From positions 1-64,000 of the forward strand of contig NZ_JACSET010000010.1 in NCBI RefSeq assembly GCF_014334325.1: DNA of 64,000 nt, written 5' to 3'. A model generated the notes under the pieces. That model made no database searches, was not told the origin of the DNA, and saw only the letters and a list, made by a program, of their open reading frames with translations. The stretch's first letter is position 1. Each line of letters opens with the position of its first letter. Source of the stretch: Treponema sp. Marseille-Q4130. Its GTDB lineage: Bacteria > Spirochaetota > Spirochaetia > Treponematales > Treponemataceae. Position numbers and translations under genes: made by a program. Shown here in pieces: positions 1 to 64,000 of this stretch.

Positions 1-81
1 ATATTAAAATTCTGTTATTTTTGTATTAAAATTATAAACTATTTTTATAGAATAGCTAAGTGATAAATCAAATTAAAAAAT

Positions 82-126
82 TCAAAAAATAAGAAAGCTC
101 TAGCTTTAATAAATAAACTAGAGCTA
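82..126 (-). terminator. Terminator of the left-edge lipoprotein gene
   Basis: Inverted arms AGCTCTAG (96-103) and CTAGAGCT (118-125) flank an AT-rich loop. On the minus strand they are followed by a T-rich run. The hairpin lies just beyond the stop of the lipoprotein gene at 168. Confidence 0.6.
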
Positions 127-167
127 TAATCTTATAATTTTTTGTGATTTTTTAATTATTTACTTAA

Positions 168-605
168 TTAATGACCAGCTTTATAAGCAGCTATAGCTTT
201 TTCAAAGTTTATTTTTTTACTAATAGGAATAATATAAACATGTAAACCAATACTAACATTATTTCTATAATAGGCATAATACTTTAAAGTATCATCTCCA
301 GTATCTTCATTCTTAAATCCTTCACCTATAATATAATAATGAAAAGTTGCGTTGTCTAAACCATTGGCATTAAGAATGGTAGTCTTACGTTCACCTTCTT
401 CAGTTCCAGATAAAATATGCCCTCTTGCTAAATTAATCTGGTCATTAGGAGCAACTTTGAGGCCTTCAAAAGTATTTTCATCATTCACCACTACTTCTAC
501 TCCACTATCAGCCGGCATTGAACAGCTCTGCATTCCAAGCCCAGCAGTTCCAATTAACCCTGCAGCAATAAGCGCTTTTAATTTAGGGTTCATCTCATTC
601 ATCAT
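168..605 (-). CDS. Small AT-rich putative lipoprotein, unknown function
   Basis: A 145-aa protein with an N-terminal hydrophobic segment (LKALIAAGLIGTAGLG) followed by QSC, a plausible spirochaetal lipobox with Cys near residue 28. The mature part is acidic and has no domain I recognise. GAGG about 6 nt upstream favours the first ATG; a second ATG four codons in (MNPKLK) is possible. Base composition is much more AT-rich than pyrG to the right, so it may have been acquired horizontally. It stands alone, with a terminator-like hairpin downstream. The export prediction is fair; the function is unknown. Confidence 0.65.
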   Translation of the reverse strand: MMNEMNPKLKALIAAGLIGTAGLGMQSCSMPADSGVEVVVNDENTFEGLKVAPNDQINLARGHILSGTEEGERKTTILNANGLDNATFHYYIIGEGFKNEDTGDDTLKYYAYYRNNVSIGLHVYIIPISKKINFEKAIAAYKAGH

Positions 606-1175
606 CGCAGCCTCGTTATATACCTGTTCAAAAAGCTCTTTGGTGGAGCTTGTGTGGGTTTTAATAGGGGTATTGTAGCATTTTTTATTAGATTTGTATA
701 TATTAGGGACACGCTGATCACGGAAATCAATTTTCAGCTTATTTCTTGCTTCTTATTCGGTCGAATGTCAAGGTTCGAAATTAGCTGATAACACTATGCT
801 TCCGGCGAGGACGGCTACGGTACAATTGTCCGTAAGCGTGTACAATCGCGGCTCTCACAGCGGAATCGGTACGTAAAAAGTACAACAGTTCTGTAGACAC
901 CGCGAGTTTGCAACGCAAACTCGTTAGTGAGGCGAAGCCGAACGCCCTTCCGCAAGCTGAACGCACAAAGTCGCACGCGGGTCTCCCGCTGCTGCGCCGT
1001 ATTGTGCACACTTCCAGCAGTTTTATTACGCAGGTGAGAACCTCGCCTTCGCACACTTTTATTCGTTTTCGAAACTCGCTATTCACTTAATCCGCGGAAC
1101 GGTTGGAAGATTTCGAGTTTTAGAAAACTCGAAATTGAACCTATAACTTAAAAAGTTGAAAAGTCGTGAAAATAT
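606..1175. other. Gene-poor stretch with hairpin-rich repeat-like sequence
   Basis: No convincing gene. The left part (606-720) is AT-rich and contains the upstream region of the lipoprotein gene. From about 780 the sequence becomes GC-rich and carries short inverted motifs, for example CGAGTTTGCAACGCAAACTCG at about 902 and the pair TCGAGTTTTAGAAAACTCGA at about 1112. Similar short inverted motifs recur in other intergenic spaces of the window (about 29.2 and 43.0 kb). ORFs of 60-101 codons here overlap each other on both strands and look spurious. Confidence 0.45.
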
Positions 1176-1205
1176 TCAAAAAATTACGCTTTTTCCTATA
1201 TAATA
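1176..1205 (+). promoter_or_regulatory. Predicted pyrG promoter
   Basis: TTCAAA (1176-1181), an 18-nt spacer and TATAAT (1200-1205). The predicted start near 1212 gives a leader of about 80 nt to pyrG. No clear Shine-Dalgarno precedes the pyrG ATG. Confidence 0.55.
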
Positions 1206-1292
1206 TGATCCTGCATATACAAACGTAAAGCACACTCAGCGCTGCCTTTCCGCGCTATTGACGAAGCACAAGGTAAATGGGAAAATCGCGCT

Positions 1293-2906
1293 ATGAGCAA
1301 ATATATACTCGTGACGAGCGGCGTATGTTCCAGTCTCGGCAAAGGTGTGGCATCCGCATCTCTCGGAAGTCTTCTCGAATGCAGCGGGCTTTCGATTTCA
1401 ATGATAAAATGCGATCCGTACATCAATCTCGACGCCGGAAACATCAGTCCGTTTCAGCACGGCGAAGTATATGTTACCGAAGACGGTGCGGAAACCGATT
1501 TGGATTTGGGCAATTTCGCGCGCTTTACGAGTGTCAATGTCGCCGAACACAACTGCATTACGATCGGAAAAATCTACAACCAAGTGATCCAAAACGAACG
1601 CGCCGGCAGGTATAACGGACGCACGGTACAGGTGATCCCGCACATCACCGACGAGATAAAGCGCAATATCCTTTCCGTCGGCGAACGTTCGGGGGCGGAC
1701 GTCGTCATCGTCGAAATCGGCGGTACCGTCGGAGATATCGAATCGATCCCGTATCTTGAAGCCGCACGGCAGCTCATTCACGAACTCGGCAAAAACGAAG
1801 TATGCGTCATCCACATCACGCTCGTGCCTGCGATTATCGGCGGTGAATTGAAAACGAAGCCGACGCAGCATTCGGTGAAACAGCTGCAGGAAGCGGGTAT
1901 CCAGCCGGATATCCTTTTGTGCCGCACCGCAAACGAACTCGATATGCCGCTCAGAAAAAAAATTGCGCTGTTCTGCAACGTTGCCCCCGATGCGGTTTTT
2001 TCTTCGGTCGACGTACAGAAATCGGTATACGAGCTTCCGGTCATTTTTCACAAAGAAGGCTTCGATGCGCGGGTGCTCAAAAAGCTTGCGCTCACCGCCG
2101 AACGCTGCAATATCCGCCCGTGGACGGCATTCCTTGAAAAGCTCAATGCCTGCGGCCCCGCCGTGTGCATCGCCGTCGTCGGCAAAAAAGATTACCTTGA
2201 CGATTGCTATAAATCGGTACGCGAATCGCTGTTTCACGCCGCGGTTACGCAGTACGGCGCCGAGCTGAAACTCCGCAAAATCGACGCGGAAACGCTCGAA
2301 AGCTGCAAAAACGAAAAGGAGATAGCGGCGGCGTTCAAAGACGTCGACGGTATCGTCGTGCCCGCGAATTACGGGCAGCGCGGATTTCTCGGTCTCCTCG
2401 TTGCGGTAAAATATGCGCGTGAAAACGATATACCCTATCTGGGTATCGATTTGGGTATGCAGCTTATGGCGATCGAAACGGGACGTTCGCTGTGCGGCTG
2501 GGCGGATGCGGACAGCACGGAGTTTATACAAAACAGCACTCACGCGATCATCAGTTTGCCGGAAGAACAGACGGGGCTTTCGGCTGCCGGTACGATGAAG
2601 CTCGGTGCGGGAACCGTCCGCCTCATCAAAGAGACGAAGCTTGCCGGCATCTACAAAAAGCTTACGATCATCGAACGGCACCGCAACAAGTACACGTTCG
2701 ATAAAAAATACACCGCCGATATGACGGAGCACGGTCTCATCACGTCCGCGATTTCCGAACCGGACAACAGTACCGAAGCGTTCGAATGGAAGGATCACAG
2801 GTGGGGCATCGGCGTGCAGTATCACCCCGAATTCGTTTCCCGACCGATGAAACCGCATCCGCTTTTCGTTTCGTTTATCGGAGCGGCGCTCGGTAAAAAA
2901 CAATGA
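1293..2906 (+). CDS. pyrG: CTP synthase with Cys-to-Asp change in the glutaminase site
   Basis: CTP synthase makes CTP from UTP and ATP with ammonia, normally released from glutamine by its C-terminal class I amidotransferase domain. At 537 aa the length is normal. The synthase half is well conserved (SSLGKG P-loop near residue 14, DPYINLDAG, ETDLDLG, KTKPTQHSV). In the amidotransferase half the nucleophile motif GICLGMQ reads GIDLGMQ, with Asp at residue 386, and the oxyanion-strand PGGFG reads PANYG. The later His-Glu motif (HPEF) is kept. The sequence therefore predicts loss of glutamine hydrolysis and ammonia dependence; that is inference. It starts an operon whose next gene overlaps its stop (ATGA). 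Confidence 0.95.
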   Translation: MSKYILVTSGVCSSLGKGVASASLGSLLECSGLSISMIKCDPYINLDAGNISPFQHGEVYVTEDGAETDLDLGNFARFTSVNVAEHNCITIGKIYNQVIQNERAGRYNGRTVQVIPHITDEIKRNILSVGERSGADVVIVEIGGTVGDIESIPYLEAARQLIHELGKNEVCVIHITLVPAIIGGELKTKPTQHSVKQLQEAGIQPDILLCRTANELDMPLRKKIALFCNVAPDAVFSSVDVQKSVYELPVIFHKEGFDARVLKKLALTAERCNIRPWTAFLEKLNACGPAVCIAVVGKKDYLDDCYKSVRESLFHAAVTQYGAELKLRKIDAETLESCKNEKEIAAAFKDVDGIVVPANYGQRGFLGLLVAVKYARENDIPYLGIDLGMQLMAIETGRSLCGWADADSTEFIQNSTHAIISLPEEQTGLSAAGTMKLGAGTVRLIKETKLAGIYKKLTIIERHRNKYTFDKKYTADMTEHGLITSAISEPDNSTEAFEWKDHRWGIGVQYHPEFVSRPMKPHPLFVSFIGAALGKKQ

Positions 2907-3487
2907 CGCCGAACCTTTTTACGGCCGGTGCCGTTTTGTGCTGTTGGCTGTTTTTTTCGGCCGGCTGTTCGCTGAAATATTCCGACGGAAAAAAAAACGT
3001 CGAATCGGAAGTGCCCGAATTCGTTTTTGCAAACGCAGATTTTTCTCGGTGGGAAAAAAATAAAAAGACGCTTTCGATGCGCGCGCGGACGCTCGAACAG
3101 TATAAGGGCGGCAGCACCTATGCGGATTCGGTTTCGTTTACGGCCTATGCGGACGACGGGAGTGCCGAAACCGAGGGCTCGTGCGGATTGGTCGCATTCG
3201 ATTCGAAGCAAAAAATCTATTCGCTTTACGACGGGATCGAACTTACGAATGAACCGAGGGGCGTAACGATTTCGGCGGACGAACTGCGCTGGGACGGAAA
3301 TACCGAACAGCTTACGAGCCGCCGCACCGATACGATCACGATGAAAAAAAACGGTACGGTCGTCCGCGGTTCGGGATTTTCCGCAAGCGGCGTAAGTAAC
3401 CGTTTCGTATTTACCGGCGCCGTGTCGGGAACGGTCGAAACCGACGAAGATGCGGAGGAAGGCGGCGATGCGCAAAGCCGGCAATAA
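2903..3487 (+). CDS. lptC: LptC-like lipoprotein, lipid export bridge component
   Basis: A 194-aa LptC/YrbK-like protein. It begins with a hydrophobic segment ending in FFSAGC, so it is probably lipid-anchored rather than having the usual LptC transmembrane anchor. The rest is a run of beta strands with the LptC pattern (DGIELTNEPRGVTISADELRW). In the Lpt system LptC links the inner-membrane LptB2FG pump to the periplasmic LptA bridge. It overlaps pyrG by 4 nt (ATGA) and is followed at once by lptA- and lptB-like genes, which supports the call. Classical LPS is lacking in the best-studied treponemes, so the lipid carried is uncertain. Confidence 0.75.
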   Translation: MTPNLFTAGAVLCCWLFFSAGCSLKYSDGKKNVESEVPEFVFANADFSRWEKNKKTLSMRARTLEQYKGGSTYADSVSFTAYADDGSAETEGSCGLVAFDSKQKIYSLYDGIELTNEPRGVTISADELRWDGNTEQLTSRRTDTITMKKNGTVVRGSGFSASGVSNRFVFTGAVSGTVETDEDAEEGGDAQSRQ

Positions 3488-4409
3488 AACGCGTATAATC
3501 GTATTATTAATTTTATACGTTGTCGCTTCTATGCTCCCCGCGTGGTCGGAGCGTATTACGTTTTCCGCAAACAGCATGACGGGGACGGCCGGCAATACGT
3601 CCGATACGACAACTCTTTCGGGCAGCGCCTACGTGCTCACGTCGTCTATGGAAATCGCCGCCGATTCGATTACGATGAGCGGAAAAAATTTCCGCTACAT
3701 CGAAGCCGACGGAAACATCACCGGAAAAAATATCGAAGCGAATATGGAATTCACGTGCGGGCGTCTTTCCTACGATCGCGAAACGAAGATCGCGACGCTC
3801 AAAGACAACGTACATCTTGCCGACACGGAAAACGGCGTATCGGTCGACGCGCAGCTTATCGAATACAATCAAAATACCGACATCGCGCGAATTCAAATCG
3901 GTATAACGATCAAACAAAAGGACAATGTCTGTTCGAGTGCGTATGCCGTATACCGCAAAAAAAATCAAATGCTCGAAATGAGCGGCAACTCGCAGATCAC
4001 GCAGGGCGAAGATACGTTCCGCGCGCAGGAGATAACGCTGAATCTCGATACGCAGCAGATTACGCTCGATGGCCGCGTCAAAGGTTCCGTCGTCGACGAT
4101 AAAAGCGCCGAGCCGGATAAAACCGAAAAAAAAGATTCGGTTGTGAGCGATGAAATCGATACGGCAGGAGACAACGCATCAGGCGAAGACGACGCACCGC
4201 CCGATGGAATGACGCCTCCCGGCAAAGTGCCCGGCGCAGTGCAGGATAAAGCTGCAAGCGGCGCGGAAAACGCAGCAAACGCTCCAATCGATGTACGCGA
4301 GCGCGGCCGCAAAAACGATACGGCATCCGACCTTTCAAAAGACGATGTTCCGCCCGATACGCTTTCACGTGCGAAGACGGGCGGCGGCAAACGGGGGATG
4401 GATGACTGA
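3468..4409 (+). CDS. lptA: LptA/OstA-like periplasmic protein with long acidic tail
   Basis: A 313-aa protein: signal peptide (IIVLLILYVVASMLPAWS), then an OstA/LptA beta-jellyroll of repeated strands (GNITGKNIEANMEFTCGRLS, LKDNVHLAD) to about residue 210. A tail of about 100 residues follows, rich in Asp, Ala, Pro and Lys and probably disordered. LptA forms the periplasmic bridge of the lipid export system. I chose ATG 3468 because AGGAAGG lies at the right distance before it; an earlier in-frame ATG at 3450 overlaps lptC further. The tail is not typical of short LptA proteins. Confidence 0.78.
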   Translation: MRKAGNKTRIIVLLILYVVASMLPAWSERITFSANSMTGTAGNTSDTTTLSGSAYVLTSSMEIAADSITMSGKNFRYIEADGNITGKNIEANMEFTCGRLSYDRETKIATLKDNVHLADTENGVSVDAQLIEYNQNTDIARIQIGITIKQKDNVCSSAYAVYRKKNQMLEMSGNSQITQGEDTFRAQEITLNLDTQQITLDGRVKGSVVDDKSAEPDKTEKKDSVVSDEIDTAGDNASGEDDAPPDGMTPPGKVPGAVQDKAASGAENAANAPIDVRERGRKNDTASDLSKDDVPPDTLSRAKTGGGKRGMDD

Positions 4410-5142
4410 CGAAATGCGGCACGTATTGCGGGTTTCAAGTTTATATAAATCATTCGGCAAAAAACGCGTCGTGCAGGGCATCGATTTTTCGATGGGCACG
4501 GGCGAAGTGCTCGGACTTCTCGGACCGAACGGTTCGGGCAAAACGACGACCTTTTACATGATCGTCGGATTTTACCGTCCGACTTCGGGCGACGTCTTTC
4601 TCGACGGAGAGAGGATCACGGTGCTCCCGATGTACAAGCGCGCGCGGCTCGGCATTTCGTATCTGCCGCAGGAACCGTCCGTGTTTAAAAAGCTGACGGT
4701 GGAAGAAAATATTTGGGCGATCCTTGAAACGCGGCGCGATCTTTCTGCCGGCGAAAAAAAGATGCGGCTCGAACAGCTTATAAGCGAATTCGATATCGGA
4801 AGGATCAGAGATCAGCAGGCGATCACGCTTTCGGGAGGAGAGCGTCGGCGTACCGAAATCGCCCGTTCGCTTGCAATAGAGCCGAAGTTTTTGCTGCTCG
4901 ACGAACCCTTTGCGGGGATCGACCCGATCGCGGTTGCGGACATCAAAGGTATGATAAAGCTGCTTTCCGAGCGCGGTATCGGCATCCTCATCACCGATCA
5001 CAACGTGCGCGACACGCTTGAGATCACGCACCGCGCGATCATCATCAATAACGGTCAAATCATGATGCAGGGCACGAAACAGGACATCCTCGATTCATCC
5101 GTTGCCCGCGAAATCTATCTCGGCAAAGATTTTTCGATGTAA
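4402..5142 (+). CDS. lptB: LptB, ATPase of the lipid export ABC transporter
   Basis: A 246-aa ABC ATPase with Walker A GPNGSGKTT, Q-loop YLPQEPSVFKKLT, signature LSGGERRR, Walker B LLLDEPFAGID and switch His in ITDHNVRDTL. LSGGERRRTEIAR and the DHNV H-loop are typical of LptB. It powers extraction of lipid from the inner membrane together with LptF/LptG, which are not in this window. The start at 4402 overlaps the end of lptA by 8 nt and has GGGGGA upstream. Longer upstream in-frame starts would overlap lptA heavily. Confidence 0.9.
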   Translation: MTDEMRHVLRVSSLYKSFGKKRVVQGIDFSMGTGEVLGLLGPNGSGKTTTFYMIVGFYRPTSGDVFLDGERITVLPMYKRARLGISYLPQEPSVFKKLTVEENIWAILETRRDLSAGEKKMRLEQLISEFDIGRIRDQQAITLSGGERRRTEIARSLAIEPKFLLLDEPFAGIDPIAVADIKGMIKLLSERGIGILITDHNVRDTLEITHRAIIINNGQIMMQGTKQDILDSSVAREIYLGKDFSM

Positions 5143-5238
5143 GCGCTTGTGGATTTATTGTGAAAACAACTGTAAACTATCGCCGTTTCGTTTGTTTAAT
5201 AGGTTGAACGTCGAGTTTTAAAAGTATCAGTTGTTAAA

Positions 5239-5377
5239 TTTATTCGTGCGGAGGGTTTAATACCCCGACGCTTGCGTCGTAACAAAGGGTATTAAAGCCG
5301 ACTGCAACCACCTTATGAGAACATACAGTGCGAAACGTTGAGCACTGTACCCGACGCTTGCGTCGGGGGTGTTGATT
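5239..5377 (+). repeat. Structured ~140-bp intergenic repeat, copy 1
   Basis: Reference copy of a dispersed element. It begins TTATTCGTGCGGAGG and ends GTTGATT. Arms TTTAATACCC (5256-5265) and GGGTATTAAA (5287-5296) enclose an inner hairpin CGACGC/GCGTCG. A second stem CAGTGC/GCACTG (5326-5347) follows, then CCCGACGCTTGCGTCGGG (5350-5367). Copy 2 at 16808 is almost identical. The element lies between lptB and the UPF0164 gene. Confidence 0.85.
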
Positions 5378-5439
5378 AATAAAAGTATCGGAAGTTTTTT
5401 ACGGGAGTTTATGATAACAAAGAGGTATGGGAGTATACG

Positions 5440-6510
5440 ATGAAAAGAATTATGATGACGGCAGCGGCACTGTGTTTTGCCTCTGTGATATTTGCTTACA
5501 ATCCGCCGATCGGCGGAGAAAGTCTCGACAGACTTGTGAGTCCGACGCAGCTCACCTATGCGTCGTCGAGCGCGGGCGGCGGAATCTTTACCGCGGGTCC
5601 CGATGCGATCGTCTTCAACCCTGCGCTTATCGCGTATGAGCAGCGCATCACGCTCGACGCTGCGTACACGGCGCTTTTTTCTTCGGACGGCGGATCGAAA
5701 ACTTTCGGCAGCGCGTTACAGGGAGGACTCCTCGTTCCGTGGAAATACTTTGTTGCGAGCGGCGTCGTTAAAGGCGTATTTTTGCCGATCGATAAAATCG
5801 ACATCGGAAATACGCTCGGTACGAATGTCGGTATCGCAAAAGAGGTGAGCGAGCGTCTGTCCGTCGGAGTCGGTATGTACGGCGGCGTGTATTGGGGACA
5901 CGGCAGCGATTGGTCGTTCGGCGCAAATATCGGTGCGCTCTATCGCATCCCGCGTCTCGGTTTTATGAAAGATTTCAGGCTCGGTGTGTCGGTGCTCAAT
6001 CTCGGCAAAAATTACACATCGACGGATCTCATCGGCATTGACAGGAAAAACAAAGCGGGTATGTTTCCGATGCTCGGAACCGTGCACGCAGGCGTTGCGG
6101 CTCTTTTGTTTGCAAACGATCATGTAAAAGGCGGCGCTTCGTTTGAATTGATAACGCCGGGATTTCAAAATCTCATCGTTGCCACGGGCTTTCAGTTTTC
6201 CGTAAAAGACGCGCTGTTTTTGCGCATATCGGAAGAGGTCAATATCCGTGAAGCGATAAAGCTCCGCGATTACGATAAGTACGGCAATTTTATGCCGGCA
6301 GTCAGCATCGGCTATCGCTTTACGTTTAAGACGAAGCGTAACGAATATCTGAAGCGCAACGGCTGGGGCGAAAGCGATATGACAGTCAACGCGGGGTGGC
6401 AGCAGCTTTACGAAACGGTGCACGCCGTTTCGGGCAATGTCAAATTCAATCTCGGCATGAAAGATACCGATCCGCCGGAAATCGAATTGTGGACAGGGGA
6501 GGATAAATAA
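5440..6510 (+). CDS. UPF0164-family FadL-like outer membrane protein
   Basis: A 356-aa protein with signal peptide (MTAAALCFASVIFA/YNPP) and a barrel-like series of alternating strands (GMYGGVYWGHGSDWSFGANI, FQFSVKDALFLRISEE). It matches the treponemal UPF0164 family, which in T. pallidum includes TP0548, TP0856, TP0858, TP0859 and TP0865 and has been modelled as FadL-like long-chain fatty acid transporters. GGGAG 7 nt before the ATG supports the start. The stop shares one base with the ATG of the next gene, so the two are probably co-translated. The substrate is unknown. Confidence 0.8.
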   Translation: MKRIMMTAAALCFASVIFAYNPPIGGESLDRLVSPTQLTYASSSAGGGIFTAGPDAIVFNPALIAYEQRITLDAAYTALFSSDGGSKTFGSALQGGLLVPWKYFVASGVVKGVFLPIDKIDIGNTLGTNVGIAKEVSERLSVGVGMYGGVYWGHGSDWSFGANIGALYRIPRLGFMKDFRLGVSVLNLGKNYTSTDLIGIDRKNKAGMFPMLGTVHAGVAALLFANDHVKGGASFELITPGFQNLIVATGFQFSVKDALFLRISEEVNIREAIKLRDYDKYGNFMPAVSIGYRFTFKTKRNEYLKRNGWGESDMTVNAGWQQLYETVHAVSGNVKFNLGMKDTDPPEIELWTGEDK

Positions 6511-9500
6511 TGAAACGGATATCTGCACTTATGGCGGCGGTACTTTTTTTGTTTTCCGCCGCTTCGGTCTCTGCTCAGCGGCAGCCGAAATATATTTCAC
6601 CGAACAACGACGGCGTTCAGGATTCGCTCGATGTTCCGCTGCGCATTTCCGACAGGCGTTACGTCGTTTCGTGGAGCTTTGTCGTCGAAAACGCAGGCGG
6701 CAGCGTCGTTCGAACGATCGGAAACAAACTCGCGTTTACCGAAAAACTGACGTTCAAATCGTTTTGGAAACAGCTCTTTTCTCCGAAAAAGACGATAGAC
6801 ATTCCCCCCGTCGTTTCGTGGAACGGCGTTATGGATAACGGCGAAACGGCTCCCGACGGAACTTATTATTATTATTTTACGGCGGCGGACGATAACGGCA
6901 ATATCGGCAAAACGGATAAGTATACGGTTGTCGTCGATACGACGCCTCCTTCTATCGCGCTTACTCAGCCGACCGATAAGATTTTCGGCGAAGGGGCGAA
7001 AGCGTCTTTTACCGTGCGGCAGTCCGGTTCAAAAGAAGATGAGTGGAAAGGTGTCTTTGCGGGTACGGACGGAACGGCGGTAAAAAATTATTCGTGGAAA
7101 GACACGACGCCGCCCGAGTTCAGCTGGAACGGAACGGGAGATTCAGGCAAACCCGTTGCGGACGGCATCTATTCGTATACGGTTACGGCGACGGACAGAG
7201 CGGGAAATACTTCCCCTGCCGCTTCCATATCGAATATCATCTTTTCTGCGGAAAAGCCTGCGACGAATATCGCGATTTCGGGTTCACGCTATTTTTCTCC
7301 GAATACCGAAAGCAAACAAAAAGCGGTTACGTTCAATGTGACCATTCCCGTTCCTGCAGCGAGCACCGGCAACAAGCTCACCGAATGGGCTGTGACCGTC
7401 GTCGATGCGAACGGCAAAGTCTACCGTACATTCGATCAGTCGACGTCCGCTTTGCCGCCGGAGACGATCGTATTCGACGGTACGGGAGCCGACGGCAAAA
7501 CGCTTCCCGACGGACGCTATCAGGCGCGCGTCACGGCAAAATATCTCAACGGCTATGAAACGACTCCGATAGTGTCGCCGGTGTGCGTCATCGACACGAA
7601 GCGACCCGAGGCGCAGCTCCGCGTTTCCGACAAAGTATTCGGCGCGGGTTCGAAGAGCACGATTACGATAAATGAAACGATCGTGCCGAAAACGCTCGCG
7701 GCGGTTCCCGCATGGACGGGACGCATCTACGCTTCAAGCGATATGACGAAGGCGGTGCGAGAATATTCGCTCGGCGAATTTCCGCCCGAAACGATTTCGT
7801 GGGACGGCCTCGACGACAACGGAAAATTTGTTCCCGACGGTTCATACGTGTACGAGCTTTCCGCAATCGATTTGGCGGGCAACAGCGTTGCCGTCCGTTC
7901 GGACGCCTTCAATTTCGATACGACGAAAGCGACGCTGCTCCTTGCGATGCAGGGCACAGCATTTTCTCCGAACGGTGATAAAGTCAAAGATACGATTTCG
8001 TTTACGCCCGTCACTCACGCGGGAAGCGGCGGTATCGTAAAGTATGTGTTTAAAATCGCTGCGGCGGGTTCAAGCGTCGCACTGAAAACGGTGAGCGAAA
8101 ATAAAAGCGTGCCCGCATCCTTTGTGTGGGACGGAAGGGACGATAAAGGCGCCCTTTGCTCCGACGGACAGTATATCGCCTCTCTTGAAATAACGTCCGC
8201 AAACGCTTCGACGGCATCGGCTTCGACGCAGGTTTTTGCCCTCGATACGAAAGCGCCGTACCTCGCGGCGGAGATCCCGTGGACGTCCTTTTCACCGTCC
8301 GGCGATTCGACCCAGATCGAGCTGCCGGTCGGCGTTCGCGACTGCACGACGGAAAAACTGTGGACTGCCGAAGTGCGCAATGCGCGCGGTACCCTTGTTC
8401 GGAAATACACGTGGGCGGGTACCGTACAGACGGACGGCAAAGCGGGATTCTCATGGAACGGTGCCGACGAATCGGGCAATACGGTACCCGACGGCACATA
8501 TTCACTCGTCATCGCTTCGACTGATGAAGCGGGCAATGCGTTCAGCACTGCATTGAACGGCATCGCAATCGATACGCGAGATGTAAAAGCATACGTGACG
8601 ACGACGTACGACGGTATTTCTCCCAACGGCGACGGCGTGCTCGATTCGCAGCGCTTCGATATCCGCACTTCGGTCAGCGATACGATTTCGTCGTGGAATT
8701 TCGACGTGTGCAGAGAAGACGGAAAGGCGGTACGCAGCCGGTCGTCGAAAGACGGCGAAAGCCTTCCCGAATCGATTGCGTGGGACGGTTTCGACGACGC
8801 GGGAAAAGCGGGCGAGGGCACCTTTACCGGAAAGCTCCGCATCGTGTATCGCAACGGACGGAGCGTTTCCGTTTCGTCTTCTCCGTTCGTGTGCTCGGCT
8901 ACTCCTCCCGAACTCAGCGTTCGTACGACGCCTGCCTACTTCAGTCCCGACAACGACGGCGTCGATGACGATTTGTTTATCAAATTGAACGGTTCGACAA
9001 AGGGGAAAATCACCGAGTGGTCGTTTACGATCGACGATCCGAACGGCCGCCGCTTTTGGCAGACGGGCGGAACGTCGGCGATTACGGAACGCATCGTGTG
9101 GGACGGTTTAAGCAATACGCAAAAGACCGCGTCGGGTGCGGCCGAGCGTGTGCAGTCGGCCGTCGATTATCCGTGGACATTTACCGTCAAAGACAATCTC
9201 GGCATGACATCGACGGTCAAAGGTATCATCCCCGTGGACGTGCTCGTCATCCGCGACGGCAACGTGCTCAAAATGGCCGTTCCGTCTATCATCTTCCGCC
9301 CCGACAACGCCGACTTCAAAGTCGAAAGCGCTCCGGGAAAGCGGGACGGCGTTACGGCCGAACAGGCTGCAAACAACGAGCGCATCTTGAAGCGCATCGC
9401 GGAAATCCTGAATAAATTCAAGGAGTACAAAGTGACCGTCGTCGGGCATGCGAACCGTACAACTGAAAACGAAGCCGAAGAAACGCAGGACAATCCGCGC

Positions 9501-9692
9501 CTGTGGGGACCTGCGCTCATCCCGCTGTCCGAAAAACGTGCGGAATTTGTAAAATCCTATCTCGTCGATAAGGGCATAAGCGCGTCTCGTCTCGCAACCG
9601 AAGGAAAGGGCGGTACGGAACTCGTCGCCGATTGGCGCGATAAAGATCACAATTGGAAAAATAGGCGCGTCGAATTTATTTTACAAAAGTAA
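6510..9692 (+). CDS. Exported FlgD/Ig-repeat protein with C-terminal OmpA domain
   Basis: A 1060-aa protein: signal peptide (AVLFLFSAASVSAQ), then about seven Ig-like modules, each with an SPNNDG-type opening and a FlgD-like WNG/WDG..DG.Y element (SWNGVMDNGETAPDGTYYYY, FSWNGTGDSGKPVADGIYSY). The last 130 residues form an OmpA/MotB peptidoglycan-binding domain (VVGHANRT, LSEKRAEFVKSYLVDKGI, NRRVEF). It may tie an outer membrane or periplasmic scaffold to peptidoglycan. It starts on the stop of the UPF0164 gene (1-nt overlap), suggesting a paired function with that barrel. A strong terminator follows. Confidence 0.82.
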   Translation: MKRISALMAAVLFLFSAASVSAQRQPKYISPNNDGVQDSLDVPLRISDRRYVVSWSFVVENAGGSVVRTIGNKLAFTEKLTFKSFWKQLFSPKKTIDIPPVVSWNGVMDNGETAPDGTYYYYFTAADDNGNIGKTDKYTVVVDTTPPSIALTQPTDKIFGEGAKASFTVRQSGSKEDEWKGVFAGTDGTAVKNYSWKDTTPPEFSWNGTGDSGKPVADGIYSYTVTATDRAGNTSPAASISNIIFSAEKPATNIAISGSRYFSPNTESKQKAVTFNVTIPVPAASTGNKLTEWAVTVVDANGKVYRTFDQSTSALPPETIVFDGTGADGKTLPDGRYQARVTAKYLNGYETTPIVSPVCVIDTKRPEAQLRVSDKVFGAGSKSTITINETIVPKTLAAVPAWTGRIYASSDMTKAVREYSLGEFPPETISWDGLDDNGKFVPDGSYVYELSAIDLAGNSVAVRSDAFNFDTTKATLLLAMQGTAFSPNGDKVKDTISFTPVTHAGSGGIVKYVFKIAAAGSSVALKTVSENKSVPASFVWDGRDDKGALCSDGQYIASLEITSANASTASASTQVFALDTKAPYLAAEIPWTSFSPSGDSTQIELPVGVRDCTTEKLWTAEVRNARGTLVRKYTWAGTVQTDGKAGFSWNGADESGNTVPDGTYSLVIASTDEAGNAFSTALNGIAIDTRDVKAYVTTTYDGISPNGDGVLDSQRFDIRTSVSDTISSWNFDVCREDGKAVRSRSSKDGESLPESIAWDGFDDAGKAGEGTFTGKLRIVYRNGRSVSVSSSPFVCSATPPELSVRTTPAYFSPDNDGVDDDLFIKLNGSTKGKITEWSFTIDDPNGRRFWQTGGTSAITERIVWDGLSNTQKTASGAAERVQSAVDYPWTFTVKDNLGMTSTVKGIIPVDVLVIRDGNVLKMAVPSIIFRPDNADFKVESAPGKRDGVTAEQAANNERILKRIAEILNKFKEYKVTVVGHANRTTENEAEETQDNPRLWGPALIPLSEKRAEFVKSYLVDKGISASRLATEGKGGTELVADWRDKDHNWKNRRVEFILQK

Positions 9693-9712
9693 GCGATAAA
9701 ACGCAGCACCGA

Positions 9713-9749
9713 AAGACGGACCTGTCGGAAGACGAGTCCGTCTTTTTTT
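9713..9749 (+). terminator. Rho-independent terminator after the OmpA/Ig gene
   Basis: Stem AAGACGGAC / GTCCGTCTT with a 14-nt loop, then a run of seven T. It closes the UPF0164-OmpA pair and also separates it from the convergent gene ending at 9792. Confidence 0.85.
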
Positions 9750-9791
9750 ATGCCTTGCAGAGAATGTTTTTTCAGAATGCAGTGGCTGCGC

Positions 9792-11018
9792 TTACAGCTG
9801 CATTTTGTAGCCGAAATTGCATTCGAATCCGGCGGCGGGAGAATTGTTTATTAAATCGGAGATGCGCACTTGCAGCATCGTGCGGAATTCTCCCCGTCCG
9901 ATTTTTACCGCGGCATACGGAGAGGCGCTAATCGTCGGCACGGAAGCGAAGAGGTCGGCAAAATTTTTTATATCGAGGTAAGTTTTGTCTTTAAATGAAA
10001 TCGTGTTGTGTATGCCGAATTCGAAACGCTGTGCGCCGATGTACACTGAAGGGTTGCAAAGCGTAAAATTGCAGCCGAGCGTGTCGCGAATAAAGAGCAG
10101 CTCTTCGACCGTGTCGGAAGGGAGACTGAACGCGGCGAACATCGCTTGATACGACGACAGCCGCATACGAAATTCCGCGAGGAGATAGATGCTTGCGATG
10201 TCGAACGAAAAGGTGTCCGAACCCTCTTTGATCGGCAGATCGTACACGCCCGTCTGTATAAAAAACGAGCAGGGCGTATAATTGTTTCCGAGAAGCATGG
10301 TGATGCCCGTATGCGCGTACAGAGAGTCGACGAGGAGGATAACGTCTTCCCCTGCGGCATTTTTGTTTTTCATCGGGGAATTGATGCCTGCTGCGGCGTC
10401 GAGGATAAAATACTGATAAGCGCATGCAAAGCGCGCGTCGGCGTTCAGCACGAAATTGTTGTCAGGGTTTTCACGATTCACGTACAGGTAGCCGCCGGTC
10501 GCTATGGGCGCGCTCGAAAAGCGTACGATATCGGAAACGCCGATACCGAACAGCGGACACACGATCGAGCCGGAAAGTCCGAGCCAGCTTTCGGTGATCT
10601 TCGATGAAATCGCTTCGATGCCGAACTGCCGCCGTAAAAGGAGGTCGGATCCGATCGGCTCGTAAGTACCGGCGAAAACGCTGAGAAAATTCGTGCTCTT
10701 TTCAAATTCTTTTCGGCGGATGAGCGACAGTTCGTCGATTTTGAAATCGGCGGGCGTTTTATTGAAAATCGTATTGTCGATGATGTCTCCGGTGCGCATC
10801 GAAAATTCGGCACGGGCGATGAGGTTGTTCGCCAAATTGAATTGTCCGGCAAAAAACGACTGCAGTTTGAGCTGCGTGTCAAAAGAGCCGCTTGCATCCG
10901 CAAATCCGAGGTCGGCTTTGACTCCGGTATAGCCTGAAAAAAATCCTGCGGCGGATACGCGATGAGCGAGCAGGGCAGATAATACGTATATGATACAAAG
11001 CGTTTTTTTCCGGTTCAC
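9792..11018 (-). CDS. Putative beta-barrel outer membrane protein
   Basis: A 408-aa protein with signal peptide (TLCIIYVLSALLAHRVSA) followed by barrel-like alternating segments rich in aromatic and Gly residues (ARAEFSMRTGDI, GLSGSIVCPLFGIGV, YAAVKIGRGEFRTMLQVRI). I chose the GTG start at 11018 because AGGAGT lies 6 nt upstream and the signal peptide follows directly; a 20-codon longer ATG form would bury the signal peptide. I do not recognise the family precisely. It is divergent from cheA. A porin or channel role is a guess from structure only. Confidence 0.65.
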   Translation of the reverse strand: MNRKKTLCIIYVLSALLAHRVSAAGFFSGYTGVKADLGFADASGSFDTQLKLQSFFAGQFNLANNLIARAEFSMRTGDIIDNTIFNKTPADFKIDELSLIRRKEFEKSTNFLSVFAGTYEPIGSDLLLRRQFGIEAISSKITESWLGLSGSIVCPLFGIGVSDIVRFSSAPIATGGYLYVNRENPDNNFVLNADARFACAYQYFILDAAAGINSPMKNKNAAGEDVILLVDSLYAHTGITMLLGNNYTPCSFFIQTGVYDLPIKEGSDTFSFDIASIYLLAEFRMRLSSYQAMFAAFSLPSDTVEELLFIRDTLGCNFTLCNPSVYIGAQRFEFGIHNTISFKDKTYLDIKNFADLFASVPTISASPYAAVKIGRGEFRTMLQVRISDLINNSPAAGFECNFGYKMQL

Positions 11019-11133
11019 GGCGGCACTCCTGATAAAAAAATCCGTAAAGATTGTCTCTATATTATCGGCAAAAGGCACGAATAACTGTATCGGAAAGGGA
11101 TCGGAAAAAATTGTAAATTTTCGCGTTAGGCGC

Positions 11134-11161
11134 TTGAATTATCTTCGTTTACGTATATAAT
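11134..11161 (+). promoter_or_regulatory. Predicted cheA promoter, giving a leaderless mRNA
   Basis: TTGAAT (11134-11139), 16-nt spacer, TATAAT (11156-11161). The cheA ATG begins 8 nt after the last base of the -10 box, so transcription should start at or next to the ATG. Confidence 0.7.
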
Positions 11162-11168
11162 AAAGAGT

Positions 11169-13574
11169 ATGAGCGATTATCTTGATCCCAACAATGAAGA
11201 GCTGTTGAAAGATTTTTTTGCCGAAGCCGAACAGCAGGTGGATAATCTCGAAAGCAATGTGTTGGTCATAGAAAACGATCCGACGAATCACGAAGCCATC
11301 GATGAAATCTTCCGTGCGGCGCATACGCTGAAAGGCGGATCGGCAACGGTAGAGATGAACGAAATCGCGTCGTTTACGCATTCGGTCGAAGACATGCTCG
11401 ACGAAATTCGCTCCGACAGATTGAAAGTTACCGAACCGGTCATCGACGTGCTGCTCAACTCCATCGATGTTATCAAAGCGATGCTCGAAGCGCGCACAAA
11501 CGGTTCGGTGTATTCGGAAAATATCGACGACCTTATCAACACGATCCATTCGTATATTTCAGGAAAAGACGGAAAGGCTCCCGCCGCAAAATCCGCCCCG
11601 AAACCGGCCGCTCCGAAAAAGGCGGCGCCGAAAGCCGAGTCTCCGAAACCCGCCGCATCGGGTGACGGGGACTTTGCGCGCCCCGCACTTTCGGAAAGCG
11701 AATACCTCGAACTGAAAGAAGCGTGTCAAGGCAATCAGTCCCTGTGGTGCGTGTCCGTAAAATTCGACGAAAGCAATCCCATGAACAGCGTCGGCGGCAT
11801 TCAGGTTTTTGCCGCACTGAAATCGATCGGCAGCGTTTTAAAAACCGTTCCCGATTTCGACGCGCTGTACGAAGATACCTTTTACGAAAACGTGTATTAT
11901 TATATTGCGACGTCGGAAACGCAGGAAAAGATCGAAGACACGGCTTTTCTTGCCGACGTAACGCTCATCGACGATGCGCAGCGCATCGATTCGTTTGACG
12001 GAGCGGACGGCGGCGAAGTACCGGAAGCCGCCGAAGAGGCTGCCGCATCCGAGACCGAAAGCGCCGAGCCGGAAGCTGCCGAATCGGCGGAAGCGGCGAA
12101 ACCCGCCGCTCAGTCTACCCCTTCGCAAGCGGCTCCTTCCGGCGGACACGCTTCGACACCGGCGGCGTCCCATGCGGCGCAAGCCGGCTCCATACTGCGC
12201 GTGGATTCGAAGCGGATCGATTACCTGTTAAATCTCGTCAGTGAAACGGTTATCACGAAGGCGGCGTTCAATCAGCTTTCCATGCAGCTTGTCAATTCAT
12301 TTGTCATGTTTCAGGGCATGGAAGCGAACTACAAAGAAAAAATGCGCCAGCTCTTTGAAATGCTCCCGCAGTATCTCGACAAAATCAGAAGCGGAACTTC
12401 GGTCAAAGACGTAAAAGACGAGATCATGAACAGCTACGGAGGTTTGTCGAATCTCTTCGATGCCTACGTTTCCGAAGTCAAAAGCGCGACGGAAAAATTC
12501 CGTTCGTCGACGCAAAACCTCGGACGCATTTCGAGCGAGCTGCAGGAAGGCGTCATGAAGATCCGTATGGTTCCGATCAGCCAGATTTTCAGCCGATTCC
12601 CGCGCGTCGTGCGCGATCTGCAGCGCGATCTCAATAAAAAAATCGATCTCAAAATCGAAGGCGAAGATACCGAACTCGATAAATCCGTCGTCGAAGACCT
12701 GCTCGATCCGATCATGCACTGTGTGCGTAACTCCGTCGATCACGGTGTTGAATCTCCGGACGATCGAAAAAAGGCGGGCAAGCGTGAAACGGGTACGGTG
12801 CTTTTGAAAGCATCGAACGAAGGCAATATGATCATCATCGAAATATCGGACGACGGTGCCGGTATCGATGTGCAGCGAGTCCGTCAAAAAGCGATCCAAA
12901 AAGGCCTCATTCATCCCGATAAAATTTTGACCGATCAGGAAGCGTTCAATCTCATCTTCGAACCGGGATTTTCCACGTCGGATAAAATCACGAACGTTTC
13001 GGGGCGCGGCGTCGGACTCGATGTCGTCAAAACGATGATCGAAAAACTGAACGGCACGGTATTCGTCTCTTCGGTAAAAGGTCGCGGCACGACGTTTACG
13101 ATCAAACTCCCGCTGACGCTTGCGATCATACAGGGCTTGCTCGTCAGAGTCGGAAGCGAAGTGTATTCCATTCCGATTGCGAGCGTCATCGAAAGCCAGC
13201 GCATCAAGCTGAGCGAGATAAGCACGATCGACAACTACGAAGTGCTCAACGTGCGGAACGAAGTGATCAGTATTTTGCGTTTTTCGCGCCTGTTCAATAT
13301 CCGCGAAAGCGAAGCCGACAACGACGGCTATTGCTTTATCGTCATCGTCGGCTCTCAGGAAAAGAAAATCGGTATTATGGTCGACGGTCTTATCGGTGAA
13401 GAAGATGTCGTTATCAAACCGCTGCGCGATCAGTTTACCAATTCGCCGGGCATCGCCGGCGCGTCGATACTCGGAGACGGTTCCGTATCGTTGATCATCG
13501 ACGTAAGCCAGCTGCTCGAACTCGGTGTGCGCAAAGAAATCAATGCCCAGCAGGCGATCGGTGCGAATCGGTGA
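11169..13574 (+). CDS. cheA: Chemotaxis histidine kinase CheA
   Basis: An 801-aa CheA. The P1 HPt domain has the phosphorylated His at residue 52 (AAHTLKGGSA). After an Ala/Pro linker, a P2-like region spans about 175-280, and a second Ala/Pro/Glu linker about 280-340. Dimerisation helices (P3), the HATPase domain (N-box HCVRNSVDHG, G1 DDGAGID, G2 GRGVGLDVV) and a CheW-like P5 regulatory domain (VYSIPIASVIE) follow. It phosphorylates CheY in response to receptor arrays. It leads the operon cheA / cheW-cheR-like / cheX / cheY known from treponemes. The stop overlaps the region of the next start. Confidence 0.96.
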   Translation: MSDYLDPNNEELLKDFFAEAEQQVDNLESNVLVIENDPTNHEAIDEIFRAAHTLKGGSATVEMNEIASFTHSVEDMLDEIRSDRLKVTEPVIDVLLNSIDVIKAMLEARTNGSVYSENIDDLINTIHSYISGKDGKAPAAKSAPKPAAPKKAAPKAESPKPAASGDGDFARPALSESEYLELKEACQGNQSLWCVSVKFDESNPMNSVGGIQVFAALKSIGSVLKTVPDFDALYEDTFYENVYYYIATSETQEKIEDTAFLADVTLIDDAQRIDSFDGADGGEVPEAAEEAAASETESAEPEAAESAEAAKPAAQSTPSQAAPSGGHASTPAASHAAQAGSILRVDSKRIDYLLNLVSETVITKAAFNQLSMQLVNSFVMFQGMEANYKEKMRQLFEMLPQYLDKIRSGTSVKDVKDEIMNSYGGLSNLFDAYVSEVKSATEKFRSSTQNLGRISSELQEGVMKIRMVPISQIFSRFPRVVRDLQRDLNKKIDLKIEGEDTELDKSVVEDLLDPIMHCVRNSVDHGVESPDDRKKAGKRETGTVLLKASNEGNMIIIEISDDGAGIDVQRVRQKAIQKGLIHPDKILTDQEAFNLIFEPGFSTSDKITNVSGRGVGLDVVKTMIEKLNGTVFVSSVKGRGTTFTIKLPLTLAIIQGLLVRVGSEVYSIPIASVIESQRIKLSEISTIDNYEVLNVRNEVISILRFSRLFNIRESEADNDGYCFIVIVGSQEKKIGIMVDGLIGEEDVVIKPLRDQFTNSPGIAGASILGDGSVSLIIDVSQLLELGVRKEINAQQAIGANR

Positions 13575-13585
13575 GTGAGGTTGCG

Positions 13586-15028
13586 ATGGAAGAAAAGACA
13601 ATACAGGATCGGCTGAAAAACGCTTTTGCCGTGGCGGAAGCCGCTGCCGTAAATACGCGCGGCTCTCTATCCGTCGTCGATTTCAGAATGGTATCGTTTT
13701 CGCTTTCGGGAAAGGATTACGGCGTCGACATCATGCACGTCAGAGAAATTGCGAAGGCGGGGCAGTTTACCTACGTGCCCAATACGCTTCCGTTCGTGCT
13801 CGGCGTATACAATCTCCGCGGCGATATCATTCCGATCATCGATTTGCGGCTGTTTTTCAATATTCCGGTTCCCGAGCGCACGGATAAAAAAGATAAACTC
13901 GAAAGCCTGCTCATCCTTTCCGTCGGCGAACAGACTTTCGGTGTCGTCGTCGACAAAATCGATAAAGTGCTCGGTGTGCAAAAAAGCAAGATCCAGCCGC
14001 CGCATCCGCTGTTCGGCGATATCAATATCAAATATATTTCGGGTATCGTCGAAGCCGAAAAGCGGCTCTACATTCTGCTCGACGTCGCACGCATTTTCAA
14101 TTCCCGCGTCGGCGAAGAAGAAAAAGACCGCGCGTATGCGAAGCCGGTGTTCGATTCCCCTGCTCCCGCTGCCGTGCCGGAGGCGGGAGCTTCCGCCCGA
14201 CAAACCGCTGCAGACGCGATGAACGCCCGAGCGGCGGCGGCCGCAAAGCCGTCAGCTTCGCAAAGACAGAGCGCACCCGATACGTCCGCGCAGGATTTGA
14301 AATTCATTATCGAAAGCTTAAAGACGTATCGAAAATTTACGACGACGCCTCTCAACGAGCAGTGGGTGAACGCGCGTTTCGATTCGTGGAAAGAAGAGCG
14401 CGGCAAGGGCAAATCCCAGCTGCAAAACGAAAACGATGCAGCCCTCTTTCTGTCGTCGTTTTGGTCGCCGTGTACGGGCGCGTGGTGGACGAAAGCCTAT
14501 GCCGACGCCGTGTATAAAGTGCTGCCCGAAAACGCGGCAAAGCAGATCTGCGTGTGGAACCCCGGCTGCGGTAAGGGTACGGAATCTTATTCGCTTGCGT
14601 GTGTACTCCGAAAAAAATATCCCGCGGCGAAGCTTCGCATCTATGCACAGGATACGGATCTGCTCAGCGTATCGAACGCGCCGCTCATGTCCGTGCCGGA
14701 TGCCGTCGCAGCCGATTGGTATGCACCCTTTTTGTCCAAAAAGGCGAATGGCGAATACACATTTACACAAGACGTAAAAGATAGTATTATGTTCGAGTAT
14801 CACGATTGCCAGCATACGAACCAGCTTCCCGCAATCGATATCGTCTTTGCGCGCGACGTTTTGTCGCTTTTGCCGCAGAACGGACAGGAAGCAGTCATCG
14901 CCGATTTCGACGAAAAGCTCAAAGCGAACGGCATCGTGATTGTGGGAGAAAACGAAACGCTTCCGGCAGGATCCGGTTTTGTTGAAAAGACCATAGGTGC
15001 ACTGAAAGTGTACACAAAAAATAAATAG
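13586..15028 (+). CDS. cheW: CheW fused to a CheR-like domain
   Basis: A 480-aa fusion. Residues about 30-175 are CheW (VDFRMVSFSLSGKDYGVDIM, VLGVYNLRGDIIPIIDLRLF), the adaptor linking receptors to CheA. After an Ala-rich linker, residues about 235-480 resemble the CheR methyltransferase SAM domain (NPGCGKGTESYSLACVLRKK, IDIVFARDVLSLL). This CheW-CheR-like architecture has been described for the T. denticola chemoreceptor array. Whether the CheR-like part methylates receptors cannot be read from sequence: the G-C-G-K-G SAM loop is present, but the usual RNV motif reads RDV. ATG 13586 has GAGG upstream; a GTG at 13571 overlapping the cheA stop is the alternative. Confidence 0.9.
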   Translation: MEEKTIQDRLKNAFAVAEAAAVNTRGSLSVVDFRMVSFSLSGKDYGVDIMHVREIAKAGQFTYVPNTLPFVLGVYNLRGDIIPIIDLRLFFNIPVPERTDKKDKLESLLILSVGEQTFGVVVDKIDKVLGVQKSKIQPPHPLFGDINIKYISGIVEAEKRLYILLDVARIFNSRVGEEEKDRAYAKPVFDSPAPAAVPEAGASARQTAADAMNARAAAAAKPSASQRQSAPDTSAQDLKFIIESLKTYRKFTTTPLNEQWVNARFDSWKEERGKGKSQLQNENDAALFLSSFWSPCTGAWWTKAYADAVYKVLPENAAKQICVWNPGCGKGTESYSLACVLRKKYPAAKLRIYAQDTDLLSVSNAPLMSVPDAVAADWYAPFLSKKANGEYTFTQDVKDSIMFEYHDCQHTNQLPAIDIVFARDVLSLLPQNGQEAVIADFDEKLKANGIVIVGENETLPAGSGFVEKTIGALKVYTKNK

Positions 15029-15042
15029 ACAAGGGGACTTGA

Positions 15043-15528
15043 ATGAGAGTAGAGTATATTAACCCGTTCGTTGAAACTTCTTACAGCGTTTTAAAAGAAG
15101 TGCTCGGGGGCGTCGACGTAAAGCGCGGCGATCTGTATCTCAAATCGACGGCGATGCCGATGATGGGAGTCGCTGCGTTAGTCGGACTTGCCGGCGATGT
15201 CGAAGGCCGCGTCTTGTACGATATGACGATCGAGACGGCGCTCAACATCGCGTCCAAGATGAACGGCGAAACGCTTCCCGAATTCGACGATCTTGCAAAA
15301 GCGACGATCAGTGAGCTTGCGAATTTGATCACGGCTCAGGCCGTTACAAAATTGCAGGAGCTCGGATTTAAATTCGATTTGACGCCGCCTGCGCTTTTTG
15401 TCGGACAGAAGATGGAAATCGCCGCGCTCGGCGGTACGCACACCGAAAATGTCGAAGCGCTTATCGTGCCGCTCATTTCCGAGTGCGGTAAAGTCGAAGT
15501 CAATGTTGCAATACGTGAACGTACATAA
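15043..15528 (+). CDS. cheX: CheY-P phosphatase CheX
   Basis: A 161-aa CheX-family protein that removes phosphate from CheY-P and resets the motor signal in spirochaetes lacking CheZ. The CheC/CheX active-site pattern E-x-x-N is visible as ISELANLI (Glu91, Asn94). AAGGGG lies upstream of the ATG, 14 nt after the CheW-CheR stop. Its place between the cheW fusion and cheY matches the known treponemal operon order. Confidence 0.92.
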   Translation: MRVEYINPFVETSYSVLKEVLGGVDVKRGDLYLKSTAMPMMGVAALVGLAGDVEGRVLYDMTIETALNIASKMNGETLPEFDDLAKATISELANLITAQAVTKLQELGFKFDLTPPALFVGQKMEIAALGGTHTENVEALIVPLISECGKVEVNVAIRERT

Positions 15529-15546
15529 ACGGCAGGAGTATAGAAT

Positions 15547-15981
15547 ATGAAGACAAAACAGGATTTTCCGACGATTAACGAGCGTCCGCAGGAAGGACTG
15601 AAAGCCGACGGATCGAAGATCCGCGTATTGGTTGTGGATGATTCGATGTTTGTTGCAAAGCAGCTCGGACAGATTCTTTCAAGCGAAGGCTACGAAATCA
15701 TCGCGACGGCTGCAGACGGTAAAGAAGGTGTCGACAAATATAAAGAGCTTTGCCCGAATGTCGATCTCGTAACGATGGATATCACGATGCCGCGCATGGA
15801 CGGCATCACCGCGCTCGAACAGATCATGACGTTCGACAAAAATGCACGCGTCGTTATGGTCAGCGCGCTCGGCAAAGAAGAATTGGTAAAAAAATCTTTG
15901 CTGCTCGGTGCCAAAAACTACATCATCAAGCCGCTTGACCGCAAAAAGGTTTTGGAGCGCATTTCCGCGAGCATGAAATAA
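15547..15981 (+). CDS. cheY: Chemotaxis response regulator CheY
   Basis: A 144-aa single-domain receiver with acidic pair Asp31/Asp32 (VVDDSM), phospho-acceptor Asp78 (VTMDITMP), signalling Ser in MVSALG and conserved Lys in IIKPLD. About 24 extra residues precede the receiver. Phosphorylated by CheA, it binds the flagellar switch. AGGAG lies 9 nt before the ATG. It is the last gene of the operon and a terminator follows. Confidence 0.94.
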   Translation: MKTKQDFPTINERPQEGLKADGSKIRVLVVDDSMFVAKQLGQILSSEGYEIIATAADGKEGVDKYKELCPNVDLVTMDITMPRMDGITALEQIMTFDKNARVVMVSALGKEELVKKSLLLGAKNYIIKPLDRKKVLERISASMK

Positions 15982-15990
15982 GCGTCTACG

Positions 15991-16037
15991 GGACGGGCTG
16001 TCGAAAAGGCGAATGCTTTTGAGGCAGCCCCGTTCTT
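15991..16037 (+). terminator. Terminator after cheY, related to other terminators here
   Basis: Arms around ACGGGCTGTCGAAAAG and CTTTTGAGGCAGCCCCGT. The GGGCTGTC..AAAA / TTTTGAG.CAGCCCC core recurs after the porin gene at 40762-40806. The gene on the other strand ends at 16047, so the hairpin may work in both directions. Confidence 0.65.
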
Positions 16038-16046
16038 CTCCGGTTT

Positions 16047-16781
16047 TTAGAGAGCCGCAGACATTGCTTCTTCTCTCGTGTATAACCGATATCCGTTTTT
16101 TACTTTCAAAATATACATCTCCGAGATTTCTTTCATCAGATAAGTACGCAATCGCGATATATGTGAATAGATCGTTCCCTGTTTCGTATGAACGCCTCGC
16201 TCTTGCAGGAGGATTTGCAGTTCGGGAATGCTGAGCGCCGCCGTTCTGTTATCGTACAGTATTTCAAATACGGAAAAAAGCGATGCGGGCAGTTTTTGCT
16301 TGTATTCGATAAGCGCGGATCCGCTTCGCTCGAGCGTATCCGTTTTTTCTTTTTCGTAATTCGATCCGTGGAACGTATAAGCCGCCGGGCTTATTTCGTT
16401 CGCTTCGACCGTTTGTGCGATCGTCTTTAAAACGGGAAGGTATGCGGCGGCATCGAAGGCGGGTGTGCGGCCGTAGTAGAGATTGAGTGTCATGATCCAG
16501 TGCTTGATGCGCGCATCGCAGCCGCATGGAAACGGCGTATTGTAAACGATAAGCGGAATGAGGCGGCGTACTTCGCGCATATAACGGTATATGTTGCAAA
16601 TATTGCTGTCGCAGGTCAAATGGTCGAGCAGCAGCAAATCGGGGCGGGTTTTCGTATTTAAAACGGCTTTGTAAAAATCATCGCAATTCGTGCAGATGCT
16701 GCATATATGTCCCTCTCTTTCGAGCGCCTTTGCGATCTTTTCGCATGCGCTTCGGTGGGCGGTATAAAAATACAATGTCAT
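16047..16781 (-). CDS. Response-regulator-like protein with winged-helix output
   Basis: A 244-aa protein. The N-terminal half resembles a receiver (LYFYTAHRSACEKIAKALER, PDLLLLDHLTCD with a candidate phospho-Asp), but the acidic pair and Lys motifs are not obvious, so it may be an atypical receiver. The C-terminal part looks like an OmpR/PhoB-type winged helix (LFSVFEILYDNRTAALSIPE, TIYSHISRLRTYL, YILKVKNGYRLYT). The start at 16781 has AAGAGA upstream; longer forms would run into the repeat at 16808. It converges on cheY. No sensor kinase is adjacent and the target genes are unknown. Confidence 0.72.
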   Translation of the reverse strand: MTLYFYTAHRSACEKIAKALEREGHICSICTNCDDFYKAVLNTKTRPDLLLLDHLTCDSNICNIYRYMREVRRLIPLIVYNTPFPCGCDARIKHWIMTLNLYYGRTPAFDAAAYLPVLKTIAQTVEANEISPAAYTFHGSNYEKEKTDTLERSGSALIEYKQKLPASLFSVFEILYDNRTAALSIPELQILLQERGVHTKQGTIYSHISRLRTYLMKEISEMYILKVKNGYRLYTREEAMSAAL

Positions 16782-16807
16782 TTTTTTTCTCTTTCTTGAA
16801 GACTTTT

Positions 16808-16945
16808 TTATTCGTGCGGAGGTTTTAATACCCCGACGCTTGCGTCGTAACAAAGGGTATTAAAGCCGACTGCAACCACCTTATGAGAACATACAGTGCG
16901 AAACGTTGAGCACTGTACCCGACGCTTGCGTCGGGATTGTTGATT
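16808..16945 (+). repeat. Structured ~140-bp intergenic repeat, copy 2
   Basis: Nearly identical to copy 1 at 5239, including the TTTAATACCC/GGGTATTAAA arms, the CAGTGC/GCACTG stem and the CCCGACGCTTGCGTCGGG hairpin. It lies in the gap between two divergent genes. A partial second unit (16940-16992: TTGATTCGTGCGGAGG...CTTGCTGATT) follows directly. Confidence 0.85.
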
Positions 16946-17135
16946 CGTGCGGAGGTTTTAATAATCCGATCCTCTGTGTCGGCTTGCTGATTTTCTGTTG
17001 CTCCATAATTCAATCATATTGTACCATGAAAAATACGCCTTGACTAATATTTATTTTTTTAGGATTATTAAGCGCATTATAAAAATACGCATTAAAACGC
17101 GGCGCATGAACGGCGTGCCGCATTTTAAGGACAAT

Positions 17136-17801
17136 ATGAAAAAAAACGTGATGACCCGCACATATCTTGAGTCCTTGTCTTTTTCCGACTTGCTTGTTCT
17201 TGCCGATACGTACGGCATAGATGTGCCTGATAATTTGAACAGGCGATTTCTCATCGGGGAGCTGCTCGATGTAGCTCAAGAGGCGGCGGACGATCCGAAC
17301 GATATGATCATCGCACGGGAAGAAGGTGAGATATCCGCAGAGGGTGCATCTCTTCCCGAATCGTACAATATGACACAGATAGGAGCGGTGCTGAGGAGTC
17401 CGGCATGGGTCTACGTCTATTGGGACATAGGCGAGCCTGATATACGCAGCTTAAAAAAGCACGGGGACTATACGATCTTTCTCCGCGTTTGCTCGTTTGC
17501 GAACCGCACCGATACGAAGCCCGACGATGCGTATGATGTACAGATCGCACCTGCGGATACGTCGGAATACCTCTTGTGTCCCGCAGGCAAAAAAATCATA
17601 CGTATAGAATTGGCGGCTTCGGTGAAAACGGGAACGATCGTGCTCGCGTCTTCCGGTACGGTCGAAATCCCGCGCTCGTCGAAACTGCTCGCCCATATTC
17701 GTCCGGGCAATGATGCCGGTATAACGCCGATCGCATCTCTTTCCGGCATAAAAGAGCTTTTGCTCGATCATTACATACAGCACCGCGAATCGTTTCTGTA
17801 A
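17136..17801 (+). CDS. DUF4912 protein, partner of the GH57 gene
   Basis: A 221-aa protein with a short N-terminal helical motif (LSFSDLLVLADTYGIDVPDN, SAP/Rho-N-like) and a DUF4912 beta domain (SPAWVYVYWDIGEPDI, LRVCSFANRTD). DUF4912 resembles carbohydrate-binding beta sandwiches, and in spirochaetes the gene sits beside a GH57/DUF1957 gene, as it does here 26 nt downstream. ATG 17136 has AAGGA upstream; longer versions start inside AT-rich sequence. A likely role is helping the neighbouring enzyme act on alpha-glucan, but this is inference from context. Confidence 0.78.
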   Translation: MKKNVMTRTYLESLSFSDLLVLADTYGIDVPDNLNRRFLIGELLDVAQEAADDPNDMIIAREEGEISAEGASLPESYNMTQIGAVLRSPAWVYVYWDIGEPDIRSLKKHGDYTIFLRVCSFANRTDTKPDDAYDVQIAPADTSEYLLCPAGKKIIRIELAASVKTGTIVLASSGTVEIPRSSKLLAHIRPGNDAGITPIASLSGIKELLLDHYIQHRESFL

Positions 17802-17827
17802 TCGCATTCAAAAAATCGGAGAATTCG

Positions 17828-19423
17828 ATGGCAAGTAAAAAAATCGTTTTGCTGATTTCCAACCCGCAGGCATACATCTATCACGTCGGCGCCGAAGAAA
17901 AAAAATTCGCGGCGGAAATGAATCATCTGTACGAATCGATTTCATACATCTACATACCGCTGCTCAATATGTTTTCTTCGCTCGAAAATGACGGCGTTCC
18001 GTTTAAAATCGCCCTTGTGCTTTCGCCGGTGCTGTGTACGCTTTTAAAAGACCCCGTCGTGCAGCAGCAGTATATCGCGTGGCTCGACGGAAAGATCGCG
18101 CTCGGAAAAAGCGAACTCGAACGCTGCAGAGGCGATGCGGCTATGTGCGATGTCGTTAAATTTCATCTCGAAAAAGCGCAGGAAGATCGATTTTATTTTA
18201 CGGCGGTATACGCACAGGATTTAATAAAAAGGTTTTCCGAATATCAAAAAAAAGGATATGTCGAACTCCTTGCGACCTGCGGCACGAATATTTTTTTGCC
18301 GCATTATGCGGATATGGGAGAAGTGCTCAACGCGCAGATCGAAACGGGTTTGTATGCGCACCGCTCTTTTTTCGGCGATCGTGCATCGGGTTTTTGGCTT
18401 CCCGAAATGGGCTATATGCCGGGCATCGAGCGAGTGATGCACACTTATGGCGTGGATTACACGGTACTCGACGCGCGCTCTTTTCTTTTTTCCGACGCTC
18501 GCGTAGAGCGGGGCATATTTGCACCCGTCCGCTGCGGTTCGGGCGTCGATGCGTTTGCGCGCGATAACCGCATCGATGAAGAAGTTTTCGGTGAAAAGGG
18601 TTATGCGGCTTCTTCCGCATACTGCGACGTCAACCGCGATATCGCGTTTGAATTATCGGCCGAACTGCTTGAACCGTTTTTTCGGGGAGCGACATCGCGT
18701 TACGTTTCGGGCTATCAATATTACAGTAAGAGCGGAGCGCGGGGCGGCAGGGCGTCGATCTACGATCCCGTACGCGCCGCCGAACAGTGCGAAGCCGACG
18801 CCGCCTCTTTTTTCGATAAAAAACTGAATATGCTCGTGCAAGCCGAAGATCTTTTGCCGTCTGTGCCCGTACTTTCGCATGTGTGTGTATTTTCTTCCGA
18901 ACAATTTTTGCAGTGGCATGAAGGTATCGCCTGGCTTGAAAACGTATATCGTTATGCGGCGGAAAAGCCCGCTTCGTTTTCTTTTTTTGAAGACATACTT
19001 GTTTCCCGAATGCAGCTGCAAAGTTTACAGCCGTACTGCAGCGCCGCGATCGGTGCGGGGTACGGGGAGACGCTCGTCGCGAATAAAAACAATCGGATCC
19101 TGCGTCACGCGCGTAAAGCGAGCGAGCGCATGATCGATTTGGCCGAACGCTTTCCGGATGACACGGGGCTTAAAGCACGGCTGTTGAATTTGAGCGCGCG
19201 CGAACTCATGCTCGCGCAGTCGTGTACGTGGGCGAAGATGATATGGGACGGAACCTTCCCCGAATATGCCGAAGCGCGCTTTACGGAAAGTCTCGCGGCG
19301 TTTATAAATGTGTTCGAATCTTTAGGCGCGAATACGGTGAGTACCGAATGGCTTACATCTTATGAAGCGAAGCATCCTATCTTCCCGTGGATAAATTACC
19401 GGATCTTCAGCAAAAAGCGCTGA
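17828..19423 (+). CDS. GH57 / DUF1957 branching-enzyme-like protein, acid residue altered
   Basis: A 531-aa GH57-family protein of the 1,4-alpha-glucan branching enzyme type. The nucleophile motif is kept (GFWLPEMGYMPG, Glu193), as is the preceding strand (ELLATCGTNIFLPHY). At the place of the second catalytic residue, where the family has F-D-x-E-x-F-G-H-W, this protein reads FSSEQFLQW (Ser356-Ser357), so the acid Asp seems lost. It may be inactive, altered in reaction or regulatory. CGGAG lies 6 nt before ATG. It forms a pair with the DUF4912 gene and points to alpha-glucan metabolism. Confidence 0.8.
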   Translation: MASKKIVLLISNPQAYIYHVGAEEKKFAAEMNHLYESISYIYIPLLNMFSSLENDGVPFKIALVLSPVLCTLLKDPVVQQQYIAWLDGKIALGKSELERCRGDAAMCDVVKFHLEKAQEDRFYFTAVYAQDLIKRFSEYQKKGYVELLATCGTNIFLPHYADMGEVLNAQIETGLYAHRSFFGDRASGFWLPEMGYMPGIERVMHTYGVDYTVLDARSFLFSDARVERGIFAPVRCGSGVDAFARDNRIDEEVFGEKGYAASSAYCDVNRDIAFELSAELLEPFFRGATSRYVSGYQYYSKSGARGGRASIYDPVRAAEQCEADAASFFDKKLNMLVQAEDLLPSVPVLSHVCVFSSEQFLQWHEGIAWLENVYRYAAEKPASFSFFEDILVSRMQLQSLQPYCSAAIGAGYGETLVANKNNRILRHARKASERMIDLAERFPDDTGLKARLLNLSARELMLAQSCTWAKMIWDGTFPEYAEARFTESLAAFINVFESLGANTVSTEWLTSYEAKHPIFPWINYRIFSKKR

Positions 19424-19474
19424 CACTAAACCGCTCGTCGGCTCGGGCGACGCGCTTGTCGTATCCTGTGCGTT

Positions 19475-20782
19475 TCAGTTTTCGATAGATTGCGAATCGC
19501 GGATACGCTGTCGTAAAGCGAGCTGCTTTTTCGCGCTTTCGATACCTTTTTTTGCGGGGGTGAAGCGGCGGTCGACCGCGAGCGCTTCGTTCCATACGAC
19601 GACGGCTCCGGCGTAGTCTGCGTCTGCGAACAGCTTAATCCCTTCGCCGTACAATCGTTCGACTTCGTTTTGCCTTTTTGCTTTGCCGCCGTCACCGAGC
19701 AGGATTTTTGCGCCTGCGCTTATGTGATTGACGGGACGGAACGACGTAAAGCGGTCGAGTGTATAGTTGACGTCCAGCCGTACGTGCTTAAAGAGCGTGA
19801 CGCCCGCGCCGATACCGACTCCGGCGAACTGCACGTTTGTTCCGCTTTCGCCGCCGTCGAACTTGCAGCCCGCTTGCAGACTGAAAAAATCCGTCGCATC
19901 GATTTCGAGGGCGCAGCCCGCCGACCACGACAGGTATTCACCGATACGGGAAAGGCTGAGCGGCTGTTTGAATTCCGCGGCGGCAAGCAGCTGTTTGATA
20001 GGACGATAGGATACACCGAAAGCGGCGCTTGTCGGGAGCGGGTTGTCGAGTTCGATTTTTTCGCCGAAGCCCGTGATCGCAGCTCCTGCGTTCAAAAAGT
20101 TTAGGCCGATGCGTAAATTCGGTTCGTGCGAACCGAAAAATTTGCCGCAGTTGAAGCGCAACATGACGCCGGCATCGGAAGCGAGCGCTAAAGCGGAGCG
20201 CGAAAAGCTTGTAGCGCTTATGACCGAACCCGATGCGTCGGGCATACTGCGCCATGCGGCTTTTACGTTTGTGCCGATCGCGATTCCTTTAAAATAATAG
20301 CCTGCGAGGATATTGTACGATATATTGAAAAGCGCTGTCGTTTCGGAGTAGAGGCTGGGTGCGCTCCGTGCTCCCGAAGCGTCGTATTCGTCAAAGGGTA
20401 CGTAAAAAAAGCGAAGCGCGCCGCCGAAACCCATATCGCCCTTTCTTCCCGCCGCTGCGATTGTTTCCATCGACGTGCCTGCAATCCACGTGTTGTGAAA
20501 TACGCCGATTTCGTTTTGCGCGAGGACGGAGCTTGCCGCGGGATTTGCATCGAGGAGAGATACGTCGTCCGAAATGCCGGTGTATGCGCAGCCGAGCGTT
20601 TCCGCTCTGCCTCCGGTCGGCACGGTAAGCGAATAAAACGACATCGCCCGTTGTGCGTATCCCGTGGAAACGGAAAGCGCTTCAATAAATGAACGCGAAC
20701 CGCTGAAATCGAGCGCTCGGGCGGGAAATGAGGAGCAGAAAATCAACAGTAACGCTATGCGGGCAAACGGTGTTTTTATCAT
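19475..20782 (-). CDS. UPF0164-family outer membrane protein with TPR-like tail
   Basis: A 435-aa protein with signal peptide (IALLLIFCSSFPARA/LDF), then a UPF0164/FadL-like barrel (GRAETLGCAYTGISDDVSLL, DANPAASSVLAQNEIGVFHN; the N-P-A motif resembles that of the gene at 5440). The last 60 residues are helical and TPR-like (LYGEGIKLFADADYAGAVVV). The start at 20782 (MIKTPF) places the signal peptide at the N-terminus. It is divergent from the 1004-aa gene. UPF0164, coiled/TPR and SpoIIE-sensor genes together resemble the TP0854-TP0856 neighbourhood of T. pallidum as I recall it. Confidence 0.78.
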   Translation of the reverse strand: MIKTPFARIALLLIFCSSFPARALDFSGSRSFIEALSVSTGYAQRAMSFYSLTVPTGGRAETLGCAYTGISDDVSLLDANPAASSVLAQNEIGVFHNTWIAGTSMETIAAAGRKGDMGFGGALRFFYVPFDEYDASGARSAPSLYSETTALFNISYNILAGYYFKGIAIGTNVKAAWRSMPDASGSVISATSFSRSALALASDAGVMLRFNCGKFFGSHEPNLRIGLNFLNAGAAITGFGEKIELDNPLPTSAAFGVSYRPIKQLLAAAEFKQPLSLSRIGEYLSWSAGCALEIDATDFFSLQAGCKFDGGESGTNVQFAGVGIGAGVTLFKHVRLDVNYTLDRFTSFRPVNHISAGAKILLGDGGKAKRQNEVERLYGEGIKLFADADYAGAVVVWNEALAVDRRFTPAKKGIESAKKQLALRQRIRDSQSIEN

Positions 20783-20931
20783 CGATACTCTACAGTATAT
20801 CATATTTTCGGCTTTTTCCCTCTATCTTATCAGCGAAATTACCGAAAATATAAACAGGCGTACCGTGTGGTAGGTTTTTTTTAAAAATCATGATAGAATA
20901 TATAGGGGCGGGAGCTCACAATTCTCCGGTT

Positions 20932-23900
20932 ATGAAAAAAGTATTTTTTATCGCACTGTATTGTATTCTCATTGCCGCACCTTTTTTTTCGACCCCGAAA
21001 GGAGCGCGTCGTTCTCTTGCGGAAATCGATCGGCTCATTCAGGAGACGGAATACGACGCGGCGCTTTCGGCTCTGTCCGATTTTATTGAAACCTATCCCG
21101 AACGTTTTGACGACGTGCAGCGGCGCTCGAATCGAATTTTCAAAACGCTCGACCGCTATACGGCGACCGCGTCTCAGCTCGTCGATACGATAGAAAACGA
21201 ACCGGAAAACGGTCAAAAAATATTGGCGATCATAGCGAAGCTCGAATCGTTGAAAAAAAATCCCACGGAACAGCAGCTTGCGTTTATTCACAATGCGCGT
21301 ACTGCCGCTCAGTTTACGATATATCGCAAGCAGCTGCTTGCGATTTTGCAGGAAAGCGCGGACTTGGCGCGCGGCGGTAACTATACGGGCGCAGTCGATA
21401 AAGCGCAGAGCGGATTTTTTATGTATCGCGACGATTTTTTTCGAGAGCATACGGATGCAAGCGTGACGGTTCCGGTACGGAGTGCGCTCTCTTACGTCGA
21501 CGAAAAAATCGCCGCATATAAAGCGCTCGAAGATGTGTTACAGGACGCGTTCTCCTCTTTTGCCGATGCCGTCCGTTTGGACGACGTCGAAAGCACACAA
21601 GCATCATTTATCGCCGTGCAGCATGCGTTCAATGCGTTTGCGGAAGTGCGGAACAGTATCTATCGGCTCGGTTATGAGCTGTCGGATATGGGACAGGCGA
21701 TACAGGCGGAAAAGTCGGCAACGGATGCGTTGTTTTTGTCCTTCGTTTCGCGTTGTATACTCGGCATCAATACAATCGCGGATTCGGGTGTCGCCGGTGC
21801 GCTGGACTACGAATGGGACGCGCTCGTAAAACGTATGGAAGACGAAATCGCGTCGATCCTTACACAGCGAGTCGAATCGTTCGTGTATGCGTTGAGTTCC
21901 GGCGGGTTTGCCGACGTCAGTGCGTTTCCGGAACAAAAAGATCTTTCGGCGATCCTGTCGTTTGCCGAAATCGGAAAATCCGTAGACGCGTTGTATGCGC
22001 TGTGTATGGAATTGGACAATACCCCCGAAGAATCGAAGTTTCCGAATTTTGCCGTATCTGTCGATTATGCGGCATCCCTTGCGTCACGCTTTTCCGCACT
22101 GCTGGAATCAGGGCAAACGATGGCGGCAGAACGGCAAAACGCTTTCACGCTGTCGGAACCGAGCGATTATGAAAAAGTTGAGGAAGGAAGTGAGTATACG
22201 GCATCGCTCCTCGCGGCATCCGAACGTGTGAAATCGACTCAATCGAAAATCTCGGAAGATGCTTTCGAACAGTCTCCCGCAGCCGTCGCCTATCTCGGCG
22301 CGCAACATACGGAAGATGCCGACGACGAAGTGATCCCGTTTGACAACCTCGTCGGCGCATATAGAAAGTACATTCAGGATGCGGCGGACTTCAGCCGCAA
22401 TACGGAGATCGAACTCTGGCAGAGGATCGCTTCGTATTACGCTGCGTGCGGAGCGTCCTATGTTACCGCGCGGGAAAGCGATGTTGCTGCAATCAAAGCC
22501 TTGGACGGCGGCAAATTCGATGAAGAAGCGGGAACGACGTTTCGCTATCCGTTTGAAGTAACGGAAGCGGTTCGTGCCTTTCAAAAAAAGCTTTCCGAAA
22601 ATAAAGCCGTCCTCGTTTCCGGACGCACGATGCTTGCACGCGGAGAAAACGTCGACTCATACGCGCTTCTGCTTCAATTGATTTACATTTCGATTACCAA
22701 GCTCGACTCGCTTGCACCGGATGTAGCGGCTATCGGAGCGTCCGCGCTTGAACAGGTAAAGGCGGCGCAGCGCGCGAAGAACGAAGCGGATCTCCGATAC
22801 GATCAAGCGCAAAAAGCGCTTGCGGCAAACGATTTCGATGAAGCGCGAAGGCGGCTGCAGGAATCGCGTACGAAATACAATGAATCGCTTTCGTATCAGG
22901 AATCCGAACAGCTGCGTAGCGAATCCGACGGACGGCTCGCTTCGCTCGGCGAGCGCATTCAAACGCGGCAAAACGAAAGTATCGTCCGCCGTGTACGCGA
23001 TATAAAGACGCGGGCACGAACGGAATACTACAACGGAAATTTCAGCAGAGCGGAATCCCTTTTGTCGCAGGCGAAGGCGCTGTGGGCATCGACGAATATC
23101 GAAGAAGACGAAGAAATCGAGTCGCTGTTCGCGCTGGTCGGTACGGCGCTTTCGCTTCGTACAGGACGCGTTCTTTCTCCGTCGGCACCGCTCTATCCCG
23201 AAATGTCGCAGCTTTTGAGCATAGCGCGGCAGTATTTTAACGAGGGACAGGATTTATTAAAAAAAGGCGATGAGGACGAGGGAAGGATGCTCCTCGCCCA
23301 AGCGTTGCAAAAGATTCAGGAACTCCAGCTCGTCTACCCCCTCAATCGTACGGCGAGCCTTTTTGCGCTGCGTATCCAGCAGGTGCTCAATCCTTCGGGC
23401 TTTGCGACTCTCTTTGCGGAGCGCATTAAAATGGCACAGGCGAATTACAAAATTCCGGAAAAGCGGCAGTCGGCCTATACCGATCTGCTCGATTTGCATG
23501 AAATCGATCCGTCGTACCCGGGACTTGCCGCTCTGATCTACGAAACGGAAATCGATTTGGGTATACGCCGCCGCCCGCAAGACCGCACGGCGATCGTAAA
23601 GGCGGCATCCCTTACGAAGCGGGCACAGGGTATCATGGAAACTGCAGGGCGCGATGAAGTAAAGCTGCGCTCGGCTCTTTCGCTCGTCGATGAAGCGATT
23701 TCCCTCGATCCGAATAACGATGCGGCGCTCCTTTTAAAAGACCGCATACAGATCGCGATCGGAGGTCAGACGCTTATCGTATTGTCGTCCGAAGACGAAG
23801 CGAAATATCAAAAGGCGGTCGCCGCGCTTCAGGACAATAACCTCGTCACTGCAAACGCGCTCGTCGAAGAGCTGCTGCAAAAATCATCAAATAAAAACTC

Positions 23901-23946
23901 TTCGAAAATCATCGACTTGCAAAAAAAGATTCGGGCGCTGCTGTGA
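20932..23946 (+). CDS. Large exported helical/TPR-like protein, unknown function
   Basis: A 1004-aa protein with signal peptide (VFFIALYCILIAAPFFSTP). The rest is almost entirely helical with TPR-like units (YDAALSALSDFIETYPERFD, AQKALAANDFDEARRRLQES, NEGQDLLKKGDEDEGRMLLA), and the C-terminus ends in another repeat-like segment (AVAALQDNNLVTANALVEEL). ATG 20932 places the signal peptide at the N-terminus. No enzyme motif is visible. It overlaps or abuts the SpoIIE sensor gene (TGATGA region), so the two are probably co-translated and may act together at the cell envelope. Confidence 0.72.
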   Translation: MKKVFFIALYCILIAAPFFSTPKGARRSLAEIDRLIQETEYDAALSALSDFIETYPERFDDVQRRSNRIFKTLDRYTATASQLVDTIENEPENGQKILAIIAKLESLKKNPTEQQLAFIHNARTAAQFTIYRKQLLAILQESADLARGGNYTGAVDKAQSGFFMYRDDFFREHTDASVTVPVRSALSYVDEKIAAYKALEDVLQDAFSSFADAVRLDDVESTQASFIAVQHAFNAFAEVRNSIYRLGYELSDMGQAIQAEKSATDALFLSFVSRCILGINTIADSGVAGALDYEWDALVKRMEDEIASILTQRVESFVYALSSGGFADVSAFPEQKDLSAILSFAEIGKSVDALYALCMELDNTPEESKFPNFAVSVDYAASLASRFSALLESGQTMAAERQNAFTLSEPSDYEKVEEGSEYTASLLAASERVKSTQSKISEDAFEQSPAAVAYLGAQHTEDADDEVIPFDNLVGAYRKYIQDAADFSRNTEIELWQRIASYYAACGASYVTARESDVAAIKALDGGKFDEEAGTTFRYPFEVTEAVRAFQKKLSENKAVLVSGRTMLARGENVDSYALLLQLIYISITKLDSLAPDVAAIGASALEQVKAAQRAKNEADLRYDQAQKALAANDFDEARRRLQESRTKYNESLSYQESEQLRSESDGRLASLGERIQTRQNESIVRRVRDIKTRARTEYYNGNFSRAESLLSQAKALWASTNIEEDEEIESLFALVGTALSLRTGRVLSPSAPLYPEMSQLLSIARQYFNEGQDLLKKGDEDEGRMLLAQALQKIQELQLVYPLNRTASLFALRIQQVLNPSGFATLFAERIKMAQANYKIPEKRQSAYTDLLDLHEIDPSYPGLAALIYETEIDLGIRRRPQDRTAIVKAASLTKRAQGIMETAGRDEVKLRSALSLVDEAISLDPNNDAALLLKDRIQIAIGGQTLIVLSSEDEAKYQKAVAALQDNNLVTANALVEELLQKSSNKNSSKIIDLQKKIRALL

Positions 23947-26900
23947 TGAATCGAACGATAGCGACCGTAAAACGCGCGGCTGCGTTCGCAATCTGCGCGG
24001 CAGTTTTTTTCACATCCGTTTTCCGCCTCTCCGCTCAGACGATGTATTGGGAAAATCCCGTGCGCATTACGAAAGGCGATGCGCGCTTTCCCCGTGTTGC
24101 GACGGACGGTATGAAAAACTATGTGTTTTGGCAGGAAATCGATACGCACGAAGAGATGATATGGCTTTCGTGCGAGTATACCGATGCGCGCGGCGTACGG
24201 CGTATAAACGACCGCTTTGCAGGTCCCTTTCCGTATTCGGGCAGAATACCCGACATCTATTCGGTTGCGGTTTCGAAAAAAGGTACGATCGCTGTCGCCG
24301 TCCTTTCCGGTACGAAGTCGCTTTCAATTTTGACATCGACGGACGGAGGCGCCCATTTTACCGAAGCGAATATCCCTCACTATACCGAACCCTTTGTCGC
24401 GCCGCAGATCTATGCAACCGATCGCGGTACCTTTATATTGTTCGTGTCGCTCGGGCAAAACGCTTCGTTCGCAATGTATACGGCATCCTCTTCCGACGGT
24501 TTTTCGTGGTCGGGGTTTTCTCCGTTTATGCCGTCCGTTTCTTTGATAAACCCGTTTATCCCCGTATTCACTTCGATGCCGAAAAACGATGCGGTCGTAC
24601 TGCAAGCCCAGTATATTTCGGGGAACCGCATATCCTATCAGCTCTATGGGACTTTTTCTTCCGATGCGGGGATGACGTGGTCGGAGCCTCTGCTTTTGAC
24701 CGATGAAGCTTCTCTCGCTTCCGACGATACGCGCAATTTTTCCGTATATCACAATCAGCGTCCGGTTCTGTTTACGCAATCCGGCATCACCTATATCGCG
24801 TGGGAGCGGACGTATTACGCTTCCGAAAATTCGTACATTTGGATCGCAGAGCTGACGAAAGACGGTATCGTTCCCGGTACGGCGAAACAGATCAGCGGTG
24901 AAGGAAATGCGAATCGTGCCGTGCTCTTTTCATTTAATAATATGCTGTCGGCCGTTTGGTTCGATACGAGAAGCGGCATCGAAACCGTGCGTATGGCGCA
25001 GAAAAAAGGTTCACTGTGGGAAGAGACGGCGATCTCTTCGGGACGTGTACCCTCTCTTTTTGCGTTTCCGGTCATCACGCGGCAAAAGTCGAAAGCGGTA
25101 CGGCTGTCCTTCGTGTGGCAGGAAAATCTCGCGAAGGGGGAGCCGGGTATCTATCGTCTCGAACCCGATATATCGGTTCAAGCTCCTTCACTCACGCCCC
25201 TTTCATTTGAAGAAGGGAAGCGTTCTCACGCATCCCGCGTTCGTTTCCGCGTCACTCTTCCGTCCGATTCGTCGGGAGTCGCAGGCTATTCGTGGAGCTG
25301 GTCGCAAGATAGATCGGAGGAACCTCCTGAAACGATCATGCATACTTCGGAGGAGCGGACGGTCGAAACGAATGCGTCGGTCGAGGGTGAGTGGTATTTT
25401 AAAGTGCGGGCGACGGACTACGCGGGCAACTGGTCTGATTCCGCCGAAGCCGCGTATTATCTCGATTTGACTGCGCCCGCAAAGCCTGTGATCGAACTGC
25501 CCGAAACGGACGCATACGGTTGCGTCGATTCGAATTCCTTCAGCATACACTGGCAACCGGATGCGGCCGACGGCGATGTCGCAGGTTACACGTGGAATTT
25601 GCAATACATTGCACCTATCGACAGCCGTCTCGTCCACACGAAGCGCCGCCCGATACGCGTGAGTCCCGATGAGGCGAAGCCGATCGTTGCCGCGCTGCTG
25701 TCATCTCATGCGGATGAAGTGCTCCATGCGGAAATGCCGCCGCGCCGCATACTCGGAAGAGAGGCCTCCGTTTCGTATGCAAACCGTAAAAACGGTCTCT
25801 ATGCGTTTTCCGTTGCGGCGATCGATACGGTCGGCAATATCGGAGAGGCGTCCGTGGTGCTCCTCGTGCTCAACAAATACGTGCCGTCGACGTATATCAC
25901 ATCGGTCGCGTCGTCGTCCGATATGTTCGGAAACGTAACGCTCGATATCGTCGGCGGAGGATTTACTTACGAGGGTACCGTCGATACGGTCTATATCGAC
26001 AGGGACGGCAAAGCGCCTTACGATTTGACGCTCCAACGAAGCGACGGTCTGTTTCGCGTCGCATCGGATAACCGCATCGTCGATATTCGTATCGGTACCG
26101 CGCTCGACGAAGGCACATACCGCATCGGCATCGTGCATCCGGAACGCGGGCTTTTTATGAGCGAGCCGATATTCCGTGCGGAAAAAAACGGTACGGTCAA
26201 AATGGAACGGCGCTACGCATACGATTCACCGTGGCTGCCCGTAAAAACGATATCGCCGTATCGTATACAGGTCGGAACGATTTTGCTTTGGATAGTGCTC
26301 GTGCTTGCCGCAGCGGGTTTTGCGTTTGCGGTTTTCGGGTTGATACAGACGCTGCGGGACGTGCTTGCCGTCCGCATGGAAATACGCGCGCTCATTGCAG
26401 GAGATGGTATGCCGCAGGGAAAGAAAAAACGGTTTATGCAGCTGAGACGAAAAGGCATGAGTCTCAGGTTCAAGTTGGTGTTGTTTACGACGCTCCTCGT
26501 CATCGTCACCGTCGCGCTCGTTGCGGTGCCTTTCGGTGTCAATATGCTGCGTACACAGCGGCGTACACTTGCCCACGGGCTTTCCGAACGCGTCGATATG
26601 CTCCTCGAAAGTTTGACGTCAAGTACGCGCATCTATATGTCGACGCAGAATATCCTTGAGATGAATTACCTCCCCGATCAAATGTCGTCGCTCGAAGAAG
26701 CCCGGTACGTAACGATTACCGGCTATCCGTCGAACAACGCGAATTCGAGCCTTGCGTACGTGTGGGCGACGAACGACCCCGATATTTTGCATAAGATTGG
26801 AAATTCGACGCTTACCTACGGTGCATCGGAAATCACGGATGCAGCCGTCCAAGAGATCGCGATGAGATGTGAAAAGCTCAATGAAACTGCTGCAAAAGAG

Positions 26901-28607
26901 GCGGGCGGCATTGCAGCGGATATAGCGGAACTCAACGCGGAAGGCATTTCGCTCGCGCTTCGAACCGACAGGCGCTCGGTAGCCCGCCGTGAAGAGATCG
27001 CACGGATTACGGCACAGCTTTCGACAAAGCTGACCGTCGCGCTGAACGAGCTTGGCGAAAACGGAAGCGGATCCGTTCCGCCTTATGACGATATGCATTT
27101 CGACCCTGTAAACACCGATTATCTTTTTTACCGGCCCGTACTGTACCGGCACGGTACGTCACAGGAGTATGTACGGGGCATTGTCCTCGTTCAAGTGTCT
27201 ACGAAAAATATCGTTGCTGAAGTCTACAATGCGCGTCGCAGCGTATTTTTGGCTGCCGTCATCATCGGAGCCTTTGCCGTTTTGATCGGTGCCGCCGGTT
27301 CCTTCGTTTTGGCGTCGATCATCGTAGCGCCCATTCGGGAGCTTGCACGCCATGTGCAGATCATCGGTGAGACGAGCGACAAGATGAAGCTTGCCGGCCG
27401 CGATATAAAAATCAAAGGACGCGATGAAATCGGACAGCTCGGAGAGAGCGTAAATGAAATGACACACGGACTTATCCGCGCGGCCAAAGACGAGCGGCTG
27501 CTTATGGACGGCAGAGTCGTGCAACAAACCTTCCTTCCGCTTGTGACAGGTGCAGACGGCGTAAAAGAAACGGTCGCAAAACTCGACGAAGCAAACCTCC
27601 AGTGTTTCGGCTATTACGAAGGCGCGACGGGAGTTTCGGGAGATTATTTCGATTACAAAAAACTCGACGAACGTTGGTATGTTTTAATAAAATGCGACGC
27701 GTCGGGACACGGCGTTCCTGCAGCCCTTCTCATGACGATCGTCGCGACGCTCTTCCGTACGTATTTCGCAAACTGGTCGTATGAAAAAAACGGTACGCAG
27801 ATAGACACGGCCGTTTCTCAGATAAACGATTTTATCGAATCGCTCGGCATCAAGGGAAAATTCGCAACGATCATCATCTGTCTTTTCGATACGCATTCGG
27901 GCGACGTCTATATGTGCAATGCGGGCGACAATATCGTCCACCTGTACGACAATATGGCGCAGAAAGAAACGGAGCTGACGCTCTTCGAAACGCCTGCGGC
28001 GGGTCCGCTTTCGTCAGCGCTCGTCGCTTCGAAAGGCGGGTTTAAAGTCGAAAAAGCACACTTACAAAAGGGAGACGTGCTCTTTCTCTATACCGACGGA
28101 ATCGAAGAGGCGACGCGGAAATTCCGCTCTCCGTCGTTTGCCGTTATGCACTGTGCCGAGCAGGGTCTGCATCCGGGAGATATTCACGGCAATCACAAAG
28201 TCGGAGAGGATTCCGAACAGTTGGAAACCCGCCGCGTCGGTGAAATCATCGAATCGGTGTTCGCTCGCCGCGCTTACACGCTTAAAAAATTTCACAATCC
28301 GATCCCCGATGAAGATCTCGTGTTCGATTTTTCGACGTGCAAAGGTACGATCGAAGAAGCCGTCATTGCGCTCGTATCGATCGAAAAAGTGTTCCGCATG
28401 TATAAGTCTCCCGACGTGACGGCAGCCGATATCGTGCGCGTCGATAAAAAAATCGATGCATTCCTTGAAAAGCATTTCAATCGATATAATTATTATTGCG
28501 GCGTAAAACGGGAAAGTGCGGAAGGGCAGAACTATTTCGAATACGTGTATCTCCGCGAAGACGAACAGCTCGACGATTTGACGCTGCTCGCCGTCCGCCG
28601 TCCGTAA
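23946..28607 (+). CDS. Membrane sensor with beta-propeller/Ig ectodomain and SpoIIE phosphatase
   Basis: A 1553-aa protein: signal anchor (ICAAVFFTSVFRLSAQ), BNR/sialidase-like repeats to about 420 (SDGFSWSGF, SSDAGMTWSEPLLLT), Ig-like modules (SWSQDRSEEPPETIM, VRATDYAGNWSDS) to about 640. Transmembrane helices lie at about 776-800, 840-867 and 1097-1125. The second and third bracket a sensor domain and are followed by HAMP. A SpoIIE/PP2C phosphatase (GVSGDYFDY, DASGHGVPAALLM, FLYTDGIEEA) begins near 1215. Such RsbU-like enzymes dephosphorylate anti-anti-sigma factors. The acidic metal residues look intact. The start is ATG 23946 or GTG 23943. Confidence 0.85.
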   Translation: MNRTIATVKRAAAFAICAAVFFTSVFRLSAQTMYWENPVRITKGDARFPRVATDGMKNYVFWQEIDTHEEMIWLSCEYTDARGVRRINDRFAGPFPYSGRIPDIYSVAVSKKGTIAVAVLSGTKSLSILTSTDGGAHFTEANIPHYTEPFVAPQIYATDRGTFILFVSLGQNASFAMYTASSSDGFSWSGFSPFMPSVSLINPFIPVFTSMPKNDAVVLQAQYISGNRISYQLYGTFSSDAGMTWSEPLLLTDEASLASDDTRNFSVYHNQRPVLFTQSGITYIAWERTYYASENSYIWIAELTKDGIVPGTAKQISGEGNANRAVLFSFNNMLSAVWFDTRSGIETVRMAQKKGSLWEETAISSGRVPSLFAFPVITRQKSKAVRLSFVWQENLAKGEPGIYRLEPDISVQAPSLTPLSFEEGKRSHASRVRFRVTLPSDSSGVAGYSWSWSQDRSEEPPETIMHTSEERTVETNASVEGEWYFKVRATDYAGNWSDSAEAAYYLDLTAPAKPVIELPETDAYGCVDSNSFSIHWQPDAADGDVAGYTWNLQYIAPIDSRLVHTKRRPIRVSPDEAKPIVAALLSSHADEVLHAEMPPRRILGREASVSYANRKNGLYAFSVAAIDTVGNIGEASVVLLVLNKYVPSTYITSVASSSDMFGNVTLDIVGGGFTYEGTVDTVYIDRDGKAPYDLTLQRSDGLFRVASDNRIVDIRIGTALDEGTYRIGIVHPERGLFMSEPIFRAEKNGTVKMERRYAYDSPWLPVKTISPYRIQVGTILLWIVLVLAAAGFAFAVFGLIQTLRDVLAVRMEIRALIAGDGMPQGKKKRFMQLRRKGMSLRFKLVLFTTLLVIVTVALVAVPFGVNMLRTQRRTLAHGLSERVDMLLESLTSSTRIYMSTQNILEMNYLPDQMSSLEEARYVTITGYPSNNANSSLAYVWATNDPDILHKIGNSTLTYGASEITDAAVQEIAMRCEKLNETAAKEAGGIAADIAELNAEGISLALRTDRRSVARREEIARITAQLSTKLTVALNELGENGSGSVPPYDDMHFDPVNTDYLFYRPVLYRHGTSQEYVRGIVLVQVSTKNIVAEVYNARRSVFLAAVIIGAFAVLIGAAGSFVLASIIVAPIRELARHVQIIGETSDKMKLAGRDIKIKGRDEIGQLGESVNEMTHGLIRAAKDERLLMDGRVVQQTFLPLVTGADGVKETVAKLDEANLQCFGYYEGATGVSGDYFDYKKLDERWYVLIKCDASGHGVPAALLMTIVATLFRTYFANWSYEKNGTQIDTAVSQINDFIESLGIKGKFATIIICLFDTHSGDVYMCNAGDNIVHLYDNMAQKETELTLFETPAAGPLSSALVASKGGFKVEKAHLQKGDVLFLYTDGIEEATRKFRSPSFAVMHCAEQGLHPGDIHGNHKVGEDSEQLETRRVGEIIESVFARRAYTLKKFHNPIPDEDLVFDFSTCKGTIEEAVIALVSIEKVFRMYKSPDVTAADIVRVDKKIDAFLEKHFNRYNYYCGVKRESAEGQNYFEYVYLREDEQLDDLTLLAVRRP

Positions 28608-28667
28608 AACCTTTTGCAAAACCGGCGATTTGTGTGTATATTATAGGGGAATGTGCAGGGAGGTTGT

Positions 28668-29024
28668 ATGGCTATCGGTGATAAAATCAAACGGTATTTC
28701 GACAAAGGCGTCGCAGTGTCCAAGACGGCATTCGACAAAGGCATGGAAGTCTCCAAAACCGCGTTCAACAAAGCGAGCAGCGCCGTTCAGGATTTCAGCG
28801 ACAAAAGCGTCGTCCGTATAGAAAAACATCAGTTCGAAACGAAAAAAGAAGAAGAGCTGCTTGCGCTCGGGAAAAAAGTTTTCGAAAAATTCTCAGGCGA
28901 TGCGGCATCTGCAGTTCGCGCCGACGATGCGGATATCGCGCCGATCATTGCGGAAGTAAAGCACTGTGACGAAGAGATTGCAAAGCGCGAAGAAGCTCTT
29001 GCTCAAAAGTCGAAGCAGGACTGA
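28668..29024 (+). CDS. Small helical protein of unknown function
   Basis: A 118-aa, highly charged helical protein with an internal repeat (FDKGVAVSKTAFDKGMEVSKTAF gives the period, two copies of DKGxxVSKTAF) and a C-terminal coiled region (DEEIAKREEALAQ). It has no signal peptide. GGGAGG 5 nt before ATG 28668 decides the start. A promoter-like TTGCAA..TATATT lies just upstream, so it may be expressed separately from the SpoIIE gene. The first unit of a tandem hairpin array directly after the stop can serve as its terminator. Confidence 0.7.
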   Translation: MAIGDKIKRYFDKGVAVSKTAFDKGMEVSKTAFNKASSAVQDFSDKSVVRIEKHQFETKKEEELLALGKKVFEKFSGDAASAVRADDADIAPIIAEVKHCDEEIAKREEALAQKSKQD

Positions 29025-29027
29025 ACG

Positions 29028-29647
29028 TTTAAAAGCGCCGCTGAAATAGCGCGGCGCTTTTAACTTCGAGTTTCCTCTCGAAAACTCGCGGATATACGTG
29101 TGCGCTTCCGCGCACGAATTGCACGGCTCCTAAATCCGAAGATTTACTCGCTGTGCAATTTTAAGGAAGGTTTAAAAGTGCCGCTGAAATGGCGCGGCGC
29201 TTTTAACTTCAAGTTTGCAAGGCAAACCGTTTTCTTTCGAAAACTCGCGGATGTACGTGTGAGCTCGTGCGCACTAATGCGTCATTTTCGGAAGTTGACA
29301 CTTCCTGCAATGCCGCATTTTAAGGAAGGTTTAAAAGCGCCGCTGAAATAGCGCGGCACTTTTAACTTCAAGTTTGCAAGGCAAACCGTTTTCTTCCGAA
29401 AACTCGCGGATGTACGTGTGCGCTCTCGCGCACTAATGCGTCATTTTCGGAAGTTGATACTTCCTGCAATGCCGCATTTTAAGGAACGTTTAAAAGCGCC
29501 GCTGAAATAGCGCGGCACTTTTAACTTCAAGTTTGCAAGGCAAACCGTTTTCTTCCGAAAACTCGCGGATGTACGTGTGCGCTCTCGCGCACCAATGCGG
29601 CATTTTCGAAAGTTGACACTTCCTGCAATGCCGCATTTTAAGGAACG
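29028..29647 (+). repeat. Tandem array of four hairpin units (143 + 3 x 159 bp)
   Basis: Units start with TTTAAAAGYGCCGCTGAAAT at 29028, 29171, 29330 and 29489. Each holds a terminator-like stem AAAAGCGCCGC / GCGGCGCTTTT (slightly varied), TTTGCAAGGCAAAC in the last three units, AAACTCGCGGATGTACGTG, and a GTGCGC..GCGCAC hairpin (altered in the second). The last two periods are exactly 159 bp and nearly identical, so the array is recent. It holds no credible gene. Confidence 0.85.
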
Positions 29648-29689
29648 GATTTTTACTGTACCTGCCGTTCGGAGCAAGAGCGCCGGAAG

Positions 29690-29730
29690 GTAAAACAAAC
29701 GGCGGGCTTTATACATGCCCGCCGTTCGAT
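29690..29730 (-). terminator. Terminator of the flavin reductase operon
   Basis: Stem AACGGCGGGC / GCCCGCCGTT with a 9-nt loop, about 40 nt past the stop at 29767. On the minus strand a T-rich stretch (TTTGTTTT) follows. Confidence 0.7.
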
Positions 29731-29766
29731 CATTTAATTATTAATAATTTTTTGTCGGCATTTAAT

Positions 29767-31539
29767 TCAGCGCGATGCCGCCGTTTTACCCGCCGTTTTT
29801 CCGAATACCATGCAGTCTGCGATCGCGTTCCCGCCGAGCCGGTTCGAACCGTGAATGCCGCCGGTAACTTCACCGCAGGCGTATAAGCCCGGAACGGGTT
29901 TTCCGTCCGCGCCGAGCACTTCCGCATTCGTGTTGATTTGAATGCCGCCCATCGTGTGATGCACGGTCGGAACTTTTTTGCACGCGTACCACGGACCCGC
30001 ATCGAGCGTTTTGTCATCCGGGCTGTTTGACGTAAATCCGAGTTCGTCTTTTTCGACTTCTTTTGAAACGACGGAGTTGTACTGTGCGACCGACGCTTTC
30101 AGATCGTCTGCGTTCATCTTTGTCTTTTGCGCAAGTTCGTCGAGCGTTGCAGCTTCGATGACGGAACCCTGTGCGACCATATTTGCGATCGTCGCGCCGT
30201 TGTTGTCGACGAAATCCCGTGAGGGATAGCGCACGGAATTGACGACGATCCAGTACGTGCTGCCGTCCTGCGCGAAAATCGCTTTGCACAAAGTATCACG
30301 AGCGGCGTTTTCGTTTACGAATCGTTTACCCGAAGCGTTGACGAAGATGCGGTTTTTGCCGGACGTGCGGATGTTTTCCATGAGACCGGTTCCCGGCGTG
30401 CCGCAGGGATGGAGCTGGATATCGGGCATGCCGACGACGTTTGCGCCCGCGCTTTCGGCGAGCGTAATGCCGTCGCCCTGCGCGCACAGGTACATATTCG
30501 TCGTACCGATCGAATTGTCGAGCTTCACTTCTTTCCAAACGCCCGTGTTCACTTTTTGGCGGAGCGCGACGTTCGCACCGAATCCGCCGGTTGCGATGAT
30601 GACGCCTTTGGAAGCGTTGACCGTGATTTTCCTGCCTTTGTTTTCTCCGACCGCGCCTGAAACTCTGTCGCCTTTTTTAATAAGCGACGTCGCTTTCGTG
30701 TCCGTGATGACAGTGATGTTCGGATGTTTTGCCGCGTACGCTTCGAATACTCTGATGTAGCTGTTGCCGGACGGCGTTTTCGGATAGTGGCTGCGCTGAC
30801 CGAGCGAACCCGTCGCGGAGCCGACTTTGTCTTTAAACTGTACGCCGATCGATTCGAGCCATTCGACTGCGGGATAAGCGTTGCTCGTCATATAGCGCAC
30901 GAGAGAAGGGGTGCCGGTGTTGTGCCCGCCCGTCAGCGTCGCATTGTAAAAGGTTTCGACGGAATCGGTGATACCCTGCGGCACTTGGCGCTTGGGATCG
31001 ACCGCGTTGAGCGCACCTTCGGAAACGTTCGTGCTTCCGCCGAGCAAGCCGATTTTTTCCATGACGATGACTTTTGCGCCGTTCTGTTCTGCGGAGATGG
31101 CCGCTGCAAGACCTGCGCCTCCTCCTCCGATGACGAGCACGTCCGTGTCGTAGGTTTCATCTTTAAGCTGTTTCGCTTTTTTCGGCTGTGTCCATTTTTT
31201 AATGTCGGCTCCCGACTGCACGAGACAGTCGCGCACCGCAGCGATGAGCGAACGGCTCGAAATGCTTGCACCGGTGACGACATCGACGGCGAGCGATTGG
31301 TTGTCGATGATCCTCGCGGCGACCGTTTCGAGCGCTTTTTTTCCGACGCCGATCGTTTCAAGGTTTTTCGAATAATCGATGTCGGTGATCTTTCCGTTGC
31401 TTATCGTGACCGATACGGTCATCGGCGCGTTGTGTCCCGAAATCGTTTTCGAATAAGTTTGCGATTGCGCTTTTTTTGCAGCGGTTGCCGCACCTGCGAG
31501 CAATGCGGCCGCACACAAAAACAATGCGATTTTTTTCAT
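29767..31539 (-). CDS. Exported FMN/FAD fumarate-reductase-like flavoprotein (second gene)
   Basis: A 590-aa protein with signal peptide (IALFLCAAALLAGAATA). An FMN-binding domain (about 30-110) follows with the ApbE flavinylation motif DVVTGAS, then a FAD-binding fumarate reductase/succinate dehydrogenase domain (VLVIGGGGAGLAAAIS, HHTMGGIQINT, GLYACGEVTGGIHGSNRLGG). Such periplasmic enzymes pass electrons to fumarate, urocanate or related acceptors. The C-terminal HHTMGG and GSNRLGGNA motifs are intact. ATG 31539 has GAGGT upstream. It lies 13 nt after its paralogue, in one operon. The acceptor cannot be told from sequence, and no ApbE or cytochrome gene is in the window. Confidence 0.87.
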   Translation of the reverse strand: MKKIALFLCAAALLAGAATAAKKAQSQTYSKTISGHNAPMTVSVTISNGKITDIDYSKNLETIGVGKKALETVAARIIDNQSLAVDVVTGASISSRSLIAAVRDCLVQSGADIKKWTQPKKAKQLKDETYDTDVLVIGGGGAGLAAAISAEQNGAKVIVMEKIGLLGGSTNVSEGALNAVDPKRQVPQGITDSVETFYNATLTGGHNTGTPSLVRYMTSNAYPAVEWLESIGVQFKDKVGSATGSLGQRSHYPKTPSGNSYIRVFEAYAAKHPNITVITDTKATSLIKKGDRVSGAVGENKGRKITVNASKGVIIATGGFGANVALRQKVNTGVWKEVKLDNSIGTTNMYLCAQGDGITLAESAGANVVGMPDIQLHPCGTPGTGLMENIRTSGKNRIFVNASGKRFVNENAARDTLCKAIFAQDGSTYWIVVNSVRYPSRDFVDNNGATIANMVAQGSVIEAATLDELAQKTKMNADDLKASVAQYNSVVSKEVEKDELGFTSNSPDDKTLDAGPWYACKKVPTVHHTMGGIQINTNAEVLGADGKPVPGLYACGEVTGGIHGSNRLGGNAIADCMVFGKTAGKTAASR

Positions 31540-31552
31540 GTCATACCTCTCG

Positions 31553-33523
31553 TTATTTTGCATCCGCAACGACGGTTTCGCCTGCGAGTTTGCCGAATAC
31601 GACCGTGTCTACGACGGCGTTACCGCCGAGACGGTTCGCACCGTGGATGTCGCCGGTAACTTCGCCCGCCGCGTACAGACCGGGGATCGCTTTGCCGTTC
31701 GTGCCGAGCACGCGTGCATCGGTGTCGATGGCGACACCGCCCATCGTGTGGTGGATGCACGCCTTGCGGGGTGTTGCGATCCACGGACCGTGCTCAAGTT
31801 TTACCGAATAGAGCGTCCGTCCGAACTCGTCGTGTCCCGAAGCGACGCTTTCGTTGAACGCATCGACGGTCGCTTTGAGAACCGAGGCTTTCATGCCGAG
31901 TTTTGCAGCCAGCGCGTCAAGCGTGTCGGCCTTATACATAAAGCCGTTTTTTTCGCAATAGTCGAACGTAAAGCCGTCAGCGCTCCGCCACGACGGATCG
32001 TTGATGTCTTTGTATTTATCGCCGTCGGCGCATTCGAGGACGTAGTAGAACTGTTCGGGCTGATTGAAAACTGCGAGACAAATGTTGTCGCGGCGGCCGC
32101 CTTCGTTCGTAAAGCGTTTACCTTCTTTGTTCACGAAGATGATCTGATCGGTGCCGTTTGCCGCGCGCAGCGTGTATTTCGAAATCTGACCGTCCTGCAA
32201 GTTGCCGAGGTACAGAAGCTGGATCTGTTCCATGTCCGCGAGAGCGGCTCCCGCGGCGGTCGCCATGGTTATGCCGTCGCCCTGTGAAGCGGAAAAGCGG
32301 TTCGTCGTTCCGACTTTGCTCAAATCGCTCCATTTGCCGGAGGTGTTGTACTTCTGCACCATTTTGCTGTTTGCACCGAAACCGCCGGTTGCAAGGATAA
32401 CGCCGTCTTTTGCGGAAATCGTAAATTTATTTCCGTATCTGTCCGCACAGACGACGCCGGTAATTCTGCCGTTTTCTTTGACGAGCGCTTTCGCCGTCGT
32501 TTCGACCATGAGCGAAACGTTGTTCATCTTTTCGATATTGTCGATATAGGTCGAAAGAAAACCCGTACCGAGTTTCATAACGCTCGTATGGGTGCGCTGC
32601 CACAGAGACCCTGCGCCCTGTGCGATCTTGTCGGAAAAGCGCATGCCGAGTCCTTCGATCCACTTTAATCCGCTGTATGCGTTGTATGTCAGCGTTTTGA
32701 CGAGGTCGAGGTTTGCGGCTTTATCTCCGCCGTTCCACGTTTGCAGCGCGTACCATTCTTTCGAGTCGAAGAGATCCGTACGTCCGCTTGCTTTGTATGC
32801 ATCCCACTGGGCGCGCACCGCCGCCTGAAGAGCCGCGTGTTCGTCGCTTGTCGGATTTTCCGCGAGAGCTTTTTCGATCGTCGGTTTTACCGAATCGGAC
32901 ATCGTAACTTTTTTTTGCAGCGCTTCATCGGCAGCGTTGTAGATGGCGCCGCACACGAGCGTGTCGCCGCCCACTTCGCCGGTCTTTTCCACGATGATGA
33001 CCGATTTGCCTTTTTGGCCGGCTGCGATTGCAGCTGCCAATCCCGCGCCGCCGCCGCCTACAACGACGACATCCGCGCTCGCGTTTGAAGGAGCTGCCGC
33101 CGGTTTTTGCTTTTTGCTCCAGTCGGCAAGATTGGCGCCGGCTTGCTGTAAGCACTTGGTTACCGCGGCCGTGATTGCACGGGAAGTGATCGTAGCGCCG
33201 GTTACGACATCGACGTTGACGCTTTGATTTTCGACGATCCGCTGAGGAATGACATCCACCGGCGAAAGTCCGCCGGCCGTTACAACCTTACCGTTGATGT
33301 CTTTTAAGCGCGTACCGATTCCGGGCGTTTCCGCTTCTTTCGTCACTTCGACTTGCGTGATCTTTTTGCCCTTGATCGTAACGCTTACTTCGACGTCGCC
33401 GTTCATACCGCCGACCGCAGCTTTGTATGTGCCGTTTTTAACGGATTTTCCGCCGGCACCGAACAGGAATGTAGTTGCAAAAAGCGCATACGCCGCCGTT
33501 TGCAAAAGCCGAATCTTTTTCAT
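31553..33523 (-). CDS. Exported FMN/FAD fumarate-reductase-like flavoprotein (first gene)
   Basis: A 656-aa paralogue of the downstream gene with the same order: signal peptide, FMN-binding domain with DVVTGAT (likely covalent FMN on Thr), FAD domain (VVVGGGGAGLAAAIAAG, CIHHTMGGVAIDT, GLYAAGEVTGDIHGANRLGG). It carries an extra segment of about 60 residues after the first FAD motif (EHAALQAAVRAQWDAYKASG region). GGAGG 5 nt before ATG 33523 fixes the start. It probably serves electron disposal in an anaerobe. The two paralogues differ enough to have different acceptors. Confidence 0.87.
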   Translation of the reverse strand: MKKIRLLQTAAYALFATTFLFGAGGKSVKNGTYKAAVGGMNGDVEVSVTIKGKKITQVEVTKEAETPGIGTRLKDINGKVVTAGGLSPVDVIPQRIVENQSVNVDVVTGATITSRAITAAVTKCLQQAGANLADWSKKQKPAAAPSNASADVVVVGGGGAGLAAAIAAGQKGKSVIIVEKTGEVGGDTLVCGAIYNAADEALQKKVTMSDSVKPTIEKALAENPTSDEHAALQAAVRAQWDAYKASGRTDLFDSKEWYALQTWNGGDKAANLDLVKTLTYNAYSGLKWIEGLGMRFSDKIAQGAGSLWQRTHTSVMKLGTGFLSTYIDNIEKMNNVSLMVETTAKALVKENGRITGVVCADRYGNKFTISAKDGVILATGGFGANSKMVQKYNTSGKWSDLSKVGTTNRFSASQGDGITMATAAGAALADMEQIQLLYLGNLQDGQISKYTLRAANGTDQIIFVNKEGKRFTNEGGRRDNICLAVFNQPEQFYYVLECADGDKYKDINDPSWRSADGFTFDYCEKNGFMYKADTLDALAAKLGMKASVLKATVDAFNESVASGHDEFGRTLYSVKLEHGPWIATPRKACIHHTMGGVAIDTDARVLGTNGKAIPGLYAAGEVTGDIHGANRLGGNAVVDTVVFGKLAGETVVADAK

Positions 33524-33640
33524 ATATCCTCCATAAAAATGATATAAAATGATTCCGATATGAAAGCTATGCCGAGAAATTTCCAACCGCTTTACGGTTC
33601 AAGTGAATGACGAGATTTTGAAAAGCGTTCATTGCAGTCG

Positions 33641-33669
33641 AATATAACAAAATATTTAAAACTATTCAA
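33641..33669 (-). promoter_or_regulatory. Predicted promoter of the flavin reductase operon
   Basis: On the minus strand TTGAAT (33669-33664), 17-nt spacer, TATATT (33646-33641). The predicted start near 33634 gives a leader of about 110 nt before the ATG at 33523. Confidence 0.65.
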
Positions 33670-33781
33670 TGTAAAATGCCGTTTTGAAGGACTTTTGTGT
33701 GTAACCTTTTTTGTATGATCGCTGTTTGAGAAGCGAATGCAAGAGCAAACGTAATCTGATTTGCTTTCTCCTCTCCTTTCT

Positions 33782-33813
33782 GGAGTCCTGCCGTCGGCAG
33801 GGCTCCTTTTTTT
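33782..33813 (+). terminator. Perfect terminator hairpin 25 nt before a start codon
   Basis: Stem GGAG-CCTGCC / GGCAGG-CTCC (one mismatch position, 3-nt loop) and seven T. No plus-strand gene lies upstream: the neighbour on that side is on the minus strand and divergent. The hairpin therefore ends either a short unannotated RNA or a leader. Confidence 0.8.
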
Positions 33814-33826
33814 ATTTCATTTACTA

Positions 33827-33832
33827 TATACT
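33827..33832 (+). promoter_or_regulatory. -10 box of a possible leaderless phosphatase mRNA
   Basis: TATACT with ATG 6 nt after it. No good -35 hexamer is visible; that position falls in the T-run of the terminator. Confidence 0.45.
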
Positions 33833-33838
33833 GACGGT

Positions 33839-34288
33839 ATGCATCGTATTTTATTTATCTGCCACGGAAACATTTGCCGCTCTCCGATGGCGGAATTCGT
33901 TATGAAAGATTTGGTAAGACAGGCCGGACGGGAACGCGATTTCGTTATCGAATCGGCGGCGACGAGCAACGAAGAAATCGGGAACGACATCCACCCGGGT
34001 ACGCGAAAAAAGCTCGACGATATGGGAGTGGCGCATGAGACGCGCGCGGCGCGGAGGATCGTGCGTGCCGATTACGACGCATACGATTTTTTGATCGGCA
34101 TGGACGACGAAAACCTGTACTATATGCGGAAAACGTTCGGAGAAGACCGCGAGCATAAAATGAGCAAACTGCTCGAGTGGTGCGGCGTGTATCGCGATGT
34201 TGCCGACCCGTGGTATACGGGAAACTTCGATGCGACGTGGGACGACGTGCTTGCAGGCTGCCGCGCGATTTCGGCAAAGCTTTCGTAA
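33839..34288 (+). CDS. Low-molecular-weight protein tyrosine phosphatase
   Basis: A 149-aa protein with the LMW-PTP loop at the N-terminus, CHGNICRSP (Cys8, Arg14), and the acid-loop Asp in DPWYTG near the C-terminus; the length is normal. It removes phosphate from Tyr residues, or from arginine in some Gram-positive relatives. I chose ATG 33839 because the catalytic loop must lie near the N-terminus; an in-frame upstream start at 33761 would run through the terminator hairpin. There is no Shine-Dalgarno. The gene is followed by gltX, which has its own promoter. Confidence 0.9.
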   Translation: MHRILFICHGNICRSPMAEFVMKDLVRQAGRERDFVIESAATSNEEIGNDIHPGTRKKLDDMGVAHETRAARRIVRADYDAYDFLIGMDDENLYYMRKTFGEDREHKMSKLLEWCGVYRDVADPWYTGNFDATWDDVLAGCRAISAKLS

Positions 34289-34343
34289 GCGTTCCGCTGT
34301 TCCGCTCGGCCGTCGCGCATACATACATCGGGAATGCGCGTAA

Positions 34344-34372
34344 TTGCGTGAGCGTTATTATTCTGCTATAAT
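34344..34372 (+). promoter_or_regulatory. Predicted gltX promoter, near-leaderless mRNA
   Basis: TTGCGT (34344-34349), 17-nt spacer, TATAAT (34367-34372). ATG begins 10 nt after the last base of the -10 box, leaving at most about three untranslated bases. There is no Shine-Dalgarno. Confidence 0.75.
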
Positions 34373-34381
34373 CGATTCGTT

Positions 34382-35956
34382 ATGGAAAACGAAGTACGTG
34401 TTCGCTACGCTCCCTCTCCGACGGGGATGCAGCATATCGGCGGTGTGCGCACCGCGCTGTTCAATTATCTTTTTGCGCGTTCGCAGGGCGGCAAATTTGT
34501 TTTGCGCCTCGAAGACACCGACCGCACGCGCTACGATGAAAAATTTGTTAAGAATTTGTACGACACGATGGCATGGCTCGGCATCGATTGGGACGAGGGC
34601 GGCGATAAAGGCGGTCCTTACGGCCCTTACGTGCAGAGCGAACGTTTCGATCTCTATAAAAAATATGCCGAAGAACTCGTTGCAAAGGGCGAAGCGTATT
34701 ACTGTTTTTGCGACGAAGAGCGCCTCGCGCGCATCCGAAAAATCCAAACGGAAAATAAAATGGCACCGGGTTACGACCGCCATTGCCGTATGCTGACCTC
34801 TGAAGAAGTGCGGGAAAATATCGCTGCGGGAAAACCGCACGTCATCCGCCTCAAAGTGCCCCTCGAAGGCGAAACGGAATTTCACGATTATCTGCTCGGA
34901 AAGATCACGTGGAAAAACGAAGATATCAGCCCGGATCCCGTTTTGCTCAAAAGCGACGGTTTTCCGACCTACCACTTGGCGAATATCGTCGACGATCACT
35001 TTATGCATATTTCTCACGTGATGCGCGCACAGGAGTGGATACCGTCGACGCCGCTGCACGTACAGATGTACCGCGCTTTCGGCTGGAAGCATCCCGAATT
35101 CTGTCACTTGCCCATGGTCAACGGTAAAGACGGTCAAAAGCTTTCGAAGCGGCACGGCGCGACGAGCGTCGATGAATTCCGTGCGCGCGGTTATCTTCCC
35201 GAAGCGATTATCAATTACGTTGCGATGCTCGGCTGTTCGTACGAAGACGGCAGGGATCTGTATTCGCTTGACGAACTGTGCCGCTTATTTAAAATCGAAC
35301 ATCTCAATAAATCGCCTGCGGTATTCGATTATAAAAAACTCGAATGGTATAACGGTCAGTATATCCGCATGCTTTCGGACGAAGCGCTTTACCGCATGAC
35401 GCTCCCGTTTATCACGGGGACGGGCGATGCCGCGCTTCCGATTCATTCCGACGGTGAATTGCCGCCTCCGCGCGTGGGTTCGGAATATTCGGGCATCGCG
35501 CTCGGAAGCGACGGCGAACCGGTTTGCGTTGACGCTTCCATGCAGATGACAAGCGCCGATGTAAAAGCCGCCCTTATGCGCCTCATGCCGCTTATTAAAG
35601 AGCGGCTCCACTATTTGACCGACGCCGCGGAGATGGTGCGCTTTTTGTTTACCGAACCGGTCGTGCCTCCCGTCGAAGAGATCGTTCCGAAAAAACTCGA
35701 CGCGGCGAAAACGAAAGAGATATTGCTTCGCGCGAAAAATTTCGTCGATGCGGCTTTCGCTATGAGCCATGAAGAAGCGGAAAATCTTGCGAGGACGGAA
35801 GCGGAAGTGCTCGGCGTAAAACTCGGAGATTTTATGATGCCCGTGCGCATGGCGGTAACCGGCAGCAGAATAAGTCCTCCGCTTATCGGCTCGATTCTCA
35901 TCCTCGGAAAAGAGCGGTGTCTTTCGCGGATCGAAAAGACGCTGGAGAAGTTTTAA
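34382..35956 (+). CDS. gltX: Glutamyl-tRNA synthetase
   Basis: A 524-aa class I synthetase that charges tRNA-Glu, and tRNA-Gln in organisms using the amidotransferase route. The HIGH-type motif reads SPTGMQHIGGVRTALFNYLF and the KMSKS-type motif is GQKLSKRHGA. The Rossmann core, the insertion with CFCDEERL and the C-terminal anticodon-binding helical domain are all present and the length is normal. ATG 34382 directly follows the promoter. An eight-G tract comes right after the stop codon. Confidence 0.96.
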   Translation: MENEVRVRYAPSPTGMQHIGGVRTALFNYLFARSQGGKFVLRLEDTDRTRYDEKFVKNLYDTMAWLGIDWDEGGDKGGPYGPYVQSERFDLYKKYAEELVAKGEAYYCFCDEERLARIRKIQTENKMAPGYDRHCRMLTSEEVRENIAAGKPHVIRLKVPLEGETEFHDYLLGKITWKNEDISPDPVLLKSDGFPTYHLANIVDDHFMHISHVMRAQEWIPSTPLHVQMYRAFGWKHPEFCHLPMVNGKDGQKLSKRHGATSVDEFRARGYLPEAIINYVAMLGCSYEDGRDLYSLDELCRLFKIEHLNKSPAVFDYKKLEWYNGQYIRMLSDEALYRMTLPFITGTGDAALPIHSDGELPPPRVGSEYSGIALGSDGEPVCVDASMQMTSADVKAALMRLMPLIKERLHYLTDAAEMVRFLFTEPVVPPVEEIVPKKLDAAKTKEILLRAKNFVDAAFAMSHEEAENLARTEAEVLGVKLGDFMMPVRMAVTGSRISPPLIGSILILGKERCLSRIEKTLEKF

Positions 35957-36105
35957 GGGGGGGGGTATGCACATCGCGAAAGCGGTGTCCTGCTAACCGG
36001 CGGCGGATAGGCTTCAAGAAGTGAGAAAGCCATAAGGCTCTTAAGATTTGTCCTCCGCTTAACCTGCATTGCCAAAAGCACTGTCAGGTTGAAGCGGGTG
36101 TCATA
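35957..36105. other. Inverted-repeat region between gltX and the yefM/yoeB pair
   Basis: It begins with G8. CCGCTTAACCTG (about 36054) and CAGGTTGAAGCGG (about 36084) form a 12-bp stem with one bulge. AAGCGGTGTC (about 35979) and AAGCGGGTGTC (about 36090) form a direct repeat around it. No gene is seen. The minus-strand core GTTAAGC fits the integron attC pattern GTTRRRY, but the site is not convincing as a whole. Confidence 0.4.
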
Positions 36106-36110
36106 TTAAA

Positions 36111-36371
36111 TTATTTTTCATAGTGATACCTAAAAGAGATAAACACTAACTGTTGCTTTTCTACTTGATATACGATTCTATGTTCATGATTTATTCTCCG
36201 TGACCAATATCCGGATAAAGAATATTTTAACGCCTCCGGTTTTCCCGTACCTGTAAAAGGCGATCTTTCAATCTCTTTTATTAAATCATTTATTTTCGTA
36301 AAAATTTTTTTATCTGTATTAAACCAATAGATATAATCCGCCCACGCTTCATCTGTAAAGAGTTTATTCAT
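36111..36371 (-). CDS. yoeB: YoeB-type mRNA interferase toxin
   Basis: An 86-aa RelE/ParE-superfamily toxin of the YoeB group (MNKLFTDEAWADYIYW, GTGKPEALKYSLSGYWSRRI, NHEHRIVYQV, FISFRYHYEK); the C-terminal His-Tyr motif is typical. YoeB cuts mRNA on the ribosome. I use ATG 36371, which overlaps the antitoxin stop (ATGAATAA), as usual in this operon; longer forms intrude into the antitoxin. The sequence is intact and AT-rich compared with gltX, a sign of mobile origin. Confidence 0.92.
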   Translation of the reverse strand: MNKLFTDEAWADYIYWFNTDKKIFTKINDLIKEIERSPFTGTGKPEALKYSLSGYWSRRINHEHRIVYQVEKQQLVFISFRYHYEK

Positions 36372-36621
36372 CTTGCAACAACTCGTGTTTTTGTAATTTT
36401 CCTGCTTTATGCTGTTCAATTGATTTTATTAAATGCGCTGCATTTGATTCATTCTTAAGCAAATAATCGGTTTCAATAAGACTATTATACTCATGTACCG
36501 ATAAAAGAACCACATTTTCCGAATTTTTTCTTGATATTATCAATGGCTCATAGTCATTGTAAACTTTATCCATATATGCTTTCAAATTGCTGCGTAAATC
36601 TGAATATGTAATTGTATCCAT
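36364..36621 (-). CDS. yefM: Phd/YefM antitoxin
   Basis: An 85-aa YefM antitoxin. The N-terminal DNA-binding part (ITYSDLRSNLKAYMDKVYND, EPLIISRKNSENVVLLSVHE) is standard and the C-terminal part should wrap the YoeB toxin. It overlaps the toxin by 8 nt. A perfect 30-bp palindrome lies just upstream (36631-36660), the likely autoregulatory operator. Confidence 0.92.
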   Translation of the reverse strand: MDTITYSDLRSNLKAYMDKVYNDYEPLIISRKNSENVVLLSVHEYNSLIETDYLLKNESNAAHLIKSIEQHKAGKLQKHELLQDE

Positions 36622-36630
36622 ATCTGACCT

Positions 36631-36660
36631 CTAACAAGTACAATATATTGTACTTGTTAG
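36631..36660. promoter_or_regulatory. Perfect 30-bp palindromic operator of yefM-yoeB
   Basis: CTAACAAGTACAATA and its exact reverse complement meet with no spacer. It lies 10 nt upstream of the yefM ATG. YefM binds palindromes with a TGTACA-like core, and here GTAC occurs in each half. Confidence 0.8.
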
Positions 36661-36693
36661 AAAAGGTCAAGTTGTAATTACATTACGTTTTAT

Positions 36694-38160
36694 TTATCCC
36701 TCGCATGCAAATCGAAGCGCGTTGTAAGCGCCGTCATATACGCCCGCTTTTGCGTTTTGCCGTATGTGTTTGATGTACATTTCGAGCAGGTCGTCCGTTT
36801 CTATGAGCGTCGCGAGCGTGCGGTGCAAGTCGGATGTGTTTTCCGTTTCGATCGTGCCGTCGCCCATTTCGCTGCCGCGGATTGCACCCCACGCTTCGTG
36901 TTTTCCGACGCGCTGGATAAACAATTTCGGTATCGGATAAAACGACAGTTCGCTCGGCTTTGTGATCATGATATCGCTTGCGTGCATCAGCAAATTTGTT
37001 AAGTAGACGGCCGCGTAGAATTCGTCGTGTAAAAATACGTGAACGCCGTATACGTCGTCCGTTTCGGCTTCTTTGACGAAGCGCTTTGTCGCATTCCAAT
37101 CGGTGTGCATCGTATATGAAACGCCGCTCTTATCGAGATCCGCTTTGAGTTCTTTCCATCGTCCGGCGTGATCTCCCATATTTACGAAAAACGCGGCTTT
37201 GGCGCTTTCGATAAATGTTTTGCACGTTTCGATGATATCCGCAAAACGCCGTGCCTGCGCTCCGGCTCCTCCCATCGTGAGCAAAAAGCGGCGGGGCTTT
37301 CCTTCTTTCATGTGTTCTATCCGCCGTTTGCAGTCTCCTTCGATCGCCGATACTATTTCGTAATCGACGTAGTGACCGGTTTCGAGCAGCGTGTCCGGTT
37401 CGAGACAGCGCGTGATTTTGCACTTGCCGTCCATCGAAAGGAGCGTACGGTAACCCATGTATGCCGAGGGCGACTGCACAGTGTGACGGCTTCCTTCGAC
37501 GAGCCAAAATCCCATCGGGTAATTGTCGGGGATGATGCTGACGACGTTTTTGACGCCGCCCATGATCGCCGCGTGTCCGACCCACGGGTGCATCGAAAGG
37601 AGGGGTACTTCTTCGGGAATCAATTCCAAAATCGGTTTGAAAAGCTGCGATAGGATGCGTTCGTTTACCGACGCCGAAAGCGGTCTGTTTTCGACGGATG
37701 TCGCTTTTTCCCACACGTGTTTGTTAAACCATTTCCAGCGCTGCGAAACGCGGGAGAGCACGTCGTACCAATACTGCAAAAAGCGTATCGATTTTTGCGC
37801 CGTGCTTTCGTCGAACGCCGTTAAATCCAAAAGATAGGGCGTATAGCCGAAGTGCTTCGCCGCGGATGCCATTGCGATTGCGATACGCCAGTGTCCGAAT
37901 CCCATGCGGATCGTACCGATGATGATCGCGTGTTTCGATTGTATATCCCGCACTTTTCCTTTCGTTTTGTTTTTGTCGACGATCGTGAGCATGCCGAAAT
38001 CATTGTACGCTTCCCCTGCGGCGACGGCACCCGGTTCGACGGGCGTATCGTCCCGAGAAAAAAGAAAACGGCATACGCGGTATTTGAAAAAAGCAAAGCG
38101 CACTTCGGACGGCGCAATCGGATTGCCGAACGCCTGAGTGTAAGAGCCGTGCGGGTTCAT
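36694..38160 (-). CDS. Glycosyltransferase-like protein (GT-B fold), unknown substrate
   Basis: A 488-aa protein. A GT-B-like nucleotide-sugar transferase pattern is seen: the N-terminal loop IIGTIRMGFGHWRIAIAMAS resembles the GxGH start of MurG/MGDG-synthase relatives, and a second Rossmann half begins RRFLLTMGGAGAQARRFADI, with MHASDIMITKPSELSFYPIP where acceptor/UDP sites lie (compare D..xTKPG..T in MurG-like enzymes). No transmembrane segment is clear. ATG 38160 directly follows a promoter with TACAAT 6 nt away; a longer ORF upstream is ignored. I cannot name the substrate; an envelope glycolipid is a guess. Confidence 0.65.
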   Translation of the reverse strand: MNPHGSYTQAFGNPIAPSEVRFAFFKYRVCRFLFSRDDTPVEPGAVAAGEAYNDFGMLTIVDKNKTKGKVRDIQSKHAIIIGTIRMGFGHWRIAIAMASAAKHFGYTPYLLDLTAFDESTAQKSIRFLQYWYDVLSRVSQRWKWFNKHVWEKATSVENRPLSASVNERILSQLFKPILELIPEEVPLLSMHPWVGHAAIMGGVKNVVSIIPDNYPMGFWLVEGSRHTVQSPSAYMGYRTLLSMDGKCKITRCLEPDTLLETGHYVDYEIVSAIEGDCKRRIEHMKEGKPRRFLLTMGGAGAQARRFADIIETCKTFIESAKAAFFVNMGDHAGRWKELKADLDKSGVSYTMHTDWNATKRFVKEAETDDVYGVHVFLHDEFYAAVYLTNLLMHASDIMITKPSELSFYPIPKLFIQRVGKHEAWGAIRGSEMGDGTIETENTSDLHRTLATLIETDDLLEMYIKHIRQNAKAGVYDGAYNALRFACEG

Positions 38161-38166
38161 AGTGCT

Positions 38167-38195
38167 ATTGTAATGCAAGGGACGGCGCGGAGCAA
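38167..38195 (-). promoter_or_regulatory. Promoter of the glycosyltransferase-like gene, leaderless
   Basis: On the minus strand TTGCTC (38195-38190), 17-nt spacer, TACAAT (38172-38167), 6 nt, then ATG at 38160. There is no Shine-Dalgarno. Confidence 0.65.
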
Positions 38196-38230
38196 GGCGC
38201 GGCTTGGCTGTCGATTGCGGTGAGCGGGAT

Positions 38231-39097
38231 TTACAGCTTTTCGACTTCCTCTTTTGTGAGGCCGGTGGCTTCCGCAATGTTTTCAATTGACAACTTGAGA
38301 GTGAGCAAATTCTTTGCCGTTTCCCGTGCTTTTTGATACGACCCCGCGGCAATACCGTCGCGGCGGCCTTGTAGGAGTCCGTCTCTCCTGCCTTTGCGTA
38401 TCCCCGCAGCAACGCCCCGTTCAAAGCCGATCTTTTCACCTGCCATGCGTAAATCATCTTCCCGTATATTTAACGACATATACCAGCTCCTGAACTTTTC
38501 GTTCCGTTTCGCTTTTTCGACAAGCTCATCGATGTGCTGTGTAAAACCGCTCGTCGCCCGCCTCTCGCAAAGATACTTCAACAAGGCGCTCAATTCAGGC
38601 TCATCTTCTTTACCGTAGGCACCCACATTATAAAACACCTTAACGCTTTTGTCATCAAGAAAAAGCGTACCGTCAGCGGTACAGATATTGCGGAATTCGT
38701 AGACAGGCAAACCTCTATCGAAGGGATCCTGCGTACAGATAAAAATGACATAGCTCTCTTTCAGTTCGGCGTAGCTTTGTCCTCTCAAGAGATTATCGAC
38801 ATCCATAAGGCTTTGGTAATAGCGCGTGCGCTTGGGAAGAGAGGGCGGAATCGACGTTTGTATTTCTATGTCGAAGATGCGCTCGGGGTCTGAGACATAG
38901 ACGTCGAGGCGTATACCCTTGCTTTCGTAAAAGGGTGCTATTGTTTTTTGCAGGGAGGGATATTCTATTTTACCGACTTTGATATGCAAAAGGCGCTCCA
39001 ATACACCCTTACATATAACTTTGTTTTTCATGACCGTGCCGAACATAAAGTCATCGGTAAAGGTGAGTTCTTCGACGGGTTTATGGGTATATTCCAT
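38231..39097 (-). CDS. Rpn/PD-(D/E)XK nuclease family protein
   Basis: A 288-aa protein of the Rpn (PDDEXK_2, formerly transposase-like) family. The N-terminal motif is [15 protein letters not shown] and the nuclease core has [16 protein letters not shown], giving Asp and Glu-x-Gln of PD-(D/E)xK. The C-terminal tail has Gly/Arg repeats ([15 protein letters not shown]) and a helix ending [16 protein letters not shown] before ATG 39097 decides the start. E. coli Rpn nucleases are toxic DNases linked to recombination and phage defence. It is related to, but distinct from, the Rpn gene at 41375. Confidence 0.88.
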
Positions 39098-39310
39098 AGC
39101 TGCACCTTCGGTTATTGAGATAGTGCGGCAAGGAAGCCGCTGCAATATATATCGTTTACAAAATGATAAATTACGCGGTTTTTTGTGGAAATAAACGGGA
39201 ACATCGTTTCCTGTGCGGGGAACTTCGCACTTCGCATTCCATAACGTATTTTTAAAAATTACCCGTGAAACGAAGGGGAAATAGGGTTGTTTTAGAAACT
39301 AAAAAAAGAG
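39098..39310. other. Intergenic gap between Rpn and porin genes
   Basis: Divergent gap. It holds a GC-rich piece around 39208-39240 containing GCGGGGAACTTCGC, whose reverse complement GCGAAGTTCCCCGC is shared with about 42.69 and 48.50 kb. Otherwise no gene or clear structure. Confidence 0.4.
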
Positions 39311-39339
39311 TTGACATCGACGCCCGTATGTGCTATATT
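39311..39339 (+). promoter_or_regulatory. Strong sigma-70 promoter of the porin gene
   Basis: TTGACA (39311-39316), 17-nt spacer, TATATT (39334-39339). The predicted leader is about 87 nt. Confidence 0.8.
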
Positions 39340-39432
39340 CGAATAGAATAGCAGTGGTATTAACTGTTAAATACGGCTGTCATAAAAAGGATCGTCGATC
39401 CGGCAGCCGATGCAAAAATGGAGGTTTTTTGT

Positions 39433-40611
39433 ATGAAAAAGATTTTAGGTGTTGTGCTTGCATCCGCACTCGTCGCGGGCGCATTTGCACAAGTTAAAAC
39501 GGGGGTCGAATTCGACACAAATCTTACCGTCGCAGACTGGGCAACCGTTAAAGACGGAGATAACACGTCATCGTATTTGGAGCAGAAACACAATGATGAT
39601 ACCAAAATCGGTGTGACGGCTTCTGATGACAATGCAGGTGTTACGGCGGAAATCAAGTTCAACTTGAATAATGTGGGTGTTGCTGGCAAGGATCCTGTCG
39701 GTGTGGGTACCGTTTACGGATGGTTCACTGTCAAGGGTTTTAAAGTCTCCGCCGGTAAATTCAACAGCCGCTGGTCACCCCGTTTAAAGAACGCTGCAGA
39801 CGACGCGATCAACTTATCGATTCTTGAACCGTACAAATACGGCTCAGCAATAAAGGAATTCCAGGATGCGAGTACGCCGCCTAATAAGTATAAAAATCCG
39901 GGTTTTGATATCGACAATATGACGAACGGTGCAAAACTTGCTATGATCGGCGACTATACGTTTGCGATCGGCGAATCGAAGCTCCTCGTAAAGGGTTCTA
40001 TCTTTGATTCCGATCCTAAATTCTCGCACCTTAAGAGCGGCTACGCTTTCGAAGCCGGATTCCAGACCAAACTCTTCTGGATCGATGCTGTCGTAAAAGT
40101 ACCGTATAAAGACACGGTAGCGGCGGGCGCGTTCTTTTACATGAAGCCTCTGGATATGCTGACTTTCGTCGTGGGCGGTACATTTGCATTTGATAATCGT
40201 ATTGCAAACACAGATATTAGTATCATCGCTTTCGATGCACGTGCACGTGTGAAGCCGCTCGATGCGCTTGCGATTACGGTTATGGGTAACTACTCTCTTG
40301 CGACTGCAAAACCCTCGTCTGGTGATAAAAGCTATGTTGACGGTAAATACGCGGCAGTCAATGCCGAATATATGCTGAACGATATGTTTACGATTTTCGG
40401 CGAAGTCGGATACTTTGATACTGAAGCAGCAGTAACGGCTGGTGATTCTTATGCCAACATGAAAGTGCAGGCCGGTACGATCATCAAACCGGTTGAAAAG
40501 GTATCAGTTGCTGCAGCGTTGCAGCTCAGACTCAATGTTGAAGACAAGGTTGGCACGGGTGCTGAACAGGTCGGATTCGGAATTCCTGTTGCATTGCAGA
40601 TCGCGTTCTAA
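39433..40611 (+). CDS. Treponemal porin-like outer membrane protein
   Basis: A 392-aa protein with signal peptide (ILGVVLASALVAGAFA/QVKTG), then alternating amphipathic strands (TVYGWFTVKGFKVSAGKFNS, ALAITVMGNYSLATAKP, MLNDMFTIFGEVGYFD), ending in Phe (VALQIAF) as expected of a BAM-assembled barrel. GGAGG 8 nt before ATG 39433 supports the start. It has the strongest promoter of the window and three hairpins downstream, which fits an abundant surface protein. I do not assign it to a named porin. Confidence 0.8.
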   Translation: MKKILGVVLASALVAGAFAQVKTGVEFDTNLTVADWATVKDGDNTSSYLEQKHNDDTKIGVTASDDNAGVTAEIKFNLNNVGVAGKDPVGVGTVYGWFTVKGFKVSAGKFNSRWSPRLKNAADDAINLSILEPYKYGSAIKEFQDASTPPNKYKNPGFDIDNMTNGAKLAMIGDYTFAIGESKLLVKGSIFDSDPKFSHLKSGYAFEAGFQTKLFWIDAVVKVPYKDTVAAGAFFYMKPLDMLTFVVGGTFAFDNRIANTDISIIAFDARARVKPLDALAITVMGNYSLATAKPSSGDKSYVDGKYAAVNAEYMLNDMFTIFGEVGYFDTEAAVTAGDSYANMKVQAGTIIKPVEKVSVAAALQLRLNVEDKVGTGAEQVGFGIPVALQIAF

Positions 40612-40620
40612 GCTGAACTT

Positions 40621-40806
40621 CATTTGATGTAACCCGTGCTTTTGTACGGGTAAGGTAAAAGGGGCTGTCCAAAAACTTCAGTTTTTGAACAGCTTCCTTG
40701 ATTTTATATGCGATGTTTAAAATTAAGTCCTTGCAATATAAAGACTTAATTTTAAACTCGACGGGCTGTCGAAAAAGTAACCAACTTTTGAGACAGCCCC
40801 TTTTTT
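40621..40806 (+). terminator. Cluster of hairpins after the porin gene, last one a terminator
   Basis: ACCCGTGCTTTTGTACGGGT (about 40629); AAGGGGCTGT..ACAGCTTCCTT (about 40658-40697); a 14-bp perfect stem TTTAAAATTAAGTC / GACTTAATTTTAAA (40714-40755); finally GGGCTGTCGAAAAAGT / ACTTTTGAGACAGCCCC followed by T6 (40762-40806), the same core as after cheY. Confidence 0.75.
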
Positions 40807-40852
40807 ATGGTGCCTACGCGTGCGGGGCGAGCGAGGTATACGTGTTGCACGG

Positions 40853-40904
40853 AATCAACAACCCCGACGGAAGCGTCGGGGTATTAAACCCTCCGCACGA
40901 ATAG
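40853..40904 (-). repeat. Structured repeat, copy 4 (internally deleted, minus strand)
   Basis: On the minus strand it reads CTATTCGTGCGGAGGGTTTA, then one CCCCGACGC..GTCGGGG hairpin, then TTGTTGATT. The left end is fused to the right end and the middle of about 85 bp is missing, as expected from recombination between the two near-identical GACGC hairpins of the full element. Confidence 0.75.
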
Positions 40905-41075
40905 GTGTGCGCTCGTTTAGAAGCGATAGGCGGGGCGAGCGGGCAAACGTGTATGCGGCAATTGCCGGAATGCGGGGGCGATGTGGGGCGTGCGCTTGAG
41001 AAAAAGCGGGGCAGGGGTGAACTGCGGACTTGAGCAAGCGAGGTGTGCGTCCCGCGTTTTGCGGAAAGCGCTGCC

Positions 41076-41339
41076 TTACAGCTTTTCGATTTCCGCTTCG
41101 GAGAGGCCGCAGATTTTACAAATATCTTCCAGCGGATAGTGCATAGCGAGCATGGTTTTTGCCGTTTCAAGCGCCTTTTGATATGAGCCATCGGAAAAGC
41201 CTTCCAGTTTTCCCTGTGCGATACCCAGCGAAAAACCTTTCGCTTCGCCTTGTGCGATACCTTCCTGCAGTGCGATTTCTCTTTCTTCTTCTCGTTGTAC
41301 TGCGATATCGACGTCGTAATCGTATTCGGCTATAAGCAT
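41076..41339 (-). CDS. Stand-alone copy of an Rpn C-terminal tail (RpnS-like)
   Basis: An 87-aa protein that copies the C-terminal part of the neighbouring Rpn (MLIAEYDYDVDIAVQREEER, KLEGFSDGSYQKALETAK, GLSEAEIEKL) with an extra Gly-rich insert (GEAKGFSLGIAQ). It lacks the nuclease core. AGAGGTG lies 6 nt before ATG 41339, the same arrangement as inside the full gene. In E. coli, Rpn tails made from internal starts (RpnS) block the toxic nuclease, so this may be a second, dedicated inhibitor. It could also be a decayed duplicate. Confidence 0.7.
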   Translation of the reverse strand: MLIAEYDYDVDIAVQREEEREIALQEGIAQGEAKGFSLGIAQGKLEGFSDGSYQKALETAKTMLAMHYPLEDICKICGLSEAEIEKL

Positions 41340-41374
41340 ATTCATCACCTCTATAAGACTTTTTGCAGAAAGTT

Positions 41375-41599
41375 TCAGCTCTTGATTTCCGCTTCGGAGA
41401 GGCCGGTAGCTTGCGCAATGTTTTTAATCGATAACCCCATGCCGAGTAAGTTTTTTGCCGTTTCAAGCTTAGCTTGGTATGAGCCATCGGAAAAGCCTTC
41501 CAGTTTTCCCTGTGCGATACCCTCCTGCAGTGCGATTTCCCGTTCTTCTTCCCGCTGTACGGCTATGTCCACATCGTAATCGTATTCGGCTGTAAGCAT
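41375..41599 (-). CDS. Predicted internal product: Rpn tail (RpnS-like)
   Basis: In-frame gene-within-gene of 74 aa (MLTAEYDYDVDIAVQREEER...GLSEAEIKS). The ribosome site GGGAGGTGAT is a near-perfect anti-16S match, and the ATG lies 6 nt after GGGAGGTG. The family precedent is RpnS of E. coli. Expression here is a prediction. Confidence 0.6.
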   Translation of the reverse strand: MLTAEYDYDVDIAVQREEEREIALQEGIAQGKLEGFSDGSYQAKLETAKNLLGMGLSIKNIAQATGLSEAEIKS

Positions 41600-42262
41600 A
41601 TTCATCACCTCCCGCGATTTTCGCTGTAAGTATTCCCGTAAGATGTCGTTTTGTATGCACTCTTTGATCGCGTTTTGAAAGCCGTTTTCAGGATCGAGCT
41701 TCGTGTGTCTTCGTACGGCGTCTATGAACAGAGTGTACTCTTTTAACGGTTTACACGTATGCAAGATTTTACTTCCCTTAGTATAATTGATATTCATCAC
41801 GCTGACAACAAGTTCGAGAGCAGGTCTTTCGGGTATCGTCATAAAGGCGTCGGAGAGGCGTAACGTTACGTTTTCCAGATAGTCATCTTCGCCGTTATAG
41901 AACACGTAGAACTCAGGCGTAGGGATTTTTTTCAGCCTACGGAGATAACGATCGCGTGGGTTTTCGATGCGTTCGTAAAGCCGCGCCGCATATTGCAAAA
42001 AGCGCAGCGGCATGTTTTCGTTTACCGTAGACTGGTGCTCGATCAATAGGATGATTTTACCGTCGATGAGGCAGGCCACGTCGTTGCGAAAGGCCATGTA
42101 CATCACCTGTTCGAGCCGAAGCGGTTCGAGATTGGTCGATGCATCGAGTTCTGTCCCATGCAATGCGTTGTAGAGGGCGAGGAAGTTCGCTTTTGCGTTT
42201 TTGTCTTCGCCGAAAAAATCGACGAAAACCGAATCTTTATACCGACGATTATGTTTTGCCAT
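41375..42262 (-). CDS. Rpn/PD-(D/E)XK nuclease with internal start
   Basis: A 295-aa Rpn-family protein. N-terminal RRYKDSVFVDFFGEDKNAKA, nuclease core VACLIDGKIILLIEHQST (Asp..Glu-x-Gln), middle domain (LPLRFLQYAARLYERI-like; EFYVFYNGEDDY), then a coiled Glu/Arg/Gln-rich tail ending GLSEAEIKS. ATG 42262 has GAGAGG upstream. Inside the gene GGGAGGTG stands 6 nt before an in-frame ATG at 41599, so the last 74 residues are likely also made alone. A related tail gene follows 35 nt downstream. Confidence 0.88.
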   Translation of the reverse strand: MAKHNRRYKDSVFVDFFGEDKNAKANFLALYNALHGTELDASTNLEPLRLEQVMYMAFRNDVACLIDGKIILLIEHQSTVNENMPLRFLQYAARLYERIENPRDRYLRRLKKIPTPEFYVFYNGEDDYLENVTLRLSDAFMTIPERPALELVVSVMNINYTKGSKILHTCKPLKEYTLFIDAVRRHTKLDPENGFQNAIKECIQNDILREYLQRKSREVMNMLTAEYDYDVDIAVQREEEREIALQEGIAQGKLEGFSDGSYQAKLETAKNLLGMGLSIKNIAQATGLSEAEIKS

Positions 42263-42915
42263 AAGACCTCTCAAAAAACTTTTGCAGGAAGTTGTAACTT
42301 CCGAAAAAGTTTTTTCTGTGCGCGCGAGCGCACATGTTCAATAGTTGAGTTTGTAACGCAACATCGAGATAAGAACGCTGCGATTTCGAGCAATGCGCAG
42401 AAATCGCGAGTGTCTCCTACAAAAGAAAAACGCTCGGCGTTTTTCGTCTCCGGACTTTAGCGGAGGCGCTATTTCAGCCGATGCTTTTTATCGACCTCCG
42501 GGATAACCGCACCGGAAATGGGTACTTAGAAAAGAAGCGCATACTTACATAAAAAAGGCGGAACGCGAGGCAGCGGAACTGCCGCCGAGCCGCTTAGACC
42601 GATGGCAAGCAATCTCTTTGTAAAAAGAGATTGCGCAGTCCGATTCCGATTACGGTCTGCCGCGGCACTTGCAACGAGCGTGGAGCGCGAAGTTCCCCGC
42701 GCAAACGGCAGGGCTGCTGCCGGGAGTGCAGCCGATTTTTTATGTTATACGCTATTTTTTAGGAATACAATTTTCGGTGCGGTTATTCTGATAATACTTC
42801 ACTAGATATATATCGCGGAAATGTTGCGATTTCGGAGTTTTTTTGAAGCAATTTTTGGAAAATATCTGCGGAACCGCCGTTCGTGATAGTTCTGTTTATT
42901 TTTACAAATGAAAAC
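42263..42915. other. Repeat-rich gap upstream of the Rpn gene
   Basis: No gene. 42277-42333 holds AAAAAACTTTTGCAGG..CCGAAAAAGTTTTTT and GTGCGCGCGAGCGCAC, both shared with the leader of the LRR gene at 48.1 kb. 42611-42634 is a CAATCTCTTT/AAAGAGATTG hairpin. 42668-42705 carries TTGCAACGAGCG and GCGAAGTTCCCCGCGCAA, also found at 48.5 kb. A 67-codon ORF in this GC-rich part looks spurious. Confidence 0.5.
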
Positions 42916-42925
42916 TCGCGGATAT

Positions 42926-42978
42926 ATCCGTTTTATGAAAGCAAGGTATACGCCGCGGGATTTCTTTATGGCGGAAAT
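42926..42978 (+). repeat. Left member of direct repeats flanking the broken toxin locus
   Basis: ATCCGTTTTATGAAAGCAAG followed by GTATACGCCGCGGGATT and TTTATGGCGGAA. It matches 43915-43968 with few changes. Confidence 0.75.
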
Positions 42979-43068
42979 GTTGAGTTCTGCCAGTTATTTA
43001 AACATTGGAAGATTTTGAGTTTTCGCAGACTCGAAATTACGCTATCGTATTCAAAATTAAAAATGCGA

Positions 43069-43266
43069 CTAAAAAGTGTCCGGTGTGTTTCGGAACGTTA
43101 CGGCTTTTTTCATTGGCTTCCGGTATTTAAAATACCCTCGTGCAAAATCTTCTTCGGTGAGTTCGGGAATATCGTCAAAATTGATTCCTTCCGCTCTGAT
43201 TGCAGCCACCTTTTCAACCGTAAAATCAGTTACCTTATTCTTTATACTTTTTTTTGTTTTTCCCAT
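43069..43266 (-). CDS. Small BrnA-like/antitoxin-like protein
   Basis: A 65-aa protein (MGKTKKSIKNKVTDFTVEKV, FDDIPELTEEDFARGYFKYR). The DIPELTEEDFARG segment resembles BrnA/CopG-type small antitoxin proteins, but the usual C-terminal RHH is not clear. It begins 8 nt after the stop of the HTH antitoxin gene, so it lies in the same transcript. No toxin partner of the BrnT type is next to it. Confidence 0.5.
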   Translation of the reverse strand: MGKTKKSIKNKVTDFTVEKVAAIRAEGINFDDIPELTEEDFARGYFKYRKPMKKAVTFRNTPDTF

Positions 43267-43274
43267 TCTTCCGT

Positions 43275-43631
43275 TTATAAAAAATTTTGATACTTTGTGC
43301 CGAATATTTCGCCGAGTTTCCGAGCCATACGGGGACTTATCGTTCTATGCCCTGTTTCCATTCCGGAAACGTGTTGTGCGGGAATCCCTAATTTTTTTGC
43401 CAAAGCCGCTTGCGTCAGATTATCGCGATAGCGAAACAGCTTCAACGTCTTTTGCGGTGTCCGTTCCTTTACAATATTTTTATACCAGTCGGTTTCCATT
43501 ATCTCCACGTATGCTTCATCATCATCTTCTTCAACCGTAGCATGAGGATAGCGTTTTTTTACAAACGCAAGTAAGTCTTGCGGTATATCACCTTCAATTT
43601 TTATAGGGGGCGTTTTCACGACTACCTGCAT
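43275..43631 (-). CDS. XRE-family antitoxin (HigA-like)
   Basis: A 118-aa protein. After an N-terminal alpha/beta part (VKTPPIKIEGDIPQDLLAFV) a clear HTH follows (LTQAALAKKLGIPAQHVSGM, ETGHRTISPRMARKLGEIFG). ATG 43631 has GGAGATAT upstream and overlaps the 3' end of the toxin gene by 38 nt. Such HTH proteins neutralise RelE-like toxins encoded just upstream and repress the operon. The antitoxin is intact although the toxin is not. Confidence 0.82.
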   Translation of the reverse strand: MQVVVKTPPIKIEGDIPQDLLAFVKKRYPHATVEEDDDEAYVEIMETDWYKNIVKERTPQKTLKLFRYRDNLTQAALAKKLGIPAQHVSGMETGHRTISPRMARKLGEIFGTKYQNFL

Positions 43632-43863
43632 AATATATCTCCAGTTCGATTCCTTTTGTCGTTTCCTTCCAACAGGCAACCCAATGGTATGATAAATGAC
43701 AGTGGTATTCATCTTTTCCGAGCGTGCTGAAATTCGGCCAGCTTTTTTGTATGGGACGGGTTTCCTGCAGATCTTCCAATAAGTATGAAAACAATTTTTA
43801 TTCCCTCTCAGGCATTTTCAAAACCGCTTTCAGTATTTTCTTTTTTTGTATTACTCTGTACAT
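43594..43863 (-). pseudogene. RelE/HigB-like toxin broken by one nonsense codon
   Basis: Reading from ATG 43863 gives MYRVIQKKKILKAVLKMPER, E, then TAA at 43800-43798, then KLFSYLLEDLQETRPIQKSW and the conserved end CHLSYHWVACWKE..ELEIYYAGSRENAPY. Without the stop the protein would be 89 aa, the family's normal length. A TTG at 43794 could start only a 66-aa remnant lacking the first helices. TATAAT lies about 24 nt before the ATG. The intact downstream antitoxin supports the toxin identity. Confidence 0.75.
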
Positions 43864-43914
43864 CTATCTGCTTATACATTATAACCATATATTGGTTTGT
43901 TCGCCAAGTTTTTT

Positions 43915-43968
43915 ATCCGTTTTATGAAAGCAGGGGTATACGCTGCAGGATTTTTTTTATGGCGGAAG
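43915..43968 (+). repeat. Right member of direct repeats flanking the broken toxin locus
   Basis: ATCCGTTTTATGAAAGCAGG, then GTATACGCTGCAGGATT and TTTATGGCGGAA; see 42926-42978. Between here and recR (44089) no gene is seen. Confidence 0.75.
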
Positions 43969-44088
43969 ATGACCGGTGTGGGGCGAGCGTGTGTGTTACG
44001 GCTTTACGGGGATTACGAAATGCCTGAGGTGGTTGCATTACGGATCTGAGGCGGATGAAGGGAGTAAATCTCCCTGCCCGATCTTTTA

Positions 44089-44679
44089 TTACAGCGCGAT
44101 CCTGCCGCGGAAGCTCCGCATCAAAGTCAGCTTATCGGTGTATTCCAAATCGCCGCCGACGGGAATACCCGATGCGAGACGCGTCACTTTTACGCCGCCG
44201 ATTTTTGCAAGGAGCTGCTGCACGTACAATGCCGTCGTATCGCCTTCGACCGTCGGATTCGTCGCAATGATTATCTCTTCGATGCGTTCGTCTTTGACGC
44301 GGGAAAGGAGAGAGGCGATGCGCAACTGATCGGGACCGATGCCGTCGATCGGAGAAATCACACCGCCGAGCACGTGATACAAACCGCTGTATTCATGCGC
44401 GCTTTCGATGGTCTGCACGTCCTGCGGCTGTTCGACAACGCAGATGAGGGTTTTGTCGCGGAGCGGGTTCGAGCAGATAGGACAGGGATCGTCTTCCGTC
44501 CACGAACCGCAGATCGAACACTGTTTGATTCTGTCCTGCAACACCGAAAGCTGTTCTGAAAAACGGTTCACATAGGCGCGATCGGATTTTAATAAATAAT
44601 GCACGATGCGCGACGCGCTTTTTTTTCCGATGCCGGGAAGATGTGCAAACGAATCGACGAGTTCTTCGAGCGCGTTCAT
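44089..44679 (-). CDS. recR: Recombination mediator RecR
   Basis: A 196-aa RecR, the clamp-like partner of RecFO in gap repair. N-terminal HhH (FAHLPGIGKKSASRIVHYLL), C4 zinc motif (CSICGSWTEDDPCPIC), Toprim domain (LICVVEQPQDVQTIESAHEY, IIATNPTVEGDTTALYV). The length is normal. The ATG overlaps the ybaB stop (ATGA). Last gene of the dnaX-ybaB-recR operon. Confidence 0.95.
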   Translation of the reverse strand: MNALEELVDSFAHLPGIGKKSASRIVHYLLKSDRAYVNRFSEQLSVLQDRIKQCSICGSWTEDDPCPICSNPLRDKTLICVVEQPQDVQTIESAHEYSGLYHVLGGVISPIDGIGPDQLRIASLLSRVKDERIEEIIIATNPTVEGDTTALYVQQLLAKIGGVKVTRLASGIPVGGDLEYTDKLTLMRSFRGRIAL

Positions 44680-44987
44680 ATATTCAATCCGGGAATATTG
44701 AGTCCCTGCAAAAGTGAACCGGTTTTCGCTTTGATTTGTTCCCGTATATTGACGATCGCATCGTGGTGAGCGGCGACGATCAAATCTTCGAGCATCGCGA
44801 CATCGCGCTTATCGACGCAAATGGGATCGATGTGAATCGCAGTCATCTCCATTTTTCCGTTTACGGTAACGGTAACCATTTTGCCGCCGGACGAACCCTC
44901 GGCGGATAAAGCGGCGAGCTCGTCCTGCATCTTTTGCGCTTCTTCTTTGAGCTTTGCCGTATTTTGCAATAATTCAAACGGATTCAT
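44676..44987 (-). CDS. ybaB: YbaB/EbfC nucleoid-associated protein
   Basis: A 103-aa YbaB/EbfC DNA-binding protein (LLQNTAKLKEEAQKMQDELA, VTVTVNGKMEMTAIHIDP, LLQGLNIPGL). It has the family's normal length and its classical place between dnaX and recR, overlapping recR by 4 nt. A GGGGGAA ribosome site precedes the ATG. Confidence 0.93.
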   Translation of the reverse strand: MNPFELLQNTAKLKEEAQKMQDELAALSAEGSSGGKMVTVTVNGKMEMTAIHIDPICVDKRDVAMLEDLIVAAHHDAIVNIREQIKAKTGSLLQGLNIPGLNI

Positions 44988-47186
44988 CTATATTTTTCCC
45001 CCTACTATGCTTCCCTTAAAAAGGCTGCACAGGATTTTTACCTGCTGCGGTACTTCCGCCGGCCCCGCCGCACTTTCGGCTTCTTTTAAACCGACCGAAA
45101 AATCCATGCGCCGTTCGCATACTTTTTCAAGCGTCCGCAAAATCGCGTCGCGCTGCCGTTCAAGCTGCGCCTTTTGATACGCCGTTGCCGCTTGCGTCGA
45201 AATCGCATCGCCTGAAATTTGCCACGGAGTTGTCGTCATAAGCGCTGCAGCCGTCGGCGCATCGTGTATGCCGAGTTCCGCGATAACGCTCCCGCGAAGC
45301 TGGGCAATGGTAATCGTGCGGCCGCCGCCCGTTACATAGGCTTCGGCTTCATCCGCCGCTTCGCCGGTATGTTCAACGCGCAGCGGGGGAATATATGCCC
45401 TTACTTCGGAAGAGTTACTTGCATCCTCATCGCCTCTGTCATCCCCGTCTTCATCGGATAAGGCTTCATCGCTGTCATCGAAATCGTCGGAGGAAAAGTC
45501 ATCTCCCCATGAAGGAGCGCTTTGAAACGGAGGCTGCATTTCCGACGGCATCGCCGCACGCTCGTCGCCTTTCGCCGCCGCTTGTTCAGGCGGCACGGCC
45601 CCGCCGTTATAAAAAGGGCTTTCGTTCTCCGGCGGCTTTTCCGCGAGGGCTGAAAAACGCGGCATTGCTTTAGGCAGTTCTGCACTTACACGGCTTTGCG
45701 CCGAAGGGGTAAAAGCGTTTCGAGTCGCGCTTTGCGGTTGCTCCACCGTTGGATCGGTTTGTGCCGAAGGGGCAAAAGCGTTTTGAGCCGTACTTTGCGA
45801 ACTTCCTCCGTTTTCGCCGGCAATACCGTCAGGCACCAAGGGAGAGGCAGTTTGCGTATACGCCGCATTGCCCCCGATCGATTGACGCGCAGCCCGTCCT
45901 GCCGCCGCATCGGTTCCGGACGATTGCCCGGCAGATTGTGCATTCGCCGCATTGCTTTCGATCGATTGATGCGCAACCCGCCCTGCCGCCGCATCGTTTT
46001 GTGCAGCGTGTCCCGCGTCTTGCACCGAATGCGCAGGATGCCCCGCCGTCAACAATGCACGGGCGGAATCGATCGCGGATTTGACTTCGGCGGGCGACAC
46101 GTACTCGGAAAGCCAACACAAACGCGAAAACGCAAGTTCGAGCTCATAGCGCGGCGAAAGCGAATAGCGGATGTCGCGGTAGAGCTGCAAAAAGATCGAA
46201 AGCGCGCGCTCGACTTGTACCGTATTCCACGCTTCGATGACGGCGGAACTGTAACGTTCGGCCGAACTGCCGAGCAGCGATTCTTTTGTAATGCCGTTTT
46301 TAATCAATAAAAGACTTCGGATATAATTCGTACTGTTTGCGATCAGCTGTTCGATCGAAATGCCCGATTCGAGATACGCGTCGAGCACGCCGATCGCGTC
46401 GTCGGCTTTGCCCGCCGCACACTTTTCAAATAATTCGTTGAGCCTGTCCACGCCGACGAGACCGAGCTTGTCGCGGATCTTATCGTACGTGATGACGCCG
46501 TCGCTGAACGCCGCAACCTGATCGAAAAGCGTATACGCGTCGCGGATCGAACCGGTCGCCTCTCGTGCAATCCAATAGAGCGCTTCGTCGTCGGCTTGGA
46601 TCGACAATTCACGTACCGCATCGGCAAGCAAATCCTTTATCTTTTCTGCGGAAACGAGACGAAAATTGAATTGCTGACAGCGGCTTTTGATCGTAGCCGG
46701 AACTTTTTGCAGCTCCGTCGTCGCAAAGATAAATACGACGTAAGGCGGCGGCTCTTCGATCGTTTTTAAAAGCGCGTTGAATGCACTCGTCGAAAGCATG
46801 TGCACTTCGTCGATGATATAGATTTTATAGCGAGACGAATTCGGCGGGAACATCACTTCGTCTTTGATTTGGCGCACGTCGTTCACGCTCGTATTCGACG
46901 CACCGTCTATTTCGATAACGTCGAGACTCGCGCCTTTCGTGATTTCCGTACAATGCGCGCAAGTGCCGCACGGAGCAGGCGTCGGCCCGTTTTCGCAGTT
47001 GAGCGCTTTTGCGAGGATGCGCGCCGTAGACGTTTTGCCGCAGCCGCGCGGACCGGAAAACAAATACGCATGAGCGATCTGATGCGACGTGATCGAATTT
47101 TTCAAAGTTTCCGCAACAAATTCCTGTCCGACCAAATCGGAAAATTGCTGCGGTCGCCGCCGCGTCGCCGTAACTTCGTAAGCCAT
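44988..47186 (-). CDS. dnaX: DNA polymerase III subunit gamma/tau with long linker
   Basis: A 732-aa clamp-loader subunit. Walker A GPRGCGKTS, zinc motif (CENGPTPAPCGTCAHC), Walker B region IIDEVHMLS, SRC motif KSRCQQFNFR. Residues about 375-620 are an Ala/Gln/Asn/Ser-rich linker with two copies of DAAAGR-A-QSI--NAA. A C-terminal helical part follows (AYQKAQLERQRDAIL). ATG 47186 is chosen because the conserved YEVTATRRRPQQFSDLVGQE should start the protein and a promoter ends 6 nt before it. First gene of the operon. Confidence 0.94.
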   Translation of the reverse strand: MAYEVTATRRRPQQFSDLVGQEFVAETLKNSITSHQIAHAYLFSGPRGCGKTSTARILAKALNCENGPTPAPCGTCAHCTEITKGASLDVIEIDGASNTSVNDVRQIKDEVMFPPNSSRYKIYIIDEVHMLSTSAFNALLKTIEEPPPYVVFIFATTELQKVPATIKSRCQQFNFRLVSAEKIKDLLADAVRELSIQADDEALYWIAREATGSIRDAYTLFDQVAAFSDGVITYDKIRDKLGLVGVDRLNELFEKCAAGKADDAIGVLDAYLESGISIEQLIANSTNYIRSLLLIKNGITKESLLGSSAERYSSAVIEAWNTVQVERALSIFLQLYRDIRYSLSPRYELELAFSRLCWLSEYVSPAEVKSAIDSARALLTAGHPAHSVQDAGHAAQNDAAAGRVAHQSIESNAANAQSAGQSSGTDAAAGRAARQSIGGNAAYTQTASPLVPDGIAGENGGSSQSTAQNAFAPSAQTDPTVEQPQSATRNAFTPSAQSRVSAELPKAMPRFSALAEKPPENESPFYNGGAVPPEQAAAKGDERAAMPSEMQPPFQSAPSWGDDFSSDDFDDSDEALSDEDGDDRGDEDASNSSEVRAYIPPLRVEHTGEAADEAEAYVTGGGRTITIAQLRGSVIAELGIHDAPTAAALMTTTPWQISGDAISTQAATAYQKAQLERQRDAILRTLEKVCERRMDFSVGLKEAESAAGPAEVPQQVKILCSLFKGSIVGGKI

Positions 47187-47192
47187 AAAATG

Positions 47193-47221
47193 AGTGTAAT
47201 ATAAAACGCCGAAATCGGCAA
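47193..47221 (-). promoter_or_regulatory. Predicted dnaX promoter, leaderless
   Basis: On the minus strand TTGCCG (47221-47216), 17-nt spacer, TACACT (47198-47193), 6 nt, ATG at 47186. There is no Shine-Dalgarno. Confidence 0.65.
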
Positions 47222-47395
47222 CGGGAAAGGCGAAGCGCGTCAATCTAAACGCTACGAATGTCGTCAATCGTTCAGCCGTACGGATCGGTTTACCAGCCGA
47301 TGCGGGACTGCGGCAAAGACCGTCATTTTCCCAAGCGCGGAAGCAGGTTTTTAATGTGTAATGGGTAATGTGTAATTACCACTACCCATTATCAA

Positions 47396-48119
47396 TTAAA
47401 TCTCTTCCTCAGTCCCGTTTGAATAATACTTATACATCTTCCAGTTCTTGTCGGTTTTCGCGGTTTCAAAGGCGTTTTTCAGTGCATCAGGTACGGTAAA
47501 GTCTGTGTGATTGCCTTCGGGAACGCCGGGGTGTTCGAAGTAAAGATAACATACTGCATTATCGCCGGCATCCCGCGTCGGTAAATCGTCAAATATCTTT
47601 TTAAATGCAGCTGCAGCAAGCTGATTGCAGACGCAATCCAGACATTCCAAAGCGGTCAAGCCCTGCACGTTTAGAGTTGCAAGCTGATTTTCGCAGCAAT
47701 CCAGAGATTCCAAAGCGGAACATCCCCGCACATTGAGCGCGATAAGCTTATTTTCGCAGCAGGTCAATTCGGTAATCTTGCCTTTTAGAATCACGGTTGT
47801 ACCGGCTGCGCGCAGTTCGGTTTCGGTGCCGCTTGTAAGCGTCGCTTTGTCGCAGCCTTCTACCGTAACGGCGGAACTATCGGATGTTGTTACTTTAACT
47901 TTGATGTTGGGTTTATCGGAGCTTAAGATGAGCGAAGCACCGCCTTCGACAAAGGGTGCTTGCGGCGCTCCCGAACCGCTGTCGTTCGAGCAGCTTGTAA
48001 AGACGAGCGCTGCGGCAAATAATAAAGCGCCCGCCGCTGTAATCGGTATCTTTTTTTAAAGGGTTTTACCGAGCCCCCCCCCTATACAAACATGTAGGCG
48101 TGATTTTGTTTTGTTCATG
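47396..48119 (-). pseudogene. Leucine-rich-repeat lipoprotein, disrupted at the signal peptide
   Basis: The long open part (from GTG 47794) encodes an LRR protein (ITELTCCENKLIALNVRGCS, ALESLDCCENQLATLNVQGL) of the treponemal/BspA-like kind. Upstream, AGGAGG and ATG 48119 start MNKTK, but a 48-nt insert with a G9 tract (48075-48083) brings an in-frame TAA. The next in-frame segment reads KKIPITAAGALLFAAALVF, an obvious signal peptide. A fourth T in TTTT (about 47999-48002) then shifts the frame before TSCSND, the lipobox. Removing the insert and one T would give a normal lipoprotein. As written it cannot be made as an exported protein. Confidence 0.7.
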
Positions 48120-48700
48120 CGAACCTCCTCTAAAAACTTTTGCAGGATGCTAGAGCCTCCGGCTCGTTCTGCAAAGAACTGATTCTACGTGTCCGCTTTC
48201 GCGGACTTCGAATCAATTTTCGAAAAAGTTTTTAGCCGTGCGCGTGCGCGCACACGTCGAATTTGCAAAATACAGTGTATCGTACTCATTCGATTTTTAT
48301 CGAAACGATACGTATACACATCTTTCGCAAACATCCGCGCAAACTCGAGATCCGAAGCGACGGCGCCATTTCAGACGGCGCTTTGGATCATCCCTCCTAT
48401 AAAAACTTTTGCAAGATGCTTCGGCATCTTATCAATATTATAACATATTTTTCACAGTTTTCAACGCAGTTGCGCAGCAAAGCGGGGCATCGAGCGAAGT
48501 TCCCCGCGCAACCTTGCAACGAGCGCGAAGCGCGACATCCGACTTTTCCTTCCTTGAGATGCGGCATTGTAGCGTCTCGCTTAAACGTTCCGGCCTATGC
48601 CCGCGTGGAGCGCCGCGAAGCGTTCCCGCCGTATTAAAGAAAGTATTGAGGCGGCGGGAATGAGGGTTACCGAAGCGCGGAAGGCGGGATGGCAAAACGG
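48120..48700. other. Repeat-rich gap upstream of the LRR gene
   Basis: 48131-48253 has AAAAACTTTTGCAGG..TCGAAAAAGTTTTT with inner hairpin GTCCGC/GCGGAC, then GTGCGCGTGCGCGCAC. 48399 repeats AAAAACTTTTGCAAG. 48480-48535 holds GCGAAGTTCCCCGCGCAA and TTGCAACGAGCG as at 42.7 kb. No gene is seen. Confidence 0.5.
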
Positions 48701-48704
48701 TGTC

Positions 48705-48782
48705 ATCCGAATGACGACTTTATGTTCGGCAAAGATTCATCCGTGTACGAGTTTCGCAATATCCGTACCTTTAAAAAACAAA
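48705..48782 (+). pseudogene. Remnant of an Rpn gene
   Basis: In one plus-strand frame the DNA reads DDFMFGKDSSVYEFRNI. DDFMFG and VYEFRNI are both conserved pieces of the Rpn protein at 38231, normally about 120 residues apart. An internally deleted relic, with no start or nuclease core. Confidence 0.55.
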
Positions 48783-48830
48783 AAAGCCGCTCCGCCGCGT
48801 TCGATTTCGGACGCATGGAGCAGCTTTAGG
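48782..48830 (-). terminator. Terminator of the flagellin gene
   Basis: Arms AAAGCTGCTCC and GGAGCGGCTTTTTT with a GC-rich loop, about 30 nt past the flagellin stop on the minus strand. Confidence 0.7.
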
Positions 48831-48857
48831 TATCAACTTCTGCCGTTTACGACGATT

Positions 48858-49718
48858 TCACCGAAGTAAGCTCAGCACATTTTGGCTTGATTGATTCGCT
48901 TGTGCGATCATAGCCGTGCCTGCCTGTGAGAGAACGCTGTCTCTCGTGAAGTTAACCGTTTCTTTTGCCATGTCGGCGTCGCGGATGCGGCTCTCGGATG
49001 CCTGGAGGTTTTCCGCACCGATATCGAGACCGACCACCGTCTTTTCAAGACGGTTCTGATATGCACCGAGGTCGGCGCGCTGCTTGTTGATTTTTTTGAT
49101 CGCTTCGTCGAGCGTACCGATCGCACGGTTCGCTTCATCCGGCGTTTCGAGAGTCATGATCGATTCGTCGCCGACGTTGCGGAGACCGAGTGCCATAGCG
49201 GACATCGTGCCGATGTAAACTTGCGTGCGCTGATCCATGTTCGCCCCGATGTGGAACCACATCGAACCGGTGACCGTGTTTTCTCCCGTCGGACGGGCAA
49301 AGCGGCCGGTGAGCATATTCATGCCGTTGAACTGCGCTGCGCTTGCAACGCGGTCGACTTCCGCAATGAGCGAAGAAACTTCGACTTGGATCATCATGCG
49401 GTCTTCAGCGCTGTAAATACCGTTGGATGCCTGAACGGCCAGTTCACGGATGCGCTGGATAATGTCGGTCGTTTCCTGCAGATAACCTTCCGTCGTCTGA
49501 ATGAACGAAATGCCGTTTTGCGCGTTCGTCGATGCCTGATTCAAGCCGCGAATCTGGCTGCGCATTTTTTCCGAAACGGCGAGGCCGGAAGCATCGTCTC
49601 CTGCACGGTTTATTCTCATACCAGAGGACAGCTTTTCCATGTCTTTCTGTTGGGAAACCTCCGTGAGTCCCTCAGCGCGAGTTGCAAACATAGCGCTCAT
49701 ATTGTGATTGATAACCAT
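48858..49718 (-). CDS. flaB: Flagellin FlaB (periplasmic filament core)
   Basis: A 286-aa spirochaetal FlaB. N-terminal D0/D1 helices ([37 protein letters not shown]), a short middle and C-terminal helices ([48 protein letters not shown]). It lacks the variable outer domains of enteric flagellins, as expected for filaments that run in the periplasm. GGAG 6 nt before the ATG. A sigma-28-like promoter and a terminator frame it as a single-gene unit. FlaB1, FlaB2 and FlaB3 cannot be told apart from sequence alone. Confidence 0.96.
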
Positions 49719-49791
49719 AGTAATCTCCTTCAGCTTTGGTATCAGACAAACCGTACTCGGCTTGTTTTGGTTTTATCACCTTACATACTAA

Positions 49792-49818
49792 TCATCGGAA
49801 TTCGGCAAAAAGACATTA
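49792..49818 (-). promoter_or_regulatory. Sigma-28-like flagellin promoter
   Basis: On the minus strand TAAT (49818-49815), 15 nt, TCCGATGA (49799-49792), against the consensus TAAA-N15-GCCGATAA. It leaves a leader of about 65 nt to flaB. Confidence 0.7.
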
Positions 49819-49861
49819 GCATTTTTTTTATTTTTTTTAGGAAGCGCGCAAACAACTGTGC

Positions 49862-50035
49862 ATGAAATCCTTGAATTTTAAGGAAGGTTTAAATTGAACG
49901 TCTGACATTGCGCCGTTCAATTTAACTTCGAGTTTCGGACGAAGCCGAAACATCGCTTATTAACTGTGCGCTTCCGCGCACGAATTCAACATTCTCCAAA
50001 ATTGATATTTTGTTCGACTGTTGAATTCTAAAGAA
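49862..50035 (+). repeat. Hairpin unit related to the 29-kb tandem array
   Basis: It shares the layout TTAAGGAAGGTTTAAA, a strong stem (TTGAACG..CGTTCAA), TTTAACTTCGAGTTTC and GTGCGCTTCCGCGCAC with the 29.0-29.6 kb units. The stem sequence differs. It ends in GAATTCAACA / TGTTGAATTC arms, the right one overlapping the -35 of the next gene. Confidence 0.6.
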
Positions 50036-50050
50036 TGTTGGTGCTATACT
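50021..50050 (+). promoter_or_regulatory. Promoter of the SEC-C gene, leaderless
   Basis: TTGAAT (50021-50026), 18-nt spacer, TATACT (50045-50050), 6 nt, ATG 50057. There is no Shine-Dalgarno. The -35 lies in the right arm (50019-50028) of a perfect 10-bp inverted repeat. Confidence 0.65.
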
Positions 50051-50056
50051 CCTGTT

Positions 50057-50560
50057 ATGGTTAACGAAAACATTGATATGTGCCCGTGCGGTTCCGGCAA
50101 AAAATATGCGGACTGCTGCGGACCCGTCATCACCGGTAAAACAAAGGCCGCTACGGCCGAAGCCCTCATGCGCGCGCGGTACACGGCCTACGTCGTACAT
50201 GAAATCGACTTTATCGTAAACACGTGCAAAGAGGGTGAAGGTCGAGGCGATATAGACCGCAAAGCGACGGAGGATTGGAGCAAGCAGTCCGTGTGGCACG
50301 GCTTGAAAATTCTGCGTACCGAAAAAGGCACGGCAGGCGATACGGAAGGCATCGTCGAATTCGAAGCCGATTATACGCGTCACGGGCTTCGCGACAAGCA
50401 TCACGAAACCGCAGCGTTCGAAAAATCCGACGGCGAATGGCTGTATACGACGGGCAATCTCAAAACAACGACGATCCGGCGGGAAGGCAAAAAAATCGGG
50501 CGAAACGATCCCTGTCCCTGCGGCAGCGGGAAAAAATACAAACAATGCTGCGGACGGTAG
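50057..50560 (+). CDS. YchJ-family protein with two SEC-C zinc motifs
   Basis: A 167-aa protein. SEC-C motifs lie at both ends ([32 protein letters not shown]) and bind zinc. Between them is the YchJ-type domain ([29 protein letters not shown]). The function is unknown; SEC-C motifs occur in SecA and in many stress or protein-contact factors. The start at 50057 lies directly behind the promoter; a longer in-frame form (50021) would begin in the hairpin repeat. rlmB follows 12 nt later. Confidence 0.85.
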
Positions 50561-50572
50561 TCGCGGTGCGAT

Positions 50573-51505
50573 ATGGCTGAACGGATCGTCACGGGCTTTC
50601 ACGCAATCGAAGAGCGCATACGAAGCGCTTCGCTCGGCGAAAAGCGTATGCGCATTCTCTGGAGTAAAGCGGGGCCTCGCGCAAAAAAAATCATCGCGCT
50701 TGCAAAGCGGGAAGACATCCCGTGCGAACAGACCGACGACGATGCCCTCGTTTCGCTTGTTGCACCGCTTTCCGAAACGGCGCGCGACCACCGCGGCATC
50801 GTGCTCTGCGTTTCGGGTGAATCGGAGGGCACGCACAATATCGTCGATTTTGACGAATGGATCGCTTCTCTTCCGCCTCATCCCGAAGTTTCATCGACGC
50901 AAGCCGCATCATTGCAAAACGGCGCAGTGAAAAACGCTGTCGCCCAAGCCGGTACGCAAAACGCTTTCGTAGAAAATGCCGCGCCGCAGTCGGCAGTAGA
51001 TATCGGCTCATTACAAAATGCTTCCGTGCGAAACGACGCGCCGTATATGACGGTGCTCGTACTCGATTCCGTGACCGATCCGCATAACGTCGGAGCGATC
51101 ATCCGAAGCTGCGATCAGTTCGGCGTCTCCCTCGTCATCCTGCCGCAGGCTAGGAGCGCAAACGACATTGCCCACAGCGAAGTGATCGCCCGTTCCAGCG
51201 CGGGAGCTGCAGCGTGGGTTCCCGTGAGCATCGTACCGAATGCGGTGCGAGCCGTGCAGCGATTGAAAGACGCGGGTTTTTGGGTGTACGGCGCAGATGC
51301 GGGAGGAGAGGCGCTCGGCTCCGTCGACTTTGCACGGAAAACGGTCATCGTCATGGGAAGTGAAGGAAAGGGGATTTCACCGCTCCTTGCAAAGCAGTGC
51401 GATGCGATCGTATCTGTTCCGACGTGCGGAAAGATCGACAGTTTGAACGTGTCTGTCGCTGCCGGCATTTTGCTGTATGAACGTTACCGGCGTTTCGGAA
51501 CATAA
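50573..51505 (+). CDS. rlmB: TrmH/RlmB-family rRNA 2'-O-methyltransferase with linker insert
   Basis: A 310-aa SPOUT methyltransferase. N-terminal substrate-binding domain (IVTGFHAIEERIRSASLGEK, HRGIVLCVSG) and C-terminal SPOUT knot (LDSVTDPHNVGAIIRSCDQF, VIVMGSEGKGISPLLAKQCD, PTCGKIDSLNVSVAAGILLY). It most likely methylates 23S rRNA G2251, though other TrmH-type targets are possible. About 55 residues rich in Ala, Gln and Asn (QNGAVKNAV, TQNAFVENAA) sit between the domains, much longer than the usual linker. Confidence 0.85.
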   Translation: MAERIVTGFHAIEERIRSASLGEKRMRILWSKAGPRAKKIIALAKREDIPCEQTDDDALVSLVAPLSETARDHRGIVLCVSGESEGTHNIVDFDEWIASLPPHPEVSSTQAASLQNGAVKNAVAQAGTQNAFVENAAPQSAVDIGSLQNASVRNDAPYMTVLVLDSVTDPHNVGAIIRSCDQFGVSLVILPQARSANDIAHSEVIARSSAGAAAWVPVSIVPNAVRAVQRLKDAGFWVYGADAGGEALGSVDFARKTVIVMGSEGKGISPLLAKQCDAIVSVPTCGKIDSLNVSVAAGILLYERYRRFGT

Positions 51506-51670
51506 AAATATCATGTAAAAAAAACGCGTACTTCCTTGTCGTGGACGTCCGTTCGGTTCCTTTGTTTTGATTTGTCCGCGCCGTTGTACATGACACGGCG
51601 CCTCGTCGCATATTGCGTCATTGTTATTATCGATTTTTATTTTGTTAATAATTATCGCACGGTAACCGCA

Positions 51671-51699
51671 TTGACATCGCCGTCAATTCTTTGTATTAT
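51671..51699 (+). promoter_or_regulatory. Strong promoter of ppdK
   Basis: TTGACA (51671-51676), 17-nt spacer, TATTAT (51694-51699). It predicts a leader of about 34 nt with GGAG before the ATG at 51740. Confidence 0.8.
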
Positions 51700-51739
51700 T
51701 TTATTATCTTATCTCTCAATCCTTGTATGGAGTTATTAC

Positions 51740-54610
51740 ATGGCAAAGACAAAACTCGTTTATTTTTTCGGTAACAAAAAAGCCGAGGGCAACGCCGATA
51801 TGCGCGCGGAACTCGGAGGCAAAGGTGCGAACCTTGCCGAAATGACGAACATTGGTGTTCCGGTTCCGCCGGGATTCACCATTTCAACCGATGTGTGCAA
51901 GATGTACTACGATAATGACAGAAAGTATCCGAAAGAACTGTATTCCGACGTCGCGACGAATCTTGCAAAGCTCGAACGTGCGTTCGGCAAAAAACTCGGC
52001 GCAGAGGACGATCCGCTGCTCGTTTCCGTCCGCTCGGGCGCTGCGAGTTCCATGCCCGGTATGATGGACACGATCCTTAACCTCGGCCTCAACGACAAAT
52101 CGGTGCTCGGTCTTGCGAAAAAGACGAACAACCCGCGCTTTGCGTGGGATGCATACCGCCGCTTTATTCAGATGTTCGGCGACGTCGCGATGGGCGTTCC
52201 GCACGAGGAATTCGAAAAAATCCTTTCGGAAGCGAAAGCTCGTGCAGGCAAAAAACTCGACAACGAACTCGATACGTCCGAGCTTCAGGAAATCGTCGCA
52301 AAATACAAAGCGCTGTATCAAAAGACGACGGGAACGGAATTCCCGCAGGATCCGGAAAAGCAGATGTGGCACGCGATCAACGCGGTTTTCGGTTCGTGGA
52401 TGAACGCACGCGCCATCAAGTACCGCGAACTCAACAATATTAAAGGCTTGAAAGGAACGGCCGTCACGGTTATGGCGATGGTGTTCGGCAATATGGGCAA
52501 CGATTCCGGTACGGGTGTATGCTTCAGCCGCAGTCCTTCGACCGGTGAAAATAAATTCTTCGGCGAATATTTGATAAACGCGCAGGGCGAAGACGTCGTT
52601 GCCGGTATCCGCACGCCTGAGGAAATCAGTCAGCTGAAAAAAGACAATCCGAAAATATACGACGAACTTATCAAAATCCGCAACAACCTCGAAAAGCACT
52701 ATCACGATATGCAGGACATGGAATTCACCGTTCAGCAGGGCAAGCTTTATATGCTTCAGTGCCGCAACGGTAAACGCACCGGTCCCGCCGCTGTCAAGAT
52801 GGCAGTCGATATGGTCGGCGAAAAGCTTATTACAAAGGAAGAGGCGATTCTCCGCGTCGAAGCGGATCAGATCGACCAGCTGCTCCACCCGATGATCGAC
52901 AAAGACGCGGCGAAGCAGGCCGGTGTCATCGCGAGCGGCTTGAACGCTTCTCCGGGTGCGGGCTGCGGTAAAATCGTGTTTACCGCCGACGAAGCTGAAA
53001 AGCTTGCTAAAGCGGGAGAAAAAGTGCTGCTCGTCCGCAAAGAGACGAGTCCGGACGATATCGCCGGTATGGCGGCAGCTCAGGGCATCCTCACCGCAAC
53101 GGGCGGACGCACATCGCACGCGGCTGTCGTCGCGCGCCAGATGGGCAAGCCCTGCGTTTCGGGTGTTGAAGCGATTCAATTTTCCAACGGCGCCATTACC
53201 GTCAACGGCAAATCGTACAAACAGGGCGAATGGCTTACGATCGACGGTTCAACGGGCAACGTATACGCCGGACAGATCCCGACAAAAGAACCGCAGATCA
53301 CCGGCGACTTCGGCACCTTTATGAAATGGTGCGATGAAATCCGCAACGGATCAGTCCGCAAAGTCGGCAAATCGACGATCAAAGGTTTCGGTGTCCGCGC
53401 AAATGCCGACCAGCCCGATCAGGCGCAGGCTGCGTTCAACTTCGGTGCGGAAGGCGTCGGACTGTGCCGCACGGAACACATGTTCTTCGATCCCGCAAAA
53501 CTCGTATACTTCCAGGCGATGATAGCATCCGATACGACTGCTGCGCGCGAAAAAGCGCTTGCGAAAATTATGCCGCTGCAGAAAAAAGATTTTTCCGGCA
53601 TCTTCGACGCGATGAAGGGCAAGCCCGTCATCATCCGCTTCCTTGATCCGCCGCTCCACGAATTTATTCCGAAGGACGAAGAGGGAACGCGCAAAGTGCA
53701 GCAAGTGCTGAAAGAAGAAGGCATCGACGTGTCGGTTGAAACGCTCACCGCACGCTTCAACTCGCTCAAAGAATTCAACCCCATGCTCGGTCACCGCGGT
53801 TGCCGTCTTACGATCACCTATCCCGAAATCTACAAAATGCAGACGGAAGCCGTTACGCTTGCCGCAATCGAATGCAAAAAACGCGGCATTTCCGTCCGCC
53901 CGATGATCATGATCCCGATCGTGTGCGAACCGACAGAGCTTGCGACGATCCGCAACGAATGCGAAGCAGTCATCACGAAGATCGAAAAAGAAAGCGGCAT
54001 GAAAGTCGCAATCGAAATCGGTACGATGATCGAGGTTCCGCGCGCGGCGCTCCTTTCCGGAGAGATCGCAAAAGTTGCGGATTTCTACAGCTTCGGCTCG
54101 AACGATTTGACTCAGCTGACTTTCGGCTTCAGCCGCGACGATGCGGGAAAATTTCTCGATGCGTACTACCATCGCAACATCCTCGGCGACGATCCGTTCA
54201 AGACGCTCGATGAAAAGGGTGTCGGTAAGCTCATGGATATGGCGGTTACGGCTGCGCGCGAAGTGAAACCGGAAATGCACATCGGCATCTGCGGCGAACA
54301 CGGAGGCGATCCTGCAACGATCGACTTCTGCTATCGCGTCGGTCTCGATTACGTTTCGTGCTCGCCCTACCGCGTACCGATCGCGCGCCTTTCGGCGGCA
54401 CAAGCGGTCATCCGCGCGGCAAAAGCGAAAAAAGCCGCCGCTAAGAAAACGGCTGCAAAAAAAGCTCCGGCAAAAAAGCCTGCCGTAAAAACGGTGAAAA
54501 AAGCAGCACAGAAAAAAGTTGCGGCAAAAGCGACAAAGAAAGCTCCGGCAAAAAAAGCCGCTGCTAAAAAGCCTGCTGCAACGAAAACCGCGAAGAAAGC
54601 AAAAAAATAA
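51740..54610 (+). CDS. ppdK: Pyruvate phosphate dikinase with histone-H1-like tail
   Basis: A 956-aa enzyme converting PEP, AMP and PPi to pyruvate, ATP and Pi or the reverse, central to PPi-linked glycolysis. N-terminal ATP-grasp part (ELGGKGANLAEMTNIGVPVP), phosphohistidine domain (TATGGRTSHAAVVARQMGKP), C-terminal TIM barrel (RFLDPPLHEF, GHRGCRLT, IGICGEHGGDPATIDFCYRV). The usual enzyme ends near residue 890. Here about 65 residues of repeated AAKK/KAPAKK follow, all basic and resembling histone H1. The start at 51740 is set by GGAG and the promoter. Confidence 0.95.
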   Translation: MAKTKLVYFFGNKKAEGNADMRAELGGKGANLAEMTNIGVPVPPGFTISTDVCKMYYDNDRKYPKELYSDVATNLAKLERAFGKKLGAEDDPLLVSVRSGAASSMPGMMDTILNLGLNDKSVLGLAKKTNNPRFAWDAYRRFIQMFGDVAMGVPHEEFEKILSEAKARAGKKLDNELDTSELQEIVAKYKALYQKTTGTEFPQDPEKQMWHAINAVFGSWMNARAIKYRELNNIKGLKGTAVTVMAMVFGNMGNDSGTGVCFSRSPSTGENKFFGEYLINAQGEDVVAGIRTPEEISQLKKDNPKIYDELIKIRNNLEKHYHDMQDMEFTVQQGKLYMLQCRNGKRTGPAAVKMAVDMVGEKLITKEEAILRVEADQIDQLLHPMIDKDAAKQAGVIASGLNASPGAGCGKIVFTADEAEKLAKAGEKVLLVRKETSPDDIAGMAAAQGILTATGGRTSHAAVVARQMGKPCVSGVEAIQFSNGAITVNGKSYKQGEWLTIDGSTGNVYAGQIPTKEPQITGDFGTFMKWCDEIRNGSVRKVGKSTIKGFGVRANADQPDQAQAAFNFGAEGVGLCRTEHMFFDPAKLVYFQAMIASDTTAAREKALAKIMPLQKKDFSGIFDAMKGKPVIIRFLDPPLHEFIPKDEEGTRKVQQVLKEEGIDVSVETLTARFNSLKEFNPMLGHRGCRLTITYPEIYKMQTEAVTLAAIECKKRGISVRPMIMIPIVCEPTELATIRNECEAVITKIEKESGMKVAIEIGTMIEVPRAALLSGEIAKVADFYSFGSNDLTQLTFGFSRDDAGKFLDAYYHRNILGDDPFKTLDEKGVGKLMDMAVTAAREVKPEMHIGICGEHGGDPATIDFCYRVGLDYVSCSPYRVPIARLSAAQAVIRAAKAKKAAAKKTAAKKAPAKKPAVKTVKKAAQKKVAAKATKKAPAKKAAAKKPAATKTAKKAKK

Positions 54611-54632
54611 TGTAAGCTGCATGTGACAGCGA

Positions 54633-54678
54633 AAACCGTCCGACAAACGCGAGAGCGAAATGTCGGACGGTTTTTTTT
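54633..54678 (+). terminator. Terminator after ppdK
   Basis: Perfect 12-bp stem AACCGTCCGACA / TGTCGGACGGTT and a T8 tail. Confidence 0.9.
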
Positions 54679-54760
54679 ATTCCTGCGGAGGGTTATCTCA
54701 CATACCGCGTCGTATAAAGCCGACTGCATCGACAGTCTGCGTCGGGAGTATCGCCTGCGG
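54678..54760 (+). repeat. Structured repeat, copy 5 (degenerate)
   Basis: TTCCTGCGGAGGGTTA, CGTCGTATAAAGCCGACTGC and CTGCGTCGGGAG match the order of the 140-bp element with gaps. It lies directly behind the ppdK terminator. Confidence 0.5.
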
Positions 54761-54820
54761 TGTTTTACAATACCGCGCTGCAGGGCATGGTATCTTCACC
54801 GTGCAGAGATACGCGAATTA

Positions 54821-56677
54821 TTAAATTTTAAATTTTCCGACTTCTTCCGTTAAGTTTTGAATACTGTATTTGTTTTTTTGCGTAATCGTGTTTACATCCT
54901 GTACAGCATTATTGATCTGTACGGCACCGGCGGCCATCTCGTTCATGCTGTCGGTTATGATGCGGGTAAGATTGCCGAGCTTTTGCATCTCCGAAGCGGC
55001 TCCTTCGCCGCCTTTCAGCATTTCTTCCGATCCCGCTTGCACTTCCGTTGTCACCGTATTGATGCTTTTTATCGCGTTTAAAACTTCTTTACTGCCGTTT
55101 TCCTGTTCCCGCATGGAATCCGTGAGCCGATCGCTCATCGCTTTTACCTGTTCGGCCAGAGTAAAAATCGTATTGAATTTTTCTTCGACCGTTTTTGAAG
55201 CTGCGGAAAGCGTTTCGATTTCACCCGACAGAGTTTTAAGCGTTGACGTTATGGTTTTGCCTTGAGCTGCAGAATCTTCTGCAAGTTTTCGTATCTCGTC
55301 CGCGACAACCGCGAATCCCTTGCCTGCTTCTCCCGCGTGCGCAGCTTCGATCGCAGCGTTCATTGCGAGCAGGTTTGTCTGGCTTGCTATGTGCTCGATA
55401 ACGCTCGAAGCTTCCAAAAGACTTCCCGATTCTTCGGCAATTTTTTGCGTAACGGTATTCGACATTGCAAGCGTATCTTTCCCGTCTGCGGTAGCACTTG
55501 CAAGTGTTTTAATAACGTCATCCGTTTTTCCGAGCGTCTGTCCGATCGAATCGATATTTGCAACCATCTGTTCCACTGCGGAAGAGGATTCGGCGACGCT
55601 TGCCGCTTGCGTTTCGATACTGGCGTTGAGCTGTTTTATCGTACGTACGATTTCTTCAATAGCAGCTGCGGTTTGGGTAACGCTTGCAGCCTGCGTGAGC
55701 GCCTGCTGTTTTACGCCGTCGATATTCGCGCTGATTTGGTGTACGGCGCTTGCGGTTGCCGTCATATTGGAAACGAGTTCGTCGCCGACATCGTTCATTA
55801 TATTGCCGTTGGTATGAACCGCTTGCAATGCACTGTGCATTTTATCGAGCGTCTGATTGAAGTATTTTGAAAAATCGGTGATTTCGCTGTTTCCGCTCAA
55901 CGGTAAGCGGGCGGTTAAATCCCCTTCGCCTACATCGTGTAAAATACCGATCATTCCCGAAATAGGACGAACGACCGCTCGTTTTACGACGGCGGCACTC
56001 GCTGCCGTTATGATGAACAAACCGATAACCGACAGCGTAATAATCGTGATAAGGATTTTATTCAGACTCGTCCGAACGCTTTCCTTCGCTTCGGTTATCG
56101 TTATGCCGCAAAATAAAAGATACTGTATGGCACCGTTTTCTACCACCGGTCGGTATTCGGTGAGGAACAGTTCGCCCAGTATATCGGCGCTTCCCTTATA
56201 CGCTTTATTTTGCATTACGGTATCGTATGCTTCGCCTCTTGCCAAATAAGTTCCTACCGCTCTCTTACCGTCTTTCAGTTTTACCGTAGAAAGGATGCTT
56301 TTAAATTCACCGTTTTCGAGTGAAAACAGAGTGACTGCCGTTCCGAGCTGGCGGGAAATATTGTCGATGACATCCTGCGTAACGACTTTTTCCGTTCCTC
56401 GAAATGTATCGCCCTGAACGCGAAGATGTCCGTATAAAGTTTCAAGATAGCTTTGCAGCGTATTCAAAGCGCTGTCTATGTGTTTGCCTGCCGTTATGTT
56501 TACGGCATTTTGCGATGTTGTCTTAATAATGCGGACGGTGATCGGAAGCATGATCCCGACGAATAACAGTGTTGCGCAAAAAAATATGCCGCCGATTTGA
56601 AAGCCCAAAGTTCTCCGACGTGCCGTCGTTTTGACGTCAGTATTTTTTTTCTGCGGGATAAAAGACGTATTGTCCAT
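54821..56677 (-). CDS. Methyl-accepting chemotaxis protein
   Basis: A 618-aa receptor. First transmembrane helix about 27-50, a periplasmic Cache-type sensor to about 200 ([47 protein letters not shown]), second helix about 205-230, HAMP ([20 protein letters not shown]), then the coiled signalling domain with hairpin tip [23 protein letters not shown]. The conserved tip sequence differs a little from enteric MCPs. GGAG before the ATG. It feeds the CheA/CheW array encoded at 11-16 kb. Ligand unknown. Confidence 0.94.
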
Positions 56678-56699
56678 TTCAATGCTCCTATATTAAATA

Positions 56700-56728
56700 A
56701 TTATAACATAAAAAATATATGTGTCCAA
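56700..56728 (-). promoter_or_regulatory. Predicted promoter of the MCP gene
   Basis: On the minus strand TTGGAC (56728-56723), 17-nt spacer, TATAAT (56705-56700). Confidence 0.7.
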
Positions 56729-56774
56729 CACGACCGAAACATAACAAGCTTTCATAATAAATAATAATTTTCCG

Positions 56775-56804
56775 CTGGCATTATCGGTAAAATCCTGCTA
56801 TACT
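56775..56804 (+). promoter_or_regulatory. Promoter of the MFS gene, leaderless
   Basis: CTGGCA (56775-56780), 18-nt spacer, TATACT (56799-56804), six T, ATG 56811. A ribosome site is impossible in the T-run. Confidence 0.65.
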
Positions 56805-56810
56805 TTTTTT

Positions 56811-58046
56811 ATGTTTTACGTGCTGCTCGCCGTCATCTATATTGCCTTTATCAGCCTCGGTTTGCCGGATGCGCTGCTCGGCTCCGCCTGGCCCGTTATG
56901 TACCGCGAATTCGGCGTAAATGTTTCTTGCGCCGGCATCATTTCTATGATCATCGCTTTCGGAACGGTTGTTTCGAGTTTGCAGAGCGATCGACTGACGA
57001 AAAGATTCGGAACCGGACGGGTGACCGCCGCGAGCGTTGCACTGACCGCGTTTGCGCTTTTCGGTTTTTCGCTCGCGCACTCGTTTTATGCGCTCGTCTT
57101 TTTAGCGCTCCCGTACGGGCTCGGTGCGGGCAGCGTAGATGCGTCGCTGAACAATTACGTCGCGCTGCATTACAAAAGCCGCCACATGAGCTGGCTGCAC
57201 TGTATGTGGGGAGTGGGTGCCGCACTCGGTCCCTATGTTATGGGTTTTGCGCTCATGCACGGGCACACGTGGAATATGGGCTATCGCGCGATCGCAGTGC
57301 TGCAGATTGTCTTGACGGCGCTTCTCGTTTTCAGTTTGCCGCTTTGGAAGCGAAACGATAGAGGTGGAAGCGATAGGCGTTCAGTCGATGCGCAATCTTC
57401 CGTACCGAAGACGACGGAGCCTTTCACATTCGACTCTGAGTATACCCGTCCGCTTTCGCTTAAAGAAATTATTAATTTACCCGGCGCAAAAACGGTGATG
57501 CTTTCGTTTTTTTGTTATTCTGCAGTGGAGCAGACGAGCGGTCTTTGGGCGGCTAGTTATGCGGTTTTGCAGGGCGGCGTTTCCGCGGACGTCGCGGCGC
57601 GCTATGCGAGCCTCGTCTACCTCGGTATCACCGCCGGCCGCGCGCTCGGCGGTTTTATTTCGATGTATTTGAACGATACGCAGATGGTGCGCTTCGGTGA
57701 AATCGTTATCCTTGCCGGAGTGATATTGCTCTTTTTACCCTTTGGAAACGCGTTCACGCTTTTAGGTTTTGCGCTCATAGGGCTCGGCTGCGCGCCCGTT
57801 TTTCCGAGCCTCATACACGCGACGCCGCATCATTTCGGGGCGGATAAGTCGCAGGCGGTCATCGGCGTACAGATGGCAAGCGCGTATATAGGCACTTGCG
57901 CTCTGCCGCCGCTCTTCGGTTTTATCGCCGACAGATTCGGCATCTCTCTTTTGCCCGCATACGTGCTGCTGTTTTGCGTTCTCATGATTGCGTCTCACGA
58001 GCGGCTCGTACGGCTGACAAAACGGCGGCCCGAATCGATTGTGTGA
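56811..58046 (+). CDS. MFS transporter (sugar/FHS-like)
   Basis: A 411-aa major facilitator with 12 predicted helices. N-terminal half VIYIAFISLGLPDALLGSAW and DRLTKRFGTGRVTAASVALT (motif A-like), a cytoplasmic loop at about 180-220 (KRNDRGGSDRRSVDAQS), then the second half (RALGGFISMYLNDTQMVRFG). Related to fucose/glucose-type MFS permeases (LGAGSVDASLNNYVALHY, WLHCMWGVGAALGPY). No sugar-use genes are adjacent, so the substrate is uncertain. Divergent from the MCP gene. Confidence 0.85.
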   Translation: MFYVLLAVIYIAFISLGLPDALLGSAWPVMYREFGVNVSCAGIISMIIAFGTVVSSLQSDRLTKRFGTGRVTAASVALTAFALFGFSLAHSFYALVFLALPYGLGAGSVDASLNNYVALHYKSRHMSWLHCMWGVGAALGPYVMGFALMHGHTWNMGYRAIAVLQIVLTALLVFSLPLWKRNDRGGSDRRSVDAQSSVPKTTEPFTFDSEYTRPLSLKEIINLPGAKTVMLSFFCYSAVEQTSGLWAASYAVLQGGVSADVAARYASLVYLGITAGRALGGFISMYLNDTQMVRFGEIVILAGVILLFLPFGNAFTLLGFALIGLGCAPVFPSLIHATPHHFGADKSQAVIGVQMASAYIGTCALPPLFGFIADRFGISLLPAYVLLFCVLMIASHERLVRLTKRRPESIV

Positions 58047-58062
58047 AAATCAGCTTAATAAT

Positions 58063-58213
58063 TTATTCGTGCGGAGGGTTTAATATCCCGGCGCTCTGGG
58101 CCGTATAAAGCCCGACTGCAACGCCTTATGAGAACATACGGTACGAAACGTTGAGCACTGTACCCGATGCCGCTTGAATCTTCGCTGCGAGGCTGCGTCG
58201 GGTTTGTTGATTT
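58063..58213 (+). repeat. Structured repeat, copy 3 (diverged)
   Basis: TTTATTCGTGCGGAGGGTTT, GCCTTATGAGAACATACGGT, ACGAAACGTTGAGCACTGTA and GTCGGGTTTGTTGATTT keep the order of copy 1. The outer stem and the last hairpin have changed, the latter with an extra segment. It lies between convergent genes. Confidence 0.75.
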
Positions 58214-58221
58214 GATACTAT

Positions 58222-58902
58222 CTATTTATCTTTGTATCGTTCTGCAAAGTCCTGAACGCACATATAGTTGTATCTTTTATGCGTCCCGCAGCCGATACCG
58301 ACGTGCGTAAAAGCACGGCTCAAAATAGTTTTCCGGTGTTCGCGTCCCGGCACTTTATCGTCTTCCAAAAGTTGGATGACGATTTTTCTTGCATCGTTAT
58401 AGCCGTAAGAGATGTTTTCGCTGTAATAACCGAAATAACAATATTTTGCCAAACGTACCCGCAAATTCATATCGTGCCCGATATATTCACTCGGCCCTTG
58501 CAAGCGAACCCACTCTTGCGCCGCAAGTGCTAGTCCTTTGCCGGGTTGCAGCGCTTTTAGTGCTTTCGTATTTTTCATTTCAATGATGCATTCTTTTATT
58601 GCCGCGCTTGCGCTGCCGTCTTTAACAGAGGGCAGCAAATACAGCGCGGCATAGGCACGCGGATCGGTACGAGCTTTATTGATTTCAAGAAGGACATCTT
58701 TTTCCAAATCAGAAAGATAATCTACCGTACGGGCGGTATCGACGGTATTTAAGTTCCATGCAGTTGCTTCATCATAGGTTCCCAAATCATCAAAATTATA
58801 TTCCGCTATATTCCCGCACGATACCGATATCGCCGCGAGCAGCAAAGCGGCGGCGGAGATTTTAATAATTTTTACGATATGTTTCATTTTCTGATTTTTC
58901 AT
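58222..58902 (-). CDS. CAP/SCP-domain lipoprotein
   Basis: A 226-aa protein with a lipoprotein signal (AAALLLAAISVSC, Cys near residue 29) and a CAP/SCP-like domain: LEINKARTDPRAYAALYL, GHDMNLRVRL, SENISYGYND, HRKTILSRAFTHVGIGCG. CAP domains are found in secreted proteins of varied, mostly unproven, function. GAGGT before ATG 58902 decides the start. It lies 14 nt downstream of the small membrane protein gene. Confidence 0.85.
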   Translation of the reverse strand: MKNQKMKHIVKIIKISAAALLLAAISVSCGNIAEYNFDDLGTYDEATAWNLNTVDTARTVDYLSDLEKDVLLEINKARTDPRAYAALYLLPSVKDGSASAAIKECIIEMKNTKALKALQPGKGLALAAQEWVRLQGPSEYIGHDMNLRVRLAKYCYFGYYSENISYGYNDARKIVIQLLEDDKVPGREHRKTILSRAFTHVGIGCGTHKRYNYMCVQDFAERYKDK

Positions 58903-58916
58903 ATATGTACCTCTGT

Positions 58917-59219
58917 CTATTTGTTTTTCGCTTTTGCGGCGATCATTGCACCGCATGCGAGTAAGAATAAAAGCGCAAGATAGATGACGACGATGTATGC
59001 CGCCGCATCGGGTGCGACAAAAAACATGATGCCCGTTGCAAGCGTGAGAACGCCGAGTGCGAACGATGCGCTCCCGGTAGCTTTTCCGAGCCGCTTTTTG
59101 TCACCGAGGGACGCGAGGTATTTTTTCGAAAGCATATAGGCTCCGGTTACCGTAAACGCCGAGCCCGCTCCGATAAAGAGCACGAAGAGCAGGAGCAGTT
59201 TTGTGTGCGTTATGATCAT
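58917..59219 (-). CDS. Small membrane protein of unknown function
   Basis: A 100-aa protein with about three hydrophobic segments (LLLLFVLFIGAGSAFTVTGA, ASFALGVLTLATGIMFFV, AAYIVVIYLALLFLLACGAM) and a short basic loop (SKKYLASLGDKKRLGK). I do not recognise the family. ATG 59219 lies 6 nt after a TATAGT -10 box and lacks a Shine-Dalgarno; a longer upstream ORF is not supported. Possibly one transcript with the CAP lipoprotein. Confidence 0.65.
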   Translation of the reverse strand: MIITHTKLLLLFVLFIGAGSAFTVTGAYMLSKKYLASLGDKKRLGKATGSASFALGVLTLATGIMFFVAPDAAAYIVVIYLALLFLLACGAMIAAKAKNK

Positions 59220-59225
59220 ACTGCA

Positions 59226-59231
59226 ACTATA
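59226..59231 (-). promoter_or_regulatory. -10 box of the small membrane protein gene, leaderless
   Basis: TATAGT on the minus strand, 6 nt before ATG 59219. The -35 is weak. Just upstream, GCAGTACCACAGGGA occurs twice in tandem (about 59246-59275). Confidence 0.5.
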
Positions 59232-59408
59232 CCGTATTTTCGGCGGCAGTACCACAGGGAGCAGTACCACAGGGATGCATTTGCACCGCTTGCATCCGAA
59301 CACATTTGCGTTCCATAGCGACATGCTCTTTTCCGTAGCGGCTTGCCGAATTTTCTCCGTTGGGTGTCATCGTCATACTGCGGGTGGCAGAAAATCTTTG
59401 TTATCCAC

Positions 59409-62198
59409 TCAGTAAGGGCAATACAATTGCTCAAAGGATTTATTAAATCTCCGTTTCATTTCTATGTCTTCGGTATTAAAAAACGGTAAACCAATTAACA
59501 CATAAGAACTGTTCCGTTCTATAACGGCATGCTCTTTTCCGTAGCGTTTAGCGATCTCTTCCAGAAAATCTTGTTTCCAACCGTCGTTGTCATCTCCCGC
59601 AAGAAACCTGCCTTTCGGTTCGATAAAGACCTGATAATATGCATTGGGATTACCGGTTTTTCCGTGCAGAAATAATAAAAAATCCGGTTGAAAACCGCGG
59701 CCGGTATCAAAGTCAAAAATCTTATATACTTCTTCATTTCGGAGCAACTGAAAAGAATCGTAATTCGCAAGTAAATTTGATTTTCTGTCTTTTATAAATT
59801 GAATTAAGTTGCGTTCTTCGCTTGTACCCCAAAATGCATCAAGTGCATACCAATCTGCGGTTTGTAATTCTTTCTCCAATGTTTTGTTTTCCTGTGTTTC
59901 CGATGCTTGTTCATCGATAAAAATGAGTTTTTCTTTAGTAAAACATACCTTCCCTTTTTGCTGATTGAATGAAAACATATCCGAAAATTTTACTAATCGG
60001 AAATCAGTTCCTTTATATGGATTATCAAATTTTTCCAATTTACTTTGCAGATTAGTAAAAAAATTTTCACACATTTCCAGCATTTTTTTATTCGGAATAT
60101 TCTCATATTTGTCTGTATCATGCGTGAGCATAATTCTTACATCTTTTATAAAATCAAAAAACTCTTCCATACTCTGAACATTAAATCGTCGGAGTATATT
60201 TTCAAAACTATAGTAGGAAGCGGCATTTGCATTAAGGCGATGAATGGCTTTATATTTTATATGAATCGGAATATCGAAAAAAATTAATGATTTTGTATTG
60301 AAGTGCCCGCTTGCAACTGCGAGATATGCATCGTCTTTTTGAAAATCAACTGTCCGTATTTCAGAATACGGATTTGTAGTGATTCTATACTCAAACGGCG
60401 GAAGATTTTGAAAATCATCCGGCAGCTTTTTTAATCTGCGCTCGGAGTTTTCTATGCGGTCATTCACAAATAAATACATTCCGTTCAGCATTTGTTGTTG
60501 CTTCGGTTTTACAGGAAATATTTTTTGTGTTCGTTTTTCCGTCATCAATCCTTTATTTTTAAGCTCATTCGATAACTCATTGATATAGCGATGATCTTCG
60601 TCGGAATGAAAATAGAATTCTTCCAAAATACGCAGCTCATTTCGGATATCATCATCGAACTTACGGCGGCTAACCGGCATATCGTTATAGGCAAACGGAT
60701 AATAACGAACGCCGCGACCTATCAGCTGAACTTCACTTGTTGTGCTTGTACCGGCTTTATGTTTTTTTGTATCCGTATCGCGTCCCGTATACAATCGAAC
60801 AATGTCGTATAGGTTCAGTACATCCCAGCCTTCGGTAAGACGTTGTACAGTAAAAATTGCTCTAATATGATTATCATAATCTTCAAGACTGTTTAAAAGC
60901 CGGTCAATTTCGGAATCGGTTTTTTCTTTTTTGGTTTTATTTGTCTTACTGTTCGTGATGATGATAGTACGCTCTTGAAAATTTTCACGGATATAATCAA
61001 CAATATTTTCAAAAGAATATTCATCCTCTTTTAGATATACCAAAATCCGCTCAAAGATATTGCCGTCCACGGTATATAATGACGGAATTGAATCATCAGC
61101 CGGTATAGTTATTTTTGAAAGATTATGAATAAAATTAAAGTCGGAAGCTGTTACGGATTTGCATAATGCAATAAACTTTCCGCAATCTGCTTTTGAATCT
61201 TCAATTGTTTTGCTTCTAAAAAGAATAACTGGTTTAAAATTCGGAATTCCCGCTTTTAGCGCAATGCGATAACGGTACCAATGTAACAGCAATGCCTGTA
61301 AAATTCTTTCTTTTAATGTAAGATTGGATCGAACAAGGCGGATATGTTTTGTACAACCGGCTTCTACGAAGTCTTTCAATTCAAATTTGATAATTATTTT
61401 ATCTTCATACTTTTGTAAAACTTCAGGCGTATTCGGAACCGTTGCAGTAAATTCCAAAAGCGCGTTATTATTTTTGTTTTGATTTTTACCGTCTTTGTTT
61501 AAAATACAATGACAAACGGTATGTTCCCAAGAACGTTCAATATCTTCTTCTTTCGCAGAATCTTTTAATTCTCCGATAAAAGAAATATCATCTGAAAGAG
61601 TGGTTTGTTTTTTCTTTATCGTACTTGCATTTAAGTGATGCGCTTCATCCCCGAACAGAATAATATCACGTTTTTGCAAGTCCGAAAGTAATACGGAGTT
61701 TTCACTTTCTTTATAAATATCATTATGCAGTTTTTGAATTGTCGTAAATTTTATCTGTATATCATCGCAGAAATCCGAAAACATATCGACTTCTCGAAAT
61801 ACAACCCGTCTGCAGTCAATGACGACATTTTCTTTGAATAAGTATTTAGTATGCTTTGTGTCGATAAAGTTTGCCTGTGTCTTTCCGAGAATGGCATTTT
61901 GATTGACAAAAAATATGAAATTCCTATACCCTTGTTTATAATAATATAAAATCAATGCAGCCATAACGAGCGTCTTACCGCTTCCAGTAGCCATATTGAA
62001 CATAAGATGATTCGGCAAAAGCATTTCACTTTTTTTAAGCTGTTTTGAACGCTGTTTTTCATTGATGAGAAAATTTTCCAAAGCTGTGCGTTGCCAGTCA
62101 TATAGCGGATATTTTAAGTTATCCGTAATGTATGAAGGAATTGCATAATCGCTTTCATCGAGAATTTCTTTTTGAATTTTAATTTTATCGACTAGCAT
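59409..62198 (-). CDS. Type III restriction enzyme, Res subunit
   Basis: A 929-aa superfamily 2 helicase-nuclease. Walker A MATGSGKTLVMAALIL, DEAH box FGDEAHHLNAST, late motif VQLIGRGVRYYPF, and a C-terminal PD-(D/E)xK site (GFQPDFLLFL ... FIEPKGRF). Res uses ATP to move along DNA and cuts when two sites meet, with the Mod subunit recognising the sequence. The ATG shares one base with the mod stop (TAATG), so translation is coupled. Markedly AT-rich compared with genes before 59 kb. Confidence 0.94.
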   Translation of the reverse strand: MLVDKIKIQKEILDESDYAIPSYITDNLKYPLYDWQRTALENFLINEKQRSKQLKKSEMLLPNHLMFNMATGSGKTLVMAALILYYYKQGYRNFIFFVNQNAILGKTQANFIDTKHTKYLFKENVVIDCRRVVFREVDMFSDFCDDIQIKFTTIQKLHNDIYKESENSVLLSDLQKRDIILFGDEAHHLNASTIKKKQTTLSDDISFIGELKDSAKEEDIERSWEHTVCHCILNKDGKNQNKNNNALLEFTATVPNTPEVLQKYEDKIIIKFELKDFVEAGCTKHIRLVRSNLTLKERILQALLLHWYRYRIALKAGIPNFKPVILFRSKTIEDSKADCGKFIALCKSVTASDFNFIHNLSKITIPADDSIPSLYTVDGNIFERILVYLKEDEYSFENIVDYIRENFQERTIIITNSKTNKTKKEKTDSEIDRLLNSLEDYDNHIRAIFTVQRLTEGWDVLNLYDIVRLYTGRDTDTKKHKAGTSTTSEVQLIGRGVRYYPFAYNDMPVSRRKFDDDIRNELRILEEFYFHSDEDHRYINELSNELKNKGLMTEKRTQKIFPVKPKQQQMLNGMYLFVNDRIENSERRLKKLPDDFQNLPPFEYRITTNPYSEIRTVDFQKDDAYLAVASGHFNTKSLIFFDIPIHIKYKAIHRLNANAASYYSFENILRRFNVQSMEEFFDFIKDVRIMLTHDTDKYENIPNKKMLEMCENFFTNLQSKLEKFDNPYKGTDFRLVKFSDMFSFNQQKGKVCFTKEKLIFIDEQASETQENKTLEKELQTADWYALDAFWGTSEERNLIQFIKDRKSNLLANYDSFQLLRNEEVYKIFDFDTGRGFQPDFLLFLHGKTGNPNAYYQVFIEPKGRFLAGDDNDGWKQDFLEEIAKRYGKEHAVIERNSSYVLIGLPFFNTEDIEMKRRFNKSFEQLYCPY

Positions 62199-64000
62199 TA
62201 CTTATTTCCCTCATCATTACCACGTAGCCGGTAAAAATCTTCCGTAATTGCAACGTCGTTCATGCCGAGTCCAGAGTTATCGTCGTGCCGGTCGTCCGCA
62301 TTAATGTAGAGCTGATTTAAATCGAGCATACGGCAAAATATCTCTTTTTGTTCTTTCAATGTGAGCGATTGAAAACGATCGGTTTTTACTTCTTCATGAA
62401 ATTTCTTTATACGGACGTTGTAGTGTAAAAAATATTTGTTGCGCAGTTCGTCGAATATGGAAATAAGCTCTTCAAGATTTTTACAAGCGGAAATAAGCCG
62501 TACCGCCTGTTCGTTTTTTTGGGCAAGCTCCATGTAAACAAAAGAACCGCCGCCGTGCCAGTTCTCAAGTTTAGAGATTCCGCCCTGTTCACCCTTGATG
62601 ACTTTTTTAAGCCGCTCTATCGTAACCGTATCGATATAATCCATTTGCTCTACGCCGATATATTGTCGATTCATTTTATGCGCAACGGCAGCAGTCGTAC
62701 CGGATCCGAGATGGTAGTCGAGAACGATATCGTTTTGATCGGTCGTAGTATAAGATAATAATTCAAAAATAAGCCCCTCCGGTTTTGAATAGTTAAATGG
62801 TACTTTTCCAAAAAGTTGTTTCATGTGTTTGTTTGATTGAGTATTTGAATATTTTTCTATAATTCCGGTTGGCTGAATCATTCTTTTTTTTATGTTTCCA
62901 TTTTCATCACAATTCAAATATTGTTTTGTATAAACATTTCCATTTGAAAAAACAATAAAATCATTTTCCAATCCCCAGAGGTATTTATCTTTACTCCACC
63001 TCCATCCCCAATCTTTAATACCGGCGCCTCCATTTTGCCTATCCTTCCACTTTTCTTTATCACCGCCGGCATAATAAATCTTACCTTCAAATTCAATAGG
63101 ATAGTCAAGACTCTTTACCCACCCTAAACTGCCACTGTCTAATTTTATTAATTGATATTTTCCCCGTGTTTCAACATACTGATCTTCAAGTTTGTATCTA
63201 TCGATATCTTCGATATCTTTTGGATTAATAACGGCATATTTTTTATTTTTAGCAAAGCATAATATATATTCGTGTTTTTGCCTAAAATGCGTGCTATCAC
63301 TTTTTCCGCCACCTTCTTTATTAAGCCATACTAAAGTTGTCAAAGAATTTTCATAACCGAATACCTCACTCATCAAAACGTGTAATTTTGAAAATTCATT
63401 ATTATCTATACTTATAAAGATTATGCCGTCCTCTTTCAGTAACTCCCGTGCAATTTCAAGCCGGTTTTTCATAAAGGTGAGCCAACTTGAATGATTAAAA
63501 TTATCGTTGTACGCAAAACTGTCTTTTCCCGTATTGTACGGCGGATCTATGTAAATGAGCTTTACCTTGCCTGCAAATTCTTCTTTAAGCGAATGAAGCG
63601 CAAGTAAATTATTTCCTTTGATAATCAAATTATCGGTGATGGTATCTTCCGGAAGCCCACGTTTTTTGTTCAGCTCCGCATCACGGTTTAATTTTTTACA
63701 AAGAGAAGATTTTCCCGATTCATAACGCTTTGCGTTGCAAAATGCTTTCGGGGAAAACAAACTGTCTATTTCATCGCGGGCGAGTACCTCATTGTAAAAC
63801 ACCTCTCGACGTTTGCTCTTTTTTTTCGTATATTGCTGCTCTTTGTCATCATATTCAAAATAGGTATCCAAACCGTCTTCTTTACGCTGACCGCCTTCCA
63901 GTACGCAATCTTTGAACGGAAAATTCAAAACAACTTCGCTCCGGTCAATCAATGGAATGTCTCCCATATACAAGCCGATTTTTTGTCCGAGGTATTTTGA
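62198..64000 (-). CDS. Type III DNA methyltransferase, Mod subunit (5' end outside window)
   Basis: An N6-adenine methyltransferase of the beta class: DPPY motif YIDPPYNTGKDSFAYNDNFN, followed much later by the SAM motif VLDYHLGSGTTAAVAHKMNR. A target-recognition region lies between (about residues 270-440 of the part seen). The frame stays open to the window edge (KYLGQKIGLYMGDIPLIDRS), so the ATG at 63973 is probably internal. No long simple-sequence tract of the kind that makes mod genes phase-variable is visible in the part present. AT-rich like res; probably acquired as a unit. Confidence 0.93.
   Translation of the reverse strand, partial: SKYLGQKIGLYMGDIPLIDRSEVVLNFPFKDCVLEGGQRKEDGLDTYFEYDDKEQQYTKKKSKRREVFYNEVLARDEIDSLFSPKAFCNAKRYESGKSSLCKKLNRDAELNKKRGLPEDTITDNLIIKGNNLLALHSLKEEFAGKVKLIYIDPPYNTGKDSFAYNDNFNHSSWLTFMKNRLEIARELLKEDGIIFISIDNNEFSKLHVLMSEVFGYENSLTTLVWLNKEGGGKSDSTHFRQKHEYILCFAKNKKYAVINPKDIEDIDRYKLEDQYVETRGKYQLIKLDSGSLGWVKSLDYPIEFEGKIYYAGGDKEKWKDRQNGGAGIKDWGWRWSKDKYLWGLENDFIVFSNGNVYTKQYLNCDENGNIKKRMIQPTGIIEKYSNTQSNKHMKQLFGKVPFNYSKPEGLIFELLSYTTTDQNDIVLDYHLGSGTTAAVAHKMNRQYIGVEQMDYIDTVTIERLKKVIKGEQGGISKLENWHGGGSFVYMELAQKNEQAVRLISACKNLEELISIFDELRNKYFLHYNVRIKKFHEEVKTDRFQSLTLKEQKEIFCRMLDLNQLYINADDRHDDNSGLGMNDVAITEDFYRLRGNDEGNK

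Follow-up and report, generated by a model that had tools for sequence, protein, structure and literature searches.

CTP synthase (PyrG) is regarded as an enzyme driven by glutamine and gated by GTP, for which ammonia is a side substrate. Canonical PyrG proteins (TIGR00337; E. coli, 1S1M; T. thermophilus, 1VCO) have the same two-domain architecture, fold, synthase-site residues and HPE motif as the Treponema paralogue described here, but the latter is without the nucleophilic Cys and without the oxyanion Gly352, has several GTP-site residues replaced and carries Asn at the position of L109. In CPS1, an inactive class I glutamine amidotransferase (GATase) domain was kept after the catalytic Cys had become Ser294, and the enzyme takes ammonia (PMC4655335, excerpt). 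The paralogue is likewise Cys-less, with its GATase domain kept under selection. In contrast, CPS1 is another enzyme and is switched by N-acetylglutamate, whereas the paralogue has Asp or Asn at the Cys position, an altered GTP site and a use of ammonia that we infer from sequence. The NAD synthetase family holds both ammonia-only and glutamine-using forms (PMC3376133, excerpt), but its ammonia-only forms are without a glutaminase domain, whereas the paralogue keeps the domain. A model for a CTP synthase C-terminal-related (seleno)protein (PRK06186; NF004836), 228 positions long and confined to the C-terminal region, matched the C-terminal half of our protein at 89 bits, far below its cut-off of 260. 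Among the titles and abstract openings of the open-licence PMC literature that we searched, there was no natural glutaminase-dead or ammonia-only CTP synthase and no Treponema PyrG paralogue.

The paralogue lies in a 64,000-nucleotide stretch of DNA from Treponema sp. Marseille-Q4130 (the window). Its gene and altered motifs are listed below, with percentages referring to the 74 non-redundant full-length sequences of the paralogue clade.

1293..2906, forward strand: PyrG paralogue (D-type), an uninterrupted open reading frame of 537 aa with an intact synthase half and a GATase half predicted to be glutaminase-dead.
1440..1445, forward strand: N50-I51 at the position of E. coli T51-M52 (GTP cleft); N in 79% and I in 82% of clade sequences.
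1614..1616, forward strand: N108 at the position of E. coli L109 (loop L4 above the GTP/NH3 cleft); Asn in 100% of clade sequences.
2361..2375, forward strand: PANYG (residues 357-361) at the oxyanion/lid L11 junction, by alignment; PGGFG in canonical enzymes (E. coli G351, G352, F353).
2448..2450, forward strand: Asp386 (GAT) at the catalytic Cys position (E. coli C379), by translation and alignment.
2685..2690, forward strand: N465-K466 at the position of E. coli H469-R470; Lys replaces R470 in 98% of the clade, whereas 97-100% of the other groups have Arg.
2823..2831, forward strand: HPE (511-513), with the His and Glu of the triad kept; H and E each in 100% of clade sequences.

Positions 2445-2453 are the I-D-L codons of GIDLGMQ. 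In an alignment to E. coli K-12 PyrG (L139), D386 fell on C379, A358, N359 and Y360 fell on G351, G352 and F353, and H511 and E513 fell on H515 and E517. The Asp for the catalytic Cys and the PANYG in place of PGGFG, both reported in a preliminary description of this DNA, are thereby confirmed. An AlphaFold2 model predicted a full-length CTP synthase fold (mean pLDDT 87.6) and placed D386 at the nucleophile elbow, after the strand 382-385 and before the helix 387-399. The Cys-His-Glu triad is incomplete, with Asp386 for Cys and with His and Glu present, and the oxyanion Gly-Gly of PGGFG is absent; G352 is N or S in 98% of clade sequences. The score of the protein against TIGR00337 was 638.9 bits, above the cut-off of 462.75, so that misannotation as a 'glutamine hydrolyzing' CTP synthase is likely.

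A search of the genome for a second pyrG, as had been suggested earlier, revealed a canonical Cys-bearing PyrG on contig 11 (G000:C11:78483-80087; L001). It has GICLGMQ and PGGFG, is 44% identical to the window protein and is one of four class I GATase matches in the genome, both PyrGs included. The cell therefore need not rely on the window copy for glutamine-driven CTP, and the possibility that the window copy is its sole CTP synthase is ruled out. A second PyrG was present in all 31 of the paralogue genomes that are at least 95% complete (of at least 99); none was seen in five paralogue-bearing drafts of the genus (65-92% complete). Elsewhere in the family, seven near-complete genomes (94-99%; G112, G116, G142, G034, G007, G065 and G074) had no PyrG match. 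Over the whole family, genomes without a match numbered 27 of 274 by either protein query and 30 of 274 by PF06418; the near-complete ones may depend on cytidine salvage.

To place the two copies, 179 frames were reduced to 142 rows by dropping partial and identical rows before residues were counted. The tree of these 142 rows grouped the paralogue as a single clade (SH-aLRT 100), set apart a clade of Cys-bearing PyrGs from related spirochaetes, here called native relatives (94; one of 35 rows with Ser), and united the second copies in a third (99). The paralogue was found in at least 99 of the 274 genomes of the family Treponemataceae, one of which (G278, a 50% match) was assigned to the clade by tree. 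The DNA pattern GI[D/N]xGMQ matched in 94 of these 99. Four of the other five were translated: G105 has Gly, G211 has Asp and an H for the Q, G144 has Asp and an unread residue at the Q, and G278 has Glu; the fifth, G129, stands outside the residue tally. Among the 74 clade rows, the Cys position was Asp in 86%, Asn in 10%, Gly in one and Glu in one, and Cys in none. By comparison, 34 of 35 native relatives have Cys (the other has Ser), as do all 29 second-copy rows. The comparison of spirochaete PyrG proteins proposed in the preliminary description thus places Asp or Asn across the clade, and loss of the Cys is apparently a clade-wide feature of single origin. Since Asp, Asn, Gly and Glu all occur at this site, a catalytic role for Asp386 is disfavoured, and it is unlikely to be a new catalytic residue.

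Some relatives carried variants of their own. A PyrG from a spirochaete MAG outside the clade (L099:612-2210) has Ser at the catalytic Cys (GISLGMH), possibly an independent Cys loss. The native copy L106:8001-9593 has HAE for HPE and GMH for GMQ, and the native copy L103:1669-3264 has GMH for GMQ. A Cys-bearing native-type PyrG (L157; G086:C130) lies on a 3.3 kb contig in genus g32, where all other genomes with a PyrG match have the second-copy type by score, and is possibly contamination.

The genes downstream of the window copy were informative as to which PyrG is resident.

2903..3487, forward strand: LptC-like gene, by synteny and PF06835 (20.2 bits, just below the cut-off of 21).
3450..4409, forward strand: LptA/OstA-like gene, by PF03968 (42 bits) and synteny.
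4291..5142, forward strand: LptB-like ABC ATPase gene, by PF00005 (123 bits) and synteny.

pyrG and lptC overlap by 4 bases in the window, at the stop of the former and the start of the latter. By tblastn, of the 40 paralogue rows whose downstream flank reaches 2.5 kb or more, all had lptA and lptB and 39 had lptC; the 34 remaining paralogue rows, whose flanks are shorter, all had lptC downstream. In 32 of 35 native relatives, at least one of lptC, lptA and lptB followed downstream in the same orientation, the three exceptions being one row without a hit, one with an opposite-strand hit and one with 246 bases of flank. None of the three genes was downstream in any of the 29 second-copy rows (two with less than 1 kb of flank). 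By this shared neighbourhood, the altered gene is the resident copy and the canonical copy is of another lineage. A recent duplication within the genome was rejected on the separate clades and different neighbourhoods of the two copies. A YihY-like membrane protein gene was directly upstream of 13 of 14 A-type second copies (see below), L001 included, and was missing there in all 15 second copies of other types that were compared. A promoter scan was uninformative (6 sites against 5.0 expected).

We defined a conserved column as one that matches E. coli and is at least 85% conserved among both native relatives and second copies (n=163), and a changed column as one kept in less than 30% of the clade. 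By these definitions, 19 of the 163 columns were changed. No change was found in the 28 conserved synthase-site columns, a list compiled by us, which includes the gate residues P54, H57 and V60; the lowest retention that we noticed among them was 86%, at H193. Together with the kept HPE, this bears out the earlier statement that the synthase half and HPE remain. In the GTP-site set, drawn from PMC9138612 (excerpt), 6 of 11 conserved columns were changed (T51, M52, G352, T438, R440 and R470, the last at a position that faces the guanine of GTP), compared to 13 of 152 other columns (Fisher p=0.00036). E68, R356, G357, G360 and R468 are kept in the clade, and T438 is still Thr in the window protein. 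Applied to the native group, the same contrast gave one changed column, and applied to the second-copy group it gave seven, all of these columns lying outside the GTP set. One of the seven is K306, which we take to be near the cleft. L109 is outside the GTP count; it is L in 91% of native Cys relatives and is not conserved among second copies. In the glutamine pocket, the clade keeps G351 (about 80%; Ala in the window protein), L380, Q383 (97%), E403 (100%), Y471, H515 and E517. The loss thus appears to be wider than the Cys, with part of the GTP activator site altered too.

Published mutants bear on the same positions. In E. coli, G352P made glutamine-dependent CTP formation undetectable and left almost full activity with NH4Cl, and L109A lowered the glutamine-dependent kcat 3.7-fold and barely altered the ammonia-dependent kinetics (PMC9138612, excerpt). 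The same excerpt gives two L. lactis variants. T431V (E. coli T438) lowered GTP activation 104-fold, with the ammonia kcat up 1.2-fold and the Km up 1.7-fold, and R433M (E. coli R440) lowered GTP activation 12.7-fold and the ammonia kcat 2-fold. The clade changes therefore seem to sit where laboratory mutations harm synthesis by way of glutamine and GTP but leave synthesis from ammonia largely intact, although most of the clade residues differ from the laboratory variants. Two entries for outside ammonia have been put forward in the literature. PMC8325340 (excerpt) describes a cleft between the glutaminase site and the tunnel that is covered by GTP, suggests it as the entry for outside ammonia and reports that GTP inhibits ammonia-dependent synthesis. 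PMC11211670 (excerpt) holds that outside ammonium enters via the GAT pocket, and cites work in which a DON-bound prokaryotic enzyme still used ammonium.

Selection was estimated as median NG86 dN/dS for each half, from pairs that are not independent, with dS a simple estimate and G278 excluded. The values for the synthase and GATase halves were 0.046 and 0.089 in the clade (95 pairs), 0.139 and 0.248 in native relatives (90 pairs) and 0.087 and 0.122 in second copies (9 pairs). The GATase half is under purifying selection and does not look decayed, in agreement with the earlier remark that the rest of this domain is retained.

We consider it somewhat probable that the window gene encodes an ammonia-only, GTP-uncoupled CTP synthase that stands beside a canonical one. 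This reading draws on the residue changes, the single clade, the synteny, the conservation and the second copy, all of which were read from the sequences. The window gene would be the resident, vertically inherited PyrG of Treponemataceae. The family would have gained a second, canonical PyrG from another lineage, and afterwards the resident copy would have lost its glutaminase nucleophile and oxyanion Gly, with its GTP activator site altered, once, in the ancestor of the clade. As the ATP/UTP amidoligase site and the ammonia gate are kept, the protein would most likely make CTP from UTP, ATP and free ammonia, with no use of glutamine and no control by GTP. The way in for ammonia might be the cleft that lies under GTP in canonical enzymes, or else the idle GATase pocket. 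The residual GATase domain may keep the fold and the cleft in shape and may still respond to a bound amino acid as a signal, while the canonical copy would provide glutamine-driven, GTP-activated CTP. The preliminary description had argued that the enzyme should not use glutamine and would need ammonia. Loss of the nucleophile and oxyanion Gly beside a complete synthase site is consistent with this, and ammonia is still the best reading, but the second canonical PyrG and the wider change at the GTP site had been missed. Glutamine synthetase and glutamate dehydrogenase family matches are present in the genome, so no glutamine shortage is evident, and such a shortage as a reason is unsupported.

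Several observations count against parts of the ammonia-only reading. Nucleotide binding would account for the conservation of the synthase residues as well as catalysis does, and the triad His and Glu, E403 and Q383 are conserved beyond the needs of a dead pocket. The five kept GTP-site residues, and the Thr at T438 of the window protein, speak against GTP uncoupling. Were the paralogue a mere extra source of CTP, its absence alongside B-type second copies (see below) would be left unaccounted for.

The main rival, which is compatible with the ammonia-only reading and which we regard as a tentative possibility, is that the paralogue acts with a particular type of second copy, in mixed tetramers or filaments or as a regulator, whether or not it makes CTP itself. 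Second copies fall into type A (mostly in genomes with the paralogue), type B (mostly in genomes without it) and a group basal to A from genomes without it. Within the genus, the 81 genomes with the paralogue comprised 73 with A, 1 with B, 5 without a second copy and 2 with partial copies, and the 104 genomes without it comprised 2 with A (drafts, 69% and 84% complete), 91 with B and 11 with partial copies; the genomes are not independent, and the class was set by search score against L001 and tabulated by hand, with a tree for a subset of rows and partials left out. On a tree of the second copies (74 rows), the paralogue clustered strongly (5 changes, with no shuffle of 500 as low). On an rpoB tree, built from 25 of 30 chosen genomes, its clustering was poor (7 changes; 85 of 500 shuffles as low for genomes with the paralogue, D+, and 38 of 500 for those without, D-). 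By eye, there were about four to six independent switches, with B in and A and the paralogue out. In G110, a one-contig genome, 1.3 Mb separates the A gene from the paralogue, so their association is not accounted for by linkage, and the distances of A and D, given rpoB, had a partial r of 0.58, from 8 genomes only.

The exceptions also bear on this rival. In G278, a B-type genome, the paralogue with Glu at the Cys site has a long branch (1.7), and all 13 of its checked synthase-site residues are kept. The sole D+ genome of the genus with B, G224, was counted as D+ in the A/B table and in both tree tests. Its paralogue stretch is 98% identical to that of G154 over 2,963 bases, compared to 78-81% identity between their rpoB loci, so G224 may be misbinned or its paralogue may have been transferred. 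Asn replaces H118 in 48 of 51 second copies from paralogue genomes (all but that of G011 and the B-type copies of G224 and G278); among those from paralogue-free genomes it does so in 5 of 36, namely the A-type ones. H118 is presumably needed for glutamine-dependent synthesis in E. coli; a search of open-licence text for H118A gave no match. These patterns would fit a partnership with A. Against it, A occurs without the paralogue in five examined genomes (G060, 99% complete; G061, 94%; and the drafts G067, 63%, G132, 69%, and G241, 84%), so A does not need the paralogue. Moreover, the synthase halves of paralogue rows and second copies have a mean identity of only 52%, the genomes are not independent (about four to six switches), and B may simply render the paralogue redundant.

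A more specific form is rather doubtful: a split system in which a glutaminase-dead, GTP-blind isoform would depend on A, through mixed oligomers or a division between ammonia and glutamine, and in which a single B could replace the pair. Complementing subunits, with a dead synthase in the A-type partner, are unsupported, the checked synthase-site residues of A being kept except for Asn at H118 and, in about a third, Arg at K223. They are also disfavoured by G060 and G061, where A with Asn118 occurs without the paralogue.

It is improbable that the protein is a non-catalytic pseudo-enzyme with a structural role, for example as a filament former, whose synthase site only binds nucleotides. CTP synthase filaments reportedly shape cells in Caulobacter. 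Filament formation by CTP synthase is independent of catalytic activity (PMC5405848, excerpt), and the gene is dispensable: lptC, lptA and lptB were present in all nine examined genomes without the paralogue, and tblastn found no PyrG in the 1.3 to 4.9 kb upstream of lptCAB in any of the nine. Retention of every conserved synthase-site column, gate included, and the low synthase dN/dS argue against such a role. New chemistry in the GATase pocket, with Asp/Asn-His-Glu binding or acting on another ligand, would be in keeping with the complete conservation of His, Glu and E403 despite the Cys loss, but the variety of residues at the Cys position means that no single side chain is required, and we consider this very unlikely. 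The loss of a catalytic residue could in principle reflect sequencing error or a decaying pseudogene, but this is hardly credible: the same state recurs in about 100 genomes, GIDLGMQ is also found in the T. socranskii records L033 and L091 and in L115 (97%), which rejects chance and assembly or sequencing error, and the unbroken frame and purifying selection (dN/dS of 0.046 and 0.089 by domain) reject a pseudogene.

If the ammonia-only reading is true, the clade would be the CTP counterpart of CPS1. It would also offer a natural test of models that give GTP two roles, activation of the glutaminase and closure of the entrance for ammonia.
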